Shown: in pieces, positions 1 to 64,000 of the stretch | How positions within the stretch are numbered: the stretch's first letter is position 1 | Layout: every line of letters starts with the position of its first letter | Assembly (NCBI RefSeq): GCF_040448685.1 | Contig: NZ_CP159290.1 | Coordinates: 4,154,001-4,218,000 of the forward strand | Length of the DNA: 64,000 bases | Direction of reading: 5' to 3' | DNA from: Cellulosimicrobium sp. ES-005 | GTDB lineage: Bacteria; Actinomycetota; Actinomycetes; Actinomycetales; Cellulomonadaceae | Notes under the pieces: generated by a model | Told to the model about the DNA's origin: nothing | Seen by the model: the letters and a program-made list of their open reading frames with translations, nothing else | Database searches by the model: none | Program-made: the position numbers and the translations under genes

Positions 1-1242
1 TTCGTCAACGGCATGGCGTTCTCGCTCGGCAACGTCCCGATGAACGTCGAGAGCGCGGGCATCGAGCGGCGCGTCGGGCGCACCATCCTGCCCCAGTTCC
101 ACGCCGCGTTCTCCGTCGGCGCCGTCGTCGGCTCGCTCGTCGGCGCGGCCTGCGCCCACGCGCAGGTCCCCGTGCTCGTCCAGTTCGTCGCGACGGGCGC
201 CGTCGCCATGGCCTGGCGCCTCGCCGCGATCCCCGCGACGGTCCACGACACGCTCCCGACGCGCGCCCCGGCGGACGCTCCCGCCCCGGTCGAGGCGCTC
301 GGCGACGCCGTCGTCGACGTCGAGACGGCCGGGCTCCGCGCGCGCCTCGCCCGTCGTGGCGCGCGGCTCGGGGCGGCGCTCTCGGCCTGGCGCGAGCCGC
401 GCACGCTGCTCATCGGCCTCGTCATCCTCTCGGCCGCGCTGTCCGAGGGGTCGGCCAACGACTGGCTCTCGCTCGCCGTCGTCGACGGGTTCGCGCAGAC
501 CGAGGCCGTCGGGGCCGTCGTGTTCGGCACGTTCGTCGCGGCCATGACGGTCATGCGGCTCGCCGGGACCCGCCTCATCGACCGCTTCGGCCGCGTGACC
601 GTGCTCCGCGCCTCCGGCGTCGCGTCGATCGCCGGGCTGCTCCTCTTCGGGTTCGCGCCGACGCTCCCGCTCGCCGGGGCCGGGGTCGTGCTCTGGGGCT
701 TCGGTGCGGCGCTCGCGGTGCCCGTCGGCATCGCCGCCGCGTCCGACGAGCCGCTGCGCGCCGCCAGCCGCGTGTCCGTCGTGTCCGCGTTCGCGTCGAT
801 GGCGTCGCTCGCCGCACCGCCCCTGCTCGGGCTCGCCGCCGAGGCCATGGGCGCGCGCCACGCGCTCGTGCTCATCGTCGCCGCGATGGTCCTCAGCGTC
901 CTCCTCGCGCGCCAGGTCACGCCCCTGCGCACCCCGGCCGCGCTCGCCGCCCGGGCGCCGCGTCGCCCGGCGGGTGCGGACGACGGCGTGCCGTCCGGGG
1001 TGGAGGATGGACCCGAGACCGACGCACCGGTCGCCGTGGACGCCGTCGACCGCACGGGCGACGTCGACCGGGACGGCGCGACCGGCGCCGTCCCGGACGA
1101 GGCCGACGACGCGCACCGCCCCCGCCGGGCGCGCCGGCCCCGCGCGACGCCCCGCACCGGGGCGTCCGTCACCGTCCGCCGTGCCGCCGCCCGTCGCCCC
1201 CGAAACCGCCTGTCGCACCGTCGCGAGGAGACCTCCGCATGA
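1..1242 (+). CDS. MFS transporter, 5' end outside window
   Basis: Partial gene: the reading frame is open from base 1, so the N-terminus (first transmembrane helices) lies upstream. The visible 413 codons encode hydrophobic helices with a motif of the YbjJ-like major facilitator group (FHAAFSVG) and the segment REPRTLLIGLVILSAALSEG before an ANDW motif. It is clearly paralogous to the next gene, which repeats these segments with conservative changes. The last ~110 residues are not membrane-like: an acidic stretch followed by an Arg/Pro-rich tail, absent from the neighbour. Likely an inner-membrane exporter or sugar-type transporter; the substrate cannot be told. The stop overlaps the next start by 4 nt (ATGA), so the two are translationally coupled. 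Confidence 0.85.
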   Translation, partial: FVNGMAFSLGNVPMNVESAGIERRVGRTILPQFHAAFSVGAVVGSLVGAACAHAQVPVLVQFVATGAVAMAWRLAAIPATVHDTLPTRAPADAPAPVEALGDAVVDVETAGLRARLARRGARLGAALSAWREPRTLLIGLVILSAALSEGSANDWLSLAVVDGFAQTEAVGAVVFGTFVAAMTVMRLAGTRLIDRFGRVTVLRASGVASIAGLLLFGFAPTLPLAGAGVVLWGFGAALAVPVGIAAASDEPLRAASRVSVVSAFASMASLAAPPLLGLAAEAMGARHALVLIVAAMVLSVLLARQVTPLRTPAALAARAPRRPAGADDGVPSGVEDGPETDAPVAVDAVDRTGDVDRDGATGAVPDEADDAHRPRRARRPRATPRTGASVTVRRAAARRPRNRLSHRREETSA

Positions 1243-2549
1243 CCGCCGCCCGCACCGACCGTCGTGTCGTCGCGCTCGCCACCTGGGCCGTGTTCGCGGT
1301 CTTCTTCCTCAACGGCTTCAACTTCGCGACCTGGGCGTCCCGCCTGCCCGCGGTCCGGGACTCCCTCGGCTTCACCGAGGCCCAGATGGGCCTCCTGCTG
1401 CTCTTCATGGCCGTCGGCTCGCTGCTCGCGCTGCCGCTCTCCGGCATGGTCGTGCAGCGGCTCGGCGCGTCGAAGGCGGTCACGCTGTTCGCCGTGACCA
1501 ACGTCGTCGGCCTCGTCACCGCCGTCACGGGCGTGGCCACGGGGGAGGACGTCGTCGTGCGGGTCGGGCTCTTCCTCGCCGGCATCGGCACGGGCGTGTG
1601 GGACGCGGCGATGAACCTCGAGGGCGCCGCCGTCGAGCAGCGGCTCGGCAAGGCGATCATGCCGCGCTTCCACGCCGGGTTCTCGTTCGGCACCATGGCG
1701 GGCGCGGGCGTCGGGGCCCTCATGGCCGCGCTGCACGTCCCGGTCCAGGCGCACCTCACGGCCGCCGTCGTGCTGAGCCTCCTCGGCGTCCTGTGGTGCG
1801 TGCGGTTCTTCCTCCCGGCCGGGCAGGTGGACCACGCCGTCGTCGACGCGTCGGAGGACGCCGCGGGCGCGGACCCCGCCGCCGCGGCCGGGAGCGGCGC
1901 ACCCCTCACCGCGTCGGAGAACGCGCGCGGCGCGCTCAGCGCGTGGACCGAGCCGCGCACGCTCCTCATCGGGCTCGTCGTCCTCGCCGCCGCGCTCACC
2001 GAGGGCGCCGCGAACGACTGGGTCAGCCTCGCCGTCGTCGACGGCTTCGAGACGTCCGACGCGATGGGGGCGGTCGGCCTCGCCGTGTTCCTCACGGCCA
2101 TGACCGGGATGCGCCTGCTCGGCACGGGGCTGCTCGACCGGTACGGCCGCGTCACCGTGCTGCGGCTCGGGGCGGCGCTCGCCCTCGTCGGGCTGCTGCT
2201 CTTCACGCTCTCGCCGAGCATCTGGCTCGCGCTGCTCGGCGTCGTCGCGTGGGGCATGGGCGCGGCGCTCGGCTTCCCCGTCGGGATGAGCGCAGCCTCC
2301 GACGACCCGGCGCGCGCCGCCGTGCGCGTGAGCGTCGTCGCGACCATCGGCTACTCCGCGTTCTTCATGGGCCCGCCCCTCATCGGGTTCCTCGCCGAGC
2401 ACGTCGGCTACCGCGCCGCGCTCCTCGTGATCGCGGTGCCCGTGGTCGTCGGACTGCTGGTCGTCGGCGCCACCCGCCCCCTCCCGACCGCGGCCGGCTC
2501 CGCGGGCCAGCAGGCCGCCCAGCGCTCCGAGGAGACCCCCAACCGCTGA
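1239..2549 (+). CDS. MFS transporter (tandem paralogue)
   Basis: Complete 436-residue protein with about 12 hydrophobic segments, beginning with a membrane helix at residues ~12-35 (LATWAVFAVFFLNGFNFATW). It shares FHAGFSFG, EPRTLLIGLVVLAAALTEG and ANDW with the upstream gene, so the pair is a tandem duplication. A central cytoplasmic loop (residues ~200-235) is Ala/Asp-rich. An ATG start overlaps the upstream stop, with AGGAGA-like sequence just before it. YbjJ-like MFS family; substrate unknown. The C-terminus is short and lacks the charged tail of the upstream paralogue. Confidence 0.85.
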   Translation: MTAARTDRRVVALATWAVFAVFFLNGFNFATWASRLPAVRDSLGFTEAQMGLLLLFMAVGSLLALPLSGMVVQRLGASKAVTLFAVTNVVGLVTAVTGVATGEDVVVRVGLFLAGIGTGVWDAAMNLEGAAVEQRLGKAIMPRFHAGFSFGTMAGAGVGALMAALHVPVQAHLTAAVVLSLLGVLWCVRFFLPAGQVDHAVVDASEDAAGADPAAAAGSGAPLTASENARGALSAWTEPRTLLIGLVVLAAALTEGAANDWVSLAVVDGFETSDAMGAVGLAVFLTAMTGMRLLGTGLLDRYGRVTVLRLGAALALVGLLLFTLSPSIWLALLGVVAWGMGAALGFPVGMSAASDDPARAAVRVSVVATIGYSAFFMGPPLIGFLAEHVGYRAALLVIAVPVVVGLLVVGATRPLPTAAGSAGQQAAQRSEETPNR

Positions 2550-2941
2550 CCCGCACCGACCGCAGGGCTTGCCGAGGTAGAGCCCTGGTCGGCCGAGGTA
2601 GAGCCCTGGTCGGCCGAGGTAGAGGCGTGGTTTGCCGAGGTAGAGCCGTGGTCGTGGCCGACGGCGGTCTGGTCGCCCTGCGGTGTCTCGCCCTGGTCTG
2701 GGCTTGCCTCGGGCGACTGCCCGCAGTGTCAGCTTCGCCCGCACGGTTCCCGCTGCTGCGTGCGGCCGGCGCACGAGAATGCCGCACGCGCCGGCGCCGG
2801 CGCCGGCGCCGACGCCGCTGCGCCGCGGACCCGAACCCGCAGGCGGCAGAGGTCGGGTGCGCCGGGGACCCGACCCTGCGAGGTCGACCGTGCGAACGGT
2901 GACGGGGGCCGGCCGGGGCGGGGGCGAACTACGCTGGGGCG
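2550..2941. other. Intergenic region with tandem repeat and GC-repeat
   Basis: A 392-bp gap without a credible gene. It contains a four-copy 21-bp tandem repeat (2571-2654), a GCCGGC microsatellite around 2786-2812 that can fold on itself, and near its right end the -10 element of murB. Reading frames here lack a start with a ribosome site and have atypical codon use. Confidence 0.6.
2571..2654. repeat. Four tandem copies of a 21-bp repeat
   Basis: Units at 2571-2591, 2592-2612, 2613-2633 and 2634-2654. Each begins GCCGAGGTAGAG and ends with TGG plus three bases. Copies 1 and 2 are identical; 3 and 4 differ at two to four positions. The period is exact. In one frame the unit would read Ala-Glu-Val-Glu-Pro-Trp-Ser, but no start codon or ribosome site precedes it, so I treat it as a non-coding tandem repeat just after the MFS operon. 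Confidence 0.85.
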
Positions 2942-2944
2942 GTG
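2930..2944 (+). promoter_or_regulatory. Leaderless promoter of murB (-10 TACGCT)
   Basis: TACGCT (2930-2935) is followed by exactly six bases and the GTG start of murB, and there is no Shine-Dalgarno sequence. This geometry predicts transcription starting at or next to the start codon. No convincing -35 is visible. Confidence 0.55.
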
Positions 2945-4240
2945 ACGTGCGAACCCCTCACCCCCGTCGACCGCGACCTGCCCGAGATCGTCCGGACCGC
3001 GCCGGGCCTGCGGCCCGACGCCGTCGGCGCGCCCTCGTTGGCGGAGCTGACGACACTGCGCGTGGGCGGTCCGGCGGACCGGTACGTCGAGGCGCACAGC
3101 GAGGCCGAGCTGCTGGAGACCGTGCGGGCCGCGGACGACGCCGGGGAGCCGCTCCTCGTGATCGGCGGCGGGTCGAACCTGCTCGTCGGTGACGAGGGGT
3201 TCGGCGGGGTCGTCGTGCGCGACCTGCGCCGCGGGATCACCGTGGACGCGGAGGACTCGTGCGGCGGCGCGAGCTTCCACGCCCCGGCCGGCCAGGACTG
3301 GGACGAGCTCGTCGCGCGTGCGGTCGCGGAGGAGTGGGTGGGCGTCGAGGCGCTGTCCGGGATCCCGGGCACCGTCGGCGCCGCGCCCGTCCAGAACATC
3401 GGCGCGTACGGTCAGGAGGTCTCGGGCGTGATCTCGACCGTGCGGGTGTGGGACCGTCGGCGGTCGCGCGTGCGCACGCTGGCCCTGGGCGAGCTCGCGT
3501 TCGGGTACCGCACGTCGCTGCTGAAGCGCAGCATGCACGCCGCGGTGAGCGGTGACGACGAGCCCGACGGCCCGTGGTACCCGTCCCCGCGCTACGTGGT
3601 CCTCGACGTCGGCTTCCAGTCCCGGCTCGGCTCGCTGTCCGCCCCGGTCGCGTACCCGGAGCTCGCCCGGACGCTCGGCGTGCAGGTCGGCGACCGGGCC
3701 CCGAGCGCCGACGTGCGCGACGCCGTCCTGGCACTGCGGGCGCGCAAGGGCATGCTGCTCGACGGCGTCGGCCCGGACGCCGCGCCCGCGTCGCCCGCGT
3801 CGCCCGAGTCGCCCGACGGCGCCGTGCCCGGGGAGACGGGTCCGGACCACGACCGCTGGAGCGCCGGGTCGTTCTTCACGAACCCCGTCGTCCCGGCGGA
3901 GCAGGCCGATCTGCTCCCGGCGGAGGCGCCGCGCTACCCGGTGCGCTCGGCGACGCCGTCTCGCACGACGGGGCCGAGCCTCGGCGAGATCGACCCGACG
4001 CTCGTCAAGACGTCCGCGGCGTGGCTCATCGAGCACGCCGGGTTCACCAAGGGCTTCGGCGTCCACGGCCCGGCGAGCCTCGCGCGGCTGTCGACCCGGC
4101 ACACCCTGGCGCTCACCAACCGGGGCGGCGCGAGCGCGGAGGACCTGGTCGAGCTCGCGCGCGCCGTCCGCGACGGCGTGCGCGAGGCGTTCGGCGTCGA
4201 TCTGGTCCCGGAGCCCGTCCTCGTCGGCGTCTCCCTCTGA
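2942..4240 (+). CDS. murB: UDP-N-acetylmuramate dehydrogenase
   Basis: Reduces UDP-GlcNAc-enolpyruvate to UDP-MurNAc with NADPH and FAD, the second committed step of peptidoglycan synthesis in the cytoplasm. The FAD-binding signature GGGSNLLVG is at residues ~75-83, the conserved GIPGTVGAAPVQNIGAYGQE block at ~140-159, the catalytic serine in SAGSFFTNP (about S310), and the C-terminal glutamate in VPEPVL (about E424). It is 432 residues, longer than the Escherichia coli enzyme, partly because of a Pro/Ser/Glu-rich insert at ~280-300 just before the serine motif. The GTG start is chosen because a -10 element sits six bases upstream. It stands alone, convergent with the L,D-transpeptidase gene. 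Confidence 0.95.
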   Translation: MTCEPLTPVDRDLPEIVRTAPGLRPDAVGAPSLAELTTLRVGGPADRYVEAHSEAELLETVRAADDAGEPLLVIGGGSNLLVGDEGFGGVVVRDLRRGITVDAEDSCGGASFHAPAGQDWDELVARAVAEEWVGVEALSGIPGTVGAAPVQNIGAYGQEVSGVISTVRVWDRRRSRVRTLALGELAFGYRTSLLKRSMHAAVSGDDEPDGPWYPSPRYVVLDVGFQSRLGSLSAPVAYPELARTLGVQVGDRAPSADVRDAVLALRARKGMLLDGVGPDAAPASPASPESPDGAVPGETGPDHDRWSAGSFFTNPVVPAEQADLLPAEAPRYPVRSATPSRTTGPSLGEIDPTLVKTSAAWLIEHAGFTKGFGVHGPASLARLSTRHTLALTNRGGASAEDLVELARAVRDGVREAFGVDLVPEPVLVGVSL

Positions 4241-4242
4241 CC

Positions 4243-4260
4243 GACCCACGACCGTGGGTC
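4243..4260. terminator. Convergent hairpin between murB and L,D-transpeptidase
   Basis: GACCCACG / CGTGGGTC arms separated by two bases lie between the two convergent genes, overlapping the stop codon of the minus-strand gene. Probably a shared terminator; no T-tract, as usual in this genome. Confidence 0.5.
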
Positions 4261-5263
4261 AGTAGACGAGGACCGTGGTGCCCGGGTCGGCGTGCCAGGT
4301 GTCCCAGAGCCAGTTCATCGCCGAGTTCGCGACGCGCACGCACCCGTGCGACGCGGGCCACGGTGGGATCGAGCCCGAGCCGTGCACCGCGATGCCGCCG
4401 GTGAAGAACTTGGGGCGCCACATGTCGCCGAGCTCGAGGCTCGACGAGTGGTTGCCGTCGACCTGCCGGCCCACGTGGAACTCTCCGCGCGGCGTGCCCG
4501 CCCGGTAGGTCCGGCCCTTCGCCTCGTACGACTCGCCGTTGCCCGACGACGCGTTGACGACCGTGACGACCCGGCCGTCCTCGACGGCGAGCAGGAGCTG
4601 GCGGTCGAGGTCGATCTCGATGACCTTCCCCGACCCGCTGCGGGGCTGCGGCGTGACGCCCTGGTCGAGCGCGGCCTGCGTCGCGGGGCCCACGACGCCG
4701 TCGCGCGATAGCCCGGCCGCCTTCTGCAGCGCCCACACGGCCTGCTGCGTGCCGCCGCCGAAGTCGCCGTCGGGCGCGCCGATGAAGTAGCCGAGGTCGG
4801 CGAGACGCTGCTGCAGGGCGACGACGCGCTCGCCGGTCGCGCCGCGCGCGAGCTCCTCCGGCTCGACGGGTGCGGGCGGCGGCTCGGGGGTGGGCTCCGG
4901 CGCGGGCGGAGGCGTGCTCGGCTCGGGCTCCGGGGTCTCGGTGGCGGGCGGTTCGGCCGTCGGCGTCTCCGTCGGCTCGGGCGTGGTCTCCGTCGGGCTC
5001 GGGCTCGCGGGCGCCGTCGTCGCGGGCCCGTCCGCGGTAGCCGACGGCGTCCGGCCGGGCTCGAGGTCGGGCAGCCCGGCCTGGCAGCCTGCGAGCGCCA
5101 GCGCCGCGACCAGCGTGGAGACGACGGCGAGCGACGCCGCGCGGGTACCGCGCCGACGTCGGCCCGGTCCGCGCCCCGCTGCCGCGGGAGCGGCGCACGC
5201 CGCGTCCCCCGCCGTCGTGCGCGTCGCAGCGCCCGTCCGCGCGCTCGCGGAAGCTCCGTCCAC
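4259..5263 (-). CDS. Lipoprotein L,D-transpeptidase with peptidoglycan-binding domain
   Basis: A secreted cell-wall cross-linking enzyme that forms 3-3 cross-links between stem peptides (YkuD family). In order: a basic N-terminal region, a hydrophobic stretch and lipobox LALAGC (Cys ~60); a Pro/Glu/Thr-rich wall-spanning linker (~70-120); a PG_binding_1 domain (RVVALQQRLADLGYFIG to PATQAALDQG); and a YkuD domain ending with the catalytic motif HGSGSIPPWPASHGCVRV (His ~306, Cys ~308). The GTG start at 5263 is preferred because AGGGGG lies 6 bases upstream. Longer in-frame starts at 5515 or near 5308 would add an Arg-rich N-terminus with no ribosome site. 334 residues. Confidence 0.9.
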   Translation of the reverse strand: MDGASASARTGAATRTTAGDAACAAPAAAGRGPGRRRRGTRAASLAVVSTLVAALALAGCQAGLPDLEPGRTPSATADGPATTAPASPSPTETTPEPTETPTAEPPATETPEPEPSTPPPAPEPTPEPPPAPVEPEELARGATGERVVALQQRLADLGYFIGAPDGDFGGGTQQAVWALQKAAGLSRDGVVGPATQAALDQGVTPQPRSGSGKVIEIDLDRQLLLAVEDGRVVTVVNASSGNGESYEAKGRTYRAGTPRGEFHVGRQVDGNHSSSLELGDMWRPKFFTGGIAVHGSGSIPPWPASHGCVRVANSAMNWLWDTWHADPGTTVLVY

Positions 5264-5521
5264 CTGTTCCCCCTCACGTGTGCCGCGGCGTCCGCCGCGG
5301 AGCACCATCATGCGCCCGGCGAGTGCCTCGGACGTCCGTGCCGGGCGCCTGTCGGCGGATCGTGACCCTGTCGTGACGCGGCGACGGGTCGGGGCGGGCC
5401 GGACGGGCTCGGCCGTCCGCCGACCGCCGGACCGTGACCGCGGGCGCTCGCCCGGTCGGCGCTCCGTCCAGCGCGGGTCGTCCAGCGCCGTCCGGTGCCG
5501 TTCGACGCCGTTCACCGTGGT

Positions 5522-5923
5522 TCAGCGTCCGGCGTCCCCCGGCCCGGGTGGCTCGTGGAGCAGCGCCCCGCGCACGACGTCGAGGATCGCGTCGTCGGAC
5601 AGGCCCGCCTCGCGGCCGGCGCGCACGAGCTCGTGCGCGGCGTGGCGGGCGGCGACGTCGCTCGCGGAGACGCCGTCGGCCACGACGGTCCCGGCGCGAC
5701 GCCGCGTCGTGACGACCCTGGCCGCCTCGAGCTCGCGGTACGCGCGCGCCACGGTCCCGGGCGCGAGCCCGAGGTCCGTGGCGAGCGCGCGGATCGTCGG
5801 CAGCCGGTCGCCGACGCGCAGGCGACCGGCGGCGACGTGCGCGACGACCTGCGACCGGATCTGCTCGTACGGCGCGATCCCCGAGCGCAGGTCGATCTCG
5901 ACGCGCAGCTCAGCGGGCGGCAC
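5522..5923 (-). CDS. GntR-family regulator, YtrA subgroup
   Basis: A 133-residue transcription factor with an N-terminal winged helix-turn-helix (IRALATDLGLAPGTVARAYRELE, residues ~44-66) and only a short C-terminal helical dimerisation arm, typical of the YtrA subfamily that controls membrane-transport or stress operons. Its start lies inside the end of the upstream membrane-protein gene (14-nt overlap), so the two are one operon. It likely represses its own promoter at the inverted repeat TGTA-N12-TACA at 6877-6896. The effector is unknown. Confidence 0.85.
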   Translation of the reverse strand: MPPAELRVEIDLRSGIAPYEQIRSQVVAHVAAGRLRVGDRLPTIRALATDLGLAPGTVARAYRELEAARVVTTRRRAGTVVADGVSASDVAARHAAHELVRAGREAGLSDDAILDVVRGALLHEPPGPGDAGR

Positions 5924-6887
5924 GACCTGCCCCTGCCATCACGGGTGCGCCCGCGCGGTCGTCGGCCCACGCGTCCGGGTCCGCGGCGGGCCGGACGGCG
6001 ACCACGACGGCCGTCAGCGCCAGCCCGACCGCGACGACGACGAGCACGACCGCCCCCGGGTAGCCCACCCGCGCCGCGGCGTTCGCACCGGTGCCGAGCA
6101 TCCCCGCGGCCGTCAGCCCGAGCGCGAGCTGCACGCCCCGCAGGACCCGGTGCGCGGACGCGCGGCGCAGGCCGACGTCCCACGTCTCCTCGACGTGCGC
6201 GACGGCGGGCCGACGCGCGACGAGCCGCAGGACGCCCTCGGCGCCCGCGACCAGCAGCACGGCCGCGAGCGCGAGCCACACGCCGTAGAACGTGCCGGGG
6301 TAGGGGCTCGCGGTCGAGGTCGTGTCGCCGAGGACGCGGGTCACCGACCGCCCGTCGTCGCCCGCCGTGAGCGCCCCGACGGCCGCGAGCAGCCCGACGA
6401 GCGCCCCGAGCGACCAGGTGAGGCGCCGCAGGCCGCGGGGCGCGACGTCGGCGACGGTCCGGGGGCGCAGCGTGGCCGCGCGGACGGCGGTCCGCTGGCG
6501 CGGCCAGGTGCGTTCCCCGACGGCGTGCGCGCCGAGGAACGTGAGCCCGACGACCGCGGGGGAGAGACCCACGAGCACGCCCTCGGCGAGGCCCCCGACG
6601 GAGGTCGCGGCGGCCTGGGCGACGACCGCGCCGACGAGGAGCGCGGCCGTCACCGCGGCGACGCTCACGGTCGTCGCGTGCCGCCGGGCGGCGCGGCGCA
6701 CCGGGTCCTCCGTGGCGAGCCCGTGGAGCGACGGCTCGGGCGTGCGCGTCGCGGCCCGCACGGTGAGCACCACCGCGACGCCGAGCGCCACCACGAGGGC
6801 GAGGACGGCGCCGGTCCACGCGAGGTCGTACGTCGCGGGGAGGAAGAGGTCGACGCCCTGCGGCTCGTCCGACGTTTGTATCAGCAC
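5910..6887 (-). CDS. Polytopic membrane protein co-transcribed with GntR regulator
   Basis: Not recognised at family level. About 325 residues with six to seven hydrophobic segments (for example LAWTGAVLALVVALGVAVVL, VSVAAVTAALLVGAVVAQAA, LVVVAVGLALTAVVVAV at the C-terminus) and short polar loops. The GTG start at 6887 is chosen because a good promoter (TTGACG, 18 bp, CAATGT) ends six bases before it, giving a leaderless message. A longer frame from 6968 would run through that promoter and a DNA palindrome. The YtrA-type regulator encoded downstream suggests an envelope or membrane-stress role, by analogy only. Confidence 0.6.
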   Translation of the reverse strand: MLIQTSDEPQGVDLFLPATYDLAWTGAVLALVVALGVAVVLTVRAATRTPEPSLHGLATEDPVRRAARRHATTVSVAAVTAALLVGAVVAQAAATSVGGLAEGVLVGLSPAVVGLTFLGAHAVGERTWPRQRTAVRAATLRPRTVADVAPRGLRRLTWSLGALVGLLAAVGALTAGDDGRSVTRVLGDTTSTASPYPGTFYGVWLALAAVLLVAGAEGVLRLVARRPAVAHVEETWDVGLRRASAHRVLRGVQLALGLTAAGMLGTGANAAARVGYPGAVVLVVVAVGLALTAVVVAVRPAADPDAWADDRAGAPVMAGAGRAAR

Positions 6888-6923
6888 ATCAGTACATTGG
6901 CACGCGGTCCTCGGCCCCGTCAA
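6877..6923 (-). promoter_or_regulatory. Promoter and GntR-type operator of the membrane protein/regulator operon
   Basis: On the minus strand, TTGACG (6923-6918) and CAATGT (6899-6894) are separated by 18 bp, and the GTG start follows six bases after the -10. The inverted repeat TGTA-N12-TACA (6877-6896) covers the start codon and the -10, as expected of an autorepressing GntR protein. Direct repeats ATCAGCAC/ATCAGTAC lie inside it. Confidence 0.6.
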
Positions 6924-6947
6924 GACCCCGCTCCCCGAACCGGCCCG

Positions 6948-6973
6948 CCGGGATGAGAGCTCTCTCATCCCGG
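6948..6973. repeat. 26-bp near-perfect palindrome in divergent promoter region
   Basis: Arms CCGGGATGAGAG and CTCTCATCCCGG are perfectly complementary with a 2-bp centre. It sits between the divergent membrane-protein and phosphotransferase promoters and includes the first TCTCA half-site of the adjacent predicted response-regulator site. A 2-base loop makes an RNA hairpin less likely than a protein-binding site. Confidence 0.7.
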
Positions 6974-7006
6974 TCTCACCCGAGACCCACGCGAGCGAGG
7001 TTGCCT
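6963..7006 (+). promoter_or_regulatory. Predicted OmpR-type regulator site A and promoter of the phosphotransferase gene
   Basis: TCTCA at 6963 and again at 6974, exactly 11 bp apart and pointing toward the gene. A weak -10-like TTGCCT (7001-7006) is followed by six bases (GGTGCC) and the ATG. The same architecture occurs at 8347 and 11681. Confidence 0.5.
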
Positions 7007-7012
7007 GGTGCC

Positions 7013-8380
7013 ATGACGCTCGCCCCTCCCGCGCCCGACCAGCGCGCCTGGCTCGACCTGCTCACCGCCCCCGAGGCGGGAGAGCTGCTCGCCGTGGCGC
7101 TGGGCGCCGACGGCGCGAGCCTCGACACGTGGCGCGTCCACCAGGTGCACGCGCGCCCCGGCGCGGAGGTCACCGTCGGGTACGACGTCGTCGCCCGCCG
7201 GGCGCTCGCGGGCGGGCCGGGCGGGGGCACCGCCTCGGCCGACGCCGCCGAGTACCTGCTCGCCACGACGGCCCCCCTCTCGCCCGACGCGGTCGGGGCG
7301 GGGGTCGTCCGCCTCGCGGACGGTCCGCGCGTCGTGCATGTGTGGCGGCACCCCGCCGACCCGCTGCTGCCCGGCCTCGCCGCCGCGTGCGACGCGGGCG
7401 AGCTCGCCCGCCGCCTCGCGGCGGCCGGGGCGCTCGCGCCCGGCGAGGCCGTGGAGTCGGTGACGATGGTCGCCTACCGCCCGCTGCGGCGCGCGGTGCT
7501 GCGCGCGCGGACGTCCGCGCGCACGGTCTACGTCAAGGTCGTCCGGCCCGACCGGGCGCGCTCGCTCGTCCGTCGGCACGACCTCTTCCGGTCCACCACC
7601 GTGAACGCCCCGCGCTGCCTCGCATGGGACGACGACGGCGTGGTCGTCCTCGAGGAGGCGCGCGGCCCGTCGCTCGCGCAGCACCTCGCGGCGCTCGGCC
7701 CGGACGGCCAGCCCACCGCGATCGACCCGCGCGAGCTCCTGCGCGCGCTCGACGCCCTCCCGGCCCGCGCGACGACGCTGCGCCGCCGCCCCGCGTGGTC
7801 CGAGCGCGTCGAGCACTACGCGGCGTCGGCGCTCGCGGTGCACGCGCTGGAGCCGGCGCGCGTGGACCGCGTCGCGCGCGCGGTCCGGACCGCCGTCGCG
7901 ACGCGCGACCCCGGGCCGGTCGTCGCGACGCACGGCGACTTCTACGAGGCGAACGTCCTGCTCGACGTCCCGGCGGCCGCCGGCGACCCCGCCGCGCCGG
8001 GGGCCGGTGGCGCCCGCGTCGGCGTCCTGCTCGACGTCGACACGCTCGGCCCCGGGCACCGTGTCGACGACCTCGCGTGCCTCGTCGCGCACCTCGCCGT
8101 GCTCCCGTCGCTCGCCCCAGCGACGTACGGAGGCGTGGGGGCGCTCGTCGACCGGTGCCTGGCCGTGTTCGACGAGCGCGTCGACCCCGCGGCCCTGCGG
8201 GCGCGCGCGGCCGGCGTCGTGCTGTCCCTCACGGCCGGTGCGGCGACGCGCGACCTCGCCGACGCGTGGCTGCGGGTCGCGGAGGGGCTGCTGGACGCGG
8301 CCCCCGGGACGCTCGCCGCCGAGCTCGCCCCCGTTCCTGAGAGCACTCTCATCGGCGCCTCCTCGGCATCTCACGCGTGA
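7013..8380 (+). CDS. Phosphotransferase (APH/choline-kinase fold)
   Basis: A 455-residue protein with the aminoglycoside-phosphotransferase-like kinase fold. The catalytic loop HGDFYEANVLLD is at about residues 307-318 (Asp ~309 as base, Asn ~314), and the metal-binding aspartates are in VLLDVDTLGPG (~340-350). The N-terminal lobe has a VYVKVVRP strand with a candidate ATP-binding lysine. The family includes antibiotic, sugar and small-alcohol kinases; the substrate cannot be assigned. The ATG at 7013 is favoured over an in-frame codon at 6953, which would place the regulatory repeats inside the coding region. Site A upstream ties it to the two-component system encoded at 8972-11642. Confidence 0.75.
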   Translation: MTLAPPAPDQRAWLDLLTAPEAGELLAVALGADGASLDTWRVHQVHARPGAEVTVGYDVVARRALAGGPGGGTASADAAEYLLATTAPLSPDAVGAGVVRLADGPRVVHVWRHPADPLLPGLAAACDAGELARRLAAAGALAPGEAVESVTMVAYRPLRRAVLRARTSARTVYVKVVRPDRARSLVRRHDLFRSTTVNAPRCLAWDDDGVVVLEEARGPSLAQHLAALGPDGQPTAIDPRELLRALDALPARATTLRRRPAWSERVEHYAASALAVHALEPARVDRVARAVRTAVATRDPGPVVATHGDFYEANVLLDVPAAAGDPAAPGAGGARVGVLLDVDTLGPGHRVDDLACLVAHLAVLPSLAPATYGGVGALVDRCLAVFDERVDPAALRARAAGVVLSLTAGAATRDLADAWLRVAEGLLDAAPGTLAAELAPVPESTLIGASSASHA

Positions 8381-8396
8381 CCGAGAGGCTCGGACC
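8347..8396 (+). promoter_or_regulatory. Predicted OmpR-type regulator site B
   Basis: TCTCA at 8347 and 8369, 22 bp apart, with the degenerate CCTCC at 8358 completing an 11-bp series. It lies inside the last codons of the phosphotransferase gene and upstream of the secreted protein gene. GAGGCT (8385-8390), six bases and an ATG at 8397 follow, matching the other two sites. Confidence 0.45.
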
Positions 8397-8444
8397 ATGC
8401 GCGACCGAGGGGTCGTGCGCACCATCGGACGAAGGAGAAGGATC

Positions 8445-8849
8445 ATGAAGGCACGCAGCGCATGGATCGTCACCGGGGCGCTCGGCGCGGTCGGTCTCGG
8501 AGCGACGGTGGCGACCGCCCAGGGCGCGTTCGACGCCCCCGAGCCGGCGACCGTCTCGCCGTCGGTCCAGGTCAGCACGTCGAGCACGCCGACCGGCTCG
8601 CCGACCGACGCACCCGCCACGTCCGCGACGCCCAGCCCGACCGACGTCCAGAACGGGACGTCGATCACGACCGTCACGGCGAACACGTCCGCGTCCCCGA
8701 GCACCGCGGGCTCGGCGGACACGTCCGGCTCGGCCGTGACGAGCCAGACCCCGAACACGCCCAACACCCCGCCCACGGCGAACACGCCGCAGACGCCGAA
8801 CACCCCGCCCAGCCCGGTCACGCCGCCGTCGCCGCAGTCGGCCGACTGA
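8445..8849 (+). CDS. Secreted Ser/Thr/Pro-rich protein of unknown function
   Basis: 134 residues: an N-terminal signal peptide (MKARSAWIVTGALGAVGLGA, cleavage likely near ATAQG) followed entirely by low-complexity Ser/Thr/Pro/Asn sequence ending in NTPPSPVTPPSPQ-type repeats. No Cys, no lipobox and no wall-sorting motif are visible. The ATG at 8445 has a strong ribosome site (GGAGAAGG). An in-frame ATG at 8397 would add 16 basic residues to the signal peptide and fits a leaderless start. It is probably an exported, possibly glycosylated, surface-associated protein, and a candidate target of the adjacent two-component system through site B. Confidence 0.7.
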   Translation: MKARSAWIVTGALGAVGLGATVATAQGAFDAPEPATVSPSVQVSTSSTPTGSPTDAPATSATPSPTDVQNGTSITTVTANTSASPSTAGSADTSGSAVTSQTPNTPNTPPTANTPQTPNTPPSPVTPPSPQSAD

Positions 8850-8876
8850 CCGAGGAGCACTCGAGGCCACCGTGCC

Positions 8877-8931
8877 GAACCCGGGTCCGCGGGTCACGAG
8901 GGACCACCTCGTGACCCGCGGGCCCGGGTTC
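8877..8931. terminator. Bidirectional terminator, 25-bp stem
   Basis: Arms at 8877-8901 and 8907-8931 pair over 25 positions with one G-U pair and a 5-nt loop, between convergent genes. The outer end GCCGAACCCGGG is shared with two other palindromic elements in the window (18826 and 19796). Confidence 0.85.
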
Positions 8932-8971
8932 GACGTGTCAGGGGTGCGTCCGCGCCCGTCGGTTCCGCAGG

Positions 8972-9640
8972 TCAGCGGGCGACGTCGGCGAGCCGGTAGC
9001 CCATGCCGCGCACGGTGACGAAGTGCTCGGCGCCGAGCTTGTTGCGCAGGTAGCGCACGTACACGTCGACGACGTTCGAGCCGGGGTCGAAGTCGTACCC
9101 CCACACGCGCGACAGGAGCTGCTCGCGGCTCAGCACCTGGCCGGGGTTGCGCAGGAACGCCTCGGCGAGCGCGAACTCGCGCGCCGAGAGGTCGACCTCG
9201 CGCTCGGCGGTGCGCGCGCGGCGCGTGCGCAGGTCGAGGCTCAGGGCGCCGTGGGTGAGCACCGTGACCTCGCCCGCGGGCTCGCTGCGCAGGCGCAGCC
9301 GGATGCGCGCGAGCAGCTCCTCGAACCGGAACGGCTTGGCCATGTAGTCGTCGGCGCCGCCCTCGAGCCCGGCGACGGTGTCGGTGACCGACGTGCGCGC
9401 GGTGAGGATGATGACGGGGATCGCGTTGCCCGTCTCCCGCAGGCACCGCAGCACGGTGAAGCCGTCCTGGTCGGGCAGGCCCAGGTCGAGCACGAGGAGC
9501 GCGAAGTCACCGGTGCCGGCGAGGTCGAGAGCCTCCCGTCCCGTCGCGACGGTCGTGCTGGCGTATCCCGCCGCGCGCAGCCCCTTGGCCACGAACGACG
9601 CGATGCGGGTCTCGTCCTCGGCGACGAGGATCTGGCTCAC
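8972..9640 (-). CDS. OmpR-family response regulator
   Basis: 222 residues. The receiver domain has acidic residues near 8-10 (AEDE), the phospho-acceptor Asp ~52 (LVLDLGLP), Thr and Lys of ILTAR and KPF, then a C-terminal winged helix (LSAREFALAEAFLRNPGQVLSREQLLSRVWGYDFDPGSNVVDVYVRYLRNKL). The GTG start overlaps the kinase stop by 4 nt, with AAGGA upstream. It is last in the operon small secreted protein - kinase - regulator. The predicted DNA target is TCTCA direct repeats at 11-bp spacing, found before its own operon and two nearby genes; this is inference from sequence. Confidence 0.93.
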   Translation of the reverse strand: MSQILVAEDETRIASFVAKGLRAAGYASTTVATGREALDLAGTGDFALLVLDLGLPDQDGFTVLRCLRETGNAIPVIILTARTSVTDTVAGLEGGADDYMAKPFRFEELLARIRLRLRSEPAGEVTVLTHGALSLDLRTRRARTAEREVDLSAREFALAEAFLRNPGQVLSREQLLSRVWGYDFDPGSNVVDVYVRYLRNKLGAEHFVTVRGMGYRLADVAR

Positions 9641-11325
9641 CGGGTGGTCCTTCCGTCGGGGGCGGGGTACGAGGGCGGACGGCGGTCGTCGGGAGCCGCG
9701 TCCGGCGGTACCGGCGGCCCGGGGTCGGGCGGCGGCAACGACGGGGTGGCGGCGGACGGCGCGCTGGGCACCGTCGGTGCGGTGGGCGCCACCGGGGCAG
9801 GCGCGGGGGGCCGTCCGGGCGCGGAGCCGTGCGGCCCGGGCGTCGGGCCGGCCGCGTCGGGGGACGCGGCGACGACCGGGACGAGCGGGAGGTCCAGCGT
9901 GAACGTCGACCCGACGCCGGGCGTCGACGCGACGAGCACCCGGCCGCCGTGGCCCTCCGCGATCGCCGCGACGATCGCGAGGCCGAGCCCGGCGCCCTCC
10001 GGGTGGGCGGCTCCGGGCGTGGTGGCCTGGGCGAACCGCTCGAAGACGCGCGCCTGCTGCTCGGGGGCGATCCCGACGCCCTCGTCGCGGACCCATGCGC
10101 GCACGCGCGTGCCGTCGTCGGACACCGCCGAGCCGAGCGCGACGACGGACCCGGGCGCCGAGAACTTCACCGCGTTGGCGGCGAGCTGCAGCAGCGCCTG
10201 GGTGAGGCGCTGCGCGTCGGCGCGCACGGCGACGTCGGCCCGCGCGTCGACGAGCCAGCGGCGCTCGCCGAGCGTCCGGACCTTGTCGTGCACGTCGTCG
10301 AGGAGGCGGCCGAGGTCCGTGTCGACCGGGCGGACGAAGTCGGGGCGACCGGCGGTCGCGAGCGTCACGAGGTCGTCGACGAGCCGGTTCATGCGGTCGA
10401 GCTCGTCGAGCGCGAGGTCGCGCGTCTCGGACGCGTCCGTGGCGTCGTGCGGGTCCATGAGCTCGAGGTGCCCCCGGACCACGGTGAGCGGGGTGCGCAG
10501 CTCGTGCCCGACGTCGTCGATGAGCCGCCGCTGCGAGTCGAACGCCCCCTCGATCCGGTCGAGCATGCCGTTCACCGTGCGCGACAGGTCCGAGAGGTCG
10601 TCGTTGCCGGTCACCGGGATGCGCGCGGACAGGTCCGTCTCGCCGATGTCCTGCGCGGTGCGTGACAGCGTGCGGATCGGCTGGAGGAGGCGCCCGGCGA
10701 CGGCCCACCCCGCGACGCCGATGAGCACGAGGGCGCCGAGCGCCACGACCGCGTAGGTCCGGAAGACCTGCGCGAACTCGGCGTGCTCGGCCGAGCGGTC
10801 GTAGGCGAGCACGAGGGCCGCGGGCTCCTGGCCGGCCGCGGCGCCCGCGCCGCCGACCGTGTGGACCGGGGCGACGAGGGCGCGGTACTCGGCCGTCGCG
10901 GTCCGCGGGGAGCGCAGCACGACGTCGTCGCCCGACGCGAGCGGGGACAGCGTGGCGACGAGCTCGGGATCGTCCTCGAGCCGCAGCCGTACCTCCTGCT
11001 GCGAGACGAGCGGCGTCCGGCCCTCGCGCAGCCCGAGGATGCCCTCGTTGTGCGCGGGGACCGTGAGCTGGATCGAGGCGACGACGACGTCCTCGGCGGA
11101 CGTGAAGGGCTCGCCCGTGACGGGGTTCACCCCGGACTCCGCGAGCTGCGCGAGCTCGTTCGCGCTCCGGGTCAGGCTCTCGTCGATGCGCGCGTCGATC
11201 TGCCCGCGCTGCAGGAACCAGGCCGCGCCGCCGGCGAGGAGGAGCGCGAGGGCGGAGAGCCCGAGGAACGCCGCGAGCATGCGGGTGCGGACGGTCAGCC
11301 CCGCGCGGCGCGTCCGGCGGCTCAC
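9637..11325 (-). CDS. Sensor histidine kinase (HAMP, HisKA, HATPase)
   Basis: 562 residues. Membrane helix ~14-36, an extracytoplasmic sensor region of about 155 residues with no recognised fold, a second helix ~190-212, a HAMP-like segment (LLQPIRTLSRTAQDIGETDL), an H-box DDVGHELRTPL (His ~274), an N-box LAANAVKFS (Asn ~384), and G-boxes DEGVGI and GAGLGLAI. An unusual Pro/Ala-rich cytoplasmic tail of about 75 residues follows the ATPase domain. GTG start overlapping the upstream gene stop (GTGA). It phosphorylates the regulator encoded next; the signal is unknown. Confidence 0.93.
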   Translation of the reverse strand: MSRRTRRAGLTVRTRMLAAFLGLSALALLLAGGAAWFLQRGQIDARIDESLTRSANELAQLAESGVNPVTGEPFTSAEDVVVASIQLTVPAHNEGILGLREGRTPLVSQQEVRLRLEDDPELVATLSPLASGDDVVLRSPRTATAEYRALVAPVHTVGGAGAAAGQEPAALVLAYDRSAEHAEFAQVFRTYAVVALGALVLIGVAGWAVAGRLLQPIRTLSRTAQDIGETDLSARIPVTGNDDLSDLSRTVNGMLDRIEGAFDSQRRLIDDVGHELRTPLTVVRGHLELMDPHDATDASETRDLALDELDRMNRLVDDLVTLATAGRPDFVRPVDTDLGRLLDDVHDKVRTLGERRWLVDARADVAVRADAQRLTQALLQLAANAVKFSAPGSVVALGSAVSDDGTRVRAWVRDEGVGIAPEQQARVFERFAQATTPGAAHPEGAGLGLAIVAAIAEGHGGRVLVASTPGVGSTFTLDLPLVPVVAASPDAAGPTPGPHGSAPGRPPAPAPVAPTAPTVPSAPSAATPSLPPPDPGPPVPPDAAPDDRRPPSYPAPDGRTTR

Positions 11326-11642
11326 CCGTCGCCCCGGTCCGAGCCGCTGCGGTCGCCGCCGTCGTCGTCATCGTCATCGTCGCTCGACGGCGGGGCGGGC
11401 GTCACGCGGTCGTCGTCGTCCCCGTCGTCGTCCCCGTCGTGGTCGTCCCCGTCGTGGTCGTCGTCGGAGGCGGTCGGCGAGGGGGCGGGCGTGGTCGTCG
11501 GCGGGGCGGGAGCGGGCGTCACGACCACGGCACCCCCGATCTCCCGGTCCTGCGGCCGCGCGGCCAGCGCACCGGCGGCGGCCGCGCCTCCGAGGGCGAG
11601 CACGAGCACCCCCACGAGCCACGCGACGGTCCGGCGAGTCAT
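11322..11642 (-). CDS. Small exported Asp-rich protein, first gene of the two-component operon
   Basis: 106 residues. An N-terminal hydrophobic helix (VAWLVGVLVLALGGAAAAGA) acts as signal peptide or anchor, then a Pro/Thr stretch, then clusters of aspartate with scattered His and Gly, including a run of seven Asp. The composition suggests binding of divalent cations or basic molecules outside the membrane. The ATG at 11642 is preferred over an in-frame GTG at 11675 because GATACT plus six bases ends at that ATG (leaderless) and the regulator repeats would otherwise be coding. Being first in the operon suggests an accessory to signal sensing; this is inference. Confidence 0.65.
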   Translation of the reverse strand: MTRRTVAWLVGVLVLALGGAAAAGALAARPQDREIGGAVVVTPAPAPPTTTPAPSPTASDDDHDGDDHDGDDDGDDDDRVTPAPPSSDDDDDDDGGDRSGSDRGDG

Positions 11643-11681
11643 GGCCCCAGTATCCGAGAGCAGGATGAGACGCACATGAGA
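11643..11681 (-). promoter_or_regulatory. Predicted OmpR-type regulator site C and leaderless promoter
   Basis: Reading toward the gene on the minus strand: TCTCA (11681-11677), TCTCA (11670-11666) and TCTCG (11659-11655), each 11 bp apart. GATACT (11654-11649) follows, then six bases (GGGGCC) and the ATG at 11642. The repeats would span about -13 to -39 of a leaderless transcript. Confidence 0.6.
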
Positions 11682-11696
11682 AGGGGAGGCGGCCGG

Positions 11697-12716
11697 TCAG
11701 GCTCCCGCGAGCCAGTCGTCGACGCCGGCCAGCAGGCGCTCCTTCGTGCCCGACGACGCCCGGCTCGCCCGGATCGACGACCGCGCCAGCGCGGCGAGCT
11801 CGTCGTCGGAGAACCCGTGGTCGTGGCGCGCCGTCTCGTACTGCGCCACGAGGCGGGACCCGAAGAGCAGGGGGTCGTCCGCGCCGAGCGCGACCCGGGC
11901 CCCGGCGTCGACGAGCGCCCCGAGCGGCACCTGACCGGCGTCCTCGTACACCCCGAGGGAGACGTTGGACGCCGGGCACACCTCGAGCGCGATCCCGCGG
12001 TCCACGACGTCGTCCAGCACGTGCCGGTCCTCCGCGGACCGCACGCCGTGGCCCAGCCGGTCCGGGACGAGCTCGCGCACCACCTCGTGCACGTGCGCCG
12101 GCCCGAGCAGCTCGCCCCCGTGCGGCACGGACGCGAGCCCGGCGCGCCGCGCGATGGCGAACGCGCGCGCGAACTCCGCGGTGTCCCCGCGGCGCTCGTC
12201 GTTGCTCAGGCCGAACCCCACGACCTCGCCCGCCCCCTCGCCCGCGTACTGCGCCGCGAGGCGCGCGAGCGTGCGCGCGTCCAGCGGGTGCCGCATGCGC
12301 GACGCCGCCACGACCACCGCGACCTCCGTCCCCGTCGCGGCGCTCGCGGACCGCGCCGCGTCGAGCACGATCTCCACCGCCGGGGTGATGCCGCCGACGA
12401 ACGGCGCGTACGACGTCGGGTCCACCTGGATCTCGAGGCGCCCCGACCCCTCGGCCGCGTCGTCCTGCGCGGCCTCCAGCACGATGCGGCGCATGTCGGC
12501 CTCCGAGCGCACGCACGCGCGCGCGGCGTCGTACAGGCGCTGGAACCGGAACCAGCCGCGCTCGGTCGGGGGGAGCCGGAGCGGGTCGCCGTCGACGAGC
12601 GCGTGCGGCAGGCGCACGCCGTACTGCGCGGCGAGGTCGCGCAGCGTCTCCGGGCGCATCGACCCGGTGAAGTGCAGGTGCAGGTGGGCCTTGGGAAGCG
12701 TCGCCAGGTCTCGCAC
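11697..12716 (-). CDS. add: Adenosine deaminase
   Basis: Hydrolyses adenosine/deoxyadenosine to inosine and ammonia; a zinc-dependent cytoplasmic TIM-barrel enzyme of purine salvage. The N-terminal zinc pair is in HLHLHFTGS (His ~13 and ~15), and there are VPHGGE (catalytic Glu, with HGGE in place of the common HAGE), RLGHGVRS, CPASNVSLG and LGADDPLLFG (metal/catalytic Asp pair). 339 residues, typical length. GTG start, with CAGACT and six bases directly upstream indicating a leaderless message. It stands as a single gene between two two-component operons. The HGGE and HFTGS variants suggest a subgroup whose exact substrate could differ. Confidence 0.88.
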   Translation of the reverse strand: MRDLATLPKAHLHLHFTGSMRPETLRDLAAQYGVRLPHALVDGDPLRLPPTERGWFRFQRLYDAARACVRSEADMRRIVLEAAQDDAAEGSGRLEIQVDPTSYAPFVGGITPAVEIVLDAARSASAATGTEVAVVVAASRMRHPLDARTLARLAAQYAGEGAGEVVGFGLSNDERRGDTAEFARAFAIARRAGLASVPHGGELLGPAHVHEVVRELVPDRLGHGVRSAEDRHVLDDVVDRGIALEVCPASNVSLGVYEDAGQVPLGALVDAGARVALGADDPLLFGSRLVAQYETARHDHGFSDDELAALARSSIRASRASSGTKERLLAGVDDWLAGA

Positions 12717-12728
12717 ACGGGGAGTCTG
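12717..12728 (-). promoter_or_regulatory. Leaderless promoter of adenosine deaminase
   Basis: On the minus strand CAGACT (12728-12723) is followed by six bases and the GTG start. There is no Shine-Dalgarno sequence and no clear -35. Confidence 0.45.
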
Positions 12729-12816
12729 TCACGCGGACCCGGCCCGCGCGTCGGCACGGGCCGGGTCCCGACGGCGGTCCGCCCCCGGCGCGGGCCCCGC
12801 CCCGCGCGACGTCGGC

Positions 12817-13488
12817 TCAGGTCCCAGTGAGGAACCCGCGCTGCATGGCGACCGTCACCGCGGCGGTCCGGTCGTCCACCCCGAGCTTGGCGAACGCGCG
12901 GAGCAGGTGCGTCTTCACGGTCGCCTCCGCGATGAACAGCTCCTGCCCGACCGCCGCGTTCGACAGCCCGCGCGCGACGAGGCGCAGCACCTCGACCTCC
13001 CGGTCCGTGAGCCGGTCCGCCCCGCGGACCGACGTGACGAGCCGGGTCGCGACGCTCGGCGCGAGCACGGTCTGCCCGCGTGCCGCGGCGCGCACCCCCG
13101 CGACCAGCTCGTCGCGGGGCGTGTCCTTGAGCAGGTAGCCGGTGGCCCCCGCCTCGACCGCGCGCAGGATGTCGGCGTCGGTCTCGTACGTCGTGAGCAC
13201 GACGACGCGCGGGCCGCCGGCCGCGCCGCCGCGCCCCGCGCCCCGGCCGGGCGCGCCGACGATGGCCGTCGTCGCGCCGACGCCGTCGAGCACGGGCATC
13301 CGCAGGTCCATGAGCACCACGTCGGGCGCCAGCTCGCGGGCGAGCGCCACAGCCTGCTCGCCGTCGCCCGCCTCGCCGACGACCTCCAGGTCGGGCTCGG
13401 CGGCCAGCATGCCGGTGATCCCCGAGCGCACGACCGGGTGGTCGTCCACGACGAGCACCCGGACGACGCCGTCCCCGGTCGGGCTCAT
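12817..13488 (-). CDS. NarL/LuxR-family response regulator
   Basis: 223 residues. Receiver domain with the VVDDHPVVR acidic pocket and phospho-acceptor Asp ~61 (LMDLRMP), VVLTTYE, and LLKDTPRDEL. A Gly/Ala-rich insert (~80-90) interrupts the receiver between its fourth helix and strand. The C-terminal LuxR-type helix-turn-helix is LTDREVEVLRLVARGLSNAAV to ATVKTHLLRAFAKLG. The ATG overlaps the kinase stop. It is last gene of the operon ABC ATPase - permease - kinase - regulator and probably controls that exporter; a palindrome at 16744 is a candidate operator. Confidence 0.93.
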   Translation of the reverse strand: MSPTGDGVVRVLVVDDHPVVRSGITGMLAAEPDLEVVGEAGDGEQAVALARELAPDVVLMDLRMPVLDGVGATTAIVGAPGRGAGRGGAAGGPRVVVLTTYETDADILRAVEAGATGYLLKDTPRDELVAGVRAAARGQTVLAPSVATRLVTSVRGADRLTDREVEVLRLVARGLSNAAVGQELFIAEATVKTHLLRAFAKLGVDDRTAAVTVAMQRGFLTGT

Positions 13489-14804
13489 CGCACGTCTCCC
13501 GCCCGCGTCGTCGCGCGCGCGCCCGTGGCCGGTCCGTCCGGCGACGCGCCGGCGGGCAGACGCACCGCGACGCGCGTCCCGCCGCCGGGAGCCGGCCCCA
13601 CCTCGAGGCTCCCGCCCTCCGCCGCCACGCGCTCCCGCATGCCCCGCAGCCCGTAGCCCTCGGTGAACCCCGACGCGTCCGCGGGCAGGCCGCGCCCGTC
13701 GTCGGACACCTCGAGGACCGTCCCCTCCCCGTCCTGCCGGAGGTCCACGCGCACGGCCGCCGCGGCCGCGTGCCGCCGGACGTTCGCGAGCGCCTCCTGG
13801 GCGGACCGCAGGAGGACGACGTCGTCCGCGCTCGACAGCCGGAGGGCCTCCGGCGCCGTGAGCTCGACGCGCGTCCCGGTCTCCTCCGCGAACCGGCCCG
13901 CGAGCCGGCGCAGGGCCTCGCTCAGCGTGCCGCCCTGCAGCGGTGCGGGGGCCGAGGCGGCGACGAGCGCGCGCGCCTCGGCGAGGTTGTCGCGCGCCGT
14001 CGACTCCACGAGCGCGAGCCGCTCGCGCGCGGCGTCGGCGGCGCCCCGGTCGAGGTCGGCGCTCGCGGCCTGCGCGAGCATGACCACGCTCGTGAACCCC
14101 TGCGCGAGCGTGTCGTGGATCTCCTGGGCGACGCGCTCGCGCTCGGCGAGCACCCCCGCCTCGTGGGAGGCGCGGCCGAGCTCGGCCTGCGTCGCGCGCA
14201 GCTCGTCGACCAGACGGGCGTGCCGCTCCGCCTGGCGCATCGTGTGCGCCGTCCACAGCCCGAGGCTCAGCGCGAACGCGAGCGCGACCCCCATCTGCGG
14301 GGCGGAGCTCGCGAGCTCGTCCGGCTCGACCCGGCCCGTCGCCGGGTCGAACGCGAGCGCGAGCGCGGTGCCCGCGGCGAGCGCGACGCACAGCACCACC
14401 TGTGCCCACAGGTGCTCCGAGAGCATCCAGATCTGCGTGAACACCGCGAACAGCAGGAGCGTGCCGAGGGCGTCCTGCCCGACGACGACGAGCGTGCAGG
14501 CGACCGCGACGACGAGGTACACGTGGGCCGTCACCTGGTCCCGCGTCCGCGCGGCCCGTCGTCCCCAGCCGAGGTATCCGACGAGGATCACGGCGACCGC
14601 CGCGAGCGAGACCGCGAGCGCCGTACCGCGGACGTCCGCGGTGAGGAGCGCGAGCGCGCTGAGCACGACGATGACGGAGAACGCCACGTCCCACCAGCGC
14701 ACGTCGCGCGCCCACGTGCCGTCGAGCTGGGCGGTCGCGGCGTCGGCGGTGTCGACCACCCCCGCGACCGCCCCGCCCGGCGGCGGCGTCTCAGCCGTCG
14801 TCAC
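13485..14804 (-). CDS. Sensor histidine kinase, HisKA_3 (NarX/DesK-like)
   Basis: About 439 residues. An N-terminal polar segment, then five to six membrane helices without a sizeable external loop (intramembrane-sensing type), a coiled coil (~195-225), the dimerisation motif ERERVAQEIHDTLAQGF with phospho-His ~230, and an ATPase domain with DDGRGL and GYGLRGMRER. The start is uncertain: GTG at 14804 overlaps the permease end by 14 nt, while a GTG at 14831 would add nine residues. It partners the NarL-type regulator downstream. Co-transcription with an ABC-2 exporter suggests sensing of a membrane-active compound or lipid state. Confidence 0.9.
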   Translation of the reverse strand: MTTAETPPPGGAVAGVVDTADAATAQLDGTWARDVRWWDVAFSVIVVLSALALLTADVRGTALAVSLAAVAVILVGYLGWGRRAARTRDQVTAHVYLVVAVACTLVVVGQDALGTLLLFAVFTQIWMLSEHLWAQVVLCVALAAGTALALAFDPATGRVEPDELASSAPQMGVALAFALSLGLWTAHTMRQAERHARLVDELRATQAELGRASHEAGVLAERERVAQEIHDTLAQGFTSVVMLAQAASADLDRGAADAARERLALVESTARDNLAEARALVAASAPAPLQGGTLSEALRRLAGRFAEETGTRVELTAPEALRLSSADDVVLLRSAQEALANVRRHAAAAAVRVDLRQDGEGTVLEVSDDGRGLPADASGFTEGYGLRGMRERVAAEGGSLEVGPAPGGGTRVAVRLPAGASPDGPATGARATTRAGDVR

Positions 14805-15663
14805 GGCGCCGCCACCGGAACGAGCGTGCACCGACCACGAGCCCCACGACCAGCCATGCGACCAGTACAGCAGCGGTCGCGCCGTGCTGCCACGACCCCG
14901 ACGGCTCGAGCGCCGCCGCCTGCTCCGGGAGGAACACCGAGCGCATGCCCTGCGCCATCCACTTGAGGGGGAACAGGGACGCGACGGTCTGCATCCACGA
15001 CGGCAGCGCGAAGAACGCGAAGAAGACCCCGGAGATGAACTGCAGCACGAGCACGACGGGCGTGACGACCGCCGTCGCGGACTTGCCGGACCGCGGCAGC
15101 GACGAGAACGCCACCCCGCACACCGCGCCCGCGGCGCACCCGAGCACGAACACCCAGGCGAACGTCGCGGGCCGCCGGCCGCCGTCGGGCATCTCCCACG
15201 GCATGGGGACGTCGTAGACCGTCGCGGCGAGCGCCAGGAGCAGACCGGTCTGCACGACCGACGTCAGCAGGACGAGCCCGACCTTGCCGTAGAAGTACGC
15301 GGACGGCGGCAGCGGGGTGGAGCGCAGCCGCTTGAGCGAGCCGTCGTCGCGCTCGACCGCGATGGAGATCGCGAGCGACTGGAAGCTCGTGAGCATGACG
15401 CCGGTCGCGATCATGCCGGGCAGGAAGTACTGCGCGAACGGCACGGAGTACGCGGCCGTGCCCTGGTCCTGCCCGTCGAACACCGTCGCGAAGATCGCGA
15501 GCATGATGAGCGGGTACGTGAAGATGAAGATCACGGCGTCGCGCTCGCGGAAGAACGCGCGCAGCTCCGCGCGGGTGCGCTCGATCCCCAGCCGGCCGGC
15601 GCCGGGCAGGGCGGCGGGTCGGGCGGAGCGCGTGGGCCGGGCGGCGGTCGGGGCGGTGGTCAC
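14791..15663 (-). CDS. ABC-2 type transporter permease
   Basis: 290 residues with six membrane helices: an N-terminal amphipathic region (RTRAELRAFFRERDAVIFIF), helix pairs including FISGVFFAFFALPSWMQ, and a final helix near the C-terminus (AAVLVAWLVVGLVVGA). The ABC2_membrane topology and the conserved LFPLKWMAQGMR segment are typical of drug or lipid exporters. The ATG overlaps the ATPase stop by 4 nt. It pairs with the ATPase upstream to form the exporter; substrate unknown. Confidence 0.9.
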   Translation of the reverse strand: MTTAPTAARPTRSARPAALPGAGRLGIERTRAELRAFFRERDAVIFIFTYPLIMLAIFATVFDGQDQGTAAYSVPFAQYFLPGMIATGVMLTSFQSLAISIAVERDDGSLKRLRSTPLPPSAYFYGKVGLVLLTSVVQTGLLLALAATVYDVPMPWEMPDGGRRPATFAWVFVLGCAAGAVCGVAFSSLPRSGKSATAVVTPVVLVLQFISGVFFAFFALPSWMQTVASLFPLKWMAQGMRSVFLPEQAAALEPSGSWQHGATAAVLVAWLVVGLVVGARSFRWRRRDDG

Positions 15664-16685
15664 TTGCGGGCCTCCTCGGGGACGACGGCGGTCGTGCCGT
15701 CGGGCGTGCGGTCCCCGGCGGGCGCGCCGGGGGAGTCGGGGGAGTCAGGCGCGGGCGTGCGGGCGGGCGGGGCGGCGGGTGCCGTGGTCGGCTCGCCGAT
15801 GAGCTCGAGGTAGACGTCCTCCAGGCTCGGGCGGGTCACCGCGAGGCCGGGGACCTCGCCGTCGGGGCCGGCGAAGCGCGCGGCGAGGGACGCGACGAGA
15901 GCGGTGGGGGAGTCGGTGCGCTCCGACCGCCAGGCGCCGTCGTCCAGCCAGCGGACCTCCGGACGGCGCGCGTCCGGGCCGCCGAGGCGGTCGGGCGCGT
16001 CGAGCGCGACGACCCGGCCCGCGCGCACGACGGCCGCGCGGTCGGCCAGGTGCGCGGCCTCGTCCAGGTAGTGCGTGGTGAGCAGGATCGTCGTGCCGTC
16101 CTCGCGCAGCGAGCGGACCAGCGCCCAGAACGCGCGGCGGGCCTGCGGGTCGAACCCGGTCGTCGGCTCGTCGAGGAACAGCAGCTCCGGCCGCCCCACG
16201 ATGCCGAGCGCGACGTCCAGGCGGCGACGCTGGCCGCCGGAGAGCTGGCGCGTGCGGGTCCGGGCCTTCTCGCGCAGCCCGACGGCGTCGATCACCTCGT
16301 CCGGATCCCGCGGCGCGGGGTAGAACGTCGCGAAGTGCCGGACGATCTCGGCGACCGTGAGCTCGGCCTGGTCGCGCGAGTCCTGGAGCACGACGCCGAT
16401 GCGCGAGCGCCAGGCGCGGCCGGCGGTCTGGGGGTCCTCGCCGAGCACGAGGACCTCGCCCGCGTCGCGGCGCCGGAAGCCCTCGAGGATCTCGACGGTC
16501 GTCGTCTTGCCGGCGCCGTTGGGCCCGAGGACGGCGAAGATCTCGCCGCGCTCGACCCGCAGGTCGACGCCGTCGACCGCCCGCTTGGCGCCGTAGCTCT
16601 TGCGCAGGCCACGGACCTCGACGGCCGGGCCGCTCTGCCGGGCGCCCGCGGTGGGGGAGCCGGTGGGGAGGGATGTCGTCGTCAT
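15660..16685 (-). CDS. ABC transporter ATP-binding protein (DrrA-like)
   Basis: 341 residues. Walker A GPNGAGKTTT, Q-loop (VLQDS), signature LSGGQ, Walker B LLFLDEPTTGFDP, and the H-loop in LLTTHY. A C-terminal extension carries a DUF4162-like region and a Pro/Ala-rich tail, as in DrrA/antibiotic-exporter ATPases. It is first gene of a four-gene operon with permease, sensor kinase and regulator, each joined by start-stop overlaps. It energises export through the permease in the membrane. ATG start; the upstream region contains an 18-bp palindrome. Confidence 0.92.
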   Translation of the reverse strand: MTTTSLPTGSPTAGARQSGPAVEVRGLRKSYGAKRAVDGVDLRVERGEIFAVLGPNGAGKTTTVEILEGFRRRDAGEVLVLGEDPQTAGRAWRSRIGVVLQDSRDQAELTVAEIVRHFATFYPAPRDPDEVIDAVGLREKARTRTRQLSGGQRRRLDVALGIVGRPELLFLDEPTTGFDPQARRAFWALVRSLREDGTTILLTTHYLDEAAHLADRAAVVRAGRVVALDAPDRLGGPDARRPEVRWLDDGAWRSERTDSPTALVASLAARFAGPDGEVPGLAVTRPSLEDVYLELIGEPTTAPAAPPARTPAPDSPDSPGAPAGDRTPDGTTAVVPEEARK

Positions 16686-16743
16686 GGGACCAGCCTGTCG
16701 GCGAGGCTCCGTCGCCCGCGACGGCCGTTCGTCCGGACCTCGT

Positions 16744-16761
16744 GTCCACCGATCGGTGGAC
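16744..16761. promoter_or_regulatory. 18-bp perfect palindrome, candidate operator
   Basis: GTCCACCGATCGGTGGAC lies 59 bp upstream of the exporter ATPase start and just upstream of the divergent tRNA-Trp promoter. LuxR-type regulators bind such inverted repeats, so the co-encoded NarL-type regulator is the obvious candidate (inference). Confidence 0.5.
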
Positions 16762-16766
16762 GGCGG

Positions 16767-16796
16767 TTCGACCAGGGGCCGCGCGTCGCGTACAGT
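16767..16796 (+). promoter_or_regulatory. Promoter of tRNA-Trp/secE/nusG
   Basis: TTCGAC (16767-16772), 18-bp spacer, TACAGT (16791-16796). The predicted start of transcription is near 16803, about 90 nt before the tRNA. Confidence 0.55.
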
Positions 16797-16891
16797 GATC
16801 CCTCGGTGGTTGACGCCCGCCACGCTGGCCCGCGCCCGAGACGCGTGTTTCGTCCCGGGGCCGGGGGCTCGTACGGCGTCGTCGAGCACGA

Positions 16892-16964
16892 AGGGTAGTG
16901 GCGCAATTGGTAGCGCAGCGGTCTCCAAAACCGCAGGTTGCAGGTTCGAGTCCTGTCTACCCTG
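16892..16964 (+). tRNA. trnW: tRNA-Trp (CCA anticodon)
   Basis: A 73-nt cloverleaf. Acceptor arms AGGGTAG/CTACCCT, D-arm with GGTAGCGC, anticodon stem GCGGT/ACCGC with loop CTCCAAA giving anticodon CCA (16925-16927), T-arm GGTTCGAGTCC, discriminator G. The 3' CCA is not encoded. tRNA-Trp directly upstream of secE is a conserved actinobacterial arrangement. No integrase or duplicated 3' end is nearby. Confidence 0.97.
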
Positions 16965-17070
16965 CACGGCGTGGCTCTCGTGGGACCTTCCCGGGAACCA
17001 CGCGCGGCCCGGCACCGGGTCGCACCGAGGGTTCGAGCAGGTCCCGCACGTGAGCGATGGGGAAGAACGA

Positions 17071-17352
17071 GTGAGCGAATCGCCGTCAGAGGCCGTGGGT
17101 GCAGGCGGCGCACGCGCCGACGAGGTGAAGAAGAAGGGCCGTCCGTCCGCGGACAAGAAGCCCAACATCTTCGCGCGCATCGCCCTGTTCGTGCGCCAGG
17201 TGGTCGCCGAGCTCCGCAAGGTCGTCACGCCGACGCGCTCGGAGCTCATCACCTACACGACGGTGGTCCTGGTCTTCGTGGTCGTGGTCATGGCCTTCGT
17301 GACCGTGCTCGACCTCGGGATCGGCAAGGCCGTCATGTGGGTCTTCGGCTAG
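17071..17352 (+). CDS. secE: Preprotein translocase subunit SecE
   Basis: 93 residues: a Lys-rich cytoplasmic N-terminus, the conserved amphipathic segment [20 protein letters not shown], and a single membrane helix ([20 protein letters not shown]). SecE clamps the SecY channel in the membrane. The GTG at 17071 is preferred because GGGGAAG lies 5 nt upstream; an in-frame GTG at 17050 has no ribosome site. It is followed by nusG in the same direction, the usual bacterial pairing. Confidence 0.95.
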
Positions 17353-17468
17353 CGAGCCCCCTCCGCCCGGTCGTGCCGGGCCTCACCACGGCTTCCGGCG
17401 CCCCTCGGGGCGCCGTCGGCGCTTCCAGAAGAAGTCATCGAGCAGTTCGTCAGAAAGCAGGTTCGTTC

Positions 17469-18284
17469 GTGTCCCAGGAGTCGCTGGACCAGACGGAGAA
17501 CGTCGACCCGACGCAGCCCGAGGGTGCCCAGGACGACGTCGAGGAGACCACGGACGTCCCGGCGGTCGACGAGGCTGACGAGACGGCCGACGCGGACGCC
17601 GCGGTCGACGAGGTGGACGAGGACGCGTCGGAGGACGAGGCGTCGGAGGACGACCGTCCCGCCGACGAGGACGGCGACGTCATCGAAGACCCGGTCGCGG
17701 AGTTCAAGCGCACGCTCCGCACGCAGCTCGGCGACTGGTACGTCATCCACTCCTACGCGGGCTACGAGAACCGTGTGAAGGCCAACCTGGAGAACCGCAT
17801 CCAGAGCCTGAACATGGAGGACTACATCTTCCAGATCGAGGTCCCCATGGAGGAGGTGGCCGAGATCAAGAACGCGCAGAAGAAGATCGTCCGACGCGTG
17901 CGCATCCCGGGCTACGTCCTCGTCCGCATGGACCTCACCGACGAGTCGTGGGGCGCCGTGCGCCACACCCCGGGTGTCACCGGCTTCGTCGGACACACCC
18001 ACCAGCCCGTGCCGCTGACGCTCGACGAGGTCTTCTCTATGCTCGCGCCGATGCTGGCCCCCGCCCCGGAGCCCGGCAAGCCCGCCCAGGCCGCCGCGAA
18101 GGCACCGGTCGAGGTCGACTTCACGGTCGGCGAGTCGGTCACCGTCACGGACGGCCCGTTCGACACGCTGCCTGCCACGATCTCCGAGATCAACGTCGAG
18201 AACCAGAAGCTCAAGGTCCTCGTCTCCATCTTCGGCCGGGAGACCCCGGTCGAGCTGTCGTTCAACCAGGTCGCCAAGATCTGA
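17469..18284 (+). CDS. nusG: Transcription termination/antitermination factor NusG
   Basis: 271 residues. An Asp/Glu-rich N-terminal extension of about 80 residues, common in Actinobacteria, precedes the NGN domain ([19 protein letters not shown] through [17 protein letters not shown] and [12 protein letters not shown]) and a C-terminal KOW domain ([19 protein letters not shown] to VELSFNQV). It binds RNA polymerase and links it to Rho or ribosomal protein S10. GTG start with an AGCAGG-like site upstream. The 116-nt gap after secE contains a GGCGCCCC/GGGGCGCC hairpin (17397-17414). Confidence 0.96.
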
Positions 18285-18382
18285 CGCGCCGCACGGCACC
18301 GGCCGTGCGCGCGTGAGCGCAGTACTGCAACCGGGTCATCGCCCACGGCGTCGGCCCACGAGAAGAAAGTCAGGGAAGAGTC

Positions 18383-18814
18383 ATGCCTCCCAAGAAGAAG
18401 GTCTCCGGCCTCATCAAGCTCCAGATCCAGGCCGGTGCGGCGACGCCCGCCCCGCCGATCGGCCCCGCGCTCGGTCAGCACGGCGTGAACATCATGGAGT
18501 TCTGCAAGGCCTACAACGCGGCGACCGAGTCGCAGCGCGGCAACGTCATCCCCGTGGAGATCACGGTCTACGAGGACCGTTCGTTCACGTTCGTGACGAA
18601 GACCCCGCCGGCCGCGGAGCTCATCAAGAAGGCCGCGGGCGTGCAGAAGGGCTCGGCCACGCCGCACACCGTCAAGGTCGCGAAGATCACCGCCGACCAG
18701 GTGCGCGAGATCGCCCAGACCAAGCTCGAGGACCTCAACGCGAACGACCTCGACGCCGCGTCGAAGATCATCGCGGGCACGGCCCGCTCGATGGGCATCA
18801 CCGTCGAGGGCTGA
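18383..18814 (+). CDS. rplK: 50S ribosomal protein L11
   Basis: 143 residues. N-terminal domain with the Pro-rich thiopeptide-site segment ([25 protein letters not shown]) and a C-terminal rRNA-binding domain ([29 protein letters not shown]). It is part of the GTPase-associated centre with L10/L12. ATG start with AGGGAAGAG upstream. First ribosomal gene after nusG, and followed by rplA after a palindromic intergenic element. Confidence 0.98.
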
Positions 18815-18825
18815 CGCCCCTCCCC

Positions 18826-18885
18826 GCCGACCCCTGGATCGTTCCCCACGGTCACGACCTCCTGGGGAGCGATCCGGGGTTCGGC
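18826..18885. repeat. 60-nt palindromic element between rplK and rplA
   Basis: Arms 18826-18848 and 18863-18885 pair at about 20 of 23 positions with a 14-nt loop. The ends read GCCGACCCC...GGGGTTCGGC. It resembles the element at 19796-19855 and shares its outer end with the terminator at 8877. It could act as an attenuator or processing site that separates L11 from L1 expression. Confidence 0.65.
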
Positions 18886-18971
18886 ACACCAAGACCGTCC
18901 GTCCACGACCGTGGACGGCAGTGGCAGGGTCCGCGCGGACCCGCAGACCACGACTGCAGAAGGAGAAGCAG

Positions 18972-19688
18972 ATGGCAACGCGCAGCAAGGCGTACCGCAA
19001 CGCCGAGGAGAAGATCGACCGCGAGCGTCTCTACGCGCCGCTCGAGGCGGTCCGTCTCGCCAAGGAGACGTCGACCGTGAAGTACGACGCGACCGTCGAG
19101 GTCGTGTTCCGCCTGGGTGTCGACCCGCGCAAGGCGGACCAGATGGTCCGCGGCACGGTCAACCTGCCCCACGGCACGGGCAAGACGGCCCGCGTCATCG
19201 TCTTCGCGAACGCGGCGAAGGCTGAGGAGGCCCGTGCGGCCGGCGCCGACGAGGTCGGCGGCGACGACCTCATCGAGAAGGTCGCCGGTGGCTACACCGA
19301 CTTCGACGCCGCCGTGGCGACGCCGGACCTCATGGGCAAGGTCGGCCGCCTGGGCAAGGTGCTCGGTCCCCGTGGTCTCATGCCGAACCCGAAGACCGGC
19401 ACCGTGACGATGGACGTGGCGAAGGCCGTGTCCGACATCAAGGGCGGCAAGATCGAGTTCCGCGTCGACAAGCACGCGAACCTGCACTTCATCATCGGCA
19501 AGGTCTCGTTCGACGAGAAGGCGCTCGTGGAGAACTACGCGGCGGCCCTCGAAGAGGTCCTGCGTCTCAAGCCGTCGTCCTCGAAGGGCCGGTACATCAC
19601 CAAGGCCACGCTGACGACGACGATGGGCCCCGGCATCCCGCTGGACCAGTCCAAGACGACGAAGCTGCTGGAGGACGACGCCGCCTGA
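18972..19688 (+). CDS. rplA: 50S ribosomal protein L1
   Basis: 238 residues. L1 stalk protein that moves the E-site tRNA. Conserved features: [39 protein letters not shown], the loop [22 protein letters not shown], and [23 protein letters not shown]. The ATG at 18972 has AAGGAGAAGCAG upstream; an in-frame start at 18921 is less likely. It is the last gene of the secE-nusG-rplK-rplA run, ending at a strong hairpin. Confidence 0.98.
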
Positions 19689-19724
19689 CGGCAGTCCTCC
19701 CCGCGGGTGGTTCCCACCCGCACC

Positions 19725-19771
19725 ACGCACGACGGCGCGGCACCCTGCGAGGGTGCCGCGCCGTCGTGCGT
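19725..19771 (+). terminator. Terminator of the rplA operon, 21-bp perfect stem
   Basis: Arms 19725-19745 and 19751-19771 are perfectly complementary with a 5-nt loop. No T-tract follows, as for other hairpins in this genome. Confidence 0.9.
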
Positions 19772-19795
19772 CTCCGTACGCGTCCTGCCACCAAC

Positions 19796-19855
19796 GCCGA
19801 GCCCGGGATGCCTCCCCAGCATCGGTCGTCTCTCGGGAAGGATCCCGGGTTCGGC
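19796..19855. repeat. 60-nt palindromic element after rplA
   Basis: Outer arms GCCGAGCCCGGGAT (19796-19809) and ATCCCGGGTTCGGC (19842-19855) pair with one mismatch; inner CCTCCCC/GGGAAGG continue the stem. The right half matches the element at 18826-18885 at about 21 of 29 positions. Confidence 0.65.
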
Positions 19856-19878
19856 AGCAGAGGGGACCAGCAGATGGG

Positions 19879-19922
19879 CGACGGGCCGGGCGCCGCACCT
19901 CCGGTGCGACGCCGGCCCGTCG
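19879..19922 (-). terminator. Terminator of the chitinase gene
   Basis: CGACGGGCCGG (19879-19889) pairs with CCGGCCCGTCG (19912-19922), with additional pairing inside (GCGCCGCACC/GGTGCGACGC). It lies just after the minus-strand chitinase stop. Confidence 0.8.
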
Positions 19923-19940
19923 TGGGTCAGCGGGACGGCG

Positions 19941-21236
19941 TCAGCAGGCGCCGAGGTCCTTCCAGACGCCCCACTGCCCGCTCTGCGTCGGGTTCTCGTT
20001 CGTCGTCCACCACTTCGCCTCGTAGGTGTGGCCCTGGAGGGAGACGCGGTTGCCGCCGGTGTAGACGGCCGACGCGGACCACGCCGGGGCGGTGCAGGTG
20101 CCCGGGTCCGTGGGGTCGGTCGGGTCGGTCGGGTCCGTGGGGTCGGTCGGGTCGGTCGGGTCCGTGGGGTCCGTCGGCGTGGTCGGGCCGCTGGCGAGGC
20201 GAGAGCCGATGACGGAGGCGACCTGGTAGTTGTTCGTCTTGTCCCAGTTGATCGACCAGGTCATGACGCCGCCGATCTTGCCGTACGGCGTCGCGGGCTT
20301 GAACGAACCGCAGCCGGTGCCGACCTCGAGGCAGTCGACGGCCTTCACGACGTTGGCGAGCGGCTGGTAGCCACCGCCGGCGGCCTTCTGGACCGCGGGC
20401 ACGCCGATGCCGACCTGGTCGGGGCGCAGACCCATCTCGAGCTGGATGCAGGACAGCGCGGTGAGGAAGTCGACCGTGCCCTGCGAGTAGACCTGCTGGT
20501 TGCAGCCCATCATCGAGCCCGAGTTGTAGTACTGGGTGTTGACGATCGTGAGGATGTCCTTGATCGCGAGGGTGAGCTGGTAGTACCCCATGCTCGTCGC
20601 CTGGTAGTCGATCGTCTGCGGCGCCATCGTGAGGACGAGGCTCGGGCCGGCCTTCGCGGAGAGCTGGTGCAGCGCGCTCGACATGTACGTCGCGTTGATG
20701 CCGTGCTCGAGGTCGATGTCGACGCCGTCGAAGCCGTACTCCTGCATGAGCCCGTACGCGGTGTCGGCGAAGTTCTTGGCCTCCGTCGCGTTGGAGACGA
20801 CGACGTTGCCCTTCTCGCCGCCGACGGAGAGCACGACCTTGCGGCCCTGCGAGCGGATCGTCGCGATGTCCGCCTTGAACTGCGCCTCGGTGTAGCCGCC
20901 CAGCTCCGCGCTGGAGAGGTTGAACGTGATGCCGCCCGGCGTTCCGGCCAGGTTGTCGGCGAAGGCGACCGCGACGAGGTTGTACGCCTGCGGGATCTCC
21001 GACAGGCGCATCGTCACGGAGCCGTTGTCGAAGTTGTGCCAGTAGCCGGTGAGCCACTGCGTGCTGCCCGACGCCGCGGCGGCGGGTGCGGCGACGGCCG
21101 GCGCGGGCGCCGCGGTCGCGGGCGCTGCGGCGAGGGCGCCGCCCGCGGCGACGGTCGCGGCGGCGACGACGGTGGCGAGGGCGCGCAGCGCGCGCCCGGT
21201 ACGGCCGCGCGCGCGGCCGGAGAGGACTGGTGTCAC
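19941..21236 (-). CDS. Secreted GH18 chitinase with C-terminal chitin-binding module
   Basis: 431 residues. Signal peptide (~1-42, Ala-rich, cleavage near ATAAPAP), a GH18 catalytic domain from WLTGYWHNF to VMTWSINWD with the signature DGVDIDLEHG (catalytic Glu ~177) and LSVGGEKG, a Thr-Asp-Pro repeat linker (~351-377), and a C-terminal CBM5/12-like module with aromatic residues (WSASAVYTGGNRVSLQGH, AKWWT, WGVWKDL). It cleaves beta-1,4 links in chitin by substrate-assisted catalysis outside the cell. GTG start with GAGGAG eight bases upstream. It is an accessory gene set between ribosomal operons. No TGGTCTAGACCA-type DasR box was seen upstream. Confidence 0.93.
   Translation of the reverse strand: MTPVLSGRARGRTGRALRALATVVAAATVAAGGALAAAPATAAPAPAVAAPAAAASGSTQWLTGYWHNFDNGSVTMRLSEIPQAYNLVAVAFADNLAGTPGGITFNLSSAELGGYTEAQFKADIATIRSQGRKVVLSVGGEKGNVVVSNATEAKNFADTAYGLMQEYGFDGVDIDLEHGINATYMSSALHQLSAKAGPSLVLTMAPQTIDYQATSMGYYQLTLAIKDILTIVNTQYYNSGSMMGCNQQVYSQGTVDFLTALSCIQLEMGLRPDQVGIGVPAVQKAAGGGYQPLANVVKAVDCLEVGTGCGSFKPATPYGKIGGVMTWSINWDKTNNYQVASVIGSRLASGPTTPTDPTDPTDPTDPTDPTDPTDPTDPGTCTAPAWSASAVYTGGNRVSLQGHTYEAKWWTTNENPTQSGQWGVWKDLGAC
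20100..20175 (-). repeat. TDP-repeat linker of chitinase
   Basis: Nine-base units encoding Thr-Asp-Pro, repeated about eight to nine times between the catalytic and chitin-binding domains, with alternating GGGTCGGTC and GGGTCCGTG units. Length variation between strains is likely. Confidence 0.8.
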
Positions 21237-21691
21237 GGAAGTGCTCCTCGTGCTCGGGCGGGTCGCGACGTCGCGGCCCCGCCGGTCCGCACCCGCGGTG
21301 GGCGCAGGGGTCGTCCTGCACGCTAGGAGCCCGTGCCGTCCCGTGGCATGAGGGATTCCCCGGCAGTTCCCGGGCCCGGCATACGGGGGAACACCTAGAC
21401 GGCGACCCGGCCCGACGGCGATCCTGAGGCCGGTGGGCGGCGTCGCGACGAACGATGGGCGACGGATGTATCAGACGGGTGACCCGTCCCTCTTGTCCCG
21501 GTGGAGGAGTGTCGGCCGACGCTCCGACCCGCGTGTCGAAGGAGCGAGATGGGACGCAGCCGCACGAGCCAGGAGGGGTGTGACCAGTGACGATGGTTGT
21601 CGACCCCACCGGCCCGGCCATAGAATCAGGCGCTTCCGGGGACCCCCCGCTGATGCCTGGACGGACGAGCGTGCCGAGGACAGTGCCCCCC
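21237..21691. other. Intergenic region between chitinase and sigma-factor gene
   Basis: A divergent control region of about 455 bp. It holds the perfect inverted repeat GACGGGTGACCCGTC (21474-21488), an AGGAGGGG tract (21571-21578), and a promoter-like pair TTGTCG (21597-21602) / TAGAAT (21621-21626) with 18-bp spacing. The reading frame from a GTG at 21587 is open into the sigma gene but uses codons rare here (ATA, TCA, AGG, ACA, AGA), so I take it as leader rather than coding. Confidence 0.55.
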
Positions 21692-22327
21692 ATGACGAGA
21701 ACGACCGACGAGGTGGCCGACACCGACGAACCCGGGCTGAGCCTGGGGGACCGGGGCGCGCTCGCGCTCCTCGAGTACCGCGACGGTCGCCCCCACGCCC
21801 TCGGCGAGTTCGTCCGCGAGGCGACGCCCCTGCTCTGGCACACGGTGCGGGCCCAGGGCGTCGAGCGCGAGCAGGCCGACGACATCGTCCAGACCGTGTG
21901 GGTCGCGCTCGTGCGCAACGCGATGACGATCAAGGAGCCGCACGCCGTCCTCAAGTGGCTGCTCATCACGGCCAAGCGCGCCGCGTGGGAGGCCGTGCGC
22001 AAGCACCGCGACGAGGCGAAGCGCCGCACCGAGCTCCCCGACGACACCGACGAGGGAGTGCCGGAGCTCCCCTCGGGCGACCCGACGCCGGACGTCGAGG
22101 TGCTCCGCAACGAGCGCGACCGCACGCTGTGGGCCGCGCTGGACCAGCTGCCGGACCGCTGCCGGCGGCTCCTGCGGCTGGTGTCGCTCGCCGACCGACC
22201 CGACTACAAGGCCATCTCGGCCGCGATCGGCATGCCCGTCGGGAGCATCGGCTCCACGCGCGGTCGCTGCCTCGCCAAGCTGCGCGACATCATCGACGAC
22301 CAGGGGGAATCGTGGGAAGCATCATGA
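21692..22327 (+). CDS. ECF-type RNA polymerase sigma factor
   Basis: About 211 residues with sigma region 2 (LGEFVREATPLLWHTVRAQGVEREQADDIVQTVWVALVRN, then LKWLLITAKRAAWEAVRKHRD, the -10-recognition helix) and region 4 (LWAALDQLPDRCRRLLRL to ISAAIGMPVGSIGSTRGRCLAKLR). Regions 1 and 3 are absent, so it is an extracytoplasmic-function-like sigma-70 protein. The ATG at 21692 is preferred to an upstream GTG at 21587 because the extra 35 codons have atypical codon use and contain a promoter-like sequence. Its stop overlaps the next start (ATGA). It probably drives this cassette and perhaps other genes; the regulon is unknown. Confidence 0.85.
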   Translation: MTRTTDEVADTDEPGLSLGDRGALALLEYRDGRPHALGEFVREATPLLWHTVRAQGVEREQADDIVQTVWVALVRNAMTIKEPHAVLKWLLITAKRAAWEAVRKHRDEAKRRTELPDDTDEGVPELPSGDPTPDVEVLRNERDRTLWAALDQLPDRCRRLLRLVSLADRPDYKAISAAIGMPVGSIGSTRGRCLAKLRDIIDDQGESWEAS

Positions 22328-22821
22328 GCACCGAGCCGACGCACAGCCCCGACGAGCCGCTCGACGCCGTCGACCTCGCGCTGCTCGCGGAGCTGGCGCG
22401 GATCGCGGAGGAGATCGACCCCGTGCCCGACGGCCTCGTGGAGCGGTCGCTGTTCGCGATCACCCTCGCCGGCCTCGAGGCCGAGGTCATGGAGCTGGAG
22501 TACGTCCAGGTCCCCGAGATGTCCGTGCGGGGCGACGCGCCGCCCGTCGAGGCGCGCACCATCACGTTCACGTCCGAGTCCGTCACGGTCATGATCTCGC
22601 TGTCGGCGACCGACGACGGACGCATCCGCATCGACGGCTGGGCCGCCCCGGCGACGGCGCTGCGCGTCGAGCTGCACCGCCCCGGCACCGTCAGCGAGAC
22701 CACGAGCGACGACGACGGCCGCTTCGTCTTCGACGCCGTCGACCGCGGCCCGGCGAGCCTCGTCGTGCGCCGTGCCGACGGCGCCGGCGGCGCCGTGAGC
22801 ACCCCGGTCGTCGAGCTGTAG
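22324..22821 (+). CDS. Small protein: helical N-terminus plus CnaB/carboxypeptidase-regulatory-like domain
   Basis: 165 residues, not recognised by name. Residues ~12-60 are an acidic amphipathic helical region (LALLAELARIAEEIDPVPDGLVERSLFAITLAGLEAEVMELE). Residues ~72-165 are beta-rich with the pattern TTSDDDGRFVFDAVDRGPASLVVRR, typical of CnaB-like or carboxypeptidase-regulatory-like beta sandwiches. No signal peptide or membrane helix, so cytoplasmic. It is translationally coupled to the sigma factor, the usual place of an anti-sigma factor. A role as sigma inhibitor and/or protease substrate is a hypothesis from context only. Confidence 0.7.
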   Translation: MSTEPTHSPDEPLDAVDLALLAELARIAEEIDPVPDGLVERSLFAITLAGLEAEVMELEYVQVPEMSVRGDAPPVEARTITFTSESVTVMISLSATDDGRIRIDGWAAPATALRVELHRPGTVSETTSDDDGRFVFDAVDRGPASLVVRRADGAGGAVSTPVVEL

Positions 22822-22849
22822 CCGCCCTCGTGGCCCCGGGGGCCCAAAG

Positions 22850-22890
22850 CCCCCCCCCCCCCCCCGGGGCCCCCCCCCCCCCCCACCCCC
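22850..22890. repeat. Poly-C tracts in intergenic region
   Basis: Sixteen consecutive C (22850-22865), GGGG, fifteen C (22870-22884), A, five C, preceded by GGCCCCGGGGGCCC. Such homopolymers occur nowhere else in the window. They may be a real slippage-prone tract or an assembly/read artefact. The tract lies between the small protein gene and the subtilase gene. Confidence 0.9.
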
Positions 22891-22972
22891 TTCCGCGCAC
22901 CCGTGCGCGGCCGCGCCCGTCGACGTCGACGCCCGCGGCACCGACTGAACGCCATCCCTCGAGGAGGAGCAC

Positions 22973-24778
22973 GTGAGCGAGACCCCCGAACCCCCCGTCG
23001 ACGTGACCGGCCCCGGCTACTACGGCGACAGGCCGAACCGGCTCCAGTGGCGCACGCGCACGATCGACCCGGTCAGCGCGCCGCGCCGCGCGGGGAAGCA
23101 GTCCCCCCACCCGACGTGGTATGTCGGCGACCGCATCCTCATCCCCGAGTCGCCGTTCGACCGCGAGGGCAACCGCTCGCTCCGGTGGCTCGAGCGCGCG
23201 GCGGCCGACCGCGGGCTCCGGGTCGAGGTGCAGGAGGAGAGCATCGAGGACGCCGAGCTCGTGCGCGAGGCCGACCTCGACCCCGAGACGACGCGCGACC
23301 TGCTCAAGACCTTCGGCTACTCCGTGCGTCTGCACTACCGCGACGACCGCCAGGGCGCGCTCCCCGATGCCTGGGGGCTGATCGAGGAGCTGCGCGGGCG
23401 GCTGTGCCCCGACGACGGGTGCAGCCCGCGGCTCGCTCTGGACCACATGATCGCGCCGACGCCGTTCATCGGCGGCCAGCCCTACACCCAGCCGTTCCCG
23501 TACACGCAGCCGCTGCCGTACACGCAGCCGTTGCCGTATACCCAGCCGCTGCCGTACACGCAGCCGTTGCCGTATACCCAGCCGCTGCCGTACACGCAGT
23601 CGCTCGGTGCGGGGACCGCGGAGTACGCCGTGCCGGGATCCGGCGGACGGACACCGGTGAGCTGGATCGGCCCCGTGCCGCGGCGCAGGCTTCCCGCCGG
23701 CGCGAACCCCTACGTGTCGGGCGACGGGGTGCGGCGTCCTGTCGTCGCGGTGCTCGACACCGGCGTGGGCGAGCACCCGTGGTTCGACGACGACCTGGAG
23801 ACGCGGGGGACGGTCGTCGTGCGCGACCCGGAGCTCCTCGGGCAGCCCCTCTCCACCCTCCCCCCGACGGAGTACCCGTACGAGGATCCCGAGATCGGAG
23901 GCGTCTCGGTCTCGCCGCTCACCGGGCCGCTCGACGCCGTGGCCGGGCACGGGACCTTCATCGCGGGCCTCGTCCACCAGCTCTGCCCGGACGCCGTCAT
24001 CCTCGCCCCGCGTCTCTACGGAGGGTCGGGGGTCGTCCCCGAGCGGGAGCTCCTCCGCTCGCTGCGGAGGCTGCTGCTCTGGCACGTCCTCGGGCTGACC
24101 GGCCGCGACGGCTACGCGCCGATCGACGTCCTGGTGCTCTCGCTCGGCTACTACCACGAGCGTCCCGAGGACGCCGACTTCGACGCCCCGTTCGGAGCGC
24201 TCATCCGAGCGCTCCGTCGCTACGGGGTCATCGTCGTCGTCTCGTCGGGCAACGACGGGCAGACCCGGCCGACCTACCCGGCCGCGTTCGCCCCGCGCAT
24301 CGACCGGAAGGTGAGTCCGCCCGTCCCGTTCGACGGGGTCGCTCTCCTCGAGGACGAGCCGCCGGTGCTCGCCGTAGGAGCCCAGAACCCGGACGGGACG
24401 GTGTCGCTCTTCAGCAACGACGGTCCGTGGATCACGTGCACCCGGCCCGGTGCCTCGTTGGTCTCGACCATCCCGCGGACCATCGACGGCGCTGTCGCGC
24501 CGTCCCGGCACGTGCGCGAGCTGTGGGGCCCGGGCTTCCGCGCGACGATCGACCCTGAGGGCTTCCAGGGCGGGTTCGCCACGTGGAGCGGGACGTCCTT
24601 CGCCGCACCTGTGCTCGCCGGTGAGCTGGCGGCCACGCTGCTCGACCGCATCGCCGACGATCCGACCGCGCCCGGTGTGGTGGACCCGGGCCGGGGTGCG
24701 CCCGAGCGCTGCGCCTGGCTGTGGCCGTCCATTACCCTGGCGACGGGTCTGGTCCCGACCCCGGGTGACGACGCATGA
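22973..24778 (+). CDS. Cytoplasmic S8 (subtilisin-like) serine protease
   Basis: 601 residues. The first ~165 form an unrecognised N-terminal domain. Residues 170-211 are seven PYTQPL-type hexapeptides. The subtilase domain follows with catalytic Asp ~262 (AVLDTGVGEH), His ~326 (AGHGTFIAGLV), oxyanion Asn ~427 (SSGNDG) and Ser ~542 (GTSFAAP). All catalytic residues are present. No signal peptide or lipobox is visible, so it should act in the cytoplasm. GTG start with GAGGAGGAG upstream. The TPR-CHAT gene follows after 8 nt, so they are co-transcribed, probably with the sigma and small-protein genes. The substrate is unknown; proteins encoded in the cassette are candidates. Confidence 0.9.
   Translation: MSETPEPPVDVTGPGYYGDRPNRLQWRTRTIDPVSAPRRAGKQSPHPTWYVGDRILIPESPFDREGNRSLRWLERAAADRGLRVEVQEESIEDAELVREADLDPETTRDLLKTFGYSVRLHYRDDRQGALPDAWGLIEELRGRLCPDDGCSPRLALDHMIAPTPFIGGQPYTQPFPYTQPLPYTQPLPYTQPLPYTQPLPYTQPLPYTQSLGAGTAEYAVPGSGGRTPVSWIGPVPRRRLPAGANPYVSGDGVRRPVVAVLDTGVGEHPWFDDDLETRGTVVVRDPELLGQPLSTLPPTEYPYEDPEIGGVSVSPLTGPLDAVAGHGTFIAGLVHQLCPDAVILAPRLYGGSGVVPERELLRSLRRLLLWHVLGLTGRDGYAPIDVLVLSLGYYHERPEDADFDAPFGALIRALRRYGVIVVVSSGNDGQTRPTYPAAFAPRIDRKVSPPVPFDGVALLEDEPPVLAVGAQNPDGTVSLFSNDGPWITCTRPGASLVSTIPRTIDGAVAPSRHVRELWGPGFRATIDPEGFQGGFATWSGTSFAAPVLAGELAATLLDRIADDPTAPGVVDPGRGAPERCAWLWPSITLATGLVPTPGDDA
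23480..23605 (+). repeat. PYTQPL-encoding 18-bp tandem repeats (36-bp higher-order unit)
   Basis: Seven in-frame 18-bp units code PYTQPF, five PYTQPL and PYTQSL. CTG/TTG and TACACG/TATACC variants alternate, showing expansion by 36-bp duplication. It forms a flexible Pro/Tyr/Gln linker between the N-terminal and protease domains. Confidence 0.9.
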
Positions 24779-24786
24779 GGTGATGA

Positions 24787-27354
24787 GTGGTCAGCAACCA
24801 GGCGGTGCTCGAGTCCCGCCTGGCGGCCGCACAGGCGACGAACGCCCGTGGGCGCCACCGGCGCGCGATCCGTGCCTTCGAGGAGATCGTCGCCGAGGTC
24901 GAGGCGCAGGGGGACGGGGCGACTCGCGAGGCCGTGTACGTGGCCGCCCGGGCAGGCATGAGTCGCGCCGTCGCGGAGTTCGAGCTGTCCGGGTCGCTGG
25001 ACGACGCGCTCGGGCGGCTCGCGCTCCTCGAGGAGCGCGGGGCCGCCCTGGGCATGTACGACCTGCAGTTCGTCGTGCGCGCCCAGCGCGGGCTCCTCCG
25101 GCTGCGGACGGGCGACGTGCGGGAGGCGCTCGTCGAGATGGAGGAGGCGGCCACGGGCGTCGACGACGCGCGCCCGCTCGACGCCGCGGTGCTCATGCTG
25201 AACCTCGGGTCGCTGCGGCTCGAGCTCGGCGACGCCGAGGGAGCGAGCCGCGACCTGGACGACGCCGTGCGCCGGGGCGTCGCGCTCGGGGACGACCTCC
25301 TCGTCTCCAAGGCGCGCCACAACCTCGGGTACGCGGAGTACCTCCGTGGCGATCTCCCGGTCGCGCTGCGTGCGATGGACGAGGCCGCCGACCAGGCGCC
25401 GGACCGGCACGCCGCGGTCGGTCTGATCGACCGCGCGCAGGTCCTGCTCGACGCCGGGCTGCTGACCGAGGCCGACGACGCGCTGCGCGAGGCGCGCGAG
25501 CACCTCTCGCGCTACCGCATGCTGCGCGACCTCGCCGAGGTCGAGCTGGTGCGGTCGCGCGTCGTGCTCGGCCTGCGACGCTACGCCGACGCCCGCCGCC
25601 TGGCCCGGTCGGCGTCGCGCCGGTTCGACCGGCTCGGGAACACCCCGTGGATGCTGCGAGCCCGCGTCGCCGAGCTGCAGGCGGCGCTCACGGAGCACCG
25701 GTCGGACGGCGTGACGCCGACGACGGCACGGCGGCACGCCGGCTGGGCGCTCGCCCTCGCGCGCGAGGGCGAGGCGCTCGGCGGAGCCGCCGGCCTCGGC
25801 GTGACGATCCCGGCCCAGCTCCTCGCGGCCGAGTGGCTCGTGACCGCGGGGGACGTTCCCGCCGCGCAGGACGTCCTGGCGCAGGTTCCCGGGCGGCTCG
25901 ACCGCGCCCCGCTGCCCGTGCGGCTGCAGCACGAGGCCGTGCTCGCCCAGCTCGCGTTCGCTGCCGGGGACCGCCGTGGCGGCGTGCGGGCCGTGCGGCG
26001 CGGCCAGTCGGCCCTCGCCGAGCACCGCGCGCGGCTCGGCTCCGTGGACGCGGTGACGGCGTCGGCCGTTCACGGGGTCCGGCTCGGCAACGTGGACGTG
26101 GCGGCGGCGCTGCGGACGCGGCGCCCGGGGACGATCTTCGACGCGGTCGAGCGCGGCCGCGCGGCGTTCGCCGGCACCGGCCGTGTGCGGCCTCCGTCGG
26201 ACCCGGTCCTCGCGGATCTCCTCGCCGCGGCGCGCCGCGAGGTCGAGGCAGCCCGCGCGCTCGGCGCGCCCTCGGACCCCTCGCACCTCGCCCGTCGCCA
26301 GGACCACCTGCGGTCTGCCCGTCGGCTGCAGGACGACGCGCGTCGCCGCGCCTGGCAGCACGGGGGAGAGGCCGCCACGCCGCTGGCCACGACGGAGCGC
26401 CGGCTCCGGGCCGCGCTCGCCGCGGCGGGCTCCGACGCCGTGGTCGCCGACCTCGTGGTCGAGGGCGACGACGTCCTCGCCGTCCGCGTGTCCGCGGCGG
26501 GGACGCGGCTCGTGCGGCTCGCGCCGCGCACGACGGTCGCGGAGCGCGTGCGCCGCGCGCGGGCCGACTTCGCGGTCCTCTCCAACGTGCTCATCCCCGT
26601 CCCGATGCGGGAGGCGGCGGTCGCGTCGCTCACGCGCACCCTGACCGCGCTCGACGACGCGCTCGTCGTCCCTCTGGAGGCCGACGGCGACCTGCACCTC
26701 GCCGCGCGCGACCTCCTGCTCGCGCTCCCGTGGGCCTCTCTGCCGTCACGGCGCGGGCGACGGACGTGGGCGAACTCGTGGGTGGACCTGCGGGTCGGGG
26801 ACCCGACGCGGCGTGCCGACGAGGCGCTCGTCGTCGCCGGCCCCGGGCTGCGGTTCTCGGGTGCGGAGGCCAAGCTCGTCGCGTCGGTCTGGGAGGGCTC
26901 CGAGGCCCTCGCGGGCGAGGACGCCACGTGCGAGGCGGTGGTCGAGGGCCTCCGGAGCGCCGGGGTGGTCCACCTCGCGGCGCACGGGACGCACGAGACC
27001 GACAACCCGCTCTTCTCCTCCCTGCGGCTCGCCGACGGCCCGCTGTTCGCGCACGAGCTGGACGGGATCGACCTGCACGGCGTGGTCGTGGTCCTCTCGG
27101 CGTGCGAGGTGGGGCTCTCGACGCCGCGCATCGGCGGCGAGTCCCTCGGCCTGACGAGCGTGCTGCTGCGCCTCGGCGCGCGAGCGGTGGTCGCGAGCGT
27201 CGCCCCGCTGCGCGACGACGTCGCCGCGCGCGTCATGCCCTCGCTCCACGCCGAGCTGCGCGACGGCGCCATGCCAGGGACGGCGCTCGCCCGCGCCGTC
27301 GCCGACGAGCCCGAGCCCGTCCCGCTCGTGTGCTTCGGGCCGCTGGTGCTCTGA
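24787..27354 (+). CDS. TPR-CHAT caspase-like protein
   Basis: 855 residues. The N-terminal ~450 consist of paired helices of tetratricopeptide type (for example DLQFVVRAQRGLLRLRTGDVREALVEMEE and NLGYAEYLRGDLPVALRAMDEA). A middle linker follows, and the C-terminal third is a CHAT domain with catalytic His ~733 (VVHLAAHGTHETDNPLFSSL) and Cys ~773 (VVLSACEVGLS), then GESLGLTSVLLRLGARAVVASV. CHAT proteins are clan CD (caspase/separase-like) proteases; TPR-CHAT members include Csx29 of type III-E CRISPR. GTG start with GAGGTGAT upstream. It is the last gene of the cassette with the subtilase, small protein and sigma factor. The TPR part may sense a partner that activates cleavage (inference). Confidence 0.9.
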   Translation: MVSNQAVLESRLAAAQATNARGRHRRAIRAFEEIVAEVEAQGDGATREAVYVAARAGMSRAVAEFELSGSLDDALGRLALLEERGAALGMYDLQFVVRAQRGLLRLRTGDVREALVEMEEAATGVDDARPLDAAVLMLNLGSLRLELGDAEGASRDLDDAVRRGVALGDDLLVSKARHNLGYAEYLRGDLPVALRAMDEAADQAPDRHAAVGLIDRAQVLLDAGLLTEADDALREAREHLSRYRMLRDLAEVELVRSRVVLGLRRYADARRLARSASRRFDRLGNTPWMLRARVAELQAALTEHRSDGVTPTTARRHAGWALALAREGEALGGAAGLGVTIPAQLLAAEWLVTAGDVPAAQDVLAQVPGRLDRAPLPVRLQHEAVLAQLAFAAGDRRGGVRAVRRGQSALAEHRARLGSVDAVTASAVHGVRLGNVDVAAALRTRRPGTIFDAVERGRAAFAGTGRVRPPSDPVLADLLAAARREVEAARALGAPSDPSHLARRQDHLRSARRLQDDARRRAWQHGGEAATPLATTERRLRAALAAAGSDAVVADLVVEGDDVLAVRVSAAGTRLVRLAPRTTVAERVRRARADFAVLSNVLIPVPMREAAVASLTRTLTALDDALVVPLEADGDLHLAARDLLLALPWASLPSRRGRRTWANSWVDLRVGDPTRRADEALVVAGPGLRFSGAEAKLVASVWEGSEALAGEDATCEAVVEGLRSAGVVHLAAHGTHETDNPLFSSLRLADGPLFAHELDGIDLHGVVVVLSACEVGLSTPRIGGESLGLTSVLLRLGARAVVASVAPLRDDVAARVMPSLHAELRDGAMPGTALARAVADEPEPVPLVCFGPLVL

Positions 27355-27398
27355 CCGGGCAGGGGAGCGGAGGCAGCGCCTCGGTGCGCGACCGCGGT

Positions 27399-27427
27399 TT
27401 GGAGCACCCGCCGACGTCCCGTACGAT
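27399..27427 (+). promoter_or_regulatory. Promoter of rplJ-rplL
   Basis: TTGGAG (27399-27404), 17-bp spacer, TACGAT (27422-27427). Predicted start near 27434, giving a leader of about 215 nt. Confidence 0.7.
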
Positions 27428-27433
27428 GGGCGT

Positions 27434-27649
27434 GTACCCAAGACCGCCGGTCGTCCGATGCTGCCCGCAGACTCCGTCTGCAGGACGTGACGGACCGAAG
27501 TCCCACCACGAGGTGGAGGCCAGCGCAGGTAGCGAATCGACGACGTCCGCCCGGCCCCGCCGCGCGTGCGACTGCGAGCCCCGCGCCTGCGCGGGGCTCT
27601 TTCTCGTTCCGGGACGGACGCCGGTGGTACCACCACCGGAAGGATTGCC
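27434..27649 (+). ncRNA. L10 leader (ribosomal protein autoregulatory RNA)
   Basis: The leader between the rplJ promoter and start has the layout of the L10 leader family: a kink-turn-like region around AGACTCCGTCTGCAGGA and the purine-rich GAGGTGGAGGCCAGCGCAGGTAGCGAAT, then the hairpin GAGCCCCGCGC/GCGCGGGGCTC (27576-27599) followed by T-rich TTTCTCGTT, a genuine intrinsic attenuator. The L10(L12)4 complex is known to bind such leaders to repress its own operon. The precise boundaries are estimated. Confidence 0.7.
27576..27608 (+). terminator. Attenuator hairpin in the rplJ leader
   Basis: An 11-bp GC-rich inverted repeat with a minimal loop followed by TTTCTCGTT, one of the few hairpins here with a T-tract. 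It is placed 40 nt before rplJ. Confidence 0.7.
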
Positions 27650-28180
27650 ATGGCGAGGCCGGACAAGGCAGCCGCAGTCGCCGAGATCTCGGACAAGTTC
27701 CGCGACTCGAACGCTGCCGTGCTGACCGAGTACCGCGGGCTCACCGTCGCGCAGCTCAAGCAGCTGCGTCGGTCGCTCAGCGGCAACGCAACCTACGCCG
27801 TGGTGAAGAACACGCTGACCGCCATCGCGGCCAAGGAGGCCGGTGTCGAGGGACTCGACGCCGACCTGCAGGGCCCGTCGGCAATCGCCTTCGTCACCGG
27901 GGACCCGGTCGAGGCTGCCAAGGGTCTGCGTGACTTCGCCAAGGCGAACCCCGCGCTGGTCATCAAGGGCGGTGTCCTCGACGGGCGCCCCCTGACCGCC
28001 GCGGAGGTCACGAAGCTCGCGGACCTCGAGTCCCGCGAGGTCCTGCTGGCCAAGGCGGCCGGCGCGATGAAGGCCAAGCTCTTCCAGGCTGCCTACGTCT
28101 TCACCGCGAACACCGCCCAGGCCGCCCGCGTCATCGATGCCCTGCGTCAGAAGCAGGAATCGGAGGGCGCTGCCGCCTGA
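27650..28180 (+). CDS. rplJ: 50S ribosomal protein L10
   Basis: 176 residues. The N-terminal rRNA-binding domain ([34 protein letters not shown], then [18 protein letters not shown]) and the C-terminal helix that carries L7/L12 dimers. ATG start at 27650 with GGAAGGA upstream. Co-transcribed with rplL and probably autoregulated through the leader RNA. An accessory segment of about 7.6 kb separates it from rplA. Confidence 0.98.
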
Positions 28181-28294
28181 TCCCGCGCCCGGGGCACGCC
28201 CCGGTCTCGTGATCCACGCAGCGCAAGCACACACCCCGCTTCTGGCAGGCCCGCAAAGGGCCGCTGCCGAGCACCGACCGAAAGGAACGCCATC

Positions 28295-28684
28295 ATGGCG
28301 AAGCTCAGCACCGACGAGCTCATCGAGCAGTTCAAGGAGCTCACCCTCATCGAGCTCAACGAGTTCGTGAAGGCCTTCGAGGAGACCTTCGAGGTCACCG
28401 CCGCCGCCCCCGCCGCCGTCGCGGTCGCCGCCCCCGCGGGTGGCTCGGGCGACGCCCCGGCCGAGGAGGAGAAGGACGAGTTCGACGTCATCCTCGAGGC
28501 CGCCGGCGACAAGAAGATCCAGGTCATCAAGGAGGTGCGCGCGCTCACGTCCCTCGGCCTGAAGGAGGCCAAGGACCTCGTGGACGGTGCCCCGAAGCCG
28601 GTCCTGGAGGGCGCGAACAAGGAGACGGCCGAGAAGGCCAAGGCTGCCCTCGAGGGCGCCGGCGCCACGGTCACCCTCAAGTGA
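28295..28684 (+). CDS. rplL: 50S ribosomal protein L7/L12
   Basis: 129 residues: an N-terminal dimerisation helix ([27 protein letters not shown]), an Ala/Pro-rich hinge (~35-60), and a C-terminal factor-binding domain ([42 protein letters not shown]). It recruits translational GTPases. ATG start with GAAAGGAA upstream. The 114-nt gap after rplJ may allow independent control of its higher copy number. Ends before a double terminator. Confidence 0.98.
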
Positions 28685-28689
28685 TCTCG

Positions 28690-28760
28690 CCGGTCCCGTC
28701 GTGACGGGACCGGTCAGCACGCCGCACGAGGCCCGCACCCCGCCCGGGGTGCGGGCCTCG
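28690..28760 (+). terminator. Double terminator after rplL
   Basis: CCGGTCCCGTC/GACGGGACCGG (28690-28713) followed by a perfect 15-bp stem (28727-28741 with 28746-28760), then TCGTCGTTCT. It separates rplJL from the rpoBC promoter. Confidence 0.85.
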
Positions 28761-29208
28761 TCGTCGTTCTCGGCGCCCGACGACGTGGGCGGGTCGGGGA
28801 GCGCGGCGCCGAGGTGGGCGTGCGCGTCGTCGGGCACCCGGGCGGGCGCACCGGCTTCACGGAACGGCCACGAGTGTGCCACCATGTGCGGGTCGACGAC
28901 GCAGGACAGCGAGGTCGACGGCAAGCAGGTTCGCGACCCGCGAGACGGGTCGGAGGCGGGCGACGAGGCCCGCGCGAGTACCGGTGAGGCGTTCACGCGT
29001 CGGGAACCGGATGGGGTCGCACGCCCCGGGGTTGTGTCACGATGCGTTGTGGGCTATGCTCACGCTTTGCGCTGTCCTGTGCCCCCGATCTCAAATACCC
29101 CCGACCCCCTCGTCGACGTACGTGCGCGTCCGCGAGGTGTCGTGGTGGCGGTGATCGTGTCCAGCCCGGCGGTGCAGCGTTCTTTCGATCTGCAGGGAAG
29201 GACCCCTC
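28761..29208 (+). other. Intergenic region upstream of rpoB
   Basis: About 450 bp with no convincing gene. It contains a promoter-like pair TTGTGT (29032-29037) and TATGCT (29055-29060) with 17-bp spacing, giving an rpoB leader of roughly 140 nt. AAGGA is just before the TTG start. Confidence 0.55.
29032..29060 (+). promoter_or_regulatory. Promoter of rpoBC
   Basis: TTGTGT - 17 bp - TATGCT, the best sigma-70-like match in the rplL-rpoB gap. Transcription would start near 29067. Confidence 0.6.
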
Positions 29209-32721
<3,513 letters not shown>

Positions 32722-32836
32722 TCTCGGGCAGGCGGGAGCGGGTCACCCCGCTCCCGCCGACGACCCCGCACCAACCGTCTTTATGGCGTCGGCACCGGCC
32801 CCGGCCGGTCCCGGCAGACGAAGGAAGTAGGACAAC

Positions 32837-36718
<3,882 letters not shown>

Positions 36719-36859
36719 GAGATCACGCCCCGCGTGCTTGTGCCGCGGGTGGCGACCGGCTTGTCCAGAATGTGAACTCATCAGGGTGGGGTACGGTGCG
36801 CGGCTATCTTGGGCTCCGCGTCATCACAGGGGGTGGTGCATGACTGATGGGGGACAGCC

Positions 36860-37156
36860 ATGCGGAAGTTCGTCACGGCGGCGTGCAGCGTCGCTCTGGC
36901 CGTGGGTGTGGGACTCGGCACCGCTGGTCCGGCGGCTGCCGGTCTGGAATACCGAGACGGCGGCAAGTGGTACTGGCAGTACACGACGATGATCCTGGAG
37001 TCGAACTACTACCACGCCAGCAAGACTCACCGGTCGAGCGTGTCGACGCCGTACGAGACCGTGCGGAGCGCGTGGAAGGCCAAGGGCGTGTGGTCCTACG
37101 CCAACACCTCTCCGAACCCGGGCGGGGGCAACTCCTGCAACTACGCGCTCGCGTAG
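36860..37156 (+). CDS. Lactococcin 972-family bacteriocin precursor
   Basis: 98 residues with a Sec signal peptide (MRKFVTAACSVALAVGVGLG, cleavage after AAA at ~27), leaving a mature peptide of about 71 residues rich in Tyr, Trp, Ser and Gly. SNYYHASKTHRSSV (residues ~48-61) aligns with SNYHHGSKTHSATV of lactococcin 972, and GVW follows at the expected place. Lactococcin 972 binds lipid II and blocks septum formation in related bacteria. ATG start with GGGGGA six bases upstream. The G+C content is visibly lower than in flanking rpoC. It is first of five genes, so the locus probably also encodes export and immunity. Confidence 0.9.
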   Translation: MRKFVTAACSVALAVGVGLGTAGPAAAGLEYRDGGKWYWQYTTMILESNYYHASKTHRSSVSTPYETVRSAWKAKGVWSYANTSPNPGGGNSCNYALA

Positions 37157-37236
37157 GTCCTGTGGCTGCGGGCGGCTACGTCAGCCGCTCTCAGCAGCGG
37201 GTGCAGAGTCCTGACGTTCGGCTTCTTGGAGGGTGC

Positions 37237-37875
37237 ATGCACAGGTACGCAGGTCGAGCCGTCGTGGTGACGGCGTCGCTGGTCATGATGAGCTTCCTCG
37301 GGGCCTGCGGGGCCGCCGAGGATGACATGGCAGCAGCGCCCTCTCCCACCGGACCCTCGGACAGTGCCGTGCCCGAGTTCACGGGTCCGTTCGCTGCTGA
37401 GTTCGAGCAGGCATACCGGGACACCGCATCGGACTTCGCTCGTGGAGTCCTCGCGGACTCCGTGATCACCGATGCCGAGCACGCGGAGATGGTCGAGCTC
37501 TTCACGACATGCCTCGCCGGGAAGGGCATCGCGTTCACGGGGTACAACGCCGACGGAGGCTTTACGACGTCGTCCGCCCCGAACCCGGAGGAAACCGACG
37601 CTCTGATCGACGAGTGCTCGGCAACCAGCGGCGAGGACGCAGTCGGCTTCCTTCACGACATCATGCGGACCAATCCCGAGAACCGCGACTGGGCGACGAT
37701 CGGGGCCGAGTGCCTGGTCGAGGCAGGCGTGGTACCTGCCGACTATGGCGCCGAGGACTACTCCCAGGACAACGAGGGCAGGTTCGTCGAGCTCGACACC
37801 CTTCCCACCGATCTCCAGGAGGCGCTGCGGTCGTGCTCCGTGGACCCGCTGGGGATCCTGGAACAGCAGCAGTAG
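37237..37875 (+). CDS. Putative lipoprotein in bacteriocin locus
   Basis: 212 residues. Signal peptide with lipobox SFLGAC (Cys ~24), a Pro/Ser spacer, then an acidic globular domain with four further cysteines (TTCLAGKGIAF, DECSATSG, AECLVEAG, RSCSVDP) that could form two disulfides outside the membrane. Family not recognised. ATG start with GGAGGG five bases upstream. Its place between the bacteriocin gene and the adaptor/ABC genes suggests a role in self-protection or maturation; this is inference. The next gene starts 3 nt after its stop. Confidence 0.7.
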   Translation: MHRYAGRAVVVTASLVMMSFLGACGAAEDDMAAAPSPTGPSDSAVPEFTGPFAAEFEQAYRDTASDFARGVLADSVITDAEHAEMVELFTTCLAGKGIAFTGYNADGGFTTSSAPNPEETDALIDECSATSGEDAVGFLHDIMRTNPENRDWATIGAECLVEAGVVPADYGAEDYSQDNEGRFVELDTLPTDLQEALRSCSVDPLGILEQQQ

Positions 37876-37878
37876 CCG

Positions 37879-38922
37879 ATGGCCTCGTGGACCAAGATCG
37901 GCCTCGCCGCCGTGGGCGCCTGTCTGTGCGCCGCGCTCGGCGTGGTCGGAACCGTCGTGTACATGAGACCGGTGACGCCGTCGTCGCTCGCCACCCCTGA
38001 GCGCTCGCTGGACTTTCCCGTGGGAGAGGCGGAGTTCGACGACCCACGACCGGTCGAGCTGAGGCTGTCGCGCGGCGACGACCTCGCTCTCACGGTGCCG
38101 GCCACCGGCAGGGTCACGACGTCCCGCTGCAAGGCCGGTGTGCCGATGGAGTCGGGGAGCTCCGTGCTGACGGTGGACGGCGTCCCGCTCGTCGGCCTCG
38201 CGACATCGGTGCCGTTGTGGCGCGACCTGTCCCTCGGGGACGAGGGGGAGGACGTCACCGCACTCCAGACCGAGCTGGCGCGCCTCGGGTACGAGGTCGA
38301 TACGGAGGGGCCCTTGCGGAGGGCCGCGCTCCGGGCGTTGCGCGACCTCTACGAGCAGGCGGGCGGGAAGCCCGGTGCTCTCGATCGCGTGACGATCGAC
38401 CGCATCGTGTGGCTCCCCGCGCCGTCGACGTCGGTCAACGAGTGCCTGGCGACGGTCGGGAGCACGGTTGCGGCGGGGGATCCGGTGGCCTCGGTCCCGG
38501 GCGCGCTCGAGAGCGTCACCGTCGCCGAGCCACCCGAGGGGCTGGTTCCTGGCGACCGCGTCCTGGTCGTCGACGGGACGAGCGTCCCCGTCGACGCAGC
38601 GCTCGCGGTCTCCGACCCGGCGGCACTCGTGCAGCTCAGCCCGCTGCCGTCGCTCCAGCCGACCAGCACCGACGGCGACGCCGGCCGCGCCGGTGCGCCG
38701 ACCGCCCAGCTCGTGCTCGCCGCGCCGCAGGCGGTGTCGGTCGTCCCGCCGTCCGCGCTGTTCGGCGCAGCGGACGGTCGTGGCTGCGTCCTGTCCGACG
38801 GCGTGGTGCGCGCGGTCGGCATCGTCGGGTCACAGCTGGGCCAGTCGTTCGTCGTCGTCGACGGGCCGGAGCCCCTCGCGACCGTCGACACGGACCCCGC
38901 ACCGGGCACGCCGTGCACCTAG
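37879..38922 (+). CDS. Peptidoglycan-binding periplasmic-adaptor-like protein
   Basis: 347 residues. An N-terminal membrane anchor (~7-29), an extracellular region with short HlyD/MacA-like beta segments (LALTVPATGRVTTSRCKAG), an embedded PG_binding_1-like domain (~117-160, LGDEGEDVTALQTELARLGYEV) and a C-terminal beta-rich part (VVPPSALFGAADGRGCVLSDG). The arrangement is that of membrane-fusion proteins of MacAB-like systems of Gram-positive bacteria. It likely couples the ABC transporter encoded next to the cell wall. The ATPase start lies 10 nt inside its 3' end. Confidence 0.75.
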   Translation: MASWTKIGLAAVGACLCAALGVVGTVVYMRPVTPSSLATPERSLDFPVGEAEFDDPRPVELRLSRGDDLALTVPATGRVTTSRCKAGVPMESGSSVLTVDGVPLVGLATSVPLWRDLSLGDEGEDVTALQTELARLGYEVDTEGPLRRAALRALRDLYEQAGGKPGALDRVTIDRIVWLPAPSTSVNECLATVGSTVAAGDPVASVPGALESVTVAEPPEGLVPGDRVLVVDGTSVPVDAALAVSDPAALVQLSPLPSLQPTSTDGDAGRAGAPTAQLVLAAPQAVSVVPPSALFGAADGRGCVLSDGVVRAVGIVGSQLGQSFVVVDGPEPLATVDTDPAPGTPCT

Positions 38923-39536
38923 AGACGGACGATCTGGGTCATCGGTTCCCTGGCCGCCCGTGGTTGTTCCGGCACCTGGACGCTCGCCTCGAGCCCGGGC
39001 GCGTCTACGCGCTGACCGGTCCCTCCGGGTCGGGGAAGAGCACGCTCCTGAGCCTGCTCGCCGGATGGTCCGAACCGACGGAGGGTTCGATCCGTCGTGC
39101 GGGGATCAGCCACGTCGGCTGGGTCTTCCAGAACCCGCACGGCACCCCGCGTCGGACGGCCCTCGACCATGTCACGCTCCCCCTCCTGGCCACGGGGCTC
39201 GGCCCACGCGCCGCCGAGCGCGAGGCGACCGAGATCCTGGAACGGTTCGCGCTGTCGTCCGTCGCGGCCCAGGAGTTCCGGCGGCTGTCCGGCGGCGAGG
39301 CGCAGCGGTTGATGCTCGCGCGCGCCATCGCCGGCCGGCCGGGGTTGCTCCTCGTCGACGAGCCGACCGCGCAGCTCGACCTCCCGACGGCGCGGCGTGT
39401 CAACGACGCGATCGCACGGCTGGCGACCGACGCGACGATCGTGGTCGTCGCCACGCACGACGAGCACACCCGCGACGCGTGCACCGACCACGTCGACCTC
39501 GCGAGGTTCGAGGCCCGGGACGGAGCCACGACGTGA
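38913..39536 (+). CDS. ABC transporter ATP-binding protein (bacteriocin locus)
   Basis: 207 residues, MacB/LolD-like ATPase: Walker A TGPSGSGKST, Q-loop VFQNPHG, signature RLSGGEAQR, Walker B GLLLVDEPTAQLD, H-loop VATHDE. The GTG start overlaps the end of the adaptor gene, and its stop overlaps the permease start (GTGA). In lactococcin 972 loci, an ABC ATPase and a membrane protein next to the bacteriocin gene are thought to give immunity; the same role is inferred here. Confidence 0.9.
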   Translation: MHLETDDLGHRFPGRPWLFRHLDARLEPGRVYALTGPSGSGKSTLLSLLAGWSEPTEGSIRRAGISHVGWVFQNPHGTPRRTALDHVTLPLLATGLGPRAAEREATEILERFALSSVAAQEFRRLSGGEAQRLMLARAIAGRPGLLLVDEPTAQLDLPTARRVNDAIARLATDATIVVVATHDEHTRDACTDHVDLARFEARDGATT

Positions 39537-40600
39537 GGCTCCGGTCGATCCTGCGCGAGGTCGGGCGCAACGTCCTCACCGGGACCACCCGGAGCGTGCT
39601 GCTCACGTCGGTGCTCGGGGCGGTCTGCCTGGTGCTGCTCGGCGCCGACCTCCTCGCCGTGCGCAGCATCGAGAACGCAGCGACGGCCTTCCGGGAGGCA
39701 GGAGGGTCGACGATGACGATCGTCGCGAGCGGGCGGGTCGACGGCGCGCGCTGCGAGGCGCTCGGGCAGATCTCCGGCGTACGAGCAGCAGGGGCCCTGG
39801 CGCTCCCGCAGGAGAAGGTGACGGCGGCCAGCCTCCCCGGGGCTCCGCTCCCGGCGGGGTACGCGACGGACGGCTTTCTCTCCGTGGTCCACGCCGACGT
39901 CGACCGGGGAGGCGGGGTGGTGCTGTCGGAAGACGCAGCCCGCACCCTGGGGAGGGTCCGGGCAGATGTGCTGGAGACGACGGACGGTCCGACCCGGGTG
40001 GCGGGTACCTTTCCCTATCCGGTGGACGGCCGACGGTCGGGGCTCGGGTACCTGGCGTTGCTCCCCGGCGGAGACCGGGCCGTGTTCGACGAGTGCTGGG
40101 TGGAGGCCTGGCCGCAGGACGAGCGACTCCGGACGCTCCTGTTCACGACGTTGTTGCCGCCGGCCGACGAGAGCACGGACGACCCGGTCGTCGGCCAGCT
40201 CAACGCCTCGCTCGGCGCCGCGTTCGACGGGCATGCCCGGTTCGCGGACCGGATCACACGGTTCGGCGGCGTCGCCGCCGGGGTCTTCGCGCTCCTGCTC
40301 GGGATCGTCGCGGTCCGCGCCCGTCGCGTCGAGCTCGCGGCGGCCCTGCACGACAGGGTGCGGGCGGCCGACCTGTGGTCGATGTCGCTCCTCGAGGCGA
40401 CGGCCTGGGTCGTACCACCCCTCGCGGTGTGCATGGCGACGTCGATGCTCGTGCTCGGAGCTCGGGGCGACCTTCTCCTCGCTGCCGTCCTCGGCGCGCG
40501 CGTCGCGATCCCGGCGGGGCTCGGCGCCCTGCTCGGTACCATGTTCGGGCTGGCGCTGACCCGCGAGCGTCATCTCTTCCTCTACGCCAAGGACCGGTGA
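39533..40600 (+). CDS. FtsX/MacB-like permease (bacteriocin locus)
   Basis: 355 residues. One membrane helix near the N-terminus (SVLLTSVLGAVCLVLLGADL), a large extracytoplasmic domain of about 200 residues, then three C-terminal helices (VAAGVFALLLGIVAV, WVVPPLAVCMATSMLVLG, GLGALLGTMFGLAL). This 1+3 topology is that of mechanotransmission ABC permeases (MacB, FtsX) that work with extracellular partners rather than simple pores. GTG start coupled to the ATPase. Last gene of the locus; rpsL follows after 363 bp. Confidence 0.85.
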   Translation: MRLRSILREVGRNVLTGTTRSVLLTSVLGAVCLVLLGADLLAVRSIENAATAFREAGGSTMTIVASGRVDGARCEALGQISGVRAAGALALPQEKVTAASLPGAPLPAGYATDGFLSVVHADVDRGGGVVLSEDAARTLGRVRADVLETTDGPTRVAGTFPYPVDGRRSGLGYLALLPGGDRAVFDECWVEAWPQDERLRTLLFTTLLPPADESTDDPVVGQLNASLGAAFDGHARFADRITRFGGVAAGVFALLLGIVAVRARRVELAAALHDRVRAADLWSMSLLEATAWVVPPLAVCMATSMLVLGARGDLLLAAVLGARVAIPAGLGALLGTMFGLALTRERHLFLYAKDR

Positions 40601-40963
40601 GACGCGCGGCTCGTCGCGTCCTGATCGCCGACCGCGCGTCTGCCTGCCCGCTGTGGTAGCCTGGTGAACCGTGCCCGCGCCGTCGGGCCCTCCGTGATGT
40701 CCCTGGCGGGGCGGTGTCAGCGAGCGATCGCTCCCACCTCCGCGCAGCGGGCTCCGGACGGGCCGATGTGAGTGCCCGGGCACTCCGGATCCCGGTCCTT
40801 GCGGCGCCTTCGTGCCCGCGGGCGGGCGACGGACCATCGAGCCGGTGGTAGGTGGCTGCTGCAGCGTGTCTCGCGCTGCGGGTGCCTCGTGCGATCGGCT
40901 CCAGCAGCCAGCACGACCACCATCGGGGATAGCCCCGGTAGCTCGAGAAGACACGGAGACGTA
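40601..40963 (+). other. Intergenic leader upstream of rpsL
   Basis: 363 bp without a gene. It should hold the rpsL promoter; TAGCCT at 40657-40662 is a -10 candidate but no matching -35 is clear. The long leader before rpsL could contain regulatory structure; I cannot assign one. Confidence 0.4.
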
Positions 40964-41338
40964 GTGCCTACGATCCAGCAGCTCGTCCGCAAGGGGCGGA
41001 CCTCGAAGGTGGGGAAGTCGAAGACCCCCGCCCTCAAGGGCTCCCCGCAGCGGCGCGGTGTGTGCACGCGCGTGTACACCACCACCCCGAAGAAGCCGAA
41101 CTCCGCGCTGCGCAAGGTCGCTCGCGTGAAGCTCTCCTCCCAGGTCGAGGTCACGGCCTACATCCCCGGCGTCGGCCACAACCTCCAGGAGCACTCCATC
41201 GTGCTCGTGCGCGGCGGTCGTGTGAAGGACCTCCCGGGCGTGCGCTACAAGATCGTGCGCGGCGCGCTCGACACGCAGGGCGTGAAGAACCGCAAGCAGG
41301 CCCGCTCCCGCTACGGCGCCAAGAAGGAGAAGAGCTGA
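40964..41338 (+). CDS. rpsL: 30S ribosomal protein S12
   Basis: 124 residues. Decoding-centre protein. The streptomycin-related loops [13 protein letters not shown] and [12 protein letters not shown] carry lysines at the positions equivalent to Lys42 and Lys87 of Escherichia coli, the drug-sensitive state. GTG start ([11 protein letters not shown]). Its stop overlaps the rpsG start (TGATG). Confidence 0.98.
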
Positions 41339-41808
41339 TGCCTCGCAAGGGCCCGGCCCCGAAGCGGCCGCTCATCGTCGACCCCGTCTACGGGTCGCCC
41401 GTCGTCACGCAGCTCATCAACAAGGTGCTGCTCGACGGCAAGAAGTCCACCGCCGAGTCGATCGTCTACGGCGCCCTCGAGGGCGTCCGGGCGAAGACGG
41501 ACGGCGACCCGGTCGTCGTCCTCAAGCGTGCGCTCGAGAACGTCCGCCCCGCGCTCGAGGTCCGCTCGCGCCGCGTCGGTGGTGCGACCTACCAGGTGCC
41601 GGTCGAGGTGCGCCCCGCGCGCGCGACGACGCTCGCGCTGCGCTGGCTCACGGACTACTCGCGCGCACGTCGCGAGAAGTCGATGACGGAGCGCCTCATG
41701 AACGAGATCCTCGACGCGAGCAACGGCCTCGGCGCAGCGGTCAAGCGTCGCGAGGACATGCACAAGATGGCGGAGTCCAACAAGGCCTTCGCCCACTACC
41801 GCTGGTAG
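41338..41808 (+). CDS. rpsG: 30S ribosomal protein S7
   Basis: 156 residues. Primary 16S rRNA 3'-domain binder ([67 protein letters not shown] at the C-terminus). ATG coupled to rpsL. In Escherichia coli S7 autoregulates this operon. A strong hairpin follows before fusA. Confidence 0.98.
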
Positions 41809-41815
41809 TCCGCAC

Positions 41816-41852
41816 GACGGGCCCCGGGGACCGACGCGTCCCCGGGGCCGTC
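41816..41852 (+). terminator. Hairpin between rpsG and fusA
   Basis: GACGGGCCCCGGGGAC pairs with GTCCCCGGGGCCGTC across a 6-nt loop. It may terminate or reduce read-through into fusA. Confidence 0.7.
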
Positions 41853-41926
41853 GGCGGGTCCGAGGCCGGTCACCCCGGTCCGAGCAGCGCCCCCCGACTC
41901 AACCCATCTAACGAGGGAAGCAGACC

Positions 41927-44029
41927 GTGGCACTTGACGTGCTGACCGACCTGAGCAAGGTCCGCAACATCGGCATCATGGCCCACATCGATGCCGGGAA
42001 GACCACGACCACCGAGCGCATCCTGTTCTACACGGGTGTGAACTACAAGCTCGGCGAGACGCACGACGGCGCGTCGACGACCGACTGGATGGAGCAGGAG
42101 AAGGAGCGCGGCATCACGATCACGTCCGCCGCCGTCTCGTGCTACTGGAACAAGAACCAGATCAACATCATCGACACGCCCGGCCACGTCGACTTCACGG
42201 TCGAGGTCGAGCGCTCCCTGCGCGTGCTCGACGGCGCCGTCGCGGTCTTCGACGGCAAGGAGGGCGTGGAGCCCCAGTCCGAGACGGTGTGGCGCCAGGC
42301 GGACAAGTACAACGTCCCCCGCATCTGCTTCGTCAACAAGATGGACAAGCTCGGCGCGGACTTCTACTTCACCGTCGACACCATCATCAACCGTCTCAAG
42401 GCCAAGCCGCTGGTCATCCAGCTGCCGATCGGCGCCGAGAGCGACTTCACCGGCGTCGTCGACCTCATCGAGATGAAGGCGCTCGTCTGGCACGGGGAGA
42501 CCCAGCTCGGCGAGGCGTACGACACCGAGGAGATCCCCGCGGACCTGGTCGAGAAGGCCGAGCGGTACCGCAGCGAGCTCGTCGAGGCCGTCGCCGAGGC
42601 CGACGAGGAGCTGCTGGAGAAGTACCTCGGCGGCGAGGAGCTGACGGTCGCCGAGATCAAGTCCGGCATCCGCAAGCTCGTCATCGCGGGCGAGGCGTTC
42701 CCGGTCCTCTGCGGTTCCGCGTTCAAGAACAAGGGCGTCCAGCCCATGCTCGACGCGGTCATCGACTACCTGCCGTCGCCCCTCGACGTGCCGGCGATCG
42801 ACGGTCACGACCCCAAGGACGAGGAGAAGGTCGTCCAGCGTCACCCCGACGCCTCGGAGCCGTTCTCCGCGCTCGCCTTCAAGGTCGCGGCGCACCCGTT
42901 CTTCGGCAAGCTCACCTACGTGCGCGTGTACTCCGGTCGCGTCGAGCCCGGCCAGCAGGTCGCGAACTCGACCAAGGGCAAGAAGGAGCGCATCGGCAAG
43001 ATCTTCCAGATGCACTCCAACAAGGAGAACCCGGTCGACGAGGCGAGCGCCGGTCACATCTACGCGGTCATCGGCCTCAAGGACACCACGACCGGTGACA
43101 CGCTGAGCGACATGGCGAACCCGGTGATCCTCGAGTCGATGAGCTTCCCGGAGCCCGTCATCGACGTCGCGATCGAGCCGAAGACGAAGGCTGACCAGGA
43201 GAAGCTCTCCACGGCGATCCAGAAGCTCGCCGAGGAGGACCCGACGTTCCGCGTCAAGCTGGACGACGAGACCGGCCAGACCGTCATCGGCGGCATGGGC
43301 GAGCTCCACCTCGACATCCTCGTCGACCGCATGCGTCGCGAGTTCAAGGTCGAGGCCAACGTCGGCAAGCCGCAGGTCGCGTACCGCGAGACCATCCGCC
43401 GCAAGGCGGAGAAGATCGAGTACACGCACAAGAAGCAGACCGGTGGGTCCGGGCAGTTCGCGAAGGTCCAGGTGACCTTCGAGCCGCTCGACACGGCCGA
43501 GGGCGAGCTCTACGAGTTCTCCAACGCCGTCACCGGTGGTCGCATCCCGCGCGAGTACATCCCGAGCGTCGACGCCGGTATCCAGTCCGCGATGGAGCTC
43601 GGCGTGCTCGCCGGCTTCCCGCTGGTCGGGGTGAAGGCGACCCTGCTCGACGGCGCCTACCACGAGGTCGACTCCTCGGAGATGGCGTTCAAGATCGCCG
43701 GCTCGATGGTCCTCAAGGAGGGCGTCAAGCGGGCGGACCCGGTTCTGCTGGAGCCGGTGATGGCGGTCGAGGTGCGTACGCCCGAGGAGTACATGGGCGA
43801 CGTCATCGGCGACCTGAACTCACGTCGTGGAATGATCCAGTCCATGGAGGACGCGACGGGTGTGAAGGTCGTCCGGGCCCAAGTACCGTTGTCAGAGATG
43901 TTCGGGTACATCGGTGACCTCCGGTCCAAGACCCAGGGGCGCGCGGTGTACTCGATGCAGTTCGACAGCTACGCCGAGGTTCCTCGGAACGTTGCCGAAG
44001 AGATCATCAAGAAGACCCGGGGCGAGTGA
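41927..44029 (+). CDS. fusA: Elongation factor G
   Basis: 700 residues, the translocation GTPase. G1 [15 protein letters not shown]2/switch [14 protein letters not shown]3 [10 protein letters not shown]4 NKMDK, then domains II-V ([27 protein letters not shown]). GTG start with GAGGGAAGCAG upstream. Placed canonically between rpsG and tuf. Confidence 0.99.
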
Positions 44030-44156
44030 GTCCCCACAGGTCGAAGACCCGCACAACCATCAACCTGTAGGAAACCGCAACGCCCCGCGGATGTAAGATC
44101 TCTCGGTCGACATTCGCAACGTTCGGCACATCTACCCAAGTCCCAGGAGGACCCCA

Positions 44157-45353
<1,197 letters not shown>

Positions 45354-45380
45354 TCTGACGCTGCCTCCGCAGCACTCGTC

Positions 45381-45414
45381 GAAGGCCCGGTCCCGTCCGC
45401 GGGGCCGGGCCTTC
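45381..45414 (+). terminator. Terminator after tuf
   Basis: GAAGGCCCGGTCCC and GGGGCCGGGCCTTC pair over 14 bp (one G-U) around a 6-nt loop. Confidence 0.88.
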
Positions 45415-45494
45415 GGCCTGCGGTCCGCCGCCCTGTGCGGTGGCACCGCGGTCACACCTGCGGTCACCGTCACAGCACCCGCCCCGGTCTCGAC

Positions 45495-45524
45495 TTGGCC
45501 CGGGCGGGCTTCGTGTGGCAGACT
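45495..45524 (+). promoter_or_regulatory. Promoter of the S10 operon
   Basis: TTGGCC (45495-45500), 18-bp spacer, CAGACT (45519-45524). The start of transcription is predicted near 45531. Confidence 0.6.
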
Positions 45525-45530
45525 GTTCAG

Positions 45531-45869
45531 GTTGCCTGTTACGGGTGCGCTCTTTCACGTGTCGAACAGTGTGTTGAACCGGTCCTCCCGAGGAGGACCA
45601 GGACCCCGGGATCTCGTCCCGGGTCTGCGGGTTGAGCTCTCTGTCGCCATGGATCGAGTACCCCGCGGAACACACGTTCCGACCAGGCTCGCACAAACGT
45701 TGTGGTCTGCTCCGCGGAGCCGTGCGTCAGCACGGTGCGGACGCCGGTCCACATATCCAACGGCCCTGCGTCTCTCGGCGCGTGCGCCCAGGTGCGTCGC
45801 GACTACGCGACACGCCCGAGCGCGGGGGTCGGACAGCTAGCGGTTCGAGAGAGAGAGTCAGACGACGCC
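45531..45869 (+). other. Long structured 5' leader of the S10 operon
   Basis: About 340 nt between the promoter and rpsJ with two clear hairpins: GGTCCTCC/GGAGGACC (45581-45599) and GACCCCGGGA/TCCCGGGTC (45602-45625), and purine-rich sequence near the rpsJ start (GAGAGAGAGTCAGACGACGCC). No gene is supported. It is probably a control leader; a known S10-leader fold is not evident to me. Confidence 0.5.
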
Positions 45870-46178
45870 ATGGCGGGACAGAAGATCCGCATCCGGCTCA
45901 AGTCCTACGACCACGAGGTCATCGACAGCTCGGCGCGCAAGATCGTCGACACGGTGACGCGCGCTGGTGCAACGGTCGTGGGTCCGGTGCCGCTGCCGAC
46001 GGAGAAGAACGTCTTCTGCGTCATCCGGTCGCCTCACAAGTACAAGGACAGCCGCGAGCACTTCGAGATGCGCACGCACAAGCGGCTGATCGACATCATC
46101 GATCCCACGCCGAAGGCCGTCGACTCGCTCATGCGTCTCGACCTGCCTGCCGACGTGAACATCGAGATCAAGCTCTGA
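45870..46178 (+). CDS. rpsJ: 30S ribosomal protein S10
   Basis: 102 residues ([40 protein letters not shown]). Also the NusE partner of NusG in antitermination. ATG start after the long leader; first gene of the S10 operon, 14 nt before rplC. Confidence 0.98.
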
Positions 46179-46192
46179 GGCTGGAGGACATC

Positions 46193-46855
46193 ATGACTAT
46201 TCCCCAGCAGAACGCGCGCCCGGTCACCGCGGTGCTCGGCACGAAGCTCGGGATGACGCAGCTCTGGGACGAGGCCGGTCGCCTCGTGCCCGTGACCGTC
46301 GTCGCCGTCGGGACGAACGTCGTGACGCAGGTGCGCACGGCCGACGCCGACGGGTACGCCGCCGTGCAGCTCGCCTACGGCCAGATCGACCCGCGCAAGG
46401 TCACGAAGCCGCTCAAGGGCCACTTCGAGAAGGCCGGCGTCACGCCGCGCCGTCACGTCGCCGAGGTCCGTACCACCGACGCCGCCGAGTACTCGCTCGG
46501 CCAGGAGATCACCGCGGAGGCCTTCGAGGCCGGCGCCGTGGTCGACGTCGTGGGCACGACCAAGGGCAAGGGCACCGCCGGTGTCATGAAGCGCCACGGC
46601 TTCTCCGGCGTGGGCGCCTCGCACGGTGCGCACCGCAACCACCGCAAGCCGGGCTCGATCGGCGGGGCCTCGACCCCGTCGCGCGTGTTCAAGGGCCTGC
46701 GCATGGCCGGTCGCATGGGCAACGCCCGCCAGACCACCCAGAACCTGACCGTCCACGCGGTCGACGCCGAGAAGGGTCTGCTGCTCGTCAAGGGCGCGGT
46801 TCCCGGCCCCAAGGGCGGCGTCGTCCTCGTGCGCAGCGCCGCGAAGGGAGCGTGA
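46193..46855 (+). CDS. rplC: 50S ribosomal protein L3
   Basis: 220 residues. Conserved [16 protein letters not shown], the peptidyl-transferase loop region ([32 protein letters not shown]) and GRMAGRMG-type motif ([17 protein letters not shown]). Assembly-initiator protein. ATG start with GGAGGACATC upstream. Confidence 0.98.
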
Positions 46856-46860
46856 ACACC

Positions 46861-47565
46861 ATGTCCGCTCTGACCGTTGACGTGCTGGACCCCAAGGGCA
46901 AGAAGGCCGGCACCGCCGAGCTCCCCGCCGAGGTGTTCGACGTCGAGCTCAACGTCCCGCTGATCCACCAGGTCGTCGTCGCCCAGCGTGCCGCTGCACG
47001 CCAGGGCACCCACGACACCAAGAGCCGCGGCGAGGTCCGCGGTGGTGGTCGCAAGCCGTACAAGCAGAAGGGCACCGGCCGCGCCCGCCAGGGTTCGACC
47101 CGTGCGCCGCAGTTCGCCGGCGGTGGCACCGTCCACGGCCCGACGCCGCGCTCGTACGACCAGCGGACGCCCAAGAAGATGAAGGCCGCCGCGCTCCGCG
47201 GTGCCCTCTCGGACCGCGCCCGCAACGGCCGTGTCCACGTCGTGACCGGCTTCGGCGTCGACGGCCTGCCGTCGACCAAGACCGCCGTCTCGACGCTCGC
47301 CAAGCTCTCCGAGCGCAAGCACGTCCTCGTGGTCACCGAGCGTGGCGACGAGCTGACGATCAAGTCGCTGCGGAACGTCGAGCAGGTCCACCTCCTGGTG
47401 GCCGACCAGCTCAACACCTACGACGTGCTCGTCTCCGACGACGTCGTCTTCACGCAGGGCGCGCTCGACGCGTTCCTGGCGGGCCCGGCCACGGGTCGCT
47501 CCGCGAAGGCCGTCGCCACCTCCACCGAGGCGGACGAGACTGCTGCCGAGGAGGCCGCGAAGTGA
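46861..47565 (+). CDS. rplD: 50S ribosomal protein L4
   Basis: 234 residues. Extended loop [31 protein letters not shown] lines the exit tunnel; the C-terminal globular part carries the RNase E-type/autoregulatory surface in Escherichia coli. I choose the ATG at 46861 (ribosome site GGGAG at suitable distance); a GTG at 46852 that overlaps the rplC stop is an alternative. An acidic C-terminal tail ([13 protein letters not shown]) is present. Confidence 0.97.
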
Positions 47566-47852
47566 CCACCGTGACCAAGGACCCCCGTGACGTGATCCTC
47601 GCGCCGGTCGTCTCCGAGAAGAGCTACGGCCTGCTCGACGAGGGCAAGTACACGTTCGTCGTCGACCCGCGGGCCAACAAGACCGAGATCAAGATCGCCG
47701 TCGAGCAGATCTTCTCCGTCAAGGTGGCCTCGGTGAACACGATCAACCGCAAGGGCAAGACGCGTCGCACGCGTTTCGGCCTGGGCAAGCGCAAGGACAC
47801 CAAGCGTGCGATCGTCACCCTCCGCGAGGGCACGATCGACATCTTCGGCTGA
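47562..47852 (+). CDS. rplW: 50S ribosomal protein L23
   Basis: 96 residues. Tunnel-exit protein that docks trigger factor and SRP ([68 protein letters not shown]). GTG start overlapping the rplD stop, with GAGGAGG upstream. Confidence 0.98.
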
Positions 47853-47883
47853 GCCGACGAGAGCAGATTGAGGACAGATCCCC

Positions 47884-48720
<837 letters not shown>

Positions 48721-48735
48721 TAGGAGCCTGGAGAC

Positions 48736-49017
48736 ATGCCTCGTAGCCTGAAGAAGGGCCCCTTCGTCGACGGCCACCTGCAGAAGAAGGTGGACGCTCA
48801 GAACGAGAAGGGGACCAAGAACGTCATCAAGACCTGGTCCCGTCGGTCGGTCATCACGCCCGACTTCCTCGGTCACACGTTCGCCGTGCACGACGGTCGC
48901 AAGCACACGCCGGTGTTCGTCACCGAGTCGATGGTCGGCCACAAGCTCGGCGAGTTCGCTCCCACGCGGACCTTCCGCGGCCACGTGAAGGACGACAAGA
49001 AGGGTCGTCGCCGCTGA
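48736..49017 (+). CDS. rpsS: 30S ribosomal protein S19
   Basis: 93 residues ([66 protein letters not shown]). Head protein contacting S13. ATG, 15 nt after rplB. Confidence 0.98.
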
Positions 49018-49075
49018 CCCCCGGGTCAGTCTGGTGACGACCTGGACGGTCAAGAGACAAGAAGGCAGGACAGCA

Positions 49076-49447
49076 ATGGAAGCCAAGGCGCAGGCGCGGT
49101 TCGTCCGTGTCACGCCCCAGAAGGCCCGGCGCGTCGTGGACCTCATCCGTGGCAAGCAGGCCTCCGAGGCCGTCGCGGTGCTGAAGTTCGCACCGCAGGC
49201 GGCGAGCGAGCCCGTCCGCAAGGTCGTGGAGAGCGCCATCGCGAACGCCCGGGTGAAGGCAGACCGTGCGAGCGAGGCGTTCGAGGAGCAGGAGCTCGTC
49301 GTGCGTGAGGCGTTCGTCGACGAGGGTCCGACCCTCAAGCGTTTCCGCCCGCGGGCCCAGGGCCGTGCGAACCGCATCCTCAAGCGCACCAGCCACATCA
49401 CCGTGGTCGTCGCTCCGCGTGAGAACACGAAGGGAAGTGCCCGATAG
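49076..49447 (+). CDS. rplV: 50S ribosomal protein L22
   Basis: 123 residues. Exit-tunnel protein with the beta-hairpin region ([32 protein letters not shown]) intact, the macrolide-sensitive form. The ATG at 49076 has AAGGCAGGA upstream; an in-frame start at 49034 is unlikely. Stop overlaps the rpsC start. Confidence 0.97.
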
Positions 49448-50292
49448 TGGGACAGAAGGTTCACCCGCACGGGTACCGCCTCGGCATCACCACCGACCAC
49501 CGGTCGCGCTGGTTCGCCGACAGCACCAAGCCCGGACAGCGGTACCGCGACTACGTCCGCGAGGACGTCCAGATCCGCAAGCTCATGAGCACCGGTCTCG
49601 AGCGCGCAGGCATCTCCAAGGTCGAGATCGAGCGCACCCGTGACCGCGTCCGCGTGGACATCCACACGGCGCGCCCCGGCATCGTCATCGGTCGCCGCGG
49701 CGCCGAGGCGGACCGCATCCGCGGCGAGCTGGAGAAGCTCACCGGCAAGCAGGTGCAGCTCAACATCCTCGAGGTGAAGAACGCCGAGGTCGACGCGCAG
49801 CTCGTCGCCCAGGGCATCGCCGAGCAGCTCGCGAGCCGCGTCTCGTTCCGTCGTGCGATGCGCAAGGGCATCCAGTCGGCGCAGCGCGCCGGTGCCAAGG
49901 GCATCCGCGTGCAGGTCTCCGGCCGCCTCGGCGGCGCGGAGATGAGCCGGTCGGAGTTCTACCGCGAGGGTCGTGTGCCGCTGCACACGCTCCGCGCGTA
50001 CATCGACTACGGCTTCTTCGAGGCCCGCACGACCTTCGGCCGCATCGGCGTGAAGGTCTGGATCTACAAGGGCGACGTCACCGAGAAGGAGTTCGCCGCG
50101 CAGCAGGCCACGGCCGCTCCGCGCCAGGGCCGTGGCGGCCCGCGCGGTGAGCGTGGCGGCGACCGTCGTGGTGGTGGCCGTCGTCCCGAGCGTTCGGGCG
50201 AGCGGACCTCCGGGTCCGAGGCGCCGGCCGCGGCTGAGCAGTCCGCTCCTGCCGCGGAGGCGAAGGCCCCTGAGACCGGAACGGAGGCCTGA
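49447..50292 (+). CDS. rpsC: 30S ribosomal protein S3
   Basis: 281 residues. mRNA-entry protein with a KH domain ([30 protein letters not shown]) and C-terminal domain ([26 protein letters not shown]). The last ~65 residues form an Arg/Gly-rich then Ala/Glu-rich low-complexity tail, longer than in enterobacteria but common in Actinobacteria. GTG start sharing its G with the rplV stop. Confidence 0.97.
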
Positions 50293-50295
50293 GTC

Positions 50296-50715
50296 ATGCT
50301 GATCCCGCGCAGGCTCAAGCACCGCAAGCAGCACCACCCGTCGCGCTCCGGCGCGGCGAAGGGTGGCACGCAGATCGCGTTCGGCGAGTACGGCATCCAG
50401 GCTCTCGAGCCGGCGTACGTCACCAACCGTCAGATCGAGGCTGCTCGTATCGCGATGACCCGCCACATCAAGCGTGGCGGCAAGGTCTGGATCAACATCT
50501 ACCCGGACCGTCCCCTGACCAAGAAGCCTGCCGAGACCCGCATGGGTTCCGGTAAGGGTTCGCCCGAGTGGTGGGTCGCCAATGTCAAGCCCGGCCGCAT
50601 CGTCTTCGAGCTGGCCGGTGTCCCGGAGGACCTGGCTCGCGAGGCGATGCGTCGCGCGATCCACAAGCTCCCGATGAAGTGCCGTTTCGTGGTGCGCGAG
50701 GGTGGTGGCAACTGA
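50296..50715 (+). CDS. rplP: 50S ribosomal protein L16
   Basis: 139 residues ([70 protein letters not shown]). Contacts A-site tRNA. ATG, 4 nt after rpsC; its stop overlaps the rpmC start. Confidence 0.98.
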
Positions 50716-50951
50716 TGGCAATCGGAACGAAGGGGCTCGCCCCCGTCGACCTCGACGCCATGGACGACGAGACGCTCGTCGCCGAGCTCAAGAAGGTCAA
50801 GGAGGAGCTCTTCAACCTCCGCTTCCAGTCGGCCACCGGCCAGCTGGAGAGCCACGGGCGCCTCAAGGCCGTCCGCCGCGACATCGCGCGGATCTACACG
50901 ATCCTGCGTGAGCGCGAGCTCGGCATCCGTACCGCGCCGAGTGCCGAGTGA
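50715..50951 (+). CDS. rpmC: 50S ribosomal protein L29
   Basis: 78 residues, two-helix protein ([56 protein letters not shown]) at the tunnel exit. ATG overlapping the rplP stop. Confidence 0.97.
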
Positions 50952-50962
50952 GTGAGGCTGGA

Positions 50963-51253
50963 ATGAGCGAGAACGCAACGAACGCGCCCGAGGCGGCCGA
51001 GGAGCGCGCGAACCGCAAGACGCGCCGCGGCTACGTCGTGAGCGACAAGATGGACAAGACCGTGGTGGTCGAGGTCGAGGACCGGGTCAAGCACCCGCTC
51101 TACGGCAAGGTCATCCGCCGCACGAGCAAGGTCAAGGCGCACGACGAGCAGAACTCTGCCGGCGTGGGCGACCTGGTGCTCATCATGGAGACCCGCCCGC
51201 TGTCCGCGACCAAGCGGTGGCGCCTCGCGGAGATCCTCGAGAAGGCCAAGTGA
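50963..51253 (+). CDS. rpsQ: 30S ribosomal protein S17
   Basis: 96 residues. OB-fold rRNA-binding protein ([66 protein letters not shown]). The ATG at 50963 is preferred; a GTG at 50948 overlapping the rpmC stop would add five residues. A structured gap follows before rplN. Confidence 0.96.
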
Positions 51254-51258
51254 TCCAC

Positions 51259-51296
51259 CGGTCGTGACGGGCGGGCCCGCTCGCTCGTCACGACCG
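51259..51296 (+). terminator. Hairpin between rpsQ and rplN
   Basis: CGGTCGTGACG (51259-51269) pairs with CGTCACGACCG (51286-51296). A second perfect palindrome CCGCACCGCGGTGCGG follows near 51304. This 204-nt gap marks the S10/spc operon boundary and may contain a spc promoter. Confidence 0.7.
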
Positions 51297-51457
51297 CTCT
51301 CGTGCCGCACCGCGGTGCGGCAACCAGTGAGGACAGGTCGGGCGGATCCACCGCCCGGTCCTGGCCGGTTCACCCGCGAGGGACCCGGCACTGACAGCTA
51401 CCCGTTCGGCAAGGCTCGCCCCGCGCGAGAACCGGCTCGACGACAGGAGTTCATTAC

Positions 51458-51826
51458 ATGATCCAGCAGGAGTCGCGACTTCGTGTCGCCGACAACACGG
51501 GTGCCAAGGAGATTCTCTGCATCCGCGTTCTCGGTGGCTCGGGCCGTCGCTACGCCGGAATCGGCGACGTCATCGTCGCAACCGTCAAGGACGCGATCCC
51601 GGGCGGCAACGTGAAGAAGGGTGACGTGGTCAAGGCCGTCGTCGTCCGCACCGCCAAGGAGCGCCGTCGTCCGGACGGTTCCTACATCAAGTTCGACGAG
51701 AACGCCGCCGTGATCCTCAAGAACGACGGCGAGCCGCGCGGGACGCGCATCTTCGGCCCGGTCGGGCGCGAGCTGCGCGACAAGCGGTTCATGAAGATCA
51801 TCTCGCTGGCTCCGGAGGTGCTCTGA
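51458..51826 (+). CDS. rplN: 50S ribosomal protein L14
   Basis: 122 residues ([80 protein letters not shown]). First gene of the spc cluster. ATG with GACAGGAG upstream. Confidence 0.98.
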
Positions 51827-51828
51827 CC

Positions 51829-52170
51829 ATGGCCAAGATCAAGAAGGGCGACCTCGTCGTCGTCATCGCCGGCAAGGACAAGGGCAAGCAGGGCCGCGTC
51901 CTCGAGGTGCTCACCGACCGTGACCGCGTCATCGTCGAGGGCGTCCAGCGCATCACCAAGCACACCAAGGTCGGCCAGTCGCAGCGCGGCACGCGGACCG
52001 GTGGGATCGAGACCGTCGAGGCGCCGATCCACATCAGCAACGTGATGGTCGTCGACCCGGAGACCAAGAAGGGCACCCGCGTCGGGTACCGCACCGAAGA
52101 GGTCGAGCGTGACGGCCGCAAGCGCACCGTGCGCGTGCGTGTCGCCAAGCGCTCCGGGAAGGACATCTGA
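51829..52170 (+). CDS. rplX: 50S ribosomal protein L24
   Basis: 113 residues. KOW motif at the N-terminus ([24 protein letters not shown]), assembly initiator. ATG 2 nt after rplN; its stop overlaps the rplE start. Confidence 0.98.
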
Positions 52171-52739
52171 TGAGCACCGAGATCGTCGCCCCCGAGGTGC
52201 CCCGCCTGAAGCAGCGCTACCGCGAGGAGATCGTCGCCGGTCTGCGCGAGGAGTTCGGGCACGAGAACGTCAACCAGGTCGCCCGCGTCACGAAGATCGT
52301 CGTGAACATGGGTGTCGGTGACGCCGCCAAGGACTCGAAGCTCATCGAGGGCGCCATCCGCGACCTGTCCGCGATCACCGGCCAGAAGCCGCAGGTGACC
52401 AAGGCCCGCAAGTCCATCGCGCAGTTCAAGCTGCGCGAGGGCATGCCGATCGGCGCGCACGTCACGCTGCGCGGCGACCGCATGTGGGAGTTCCTGGACC
52501 GCCTCCTGTCGATCGCCCTGCCGCGCATCCGCGACTTCCGCGGCCTGTCGCCCAAGCAGTTCGACGGGCACGGCAACTACACGTTCGGCCTCACGGAGCA
52601 GTCCATGTTCCACGAGATCGACCAGGACAAGATCGACCGTGTCCGCGGTATGGACATCACGATCGTGACCACGGCGACGACCGATGACGAGGGCCGCTCC
52701 CTGCTGCGCCGTCTCGGCTTCCCCTTCAAGGAGAACTGA
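52170..52739 (+). CDS. rplE: 50S ribosomal protein L5
   Basis: 189 residues ([65 protein letters not shown]; the C-terminal FREN-type ending LGFPFKEN). Binds 5S rRNA. ATG overlapping the rplX stop. Confidence 0.98.
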
Positions 52740-52740
52740 C

Positions 52741-52926
52741 ATGGCGAAGAAGGCCCTGATCAACAAGGCGGCCGCCAAGCCGAAGTTCGCGGTCCGCGCC
52801 TACACCCGGTGCCAGAAGTGCGGTCGTCCGCACTCGGTGTACCGCAAGTTCGGCCTGTGCCGCATCTGCGTGCGCGAGATGGCCCACCGTGGCGAGCTTC
52901 CCGGCGTCACCAAGAGCAGCTGGTAA
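52741..52926 (+). CDS. rpsZ: 30S ribosomal protein S14, zinc-binding type Z
   Basis: 61 residues with two CXXC pairs ([34 protein letters not shown]), the zinc-containing short form. Actinobacteria often hold a second, zinc-free long S14 elsewhere under zinc-uptake control. ATG one nt after the rplE stop. Confidence 0.96.
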
Positions 52927-53008
52927 CAACTACGTCGTAGGTCCTGGCGGAGCGCGCCGCACGGCGCGCTCCCGCCCGGATACCACGTCGAGGAAGGGCT
53001 AGAGCCCG

Positions 53009-53407
53009 ATGACGATGACCGACCCGATCGCAGACATGCTGACGCGTCTGCGGAACGCGAACTCGGCTTACCACGAGACGGTGACCATGCCGTACTCGAA
53101 GCTGAAGTCGCACATTGCCGAGATCCTCCAGGCCGAGGGCTACATCTCCGGCTGGAGCGTCGAGGACGCGACGGTGGGCAAGAACCTCACCATCCAGCTG
53201 AAGTTCGGCCCGAACCGTGAGCGCAGCCTCGCCGGCGTGCGCCGCGTGTCCAAGCCGGGCCTGCGCAAGTACGCCAAGTCCACCGAGCTGCCGAAGGTTC
53301 TCGGCGGCCTGGGCGTGGCGATCCTGTCCACGTCCTCCGGCCTGCTCACCGACAAGCAGGCCGCCAAGAAGGGCGTGGGCGGCGAAGTCCTCGCCTACGT
53401 CTGGTAA
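53009..53407 (+). CDS. rpsH: 30S ribosomal protein S8
   Basis: 132 residues ([43 protein letters not shown]-terminal [17 protein letters not shown] motif and GGEVLAYVW). The Escherichia coli spc-operon autoregulator. ATG at 53009 with AGGAAGGG upstream; an ATG two codons later is also possible. Confidence 0.97.
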
Positions 53408-53426
53408 TCCGGAAAGGAGATACGCC

Positions 53427-53963
53427 ATGTCTCGAATCGGCAAGATCCCCGTTCCGGTTCCCGCCGGAGTGGACGTCACCATCAGCGGTGCGCTCGTGAC
53501 CGTGAAGGGCCCCAAGGGCTTCCTCGAGCACCACGTGCCCGCCCCCATCCAGGTCGCTCAGGAGGACGGCACCCTCGTGGTGACGCGCCCGAACGACGAG
53601 CGCGAGTCCCGCGCGCTGCACGGCCTCACGCGCACCCTCCTGGCGAACATCGTCGAGGGCGTGACGCAGGGCTACGAGAAGAAGCTCGAGATCGTCGGCA
53701 CCGGTTACCGCGTGACGGCCAAGGGCTCGGACCTCGAGTTCGCCCTCGGCTTCAGCCACCCGGTCGTCGTGACGCCGCCCGCGGGCATCGCGTTCGCGGT
53801 CGAGAGCCCGACGAAGTTCTCGGTCTCCGGCATCGACAAGCAGCAGGTCGGCGAGGTCGCAGCGAACATCCGCAAGATCCGCAAGCCCGAGCCGTACAAG
53901 GGCAAGGGTGTGCGTTACGCCGGCGAGGTCGTCCGCCGCAAGGTCGGAAAGGCTGGTAAGTAA
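53427..53963 (+). CDS. rplF: 50S ribosomal protein L6
   Basis: 178 residues, two homologous domains ([44 protein letters not shown]-terminal [27 protein letters not shown]). Near the sarcin-ricin loop. ATG with AAAGGAGA upstream. Confidence 0.98.
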
Positions 53964-53965
53964 CG

Positions 53966-54337
53966 ATGGCTCTGAAGGTTCTCGGCAAGGGCAAGGCCGT
54001 CGCGCGTCAGCGCCGCCACCTCCGCCTGCGCAAGAAGATCAAGGGGACCGCCGCTCGTCCGCGCCTCGTGGTGACGCGCTCCACGCGCCACATCACGGCC
54101 CAGGTCGTGGACGACACGATCGGTCAGACGGTCGCGTCGGCCTCGTCGCTCGAGGCGGACCTGCGTGCGCTCGACGGCGACAAGAGCGCCAAGGCCCGCA
54201 AGGTCGGCGAGCTCGTCGCCGAGCGTGCGAAGGCCAAGGGCGTCGACGCGGTCGTCTTCGACCGTGGCGGCAACAAGTACCACGGTCGGGTCGCTGCGGT
54301 CGCCGACGGCGCCCGCGAGGGCGGTCTGTCCCTGTGA
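53966..54337 (+). CDS. rplR: 50S ribosomal protein L18
   Basis: 123 residues ([65 protein letters not shown]). Binds 5S rRNA with L5. ATG 2 nt after rplF. Confidence 0.98.
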
Positions 54338-54377
54338 CGACGCCGACCATCCCCACACGGAAGCAAAGGATTCTCTG

Positions 54378-55034
54378 ATGGCTGCAGGGCAGCGCAGCAA
54401 CACCGGCGCCCCCACGGGTGCCGCCAACGAGTCGAGCGACCAGAACGCGCGCGGGGGGCGCCGCGACGACCGTCGTGGTGACCGTCGCGACGGTCGCCGT
54501 GGCGACGCAGCCGAGAAGAACGCCTTCGTCGAGCGCGTCGTCACCATCAACCGCGTCGCCAAGGTCGTCAAGGGCGGCCGTCGCTTCAGCTTCACCGCGC
54601 TGGTCGTGGTGGGCGACGGCGACGGCACCGTCGGTGTCGGCTACGGCAAGGCGAAGGAGGTGCCCGCGGCGATCGCCAAGGGTGTCGAGGAGGCCAAGAA
54701 GAACTTCTTCAAGGTCCCGCGCATCCAGGGCACCATCCCGCACCCCATCCAGGGTGAGGCCGCCGCCGGCGTCGTCTTCCTCCGTCCGGCCGCTCCCGGT
54801 ACCGGTGTGATCGCCGGTGGTCCGGTGCGCGCCGTGCTGGAGTGCGCCGGCATCCACGACGTGCTGAGCAAGTCGCTCGGCTCGTCGAACGCGATCAACA
54901 TCGTGCACGCGACCGTCGAGGCCCTGCGCAACCTGGAGCAGCCCGAGGCTGTCGCCGCGCGCCGTGGTCTCCCGCTCGAGGACGTGGCCCCGGCCGCGCT
55001 CCTGCGTGCCCGTGCTGCGGGGGTGAACGCCTGA
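54378..55034 (+). CDS. rpsE: 30S ribosomal protein S5
   Basis: 218 residues. An Arg/Gly/Asp-rich N-terminal extension (~20-45) precedes the double-stranded RNA-binding fold ([47 protein letters not shown]) and the [15 protein letters not shown] motif. The spectinomycin-loop region shows no obvious deviation. ATG with AAAGGA upstream; stop overlaps rpmD. Confidence 0.97.
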
Positions 55035-55216
55035 TGGCCAGGCTCAAGGTGACCCAGACGAAGTCCGCCATCGGCGGCAAGCAGAACCAGCGCGACACGC
55101 TGCGCACTCTGGGCCTCAAGCGGATCGGCGACACCGCCGTGAAGGAGGACCGCCCGGAGATCCGCGGCATGGTCGCGACGGTGGCGCACCTCGTCACCGT
55201 TGAGGAGGTCGAGTGA
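55034..55216 (+). CDS. rpmD: 50S ribosomal protein L30
   Basis: 60 residues ([59 protein letters not shown]), typical length. ATG overlapping the rpsE stop. Confidence 0.98.
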
Positions 55217-55218
55217 CC

Positions 55219-55785
55219 ATGGCTGAGAAGGCCACCAAGGAGACCGCCGAGGCTCCGAAGAAGAAGGCTGCTGCCAAGGCCCCCGCGAAGGCGGAGGCCG
55301 CGACTGCCGAGAAGCAGTCGGGCAAGCAGACCGAGGGTGCCGGCGGCACGCTCAAGATCCACCACCTGCGTCCGGCTCCCGGCGCCAAGAAGGCCAAGAC
55401 CCGCGTGGGTCGTGGTGAGGCGTCGAAGGGTAAGACGGCGGGCCGCGGTACCAAGGGTACGAAGGCTCGTTACCAGGTTCCCGAGCGCTTCGAGGGCGGG
55501 CAGATGCCTCTGCACATGCGCCTCCCGAAGCTGCGCGGCTTCAAGAACCCGTTCCGCACCGAGTACCAGGTCGTGAACCTGGACAAGCTCGCGGCGCTGT
55601 ACCCCGAGGGTGGCCAGGTCACCGTCGAGGACCTCGTCGCGAAGGGCGCGGTCCGCAAGGGCCAGCTCGTCAAGGTGCTCGGCACGGGCGAGATCACCGT
55701 CAAGCTCGAGGTCGCGGTCGACGCCCTCTCGGGCGCCGCGCGCGAGAAGATCCTCGCGGCCGGCGGTTCGGTCTCGGAGGACTGA
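55219..55785 (+). CDS. rplO: 50S ribosomal protein L15 with Lys/Ala-rich N-terminal extension
   Basis: 188 residues. The L15 domain begins at about residue 46 ([40 protein letters not shown]) and includes [18 protein letters not shown]. The preceding Lys/Ala/Glu-rich segment makes the protein ~40 residues longer than usual and resembles histone-H1-like tails. The ATG at 55219 is preferred for ribosome-site spacing; a GTG at 55213 overlaps the rpmD stop. Ends at a terminator before secY. Confidence 0.96.
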
Positions 55786-55792
55786 CACCCCT

Positions 55793-55832
55793 GGACAGGG
55801 CCGGTGGCGCGCTCGCGCTGTCGGCCCTGTCC
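55793..55832 (+). terminator. Terminator after rplO
   Basis: GGACAGGGCCG pairs with CGGCCCTGTCC with an 18-nt GC-rich loop that can fold further (GCGCGCTCGCGC). Confidence 0.8.
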
Positions 55833-56093
55833 GCGTCTGGGGAGGCCCTCCCGCACGACCCGTGGTCCGTCCGGCAGCGCGCCACGGTTAGACTCTCCGA
55901 CGGTTGTCTCCCCGCACCCCGGGGTGACCGCCGTCACTCGCAGGTCCACGGTCGGTCCGTCCGGTCGTCGGGACCGACTTGCCGTTCGACGCGGCGCTAC
56001 GGCTAGGGTGCCTCTTGGCGCCCGTGCCGTGCGTCACACCTCGCCGGGCCTCCCGGCGACACGACATCCCGCCTCGGCGGGCCAGGAGGATAG
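55833..56093 (+). promoter_or_regulatory. Promoter region of secY-adk-map
   Basis: Two -10 candidates: TAGACT (55889-55894) and TAGGGT (56004-56009), the latter with TTGCCG 19 bp upstream (55979-55984). AGGAGGA lies just before the secY start. No gene is seen in this gap. Confidence 0.45.
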
Positions 56094-57392
56094 GTGCTCA
56101 GCGCATTCGCCCGGGCTTTCCGGACGCCCGACCTGCGGCGCAAGCTGCTGTTCACGATCGCGATCATGGCGATCTTCCGGGTGGGGTCGTTCATCCCCAC
56201 GCCGGGTGTGGACTACCCCAACGTGCAGCAGTGCATCGCGGAGACCGCCGACGGCAACGACCTGCTCGGCCTCGTCAACCTCTTCAGCGGTGGCGCCCTG
56301 CTCCAGCTGTCGATCTTCGCGCTCGGCATCATGCCGTACATCACCGCGAGCATCATCGTCCAGCTGCTGCGCGTCGTGATCCCTCGCTTCGAGGCGCTCC
56401 ACAAGGAGGGCCAGTCGGGCCAGGCGAAGCTCACGCAGTACACGCGCTACCTGACGATCGCCCTCGCCATCCTCCAGTCGACGACCGTCATCACGACGGC
56501 GCGCAACGGCCTGCTCTTCCAGGGCTGCTCGGTGGACGTCATCCCCGACGGCAGCTTCCTGACGATGGCGCTCATGGTCATCACCATGACCGCGGGCACC
56601 GGCCTCATCATGTGGCTCGGCGAGCTCATCACCGAGCGCGGCGTCGGCAACGGCATGTCGCTCCTCATCTTCACGTCGATCGCCGCGAGCTTCCCGACCG
56701 CCCTGTGGTCGATCGCCGGTGGTGCTAACGGCGCGACGAACTTCATCATCATGATCGCGGTCATCGTGGTCGTCATCGGCCTGGTCGTGTTCGTCGAGCA
56801 GTCCCAGCGCCGCGTCCCCGTCCAGTACGCCAAGCGCATGGTCGGGCGCCGCATGTACGGCGGGTCGAGCACCTACATCCCGATCAAGATCAACATGGCC
56901 GGCGTCATCCCGGTCATCTTCGCGGCCTCGTTGCTCGCGGTCCCGGGCCTCATCGCGCAGTTCGGCGACCAGAGCGCCGACTGGGTCATCTGGGTCAGCA
57001 CGAACCTGGCCGACCCGGCCGCGCCGCTGCACATCGTGCTGTACGTGCTGATGATCCTGTTCTTCTGCTTCTTCTACACGTCGATCACGTTCAACCCGGA
57101 CGAGGTCGCGGACAACATGAAGAAGTACGGCGGCTTCATCCCCGGCATCCGTGCCGGGCGGCCGACCGCCGAGTACCTCGACTACGTCATCACCCGCATC
57201 ACGTCCGCGGGCTCCATCTACCTCGCGCTCGTCGCCCTGCTGCCGACGCTGGTCCTCATCGGGCTCGGCGTGAGCACGAACATCCCGTTCGGTGGCTCCT
57301 CGATCATCATCGTCGTCGGCGTCGGCCTGGAGACGGTCAAGCAGATCAACTCCCAGCTGCAGCAGCGCCACTACGAAGGGTTCCTCCGTTGA
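56094..57392 (+). CDS. secY: Preprotein translocase subunit SecY
   Basis: 432 residues with ten membrane helices, channel of the general secretion system. Conserved SecY features: an N-terminal FRTPDLRRKLLFTIAIMAIFRVGSFIPTPGV, LSIFALGIMPYITASIIVQLL, and cytoplasmic loop C5 with GFIPGIRAGRPTAEYLDYVITRIT. GTG start with AGGAGGATAG upstream. Its stop overlaps the adk start. Confidence 0.98.
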   Translation: MLSAFARAFRTPDLRRKLLFTIAIMAIFRVGSFIPTPGVDYPNVQQCIAETADGNDLLGLVNLFSGGALLQLSIFALGIMPYITASIIVQLLRVVIPRFEALHKEGQSGQAKLTQYTRYLTIALAILQSTTVITTARNGLLFQGCSVDVIPDGSFLTMALMVITMTAGTGLIMWLGELITERGVGNGMSLLIFTSIAASFPTALWSIAGGANGATNFIIMIAVIVVVIGLVVFVEQSQRRVPVQYAKRMVGRRMYGGSSTYIPIKINMAGVIPVIFAASLLAVPGLIAQFGDQSADWVIWVSTNLADPAAPLHIVLYVLMILFFCFFYTSITFNPDEVADNMKKYGGFIPGIRAGRPTAEYLDYVITRITSAGSIYLALVALLPTLVLIGLGVSTNIPFGGSSIIIVVGVGLETVKQINSQLQQRHYEGFLR

Positions 57393-58000
57393 GCAACGCC
57401 ACCGACGGCCAGTCCACCTCGCGTCCCGCGCGCCTCGTCATCATGGGCCCGCAGGGCGCGGGCAAGGGGACGCAGGCCGCCCGGCTCGCCGAGCAGCTCG
57501 CCATCCCCGCGATCTCGACCGGAGACATCTTCCGGGCGAACATCAAGGGCGGCACCGAGCTCGGCAGGCTCGCGCAGGAGTACACCGCGAAGGGCGACCT
57601 CGTCCCCGACTCGGTGACGAACGCGATGGTGCGCGACCGTCTCGCCCAGGACGACGCGGCGCAGGGGTTCATCCTCGACGGGTACCCCCGCAACGCGGCC
57701 CAGGTCGTCGAGCTCGACGCGATCCTCGCCGACCTGGGTGTCGCGCTCGACGGCGTCGTGGAGCTCACGGCCGACCGCGACGAGCTCCTCGCCCGACTGG
57801 CGAAGCGCGCGGAGATCGAGGGCCGCGAGGACGACACCGAGGAGGCCATCGCGCGCCGCCTCGACATCTACGCCGAGCAGACGGCGCCGCTCACGTCCGC
57901 CTACGACGAGCGCGGCCTGCTCGTGCGTGTCGACGGCATCGGCGACGTCGACGAGATCACCGGACGCATCGTCTCGGCGCTGACCGCGCTCGTCGGCTGA
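57389..58000 (+). CDS. adk: Adenylate kinase (short-LID form)
   Basis: 203 residues. P-loop MGPQGAGKGTQAARLAEQL, AMP-binding ISTGDIFRANI and GFILDGYPRNAAQ. The LID is the short type without the zinc finger insert, usual in Actinobacteria. Interconverts ATP, AMP and ADP. TTG start in the overlap TTGA with secY; the SNATDGQSTSRPA leader is longer than in many homologues. Confidence 0.96.
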   Translation: MSNATDGQSTSRPARLVIMGPQGAGKGTQAARLAEQLAIPAISTGDIFRANIKGGTELGRLAQEYTAKGDLVPDSVTNAMVRDRLAQDDAAQGFILDGYPRNAAQVVELDAILADLGVALDGVVELTADRDELLARLAKRAEIEGREDDTEEAIARRLDIYAEQTAPLTSAYDERGLLVRVDGIGDVDEITGRIVSALTALVG

Positions 58001-58040
58001 GCGCCGTCCGTTCGTCCGTCAGGTTCTGGGGAGCAGCAGG

Positions 58041-58877
58041 GTGTTCGGTCGCGAGCGCATCGAGTACAAGACGCACGACCAGGTCCGGTCCATGCGCAGC
58101 GCCGGCCTCGTGGTCGCGCGGGCGCTCGAGACGGTTCGTGAGACCGTCCGCCCGGGCATGACGACGGCCGACCTGGACGCGCTCGCCGCCGCGGTGATCG
58201 CCGACGCCGGCGCGACGCCGTCGTTCCTCGGCTACGAGGGATACCCGGCGTCGCTGTGCGTGTCCGTGAACGACGAGGTCGTGCACGGCATCCCCGGTCC
58301 GCGCGAGCTGCGTCCGGGCGACATCGTCTCCGTCGACTGCGGGGCGATCGTCGACGGCTGGCACGGCGACTCGGCCGTCTCCTTCGTCCTCGGGGAGGGC
58401 GAGCCGCGCGACGAGGCGCTCGTCGAGGCCACGCGCCGCGCGATGTGGGCGGGCATCGCCGCGCTCGCCACGAGCGAGCGGCTCGGCGACGTGGGTGCCG
58501 CGATCGAGGACTCGGTCCGGGTCTCGGGAGAGTCCGACGGCGTCTCCTACGGGATCGTCGAGGAGTACGTGGGCCACGGCATCGGCTCCGCGATGCACCA
58601 GCCGCCCGACGTCCCGAACTACCGCACGCGTGAGAAGGGCCCGCGGCTGCGCCCGGGCATGTGCCTCGCGATCGAGCCGATGCTGACCCTCGGCGACCGG
58701 TTCACCGAGGTCTGCGAGGACGACTGGACGGTCGTGACCGACGACGGCGCCCGTGCCGCGCACTGGGAGCACAGCGTCGCGATCCTCGACGAGGGGATCT
58801 GGGTCCTCACCGCACCCGACGGCGGCGCGGCCGAGCTCGCGGAGCTCGGCGTCCGCGTCGCACCCCTGGCGGCCTGA
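58041..58877 (+). CDS. map: Methionine aminopeptidase, type I
   Basis: 278 residues. Removes N-terminal Met from nascent proteins. Metal ligands: two Asp (VDCGAIVDGWHGDSA), His (GHGIGSAMHQPPDVPNY), Glu (CLAIEPML) and Glu (HWEHSVAI). GTG start with GGGGAGCAGCAGG upstream. Completes the secY-adk-map unit. Confidence 0.97.
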   Translation: MFGRERIEYKTHDQVRSMRSAGLVVARALETVRETVRPGMTTADLDALAAAVIADAGATPSFLGYEGYPASLCVSVNDEVVHGIPGPRELRPGDIVSVDCGAIVDGWHGDSAVSFVLGEGEPRDEALVEATRRAMWAGIAALATSERLGDVGAAIEDSVRVSGESDGVSYGIVEEYVGHGIGSAMHQPPDVPNYRTREKGPRLRPGMCLAIEPMLTLGDRFTEVCEDDWTVVTDDGARAAHWEHSVAILDEGIWVLTAPDGGAAELAELGVRVAPLAA

Positions 58878-59197
58878 CGCCCTCTACCCGCCCGGCACCT
58901 GACCCGCGCCTGCGCGGCCCGGCGTCCGCACGGCACCTGTCTGGTCGGCCCGGCGCACGGCGGGGGAGTGACGCGTCGCACGACCTCCGGCGCCCGCCAC
59001 GGTTTCGCGACTCTTGCCGAATGCCGTAGGATGGTCCGTCGGGTGTAGTCCGTGCACGTCGTTCGACCGGCCCCCGTCCCTCGGGACCCGGGCGACCGAT
59101 CCTCGCACGCGGCTCCACGCACCTCCCACGAACGGACGACCCTCGGGTCGGGCGTGCGCGGGAGTACCAGCAGTTCAGACGAGAGTTAGCGGAGGAC
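58878..59197 (+). other. Intergenic region map-infA
   Basis: 320 bp without a gene. It holds the infA promoter (TTCGCG 59004-59009, 17-bp spacer, TAGGAT 59027-59032), leaving a leader of about 155 nt. Confidence 0.55.
59004..59032 (+). promoter_or_regulatory. Promoter of infA-rpmJ-rpsM-rpsK-rpoA-rplQ
   Basis: Weak -35 TTCGCG, 17-bp spacer, good -10 TAGGAT. Transcription start expected near 59039. Confidence 0.55.
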
Positions 59198-59419
59198 ATG
59201 GCAAAGAAGGACGGTGTCATCGAGATCGAGGGCAGCGTGGTCGAGGCCCTGCCGAACGCGATGTTCCGCGTGGAGCTGGCCAACGGTCACAAGGTTCTCG
59301 CGCACATCTCGGGCAAGATGCGCCAGCACTACATCCGGATCCTCCCCGAGGACCGGGTCGTGGTCGAGCTGAGCCCGTACGACCTGTCCCGCGGCCGGAT
59401 CGTCTACCGCTACAAGTAG
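59198..59419 (+). CDS. infA: Translation initiation factor IF-1
   Basis: 73 residues, OB fold ([66 protein letters not shown]), typical length and ending. ATG with GCGGAGGAC upstream. Confidence 0.98.
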
Positions 59420-59514
59420 TCGCCACGCGTCCACCCACTCACCCTCCTCGCCACCCGGATCCCGGGACCGCTCGTCGGTCGCGCCCGGAGCGGGGCACGA
59501 CTGAGGGAACGAAG

Positions 59515-59628
59515 ATGAAGGTCAAGCCCAGCGTCAAGAAGATCTGCGACAAGTGCAAGGTGATCCGCCGGCACGGTCGCGTCATGGTGATCTGCGACAA
59601 CCTGCGGCACAAGCAGCGCCAGGGCTGA
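59515..59628 (+). CDS. rpmJ: 50S ribosomal protein L36 (zinc form)
   Basis: 37 residues with the C-C-C-H zinc ribbon ([27 protein letters not shown]). ATG start with GAGGGAACGAAG upstream. Standard position between infA and rpsM. Confidence 0.97.
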
Positions 59629-59865
59629 GCCCGCGCCTGCGCCACGGGTGACGGTCCCTCGGGACCGCGGTCACCTGGCCGCCCGTCACGACGACGGACG
59701 ACCACCAGCGCACCGCCACGAACCTGCTCGGCACCCCGGACACGCGTCCGGGAGGAGAACGCCACAGGCAGGGGAACCCCCGGCTCGGAGGCCGGGGCCC
59801 ACGGAGCTCCCCGTGGGAGGGCGGTGCGAGAGACCTCCGACGAAGCACGAGGAGCCGAAAGGCAC

Positions 59866-60240
59866 ATGGCACGTCTCATCGGCGTCGACCTCCCCCGCGA
59901 CAAGCGGCTCGAGGTTGCGCTCACCTACATCTACGGCGTCGGCCGTACCCGCGCCCAGCAGACGCTGGCCGCGACCGGCATCAGCCCGGACGCGCGCGTG
60001 AAGGACCTCGGCGACGCCGAGCTCGTCGCGCTCCGCGACTACCTCGAGGGCAACTACAAGCTCGAGGGTGACCTCCGTCGTGAGGTGGCCGCCGACATCC
60101 GCCGCAAGGTCGAGATCGGCACCTACCAGGGCCTGCGTCACCGCCGCGGCCTGCCCGTGCGCGGCCAGCGCACCAAGACCAACGCGCGTACGCGCAAGGG
60201 ACCCAAGCGCACCGTGGCCGGCAAGAAGAAGGCCCGCTGA
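59866..60240 (+). CDS. rpsM: 30S ribosomal protein S13
   Basis: 124 residues ([59 protein letters not shown]). ATG with GAAAGGC upstream. The 237-nt gap after rpmJ has no gene. Confidence 0.98.
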
Positions 60241-60353
60241 GCCAGTCCGCAGGGCGGGCCCCGCTCGGGTGCTGACGTCGGCCGCACGGTCCACGTCGTC
60301 CCGGTCGGAGATCCCCGCGGTCAGACCACCTCAGACCAGGAGAGAAACGAAAG

Positions 60354-60758
60354 ATGCCTCCCAAGACTCGCGCCGCCGCTGGGCGCAAGCCTCGCCGCAA
60401 GGACAAGAAGAACGTCCCCGCCGGCCAGGCGCACATCAAGAGCACGTTCAACAACACGATCGTGTCGATCACGGACCCGTCGGGCGCCGTGATCGCGTGG
60501 GCCTCCGGCGGCGACGTCGGCTTCAAGGGCTCGCGCAAGTCGACCCCCTTCGCCGCCGGCCTCGCGGCCGAGGCCGCTGCCCGCAAGGCGCAGGAGCACG
60601 GCATGAAGAAGGTCGACGTCTTCGTCAAGGGCCCGGGCTCGGGTCGCGAGACGGCGATCCGCTCGCTGCAGTCGGCCGGCCTCGAGGTCGGCTCGATCCA
60701 GGACGTCACGCCGCAGGCGCACAACGGGTGCCGCCCGCCCAAGCGTCGTCGCGTCTGA
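60354..60758 (+). CDS. rpsK: 30S ribosomal protein S11
   Basis: 134 residues ([58 protein letters not shown]). ATG with AGGAGAGAAACGAAAG upstream. rpsD, the usual next gene in many bacteria, is absent here. Confidence 0.98.
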
Positions 60759-60975
60759 CCCTCGTCGTCGGCGTGCCGTCGACGGGCCGCCCGGTCACCG
60801 ACCGGCCGAGCCCGTCGACGGCGCCCGTCACGGGGCAGCAGCCTCCTGACGGGGTCGACGCACCCTTCCCGACCGGGTGGACAGAGTCCCGGCCGGGGCC
60901 GCGTGCCGCAGGCACGCACCTCGCCTTGAACCGTGCAGCGTCATATGGCGGACGCTCACCGAAAGGAAACCACCA

Positions 60976-61992
60976 GTGCTGATCGCACAGCGCCCCACCT
61001 TGACCGAAGAGGTCATCTCGGAGAACCGTTCGCGCTTCTCCATCGAGCCGCTGGAGCCCGGCTTCGGCTACACGCTCGGCAACTCGCTGCGTCGCACGCT
61101 GCTGTCGTCCATCCCGGGCGCGGCGGTCACCTCCATCCGCATCGACGGTGTGCTCCACGAGTTCACCACCGTGCCGGGTGTGAAGGAGGACGTGACCGAG
61201 GTCATCCTCAACATCAAGAACCTCGTCGTCTCCTCGGAGAACGACGAGCCCGTCGTGATGTACCTGCGCAAGCAGGGTGCTGGTGCGGTCACCGCGGCGG
61301 ACATCGTCCCGCCCGCGGGTGTGGAGGTCCACAACCCCGAGCTGCACATCGCCACGCTCAACGACAAGGGCAAGCTCGAGATCGAGCTGACCGTCGAGCG
61401 CGGCCGTGGGTACGTCTCGGCCTCGCAGAACAAGTCCTTCGACGCCGAGATCGGGCGCATCCCGGTCGACTCGATCTACTCGCCGGTCCTCAAGGTGACC
61501 TACAAGGTCGAGGCGACGCGTGTCGAGCAGCGTACGGACTTCGACAAGCTGGTCGTGGACGTCGAGACGAAGCCGGCCATCTCGCCGCGCGACGCGCTCG
61601 CGTCGGCGGGCAAGACGCTGGTGGAGCTCTTCGGCCTGGCCCGTGAGCTCAACGTCGAGGCCGAGGGCATCGAGATCGGCCCGTCGCCGACGGACGCGGC
61701 TCTCGCCGCGGACCTGGCGCTGCCGATCGAGGAGCTCAACCTCACGATCCGCTCGTACAACTGCCTCAAGCGCGAGGGCATCCACCAGGTGGGCGAGCTC
61801 GTCGCACGCAGCGAGGCGGACCTGCTGGACATCCGCAACTTCGGTGCGAAGTCCATCAACGAGGTGAAGGAGAAGCTCGCCGAGCTCGGCCTGTCCCTCA
61901 AGGACTCGCCGCTCGACTTCGACCCGTCGGCCGCCGCGTACTACGACGGCGACGACGAGGCGACGTTCTCGGACACCGAGCAGCAGTACTGA
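60976..61992 (+). CDS. rpoA: RNA polymerase alpha subunit
   Basis: 338 residues. N-terminal dimerisation domain ([40 protein letters not shown]) and C-terminal domain ([58 protein letters not shown]) that binds UP elements and activators. GTG start with GAAAGGAAACC upstream. An acidic C-terminal end is present. Confidence 0.99.
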
Positions 61993-62066
61993 GCCTGCGG
62001 CTCTAGACACCTCAGCGCGTCCGGGTCCGCACCTGCGGCGCGAACACTTCCCAAGGAGCACATCCC

Positions 62067-62630
62067 ATGCCTACCCCCGCCAAGGGCCCCCGGCTCGGCA
62101 GCGGACCGGCTCACGAGCGCCTGATGCTCGCGAACCTGTCCACCCAGCTCTTCGAGCACGGCCGCATCACGACCACCGAGACCAAGGCGAAGCGTCTGCG
62201 CCCGGTGGCCGAGCGCCTCATCACGTTCGCCAAGCGCGGCGACCTGCACGCGCGTCGTCGCGTCCTGCGCGTCGTGCGCGACAAGTCCGTGGTGCACACG
62301 CTGTTCACCGAGATCGCCCCGCAGATGGCGGAGCGTGAGGGTGGCTACACGCGCATCACGAAGGTCGGCACGCGCAAGGGCGACAACGCGCCCCTCGCCG
62401 TGATCGAGCTCGTGACCGAGCCCGTCAGCCCCAAGCAGGCCGTCGTCCGCGAGGCGGAGAAGGCCGCGGAGAAGGCGAGCAAGAAGAAGGCGGACAAGCC
62501 GGCCAAGAAGGCCGACGCGGTCGAGGACGCGCCCGTCGAGGACGCTCCCGTCGCCGTCGAGGACGCTCCCGCCGAGGACGTCCAGGACGCGCCCGTCGAG
62601 GACGCCGCCGAGGAGAAGAAGGAGGCCTGA
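62067..62630 (+). CDS. rplQ: 50S ribosomal protein L17 with acidic repeat tail
   Basis: 187 residues. The L17 domain ([59 protein letters not shown]) occupies the first ~120. The remainder is a Lys-rich segment then [24 protein letters not shown] acidic repeats, absent from enterobacterial L17. ATG with AAGGAGC upstream. Last gene of the alpha operon. Confidence 0.97.
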
Positions 62631-62669
62631 GCCTCCTCGATCGACTCTCGGGGTCTTCCGCGACCCCAC

Positions 62670-62709
62670 GCCGCAGGGCCCGGGACCGTACGGTCCCGGG
62701 CCCTGCGGC
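62670..62709 (+). terminator. Perfect 40-nt palindrome ending the ribosomal cluster
   Basis: GCCGCAGGGCCCGGGACCGT followed by its exact reverse complement. The strongest inverted repeat of the window, 40 nt after rplQ. Confidence 0.92.
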
Positions 62710-62778
62710 GTTCTGCCGCCCTGCCGGCGTCGGTGTGCGTGCGGCCGCGACGGTGGGTGCGAGATCGGCCCGTACGGC

Positions 62779-62853
62779 CGAGATCGACCTTCGGGAGGTC
62801 GACGTCGCGACGTCCGGGTCGATCTCGCGTCGGGGAGGGCCTACGGTCGAGAC
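62779..62853 (+). promoter_or_regulatory. Leaderless promoter and inverted repeat upstream of hydrolase
   Basis: TACGGT (62842-62847) plus six bases leads directly to the GTG start. Upstream, CGAGATCGACC (62779-62789) and GGTCGATCTCG (62817-62827) form an inverted repeat with a 27-bp spacer, and a further CGAGATCG copy lies near 62759: a possible operator. Confidence 0.5.
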
Positions 62854-63669
62854 GTGACGAGTGTTGACTCCTCCCTGGCGGCGTGGCCGCCCGTCGTGCT
62901 CGTGCACGGCTCGCGCACGTCGCGGTCGATGTGGCGCGACCAGCTCGCGGCCCTGCGCCGCGCGGGCGTCGACGCGCTGGCCGTGGACCTGCCGGGGCAC
63001 GGGGCGCGGCGGGGCGAGGCGTTCACCCTGGACGGTGCCGTGGAGGTCGTCGCGTCCGGGATCGACGAGCTCGGCGGGCGTGCGCTCGTCGTCGGGCTGT
63101 CGCTCGGCGGCTACGTCGCGATCGAGGCACGGGCTCGTCACCCCGAGCGCGTCGTCGGCCTCGTGGCCGCCGCCTGCTCGACACCGCCCGCCACCCGACT
63201 GCGCGGGGGCTGGCTCCTCGTCGCGCGCGGCATCGAGCGCCTGCCCGACGGTGGAGCGGGGCTCAACCAGGCGCTCGTCGACCGGGCGCTGACGCCGCAG
63301 GCCGCGGCCGACCTCGCGGCCGGCGGCTTCGCGCTCGACGTGATGAGCGCGATCCTGCGCGAGGTCGAGGCGGTCGACCCGGTGTCCGCGCTCGCCGCCG
63401 CGGACTCGCCCGTGTGGGTGGTCAACGGGCGGTGGGACCACTTCCGGTTCGGGGAGCGGGGGTTCGTCGAGGCGGCCCGGCGCGGGGGAGCGCCCGCGCG
63501 GCTCGTGGTGATCCCGGGCGCGCGGCACCTCGTGAGCCTCGACGCGCCGGTCGCGTTCAACCGGGCCCTGCTCGACGCCCACCGCGCGGTCGCGGCGGGT
63601 CGTCCGGCCCCCGGGGCGGACGGGGCGCCGCCTGCGGGCGTCGCCCCGCGCCGCGCCGTCGAGCGCTGA
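62854..63669 (+). CDS. Alpha/beta hydrolase
   Basis: 271 residues with the alpha/beta-hydrolase fold: oxyanion HGSR near residue 18, DLPGHG (~45-50), nucleophile elbow GLSLGG (Ser ~83), Asp ~195 (NGRWDHF) and His ~225 (GARHLVSLD). The substrate cannot be assigned. The C-terminal 25 residues are Pro/Ala/Arg-rich. GTG start at the end of a leaderless promoter, so it is transcribed apart from rplQ. Convergent with the next gene. Confidence 0.88.
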   Translation: MTSVDSSLAAWPPVVLVHGSRTSRSMWRDQLAALRRAGVDALAVDLPGHGARRGEAFTLDGAVEVVASGIDELGGRALVVGLSLGGYVAIEARARHPERVVGLVAAACSTPPATRLRGGWLLVARGIERLPDGGAGLNQALVDRALTPQAAADLAAGGFALDVMSAILREVEAVDPVSALAAADSPVWVVNGRWDHFRFGERGFVEAARRGGAPARLVVIPGARHLVSLDAPVAFNRALLDAHRAVAAGRPAPGADGAPPAGVAPRRAVER

Positions 63670-63674
63670 GACGG

Positions 63675-64000
63675 TCAGGCCGGCGGCAGGTCCCAGGCGC
63701 GTGCACCGCCGACGAGCGCCGCGGAGTTGGGGACGACCACGACGTCGTCGCCGAGGCGGTCGAGGACGCTCGGGGCGATCTGCCGCGAGTTCCCGCCGCC
63801 CAGGTACAGCCGGTCCCACCAGAAGACGGGCCGCAGGCCCTCGACGACCGCGAGGACGCGCCGCGACCACAGCCCGTTGCCGAGCCGGCGGCGTTCCGGC
63901 TCGCCGACGTACTCGTCGTAGGTGGTGCCGCGGCGCACCGGAGCGCGCGACCACTCGAGGTGCGGCGAGAGCCGCCCGCCGTGGAACAGCGCCGACCCGA
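63675..64000 (-). CDS. ROK/polyphosphate-glucokinase-like protein, N-terminal part outside window
   Basis: The minus-strand frame is open to the window edge; only the last ~108 residues are seen. They contain GSALFHGGRLSPHLEW, YDEYVG, then WDRLYLGGGNSRQI and NSAALVGGARAW, the C-terminal pattern of ROK-family kinases related to polyphosphate glucokinase. It would phosphorylate a sugar using ATP or polyphosphate. The catalytic Asp and phosphate loop lie outside the window, so activity cannot be judged. Confidence 0.7.
   Translation of the reverse strand, partial: GSALFHGGRLSPHLEWSRAPVRRGTTYDEYVGEPERRRLGNGLWSRRVLAVVEGLRPVFWWDRLYLGGGNSRQIAPSVLDRLGDDVVVVPNSAALVGGARAWDLPPA

Follow-up and report, generated by a model that had tools for sequence, protein, structure and literature searches.

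The analysed DNA (a stretch of 64,000 nt, here termed the window) originates from Cellulosimicrobium sp. ES-005 (GTDB lineage Bacteria; Actinomycetota; Actinomycetes; Actinomycetales; Cellulomonadaceae) and comprises positions 4,154,001-4,218,000 of the forward strand of contig NZ_CP159290.1 (assembly GCF_040448685.1). At 21692-27354 it encodes, head-to-tail on the plus strand, (i) an ECF-type sigma factor, (ii) a small protein of 165 aa, (iii) a cytoplasmic S8 protease and (iv) a TPR-CHAT protease, the catalytic residues of both proteases being intact. All four genes of the cassette named in the original prediction are present on this strand, with Pfam/NCBIfam matches for sigma, S8 and CHAT. 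The sigma factor (211 aa; 21692-22327, plus strand) matches TIGR02937 (E 4.9e-20; 71.8 bits, above the cut-off of 42.9) and Sigma70_r2 (E 2.5e-7); a possible alternative GTG start is located at 21587.

The start of the small protein gene (22324-22821, plus strand) overlaps the sigma stop as ATGA. According to the AF2 model (pLDDT 87.6, pTM 0.57), two helices (aa 15-31 and 38-60) precede a beta-sandwich (aa 78-150) of the CarboxypepD_reg/Ig-like type. A profile search of the window protein against the anti-sigma models of Pfam/NCBIfam yielded zero matches. Among 13 distant homologues, the anti-sigma model NF052375 was matched in ten at E <= 1 (best 5.2e-5), zf-HC2 in three and RskA_N in one, all of these scores being far below the curated cut-offs. 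The beta domain is common to the distant homologues and the window family (hhalign probability 97.6, E 2.9e-12). Together with the co-occurrence with sigma described below, model and homologues make the protein a candidate soluble anti-sigma factor. An anti-sigma role gains support from the coupling to the sigma gene and from the anti-sigma-like N-terminus of distant homologues, but not from a model match of its own sequence. Class I anti-sigma domain (ASDI) proteins, as outlined in an excerpt of PMC7406223, consist of N-terminal helices followed by a separate domain and include soluble forms; the window protein resembles them in this architecture and in its adjoining, coupled gene. It differs in having two predicted helices instead of a three-helix bundle plus a fourth helix, the fuller N-domain being seen only in a distant lineage of its homologues.

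The subtilase (601 aa; 22973-24778, plus strand) contains a Peptidase_S8 domain (E 8.4e-16; 58.6 bits, cut-off 21.8). The predicted catalytic triad of D262 (23756), H326 (23948) and S542 (24596) is invariant in 28/28 aligned subtilases, and inspection by eye recognised no signal peptide. The N-terminal domain (aa 23-163; 23039-23461, plus strand) is mostly well folded in the AF2 model (block means 67-94), and Foldseek returned long but low-TM alignments to PCSK9 and unprocessed pro-subtilisin, so that the modelled fold is possibly prodomain-like. It is followed by a tandem array of the hexapeptides PYTQPF/PYTQPL (aa 170-209; 23480-23599, plus strand), which is predicted to be disordered (pLDDT < 50 for residues 164-230). 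The repeat of 5-7 residues occurs in other lineages with a different unit. While catalytic triad and fold resemble those of intracellular and prodomain-bearing subtilisins (S8), this disordered linker with its lineage-specific unit, placed between N-domain and catalytic domain, sets the window protein apart.

In case of the TPR-CHAT protease (855 aa; 24787-27354, plus strand), the CHAT domain is clearly recognised (E 6.1e-27; 95.2 bits, cut-off 24), the Pfam matches to TPRs being weaker. As for the triad of the subtilase, the proposed dyad of H733 (26983) and C773 (27103) holds in all 28 aligned CHAT proteins.

The cassette occurs in many actinobacteria, with the sigma factor, its likely brake and usually two proteases. 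In 80 sigma-centred loci, the small protein is found beside sigma in every case; the subtilase occurs in 60 and CHAT, counted over the 9 kb fetched, in 72. Sigma stop and small protein start are no more than 120 nt apart in 79 of these loci, 67 of the 79 displaying a frame-correct NTGA overlap, and all profile matches with E < 1e-15 (340/340) are on the sigma strand. Conversely centred on CHAT, 40 of the 41 examined regions contain sigma and small protein, and 35 the subtilase, in agreement with the expectation that the gene set is kept together across genomes. The subtilase is absent with CHAT retained in 13 of the 80 sigma-centred loci and present without CHAT in one; neither protease is in reach in seven, some at contig ends, but not that of Actinokineospora. 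The cassette was also thought to form one operon, which agrees with the head-to-tail arrangement on the same strand; less compatible are the 151-bp gap between small protein and subtilase, containing a C/G homopolymer tract (22850-22890, plus strand) near the left edge of the variable block described below, and the placement of the subtilase gene 5' of sigma in some genera.

The original papers on the ECF54 group of sigma factors are reportedly those of Huang (2015) and Casas-Pastor (2021). The neighbourhood is already known as ECF54 context, since an excerpt of PMC8999054 describes for this actinobacterial group conserved 'carboxypeptidase', subtilase and CHAT genes, and proposes control by proteolysis without an anti-sigma factor. 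Compared by this group description, the window contains the ECF sigma factor (TIGR02937) as well as carboxypeptidase-like, subtilase and CHAT genes. In our reading, the 'carboxypeptidase' is a non-enzymatic CarboxypepD_reg-like protein, and this protein is likely the anti-sigma factor of the cassette sigma, because its distant homologues possess an anti-sigma-like N-terminus and it accompanies sigma in 80/80 loci. Both observations speak against the view stated in the same excerpt (PMC8999054) that the associated proteases degrade sigma directly, which we consider very unlikely. Relative to this literature, the present analysis adds the likely anti-sigma factor and, likewise absent from the original prediction, the promoter motif, the predicted regulon, the repeat array and the variable block.

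A predicted autoregulatory ECF promoter is located upstream of sigma at 21468-21494 on the plus strand (genome 4175468-4175494), with GTATCA (21468-21473) and CTCTT (21490-21494) separated by a 16-nt spacer. It conforms to the motif GTATCA-N16-CTC(C/T)T, composed of a -35-like GTATCA and a -10-like CTCYT. Of 79 operons, 71 are preceded by this motif in relaxed form (0.34 on average and at most 3 in shuffles) and 52 in strict form (at most 1 in shuffles), eight lacking even the relaxed version; the test is partly circular in that the motif was derived from operons overlapping the tested set. The motif is likewise found upstream of operons that begin with the subtilase. Across 29 genomes with the cassette, 76 matches contrast with 6 for the reversed pattern, and 15 of the 76 are, by our own count, operon promoters; 12 genomes without a CHAT match yielded no enrichment (9 versus 10 reversed). 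Matches outside the operons are promoter-like in just 32/60. Of 26 genes chosen from the 60 downstream regions, five encode a peptidase or CHAT domain above the Pfam cut-off, i.e., two divergent CHAT genes (genome G535), calpain C2 (G546, G594) and a trypsin/NAL1 gene (G546), the others encoding GH127, AMIN-like, Hsp70 or NAD-binding domains or no known domain. A gene with a Tle1-like phospholipase domain, likewise scoring above the Pfam cut-off, is located 3' of the motif in the window genome and in G571. In the window genome, GTATCA-N15..17-CTCY matches three times versus once for the reversed pattern, one match apparently lying within an ABC-F gene (by eye).

The position of CHAT and subtilase 3' of the sigma promoter, and the presence of proteases among some of the other predicted targets, would also fit a system in which some signal detaches the small protein from sigma, the proteases being only effectors made on demand that leave the anti-sigma factor untouched. 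Sigma-small protein pairs whose fetched surroundings contain no proteases (Actinokineospora L197; L220, L222, L224, L230, L233 and L234) point in the same direction. However, CHAT is kept near the pair in most loci (the 72/80 given above), and duplicated subtilase/CHAT sets (L088/L199, on the same contig, and L089) have their own small proteins beside a single sigma factor, which suggests that small protein and proteases work together. We therefore regard a pure output role of the proteases as possible but rather doubtful.

The window was compared with three further Cellulosimicrobium strains (L128, L130 and L144), sigma and small protein being near-identical. From the 250-bp identity profile, a variable block (22900-25410, plus strand) was delineated, covering the subtilase gene and the start of the CHAT gene; here, DNA identity drops to 57-75 % with L128 and L130 inside flanks of 85-100 %, and to 57-86 % with L144. 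The divergence is strong in the subtilase and in residues 1-180 of the TPR-CHAT protein (24787-25326, plus strand; 31-55 % identity per 60 residues to the three strains), unlike the CHAT part (94-96 % identical). Such a pattern, in which one enzyme and the front of the other differ and the remainder hardly changes, matches the expectation for a recognition system. Alternatively, the block might be an allele acquired by horizontal exchange whose parts are not functionally coupled, subtilase and CHAT N-terminus varying jointly only because a single recombination tract spans them; its contiguity and rather sharp edges in L128 and L130 are consistent with this. In L144, however, the subtilase is ~80 % identical versus only 38-55 % for TPR residues 1-180, indicating additional, independent divergence at the TPR end. 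Moreover, across 50 loci the distance of the repeat unit correlates with that of TPR 1-180 given the CHAT-domain distance (partial r 0.45; 0/500 permutations as high) more than with that of TPR 181-560 (partial r 0.28), the subtilase distances behaving likewise, although this correction removes shared phylogeny only in part. Without it, the correlation of the subtilase distance is slightly higher for TPR 181-560 (0.83) than for TPR 1-180 (0.79). Mere allele exchange thus appears to us an improbable, albeit serious, explanation.

We lean towards interpreting the cassette as a self-amplifying sigma/anti-sigma switch with an output including proteolysis and with a co-adapted, variable subtilase/TPR recognition pair. 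To its computed basis (co-conservation, conserved catalytic residues, promoter enrichment, variable block and repeat arrays) we add sigma binding, cleavage, TPR-repeat contact and stimulus, which we infer. The small protein would hold sigma via its N-terminal helices until triggering of the TPR-CHAT and subtilase pair inactivates it, most likely through cleavage by CHAT or subtilase. Freed sigma would then transcribe its own operon from GTATCA-N16-CTCYT and drive a small regulon including more proteases and other hydrolases. The N-terminal TPRs may have the tandem repeat of the subtilase as their ligand. More speculatively, and in our view unlikely, the switch may resemble an immune receptor or self-recognition system: the N-terminal TPRs would read the repeat code, and the surface, of the subtilase allele encoded with them; a mismatch, or loss of this contact, would activate the proteases, destroy the anti-sigma factor and start a sigma-driven hydrolase programme, and the allele pair would be exchanged or diversified as a block, with the remaining locus kept almost unchanged. 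If the switch is real, the remark on the ECF54 genome context becomes a testable circuit with likely anti-sigma factor, assayable promoter, predicted targets and a polymorphic protease pair. If the sensor end of a caspase-like bacterial protease covaries with another protease and the repeat linker of the latter, CHAT signalling outside CRISPR would, for these widespread proteins, be tied to recognition.

A related logic of parts is found in the CASP module of type III-E CRISPR, for which an excerpt of PMC10028731 describes Csx29 (TPR-CHAT), Csx30 and CASP-sigma. The originally noted likeness lies in the joint occurrence of genes for a TPR-CHAT protease, an ECF sigma factor and a small sigma-binding candidate, but the window CHAT protein scores far below the Csx29 cut-off (23.7 versus 300 bits) and is not assignable to Csx29. 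By this analogy (PMC10028731), and by the variability of a possible recognition block that fits an arms race, the cassette could serve in anti-phage defence. Yet rplJ adjoins or lies near it in 61/120 fetched loci (some genomes counted twice), arguing against a mobile island, and PADLOC, whose output states no cut-offs, gave only weak single-protein matches (CHAT to BovA with E 4.9e-5; 'subtilase' with E 2.2e-4). The proposed phage response accordingly found no support, and a defence function seems quite improbable. The cassette further differs from the CASP module in possessing an S8 protease, in having no recognised Cas protein among its four genes, and in the CarboxypepD_reg/Ig-like beta domain carried by its small protein.

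The cassette comprises four co-directional genes encoding (i) an ECF sigma factor (21692-22327), (ii) a small protein of 165 aa (22324-22821), its start overlapping the sigma stop codon in an ATGA, (iii) an S8 subtilase (22973-24778) and (iv) a TPR-CHAT protease (24787-27354). Existence and common direction of these genes agree with the original prediction, which had also correctly assigned the catalytic residues; these do not vary among the 28 aligned sequences of either protease. The nearest named records belong to Cellulosimicrobium cellulans and C. funkei (sigma identity 99-100 %). Next to the cassette in 3' direction lies rplJ, named from its sequence and used as query for the neighbourhood search. 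A GH18 chitinase with CBM5/12 and a TDP-rich linker is encoded divergently on the minus strand (19941-21236), with a relative inside the fetched stretch at 17 of 120 loci.

CHAT protein matches were obtained in 60 of 396 genomes of a phylum sample and 59 of 248 of an order sample; the small-protein profile matched in 54 of the 396. Among 41 CHAT-centred regions (40 fetched around the better matches, plus the window), 40 contain sigma factor and small protein, the exception being L092 with CHAT alone; 35 of the 41 contain the subtilase. In a sigma-centred set avoiding selection by CHAT (best 80 of at least 586 relatives), the small protein is encoded in all 80 loci, CHAT in 72 and the subtilase in 60. 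The small-protein gene starts at most 120 nt from the sigma stop in 79 of these 80 loci; in 67 of the 79 the two genes overlap in frame. Every one of the 340 profile-match rows with E < 1e-15 lies on the sigma strand (profiles and start sites, like the codon scores used below, are rough). The cassette is a conserved unit. Its neighbourhood is already on record for the actinobacterial sigma group ECF54, with carboxypeptidase, subtilase and CHAT genes as conserved context and control by proteolysis, rather than by an anti-sigma factor, as the proposed mode (PMC8999054). The subtilase gene is located 3' of the small-protein gene in the window's relatives and 5' of the sigma gene elsewhere; it was not found in the fetched stretches of several Cellulomonas loci. 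Four Actinokineospora loci (L197, L194, L200, L201) carry the sigma-small pair, with no CHAT or subtilase found within the fetched stretch; in L197 the pair is followed by a convergent HelD-like helicase gene (named by eye).

A copy of rplJ is near the cassette in 61 of 120 loci, a total in which a few genomes present in both sets count twice and some stretches are cut by contig ends. These loci include Pseudonocardiales MAGs with rplJ identities of about 62-64 %; the location beside rplJ is therefore old and often kept. Defence, self-recognition or stress are possible roles of the cassette, but its often kept location argues against a mobile defence island.

The small protein is likely an anti-sigma factor. 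Its AlphaFold2 model (pLDDT 87.6, pTM 0.57) contains helices at residues 15-31 and 38-60 and seven strands between 78 and 150. The C-terminal half matches Pfam CarboxypepD_reg at E ≤ 0.1 in 20 of 32 family members (best 1.6e-5), the window protein scoring under the curated cut-off; this non-catalytic beta-sandwich probably explains the 'carboxypeptidase' label in the gene context of the sigma group ECF54 (PMC8999054). The beta domain is shared with small-protein homologues of a distant family (hhalign probability 97.6, E 2.9e-12). This family, which we take to be Rubrobacteria-like, has the order sigma, small homologue, CHAT, subtilase in five fully fetched loci. The loci L215-L219 and L235-L247 encode sigma factor, CHAT and an anti-sigma-like protein that has the beta domain; L215-L219 encode in addition the subtilase, which looks exported in the three cases inspected by eye. 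The distant homologues have a longer N-terminus than the cassette proteins; NF052375, an anti-sigma model of NCBIfam, is matched by 10 of 13 at E ≤ 1 (best 5.2e-5), zf-HC2 by three and RskA_N by one, all far below curated cut-offs and, where positions were given, within the N-terminal region. In the published description, a class I anti-sigma domain consists of a bundle of three helices with a fourth helix linked to it; about 35 % of the proteins containing such a domain are likely soluble (PMC7406223). The window protein has fewer predicted helices, and the assignment is therefore no firmer than likely.

Upstream of the operons, the dyad GTAT-N18-CTCC is present in 35 of 78 non-redundant sequences and absent from five shuffled sets, in which the most frequent dyad of any kind reached at most 14. 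The strict motif GTATCA-N15..17-CTC[CT][TC] occurs within 400 nt of 52 of 79 sigma-centred operons (shuffle mean 0.025, maximum 1 in 200 sets) and a relaxed form of 71 (mean 0.34, maximum 3), counts that are partly circular since overlapping operons had served to define the motif. The relaxed form was not found upstream of the L165, L172, L177, L186, L194, L198, L201 and L203 operons. The motif precedes the first gene of the operon, be it sigma or subtilase; the window copy of this predicted promoter is at 21468-21494.

The genome-wide test is more independent. In 29 cassette-bearing genomes, GTATCA-N15..17-CTCCT has 76 matches versus 6 for the reversed pattern, compared with 9 versus 10, i.e., no enrichment, in 12 genomes without CHAT match. 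By coordinates, operon promoters account for 15 of the 76, and a further 6 adjoin the cassette. The CTCCC variant yields 14 versus 0 matches (five being operon promoters) in five cassette genomes without CTCCT matches, and 2 versus 7 in 12 other genomes, five of them with cassette; this restricted enrichment suggests lineage-specific -10 elements. According to the codon score, 32 of 60 non-operon matches lie in no coding frame and precede a gene start, as opposed to 0 of 6 inspected matches in cassette-negative genomes.

The predicted regulon looks enriched in hydrolases but mixed, the 26 of 60 downstream genes scanned with Pfam having been chosen as interesting. In five of these 26, a CHAT or peptidase domain scores over cut-off: a divergent pair of CHAT genes in G535 (L324 and L325/L357), each behind its own copy of the motif, C2 proteases of the calpain type (L299, L318; G546 and G594) and, again in G546, a protease resembling NAL1/trypsin (L301). 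Others are Hsp70-like, AMIN-like, GH127 or unknowns. One G535 CHAT protein has a CBM9-like C-terminus. The locus scan revealed homologous trypsin-like genes just under the Pfam cut-off (L071/L175 on one contig, L168, L170, L090) or with no Pfam match (L173, L092), and an S8-VWA protein of 1166 aa (L172). Two similar small proteins (L358, 139 aa; L372, 138 aa) share TNDCGCRWGE, have the motif 34-35 nt upstream and match no Pfam family; a motif-preceded 961-aa protein of G543 (L356) has a metal-protease-like HELTH near its end, with no matching Pfam peptidase. In the present genome, GTATCA-N15..17-CTCY has three matches versus one reversed: one belongs to the cassette operon, one is apparently in the interior of an ABC-F gene (by eye), and the third lies 74 nt upstream of a gene encoding a Tle1-like phospholipase domain (PF09994, E 5.7e-76). 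The G571 homologue of this gene also has a copy, 43 nt upstream.

The favoured reading is a sigma/anti-sigma switch that feeds back positively on itself and has proteolysis as part of its output; the pair of CHAT protease and subtilase would act as sensor through a co-adapted variable interface. The proteases may cleave the anti-sigma factor, as suggested by gene linkage, by duplicated subtilase/CHAT sets accompanied by additional small proteins next to a single sigma-small pair (L088/L199 on one Nitriliruptorales MAG contig, and L089) and by the precedent of Csx30 cleavage by the CHAT protease Csx29 (PMC10028731).

Compared to C. cellulans MP1 (L128), identity is 100 % for sigma factor and rplJ, 99 % for the small protein and 96 % for the CHAT part, versus 35 % for the subtilase N-domain and 58 % for its catalytic part; L130 has a similar pattern. 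DNA identity per 250 bp with both loci falls from 85-98 % to 57-75 % (about 22.9-25.4 kb) and returns to 86-100 %, the right end being roughly 180 residues inside the TPR region. A C16-G4-C15-A-C5 tract (22850-22890) between small-protein and subtilase genes, near the left border, could be a slippage site or an assembly-sensitive stretch. L129 has the window's allele; L131, L132, L133 and L156 are also divergent, their sigma factors being less similar (87-95 %). In L144, identity over TPR residues 1-180 is 38-55 % despite a subtilase at about 80 % (N-domain 82 %, catalytic part 80 %; CHAT 94 %).

In 56 of 89 distinct cassette subtilase frames, a unit of 5-7 residues is repeated in tandem almost perfectly; there are 42 different units, and the array ends 28-61 residues (in one case 6) N-terminal to the following Asp motif, assumed to be the catalytic one. 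In the window it consists of PYTQPF/PYTQPL (aa 170-209, pLDDT under 50) between the folded N-domain and the catalytic domain. With CHAT-domain distance removed, a control removing phylogeny only in part, repeat-unit distance across 50 loci correlates with TPR 1-180 at partial r 0.45 (none of 500 label permutations gave as high a value) and with TPR 181-560 at 0.28; subtilase catalytic distance gives 0.41 and 0.15 (raw r 0.79 and 0.83), respectively. Short peptides are frequent ligands of TPR domains, which makes the repeat a natural candidate for TPR binding. Foldseek aligned the subtilase N-domain over long stretches to PCSK9 and unprocessed pro-subtilisin, which suggests that it is prodomain-like, if tentatively, given model TM-scores below 0.4.
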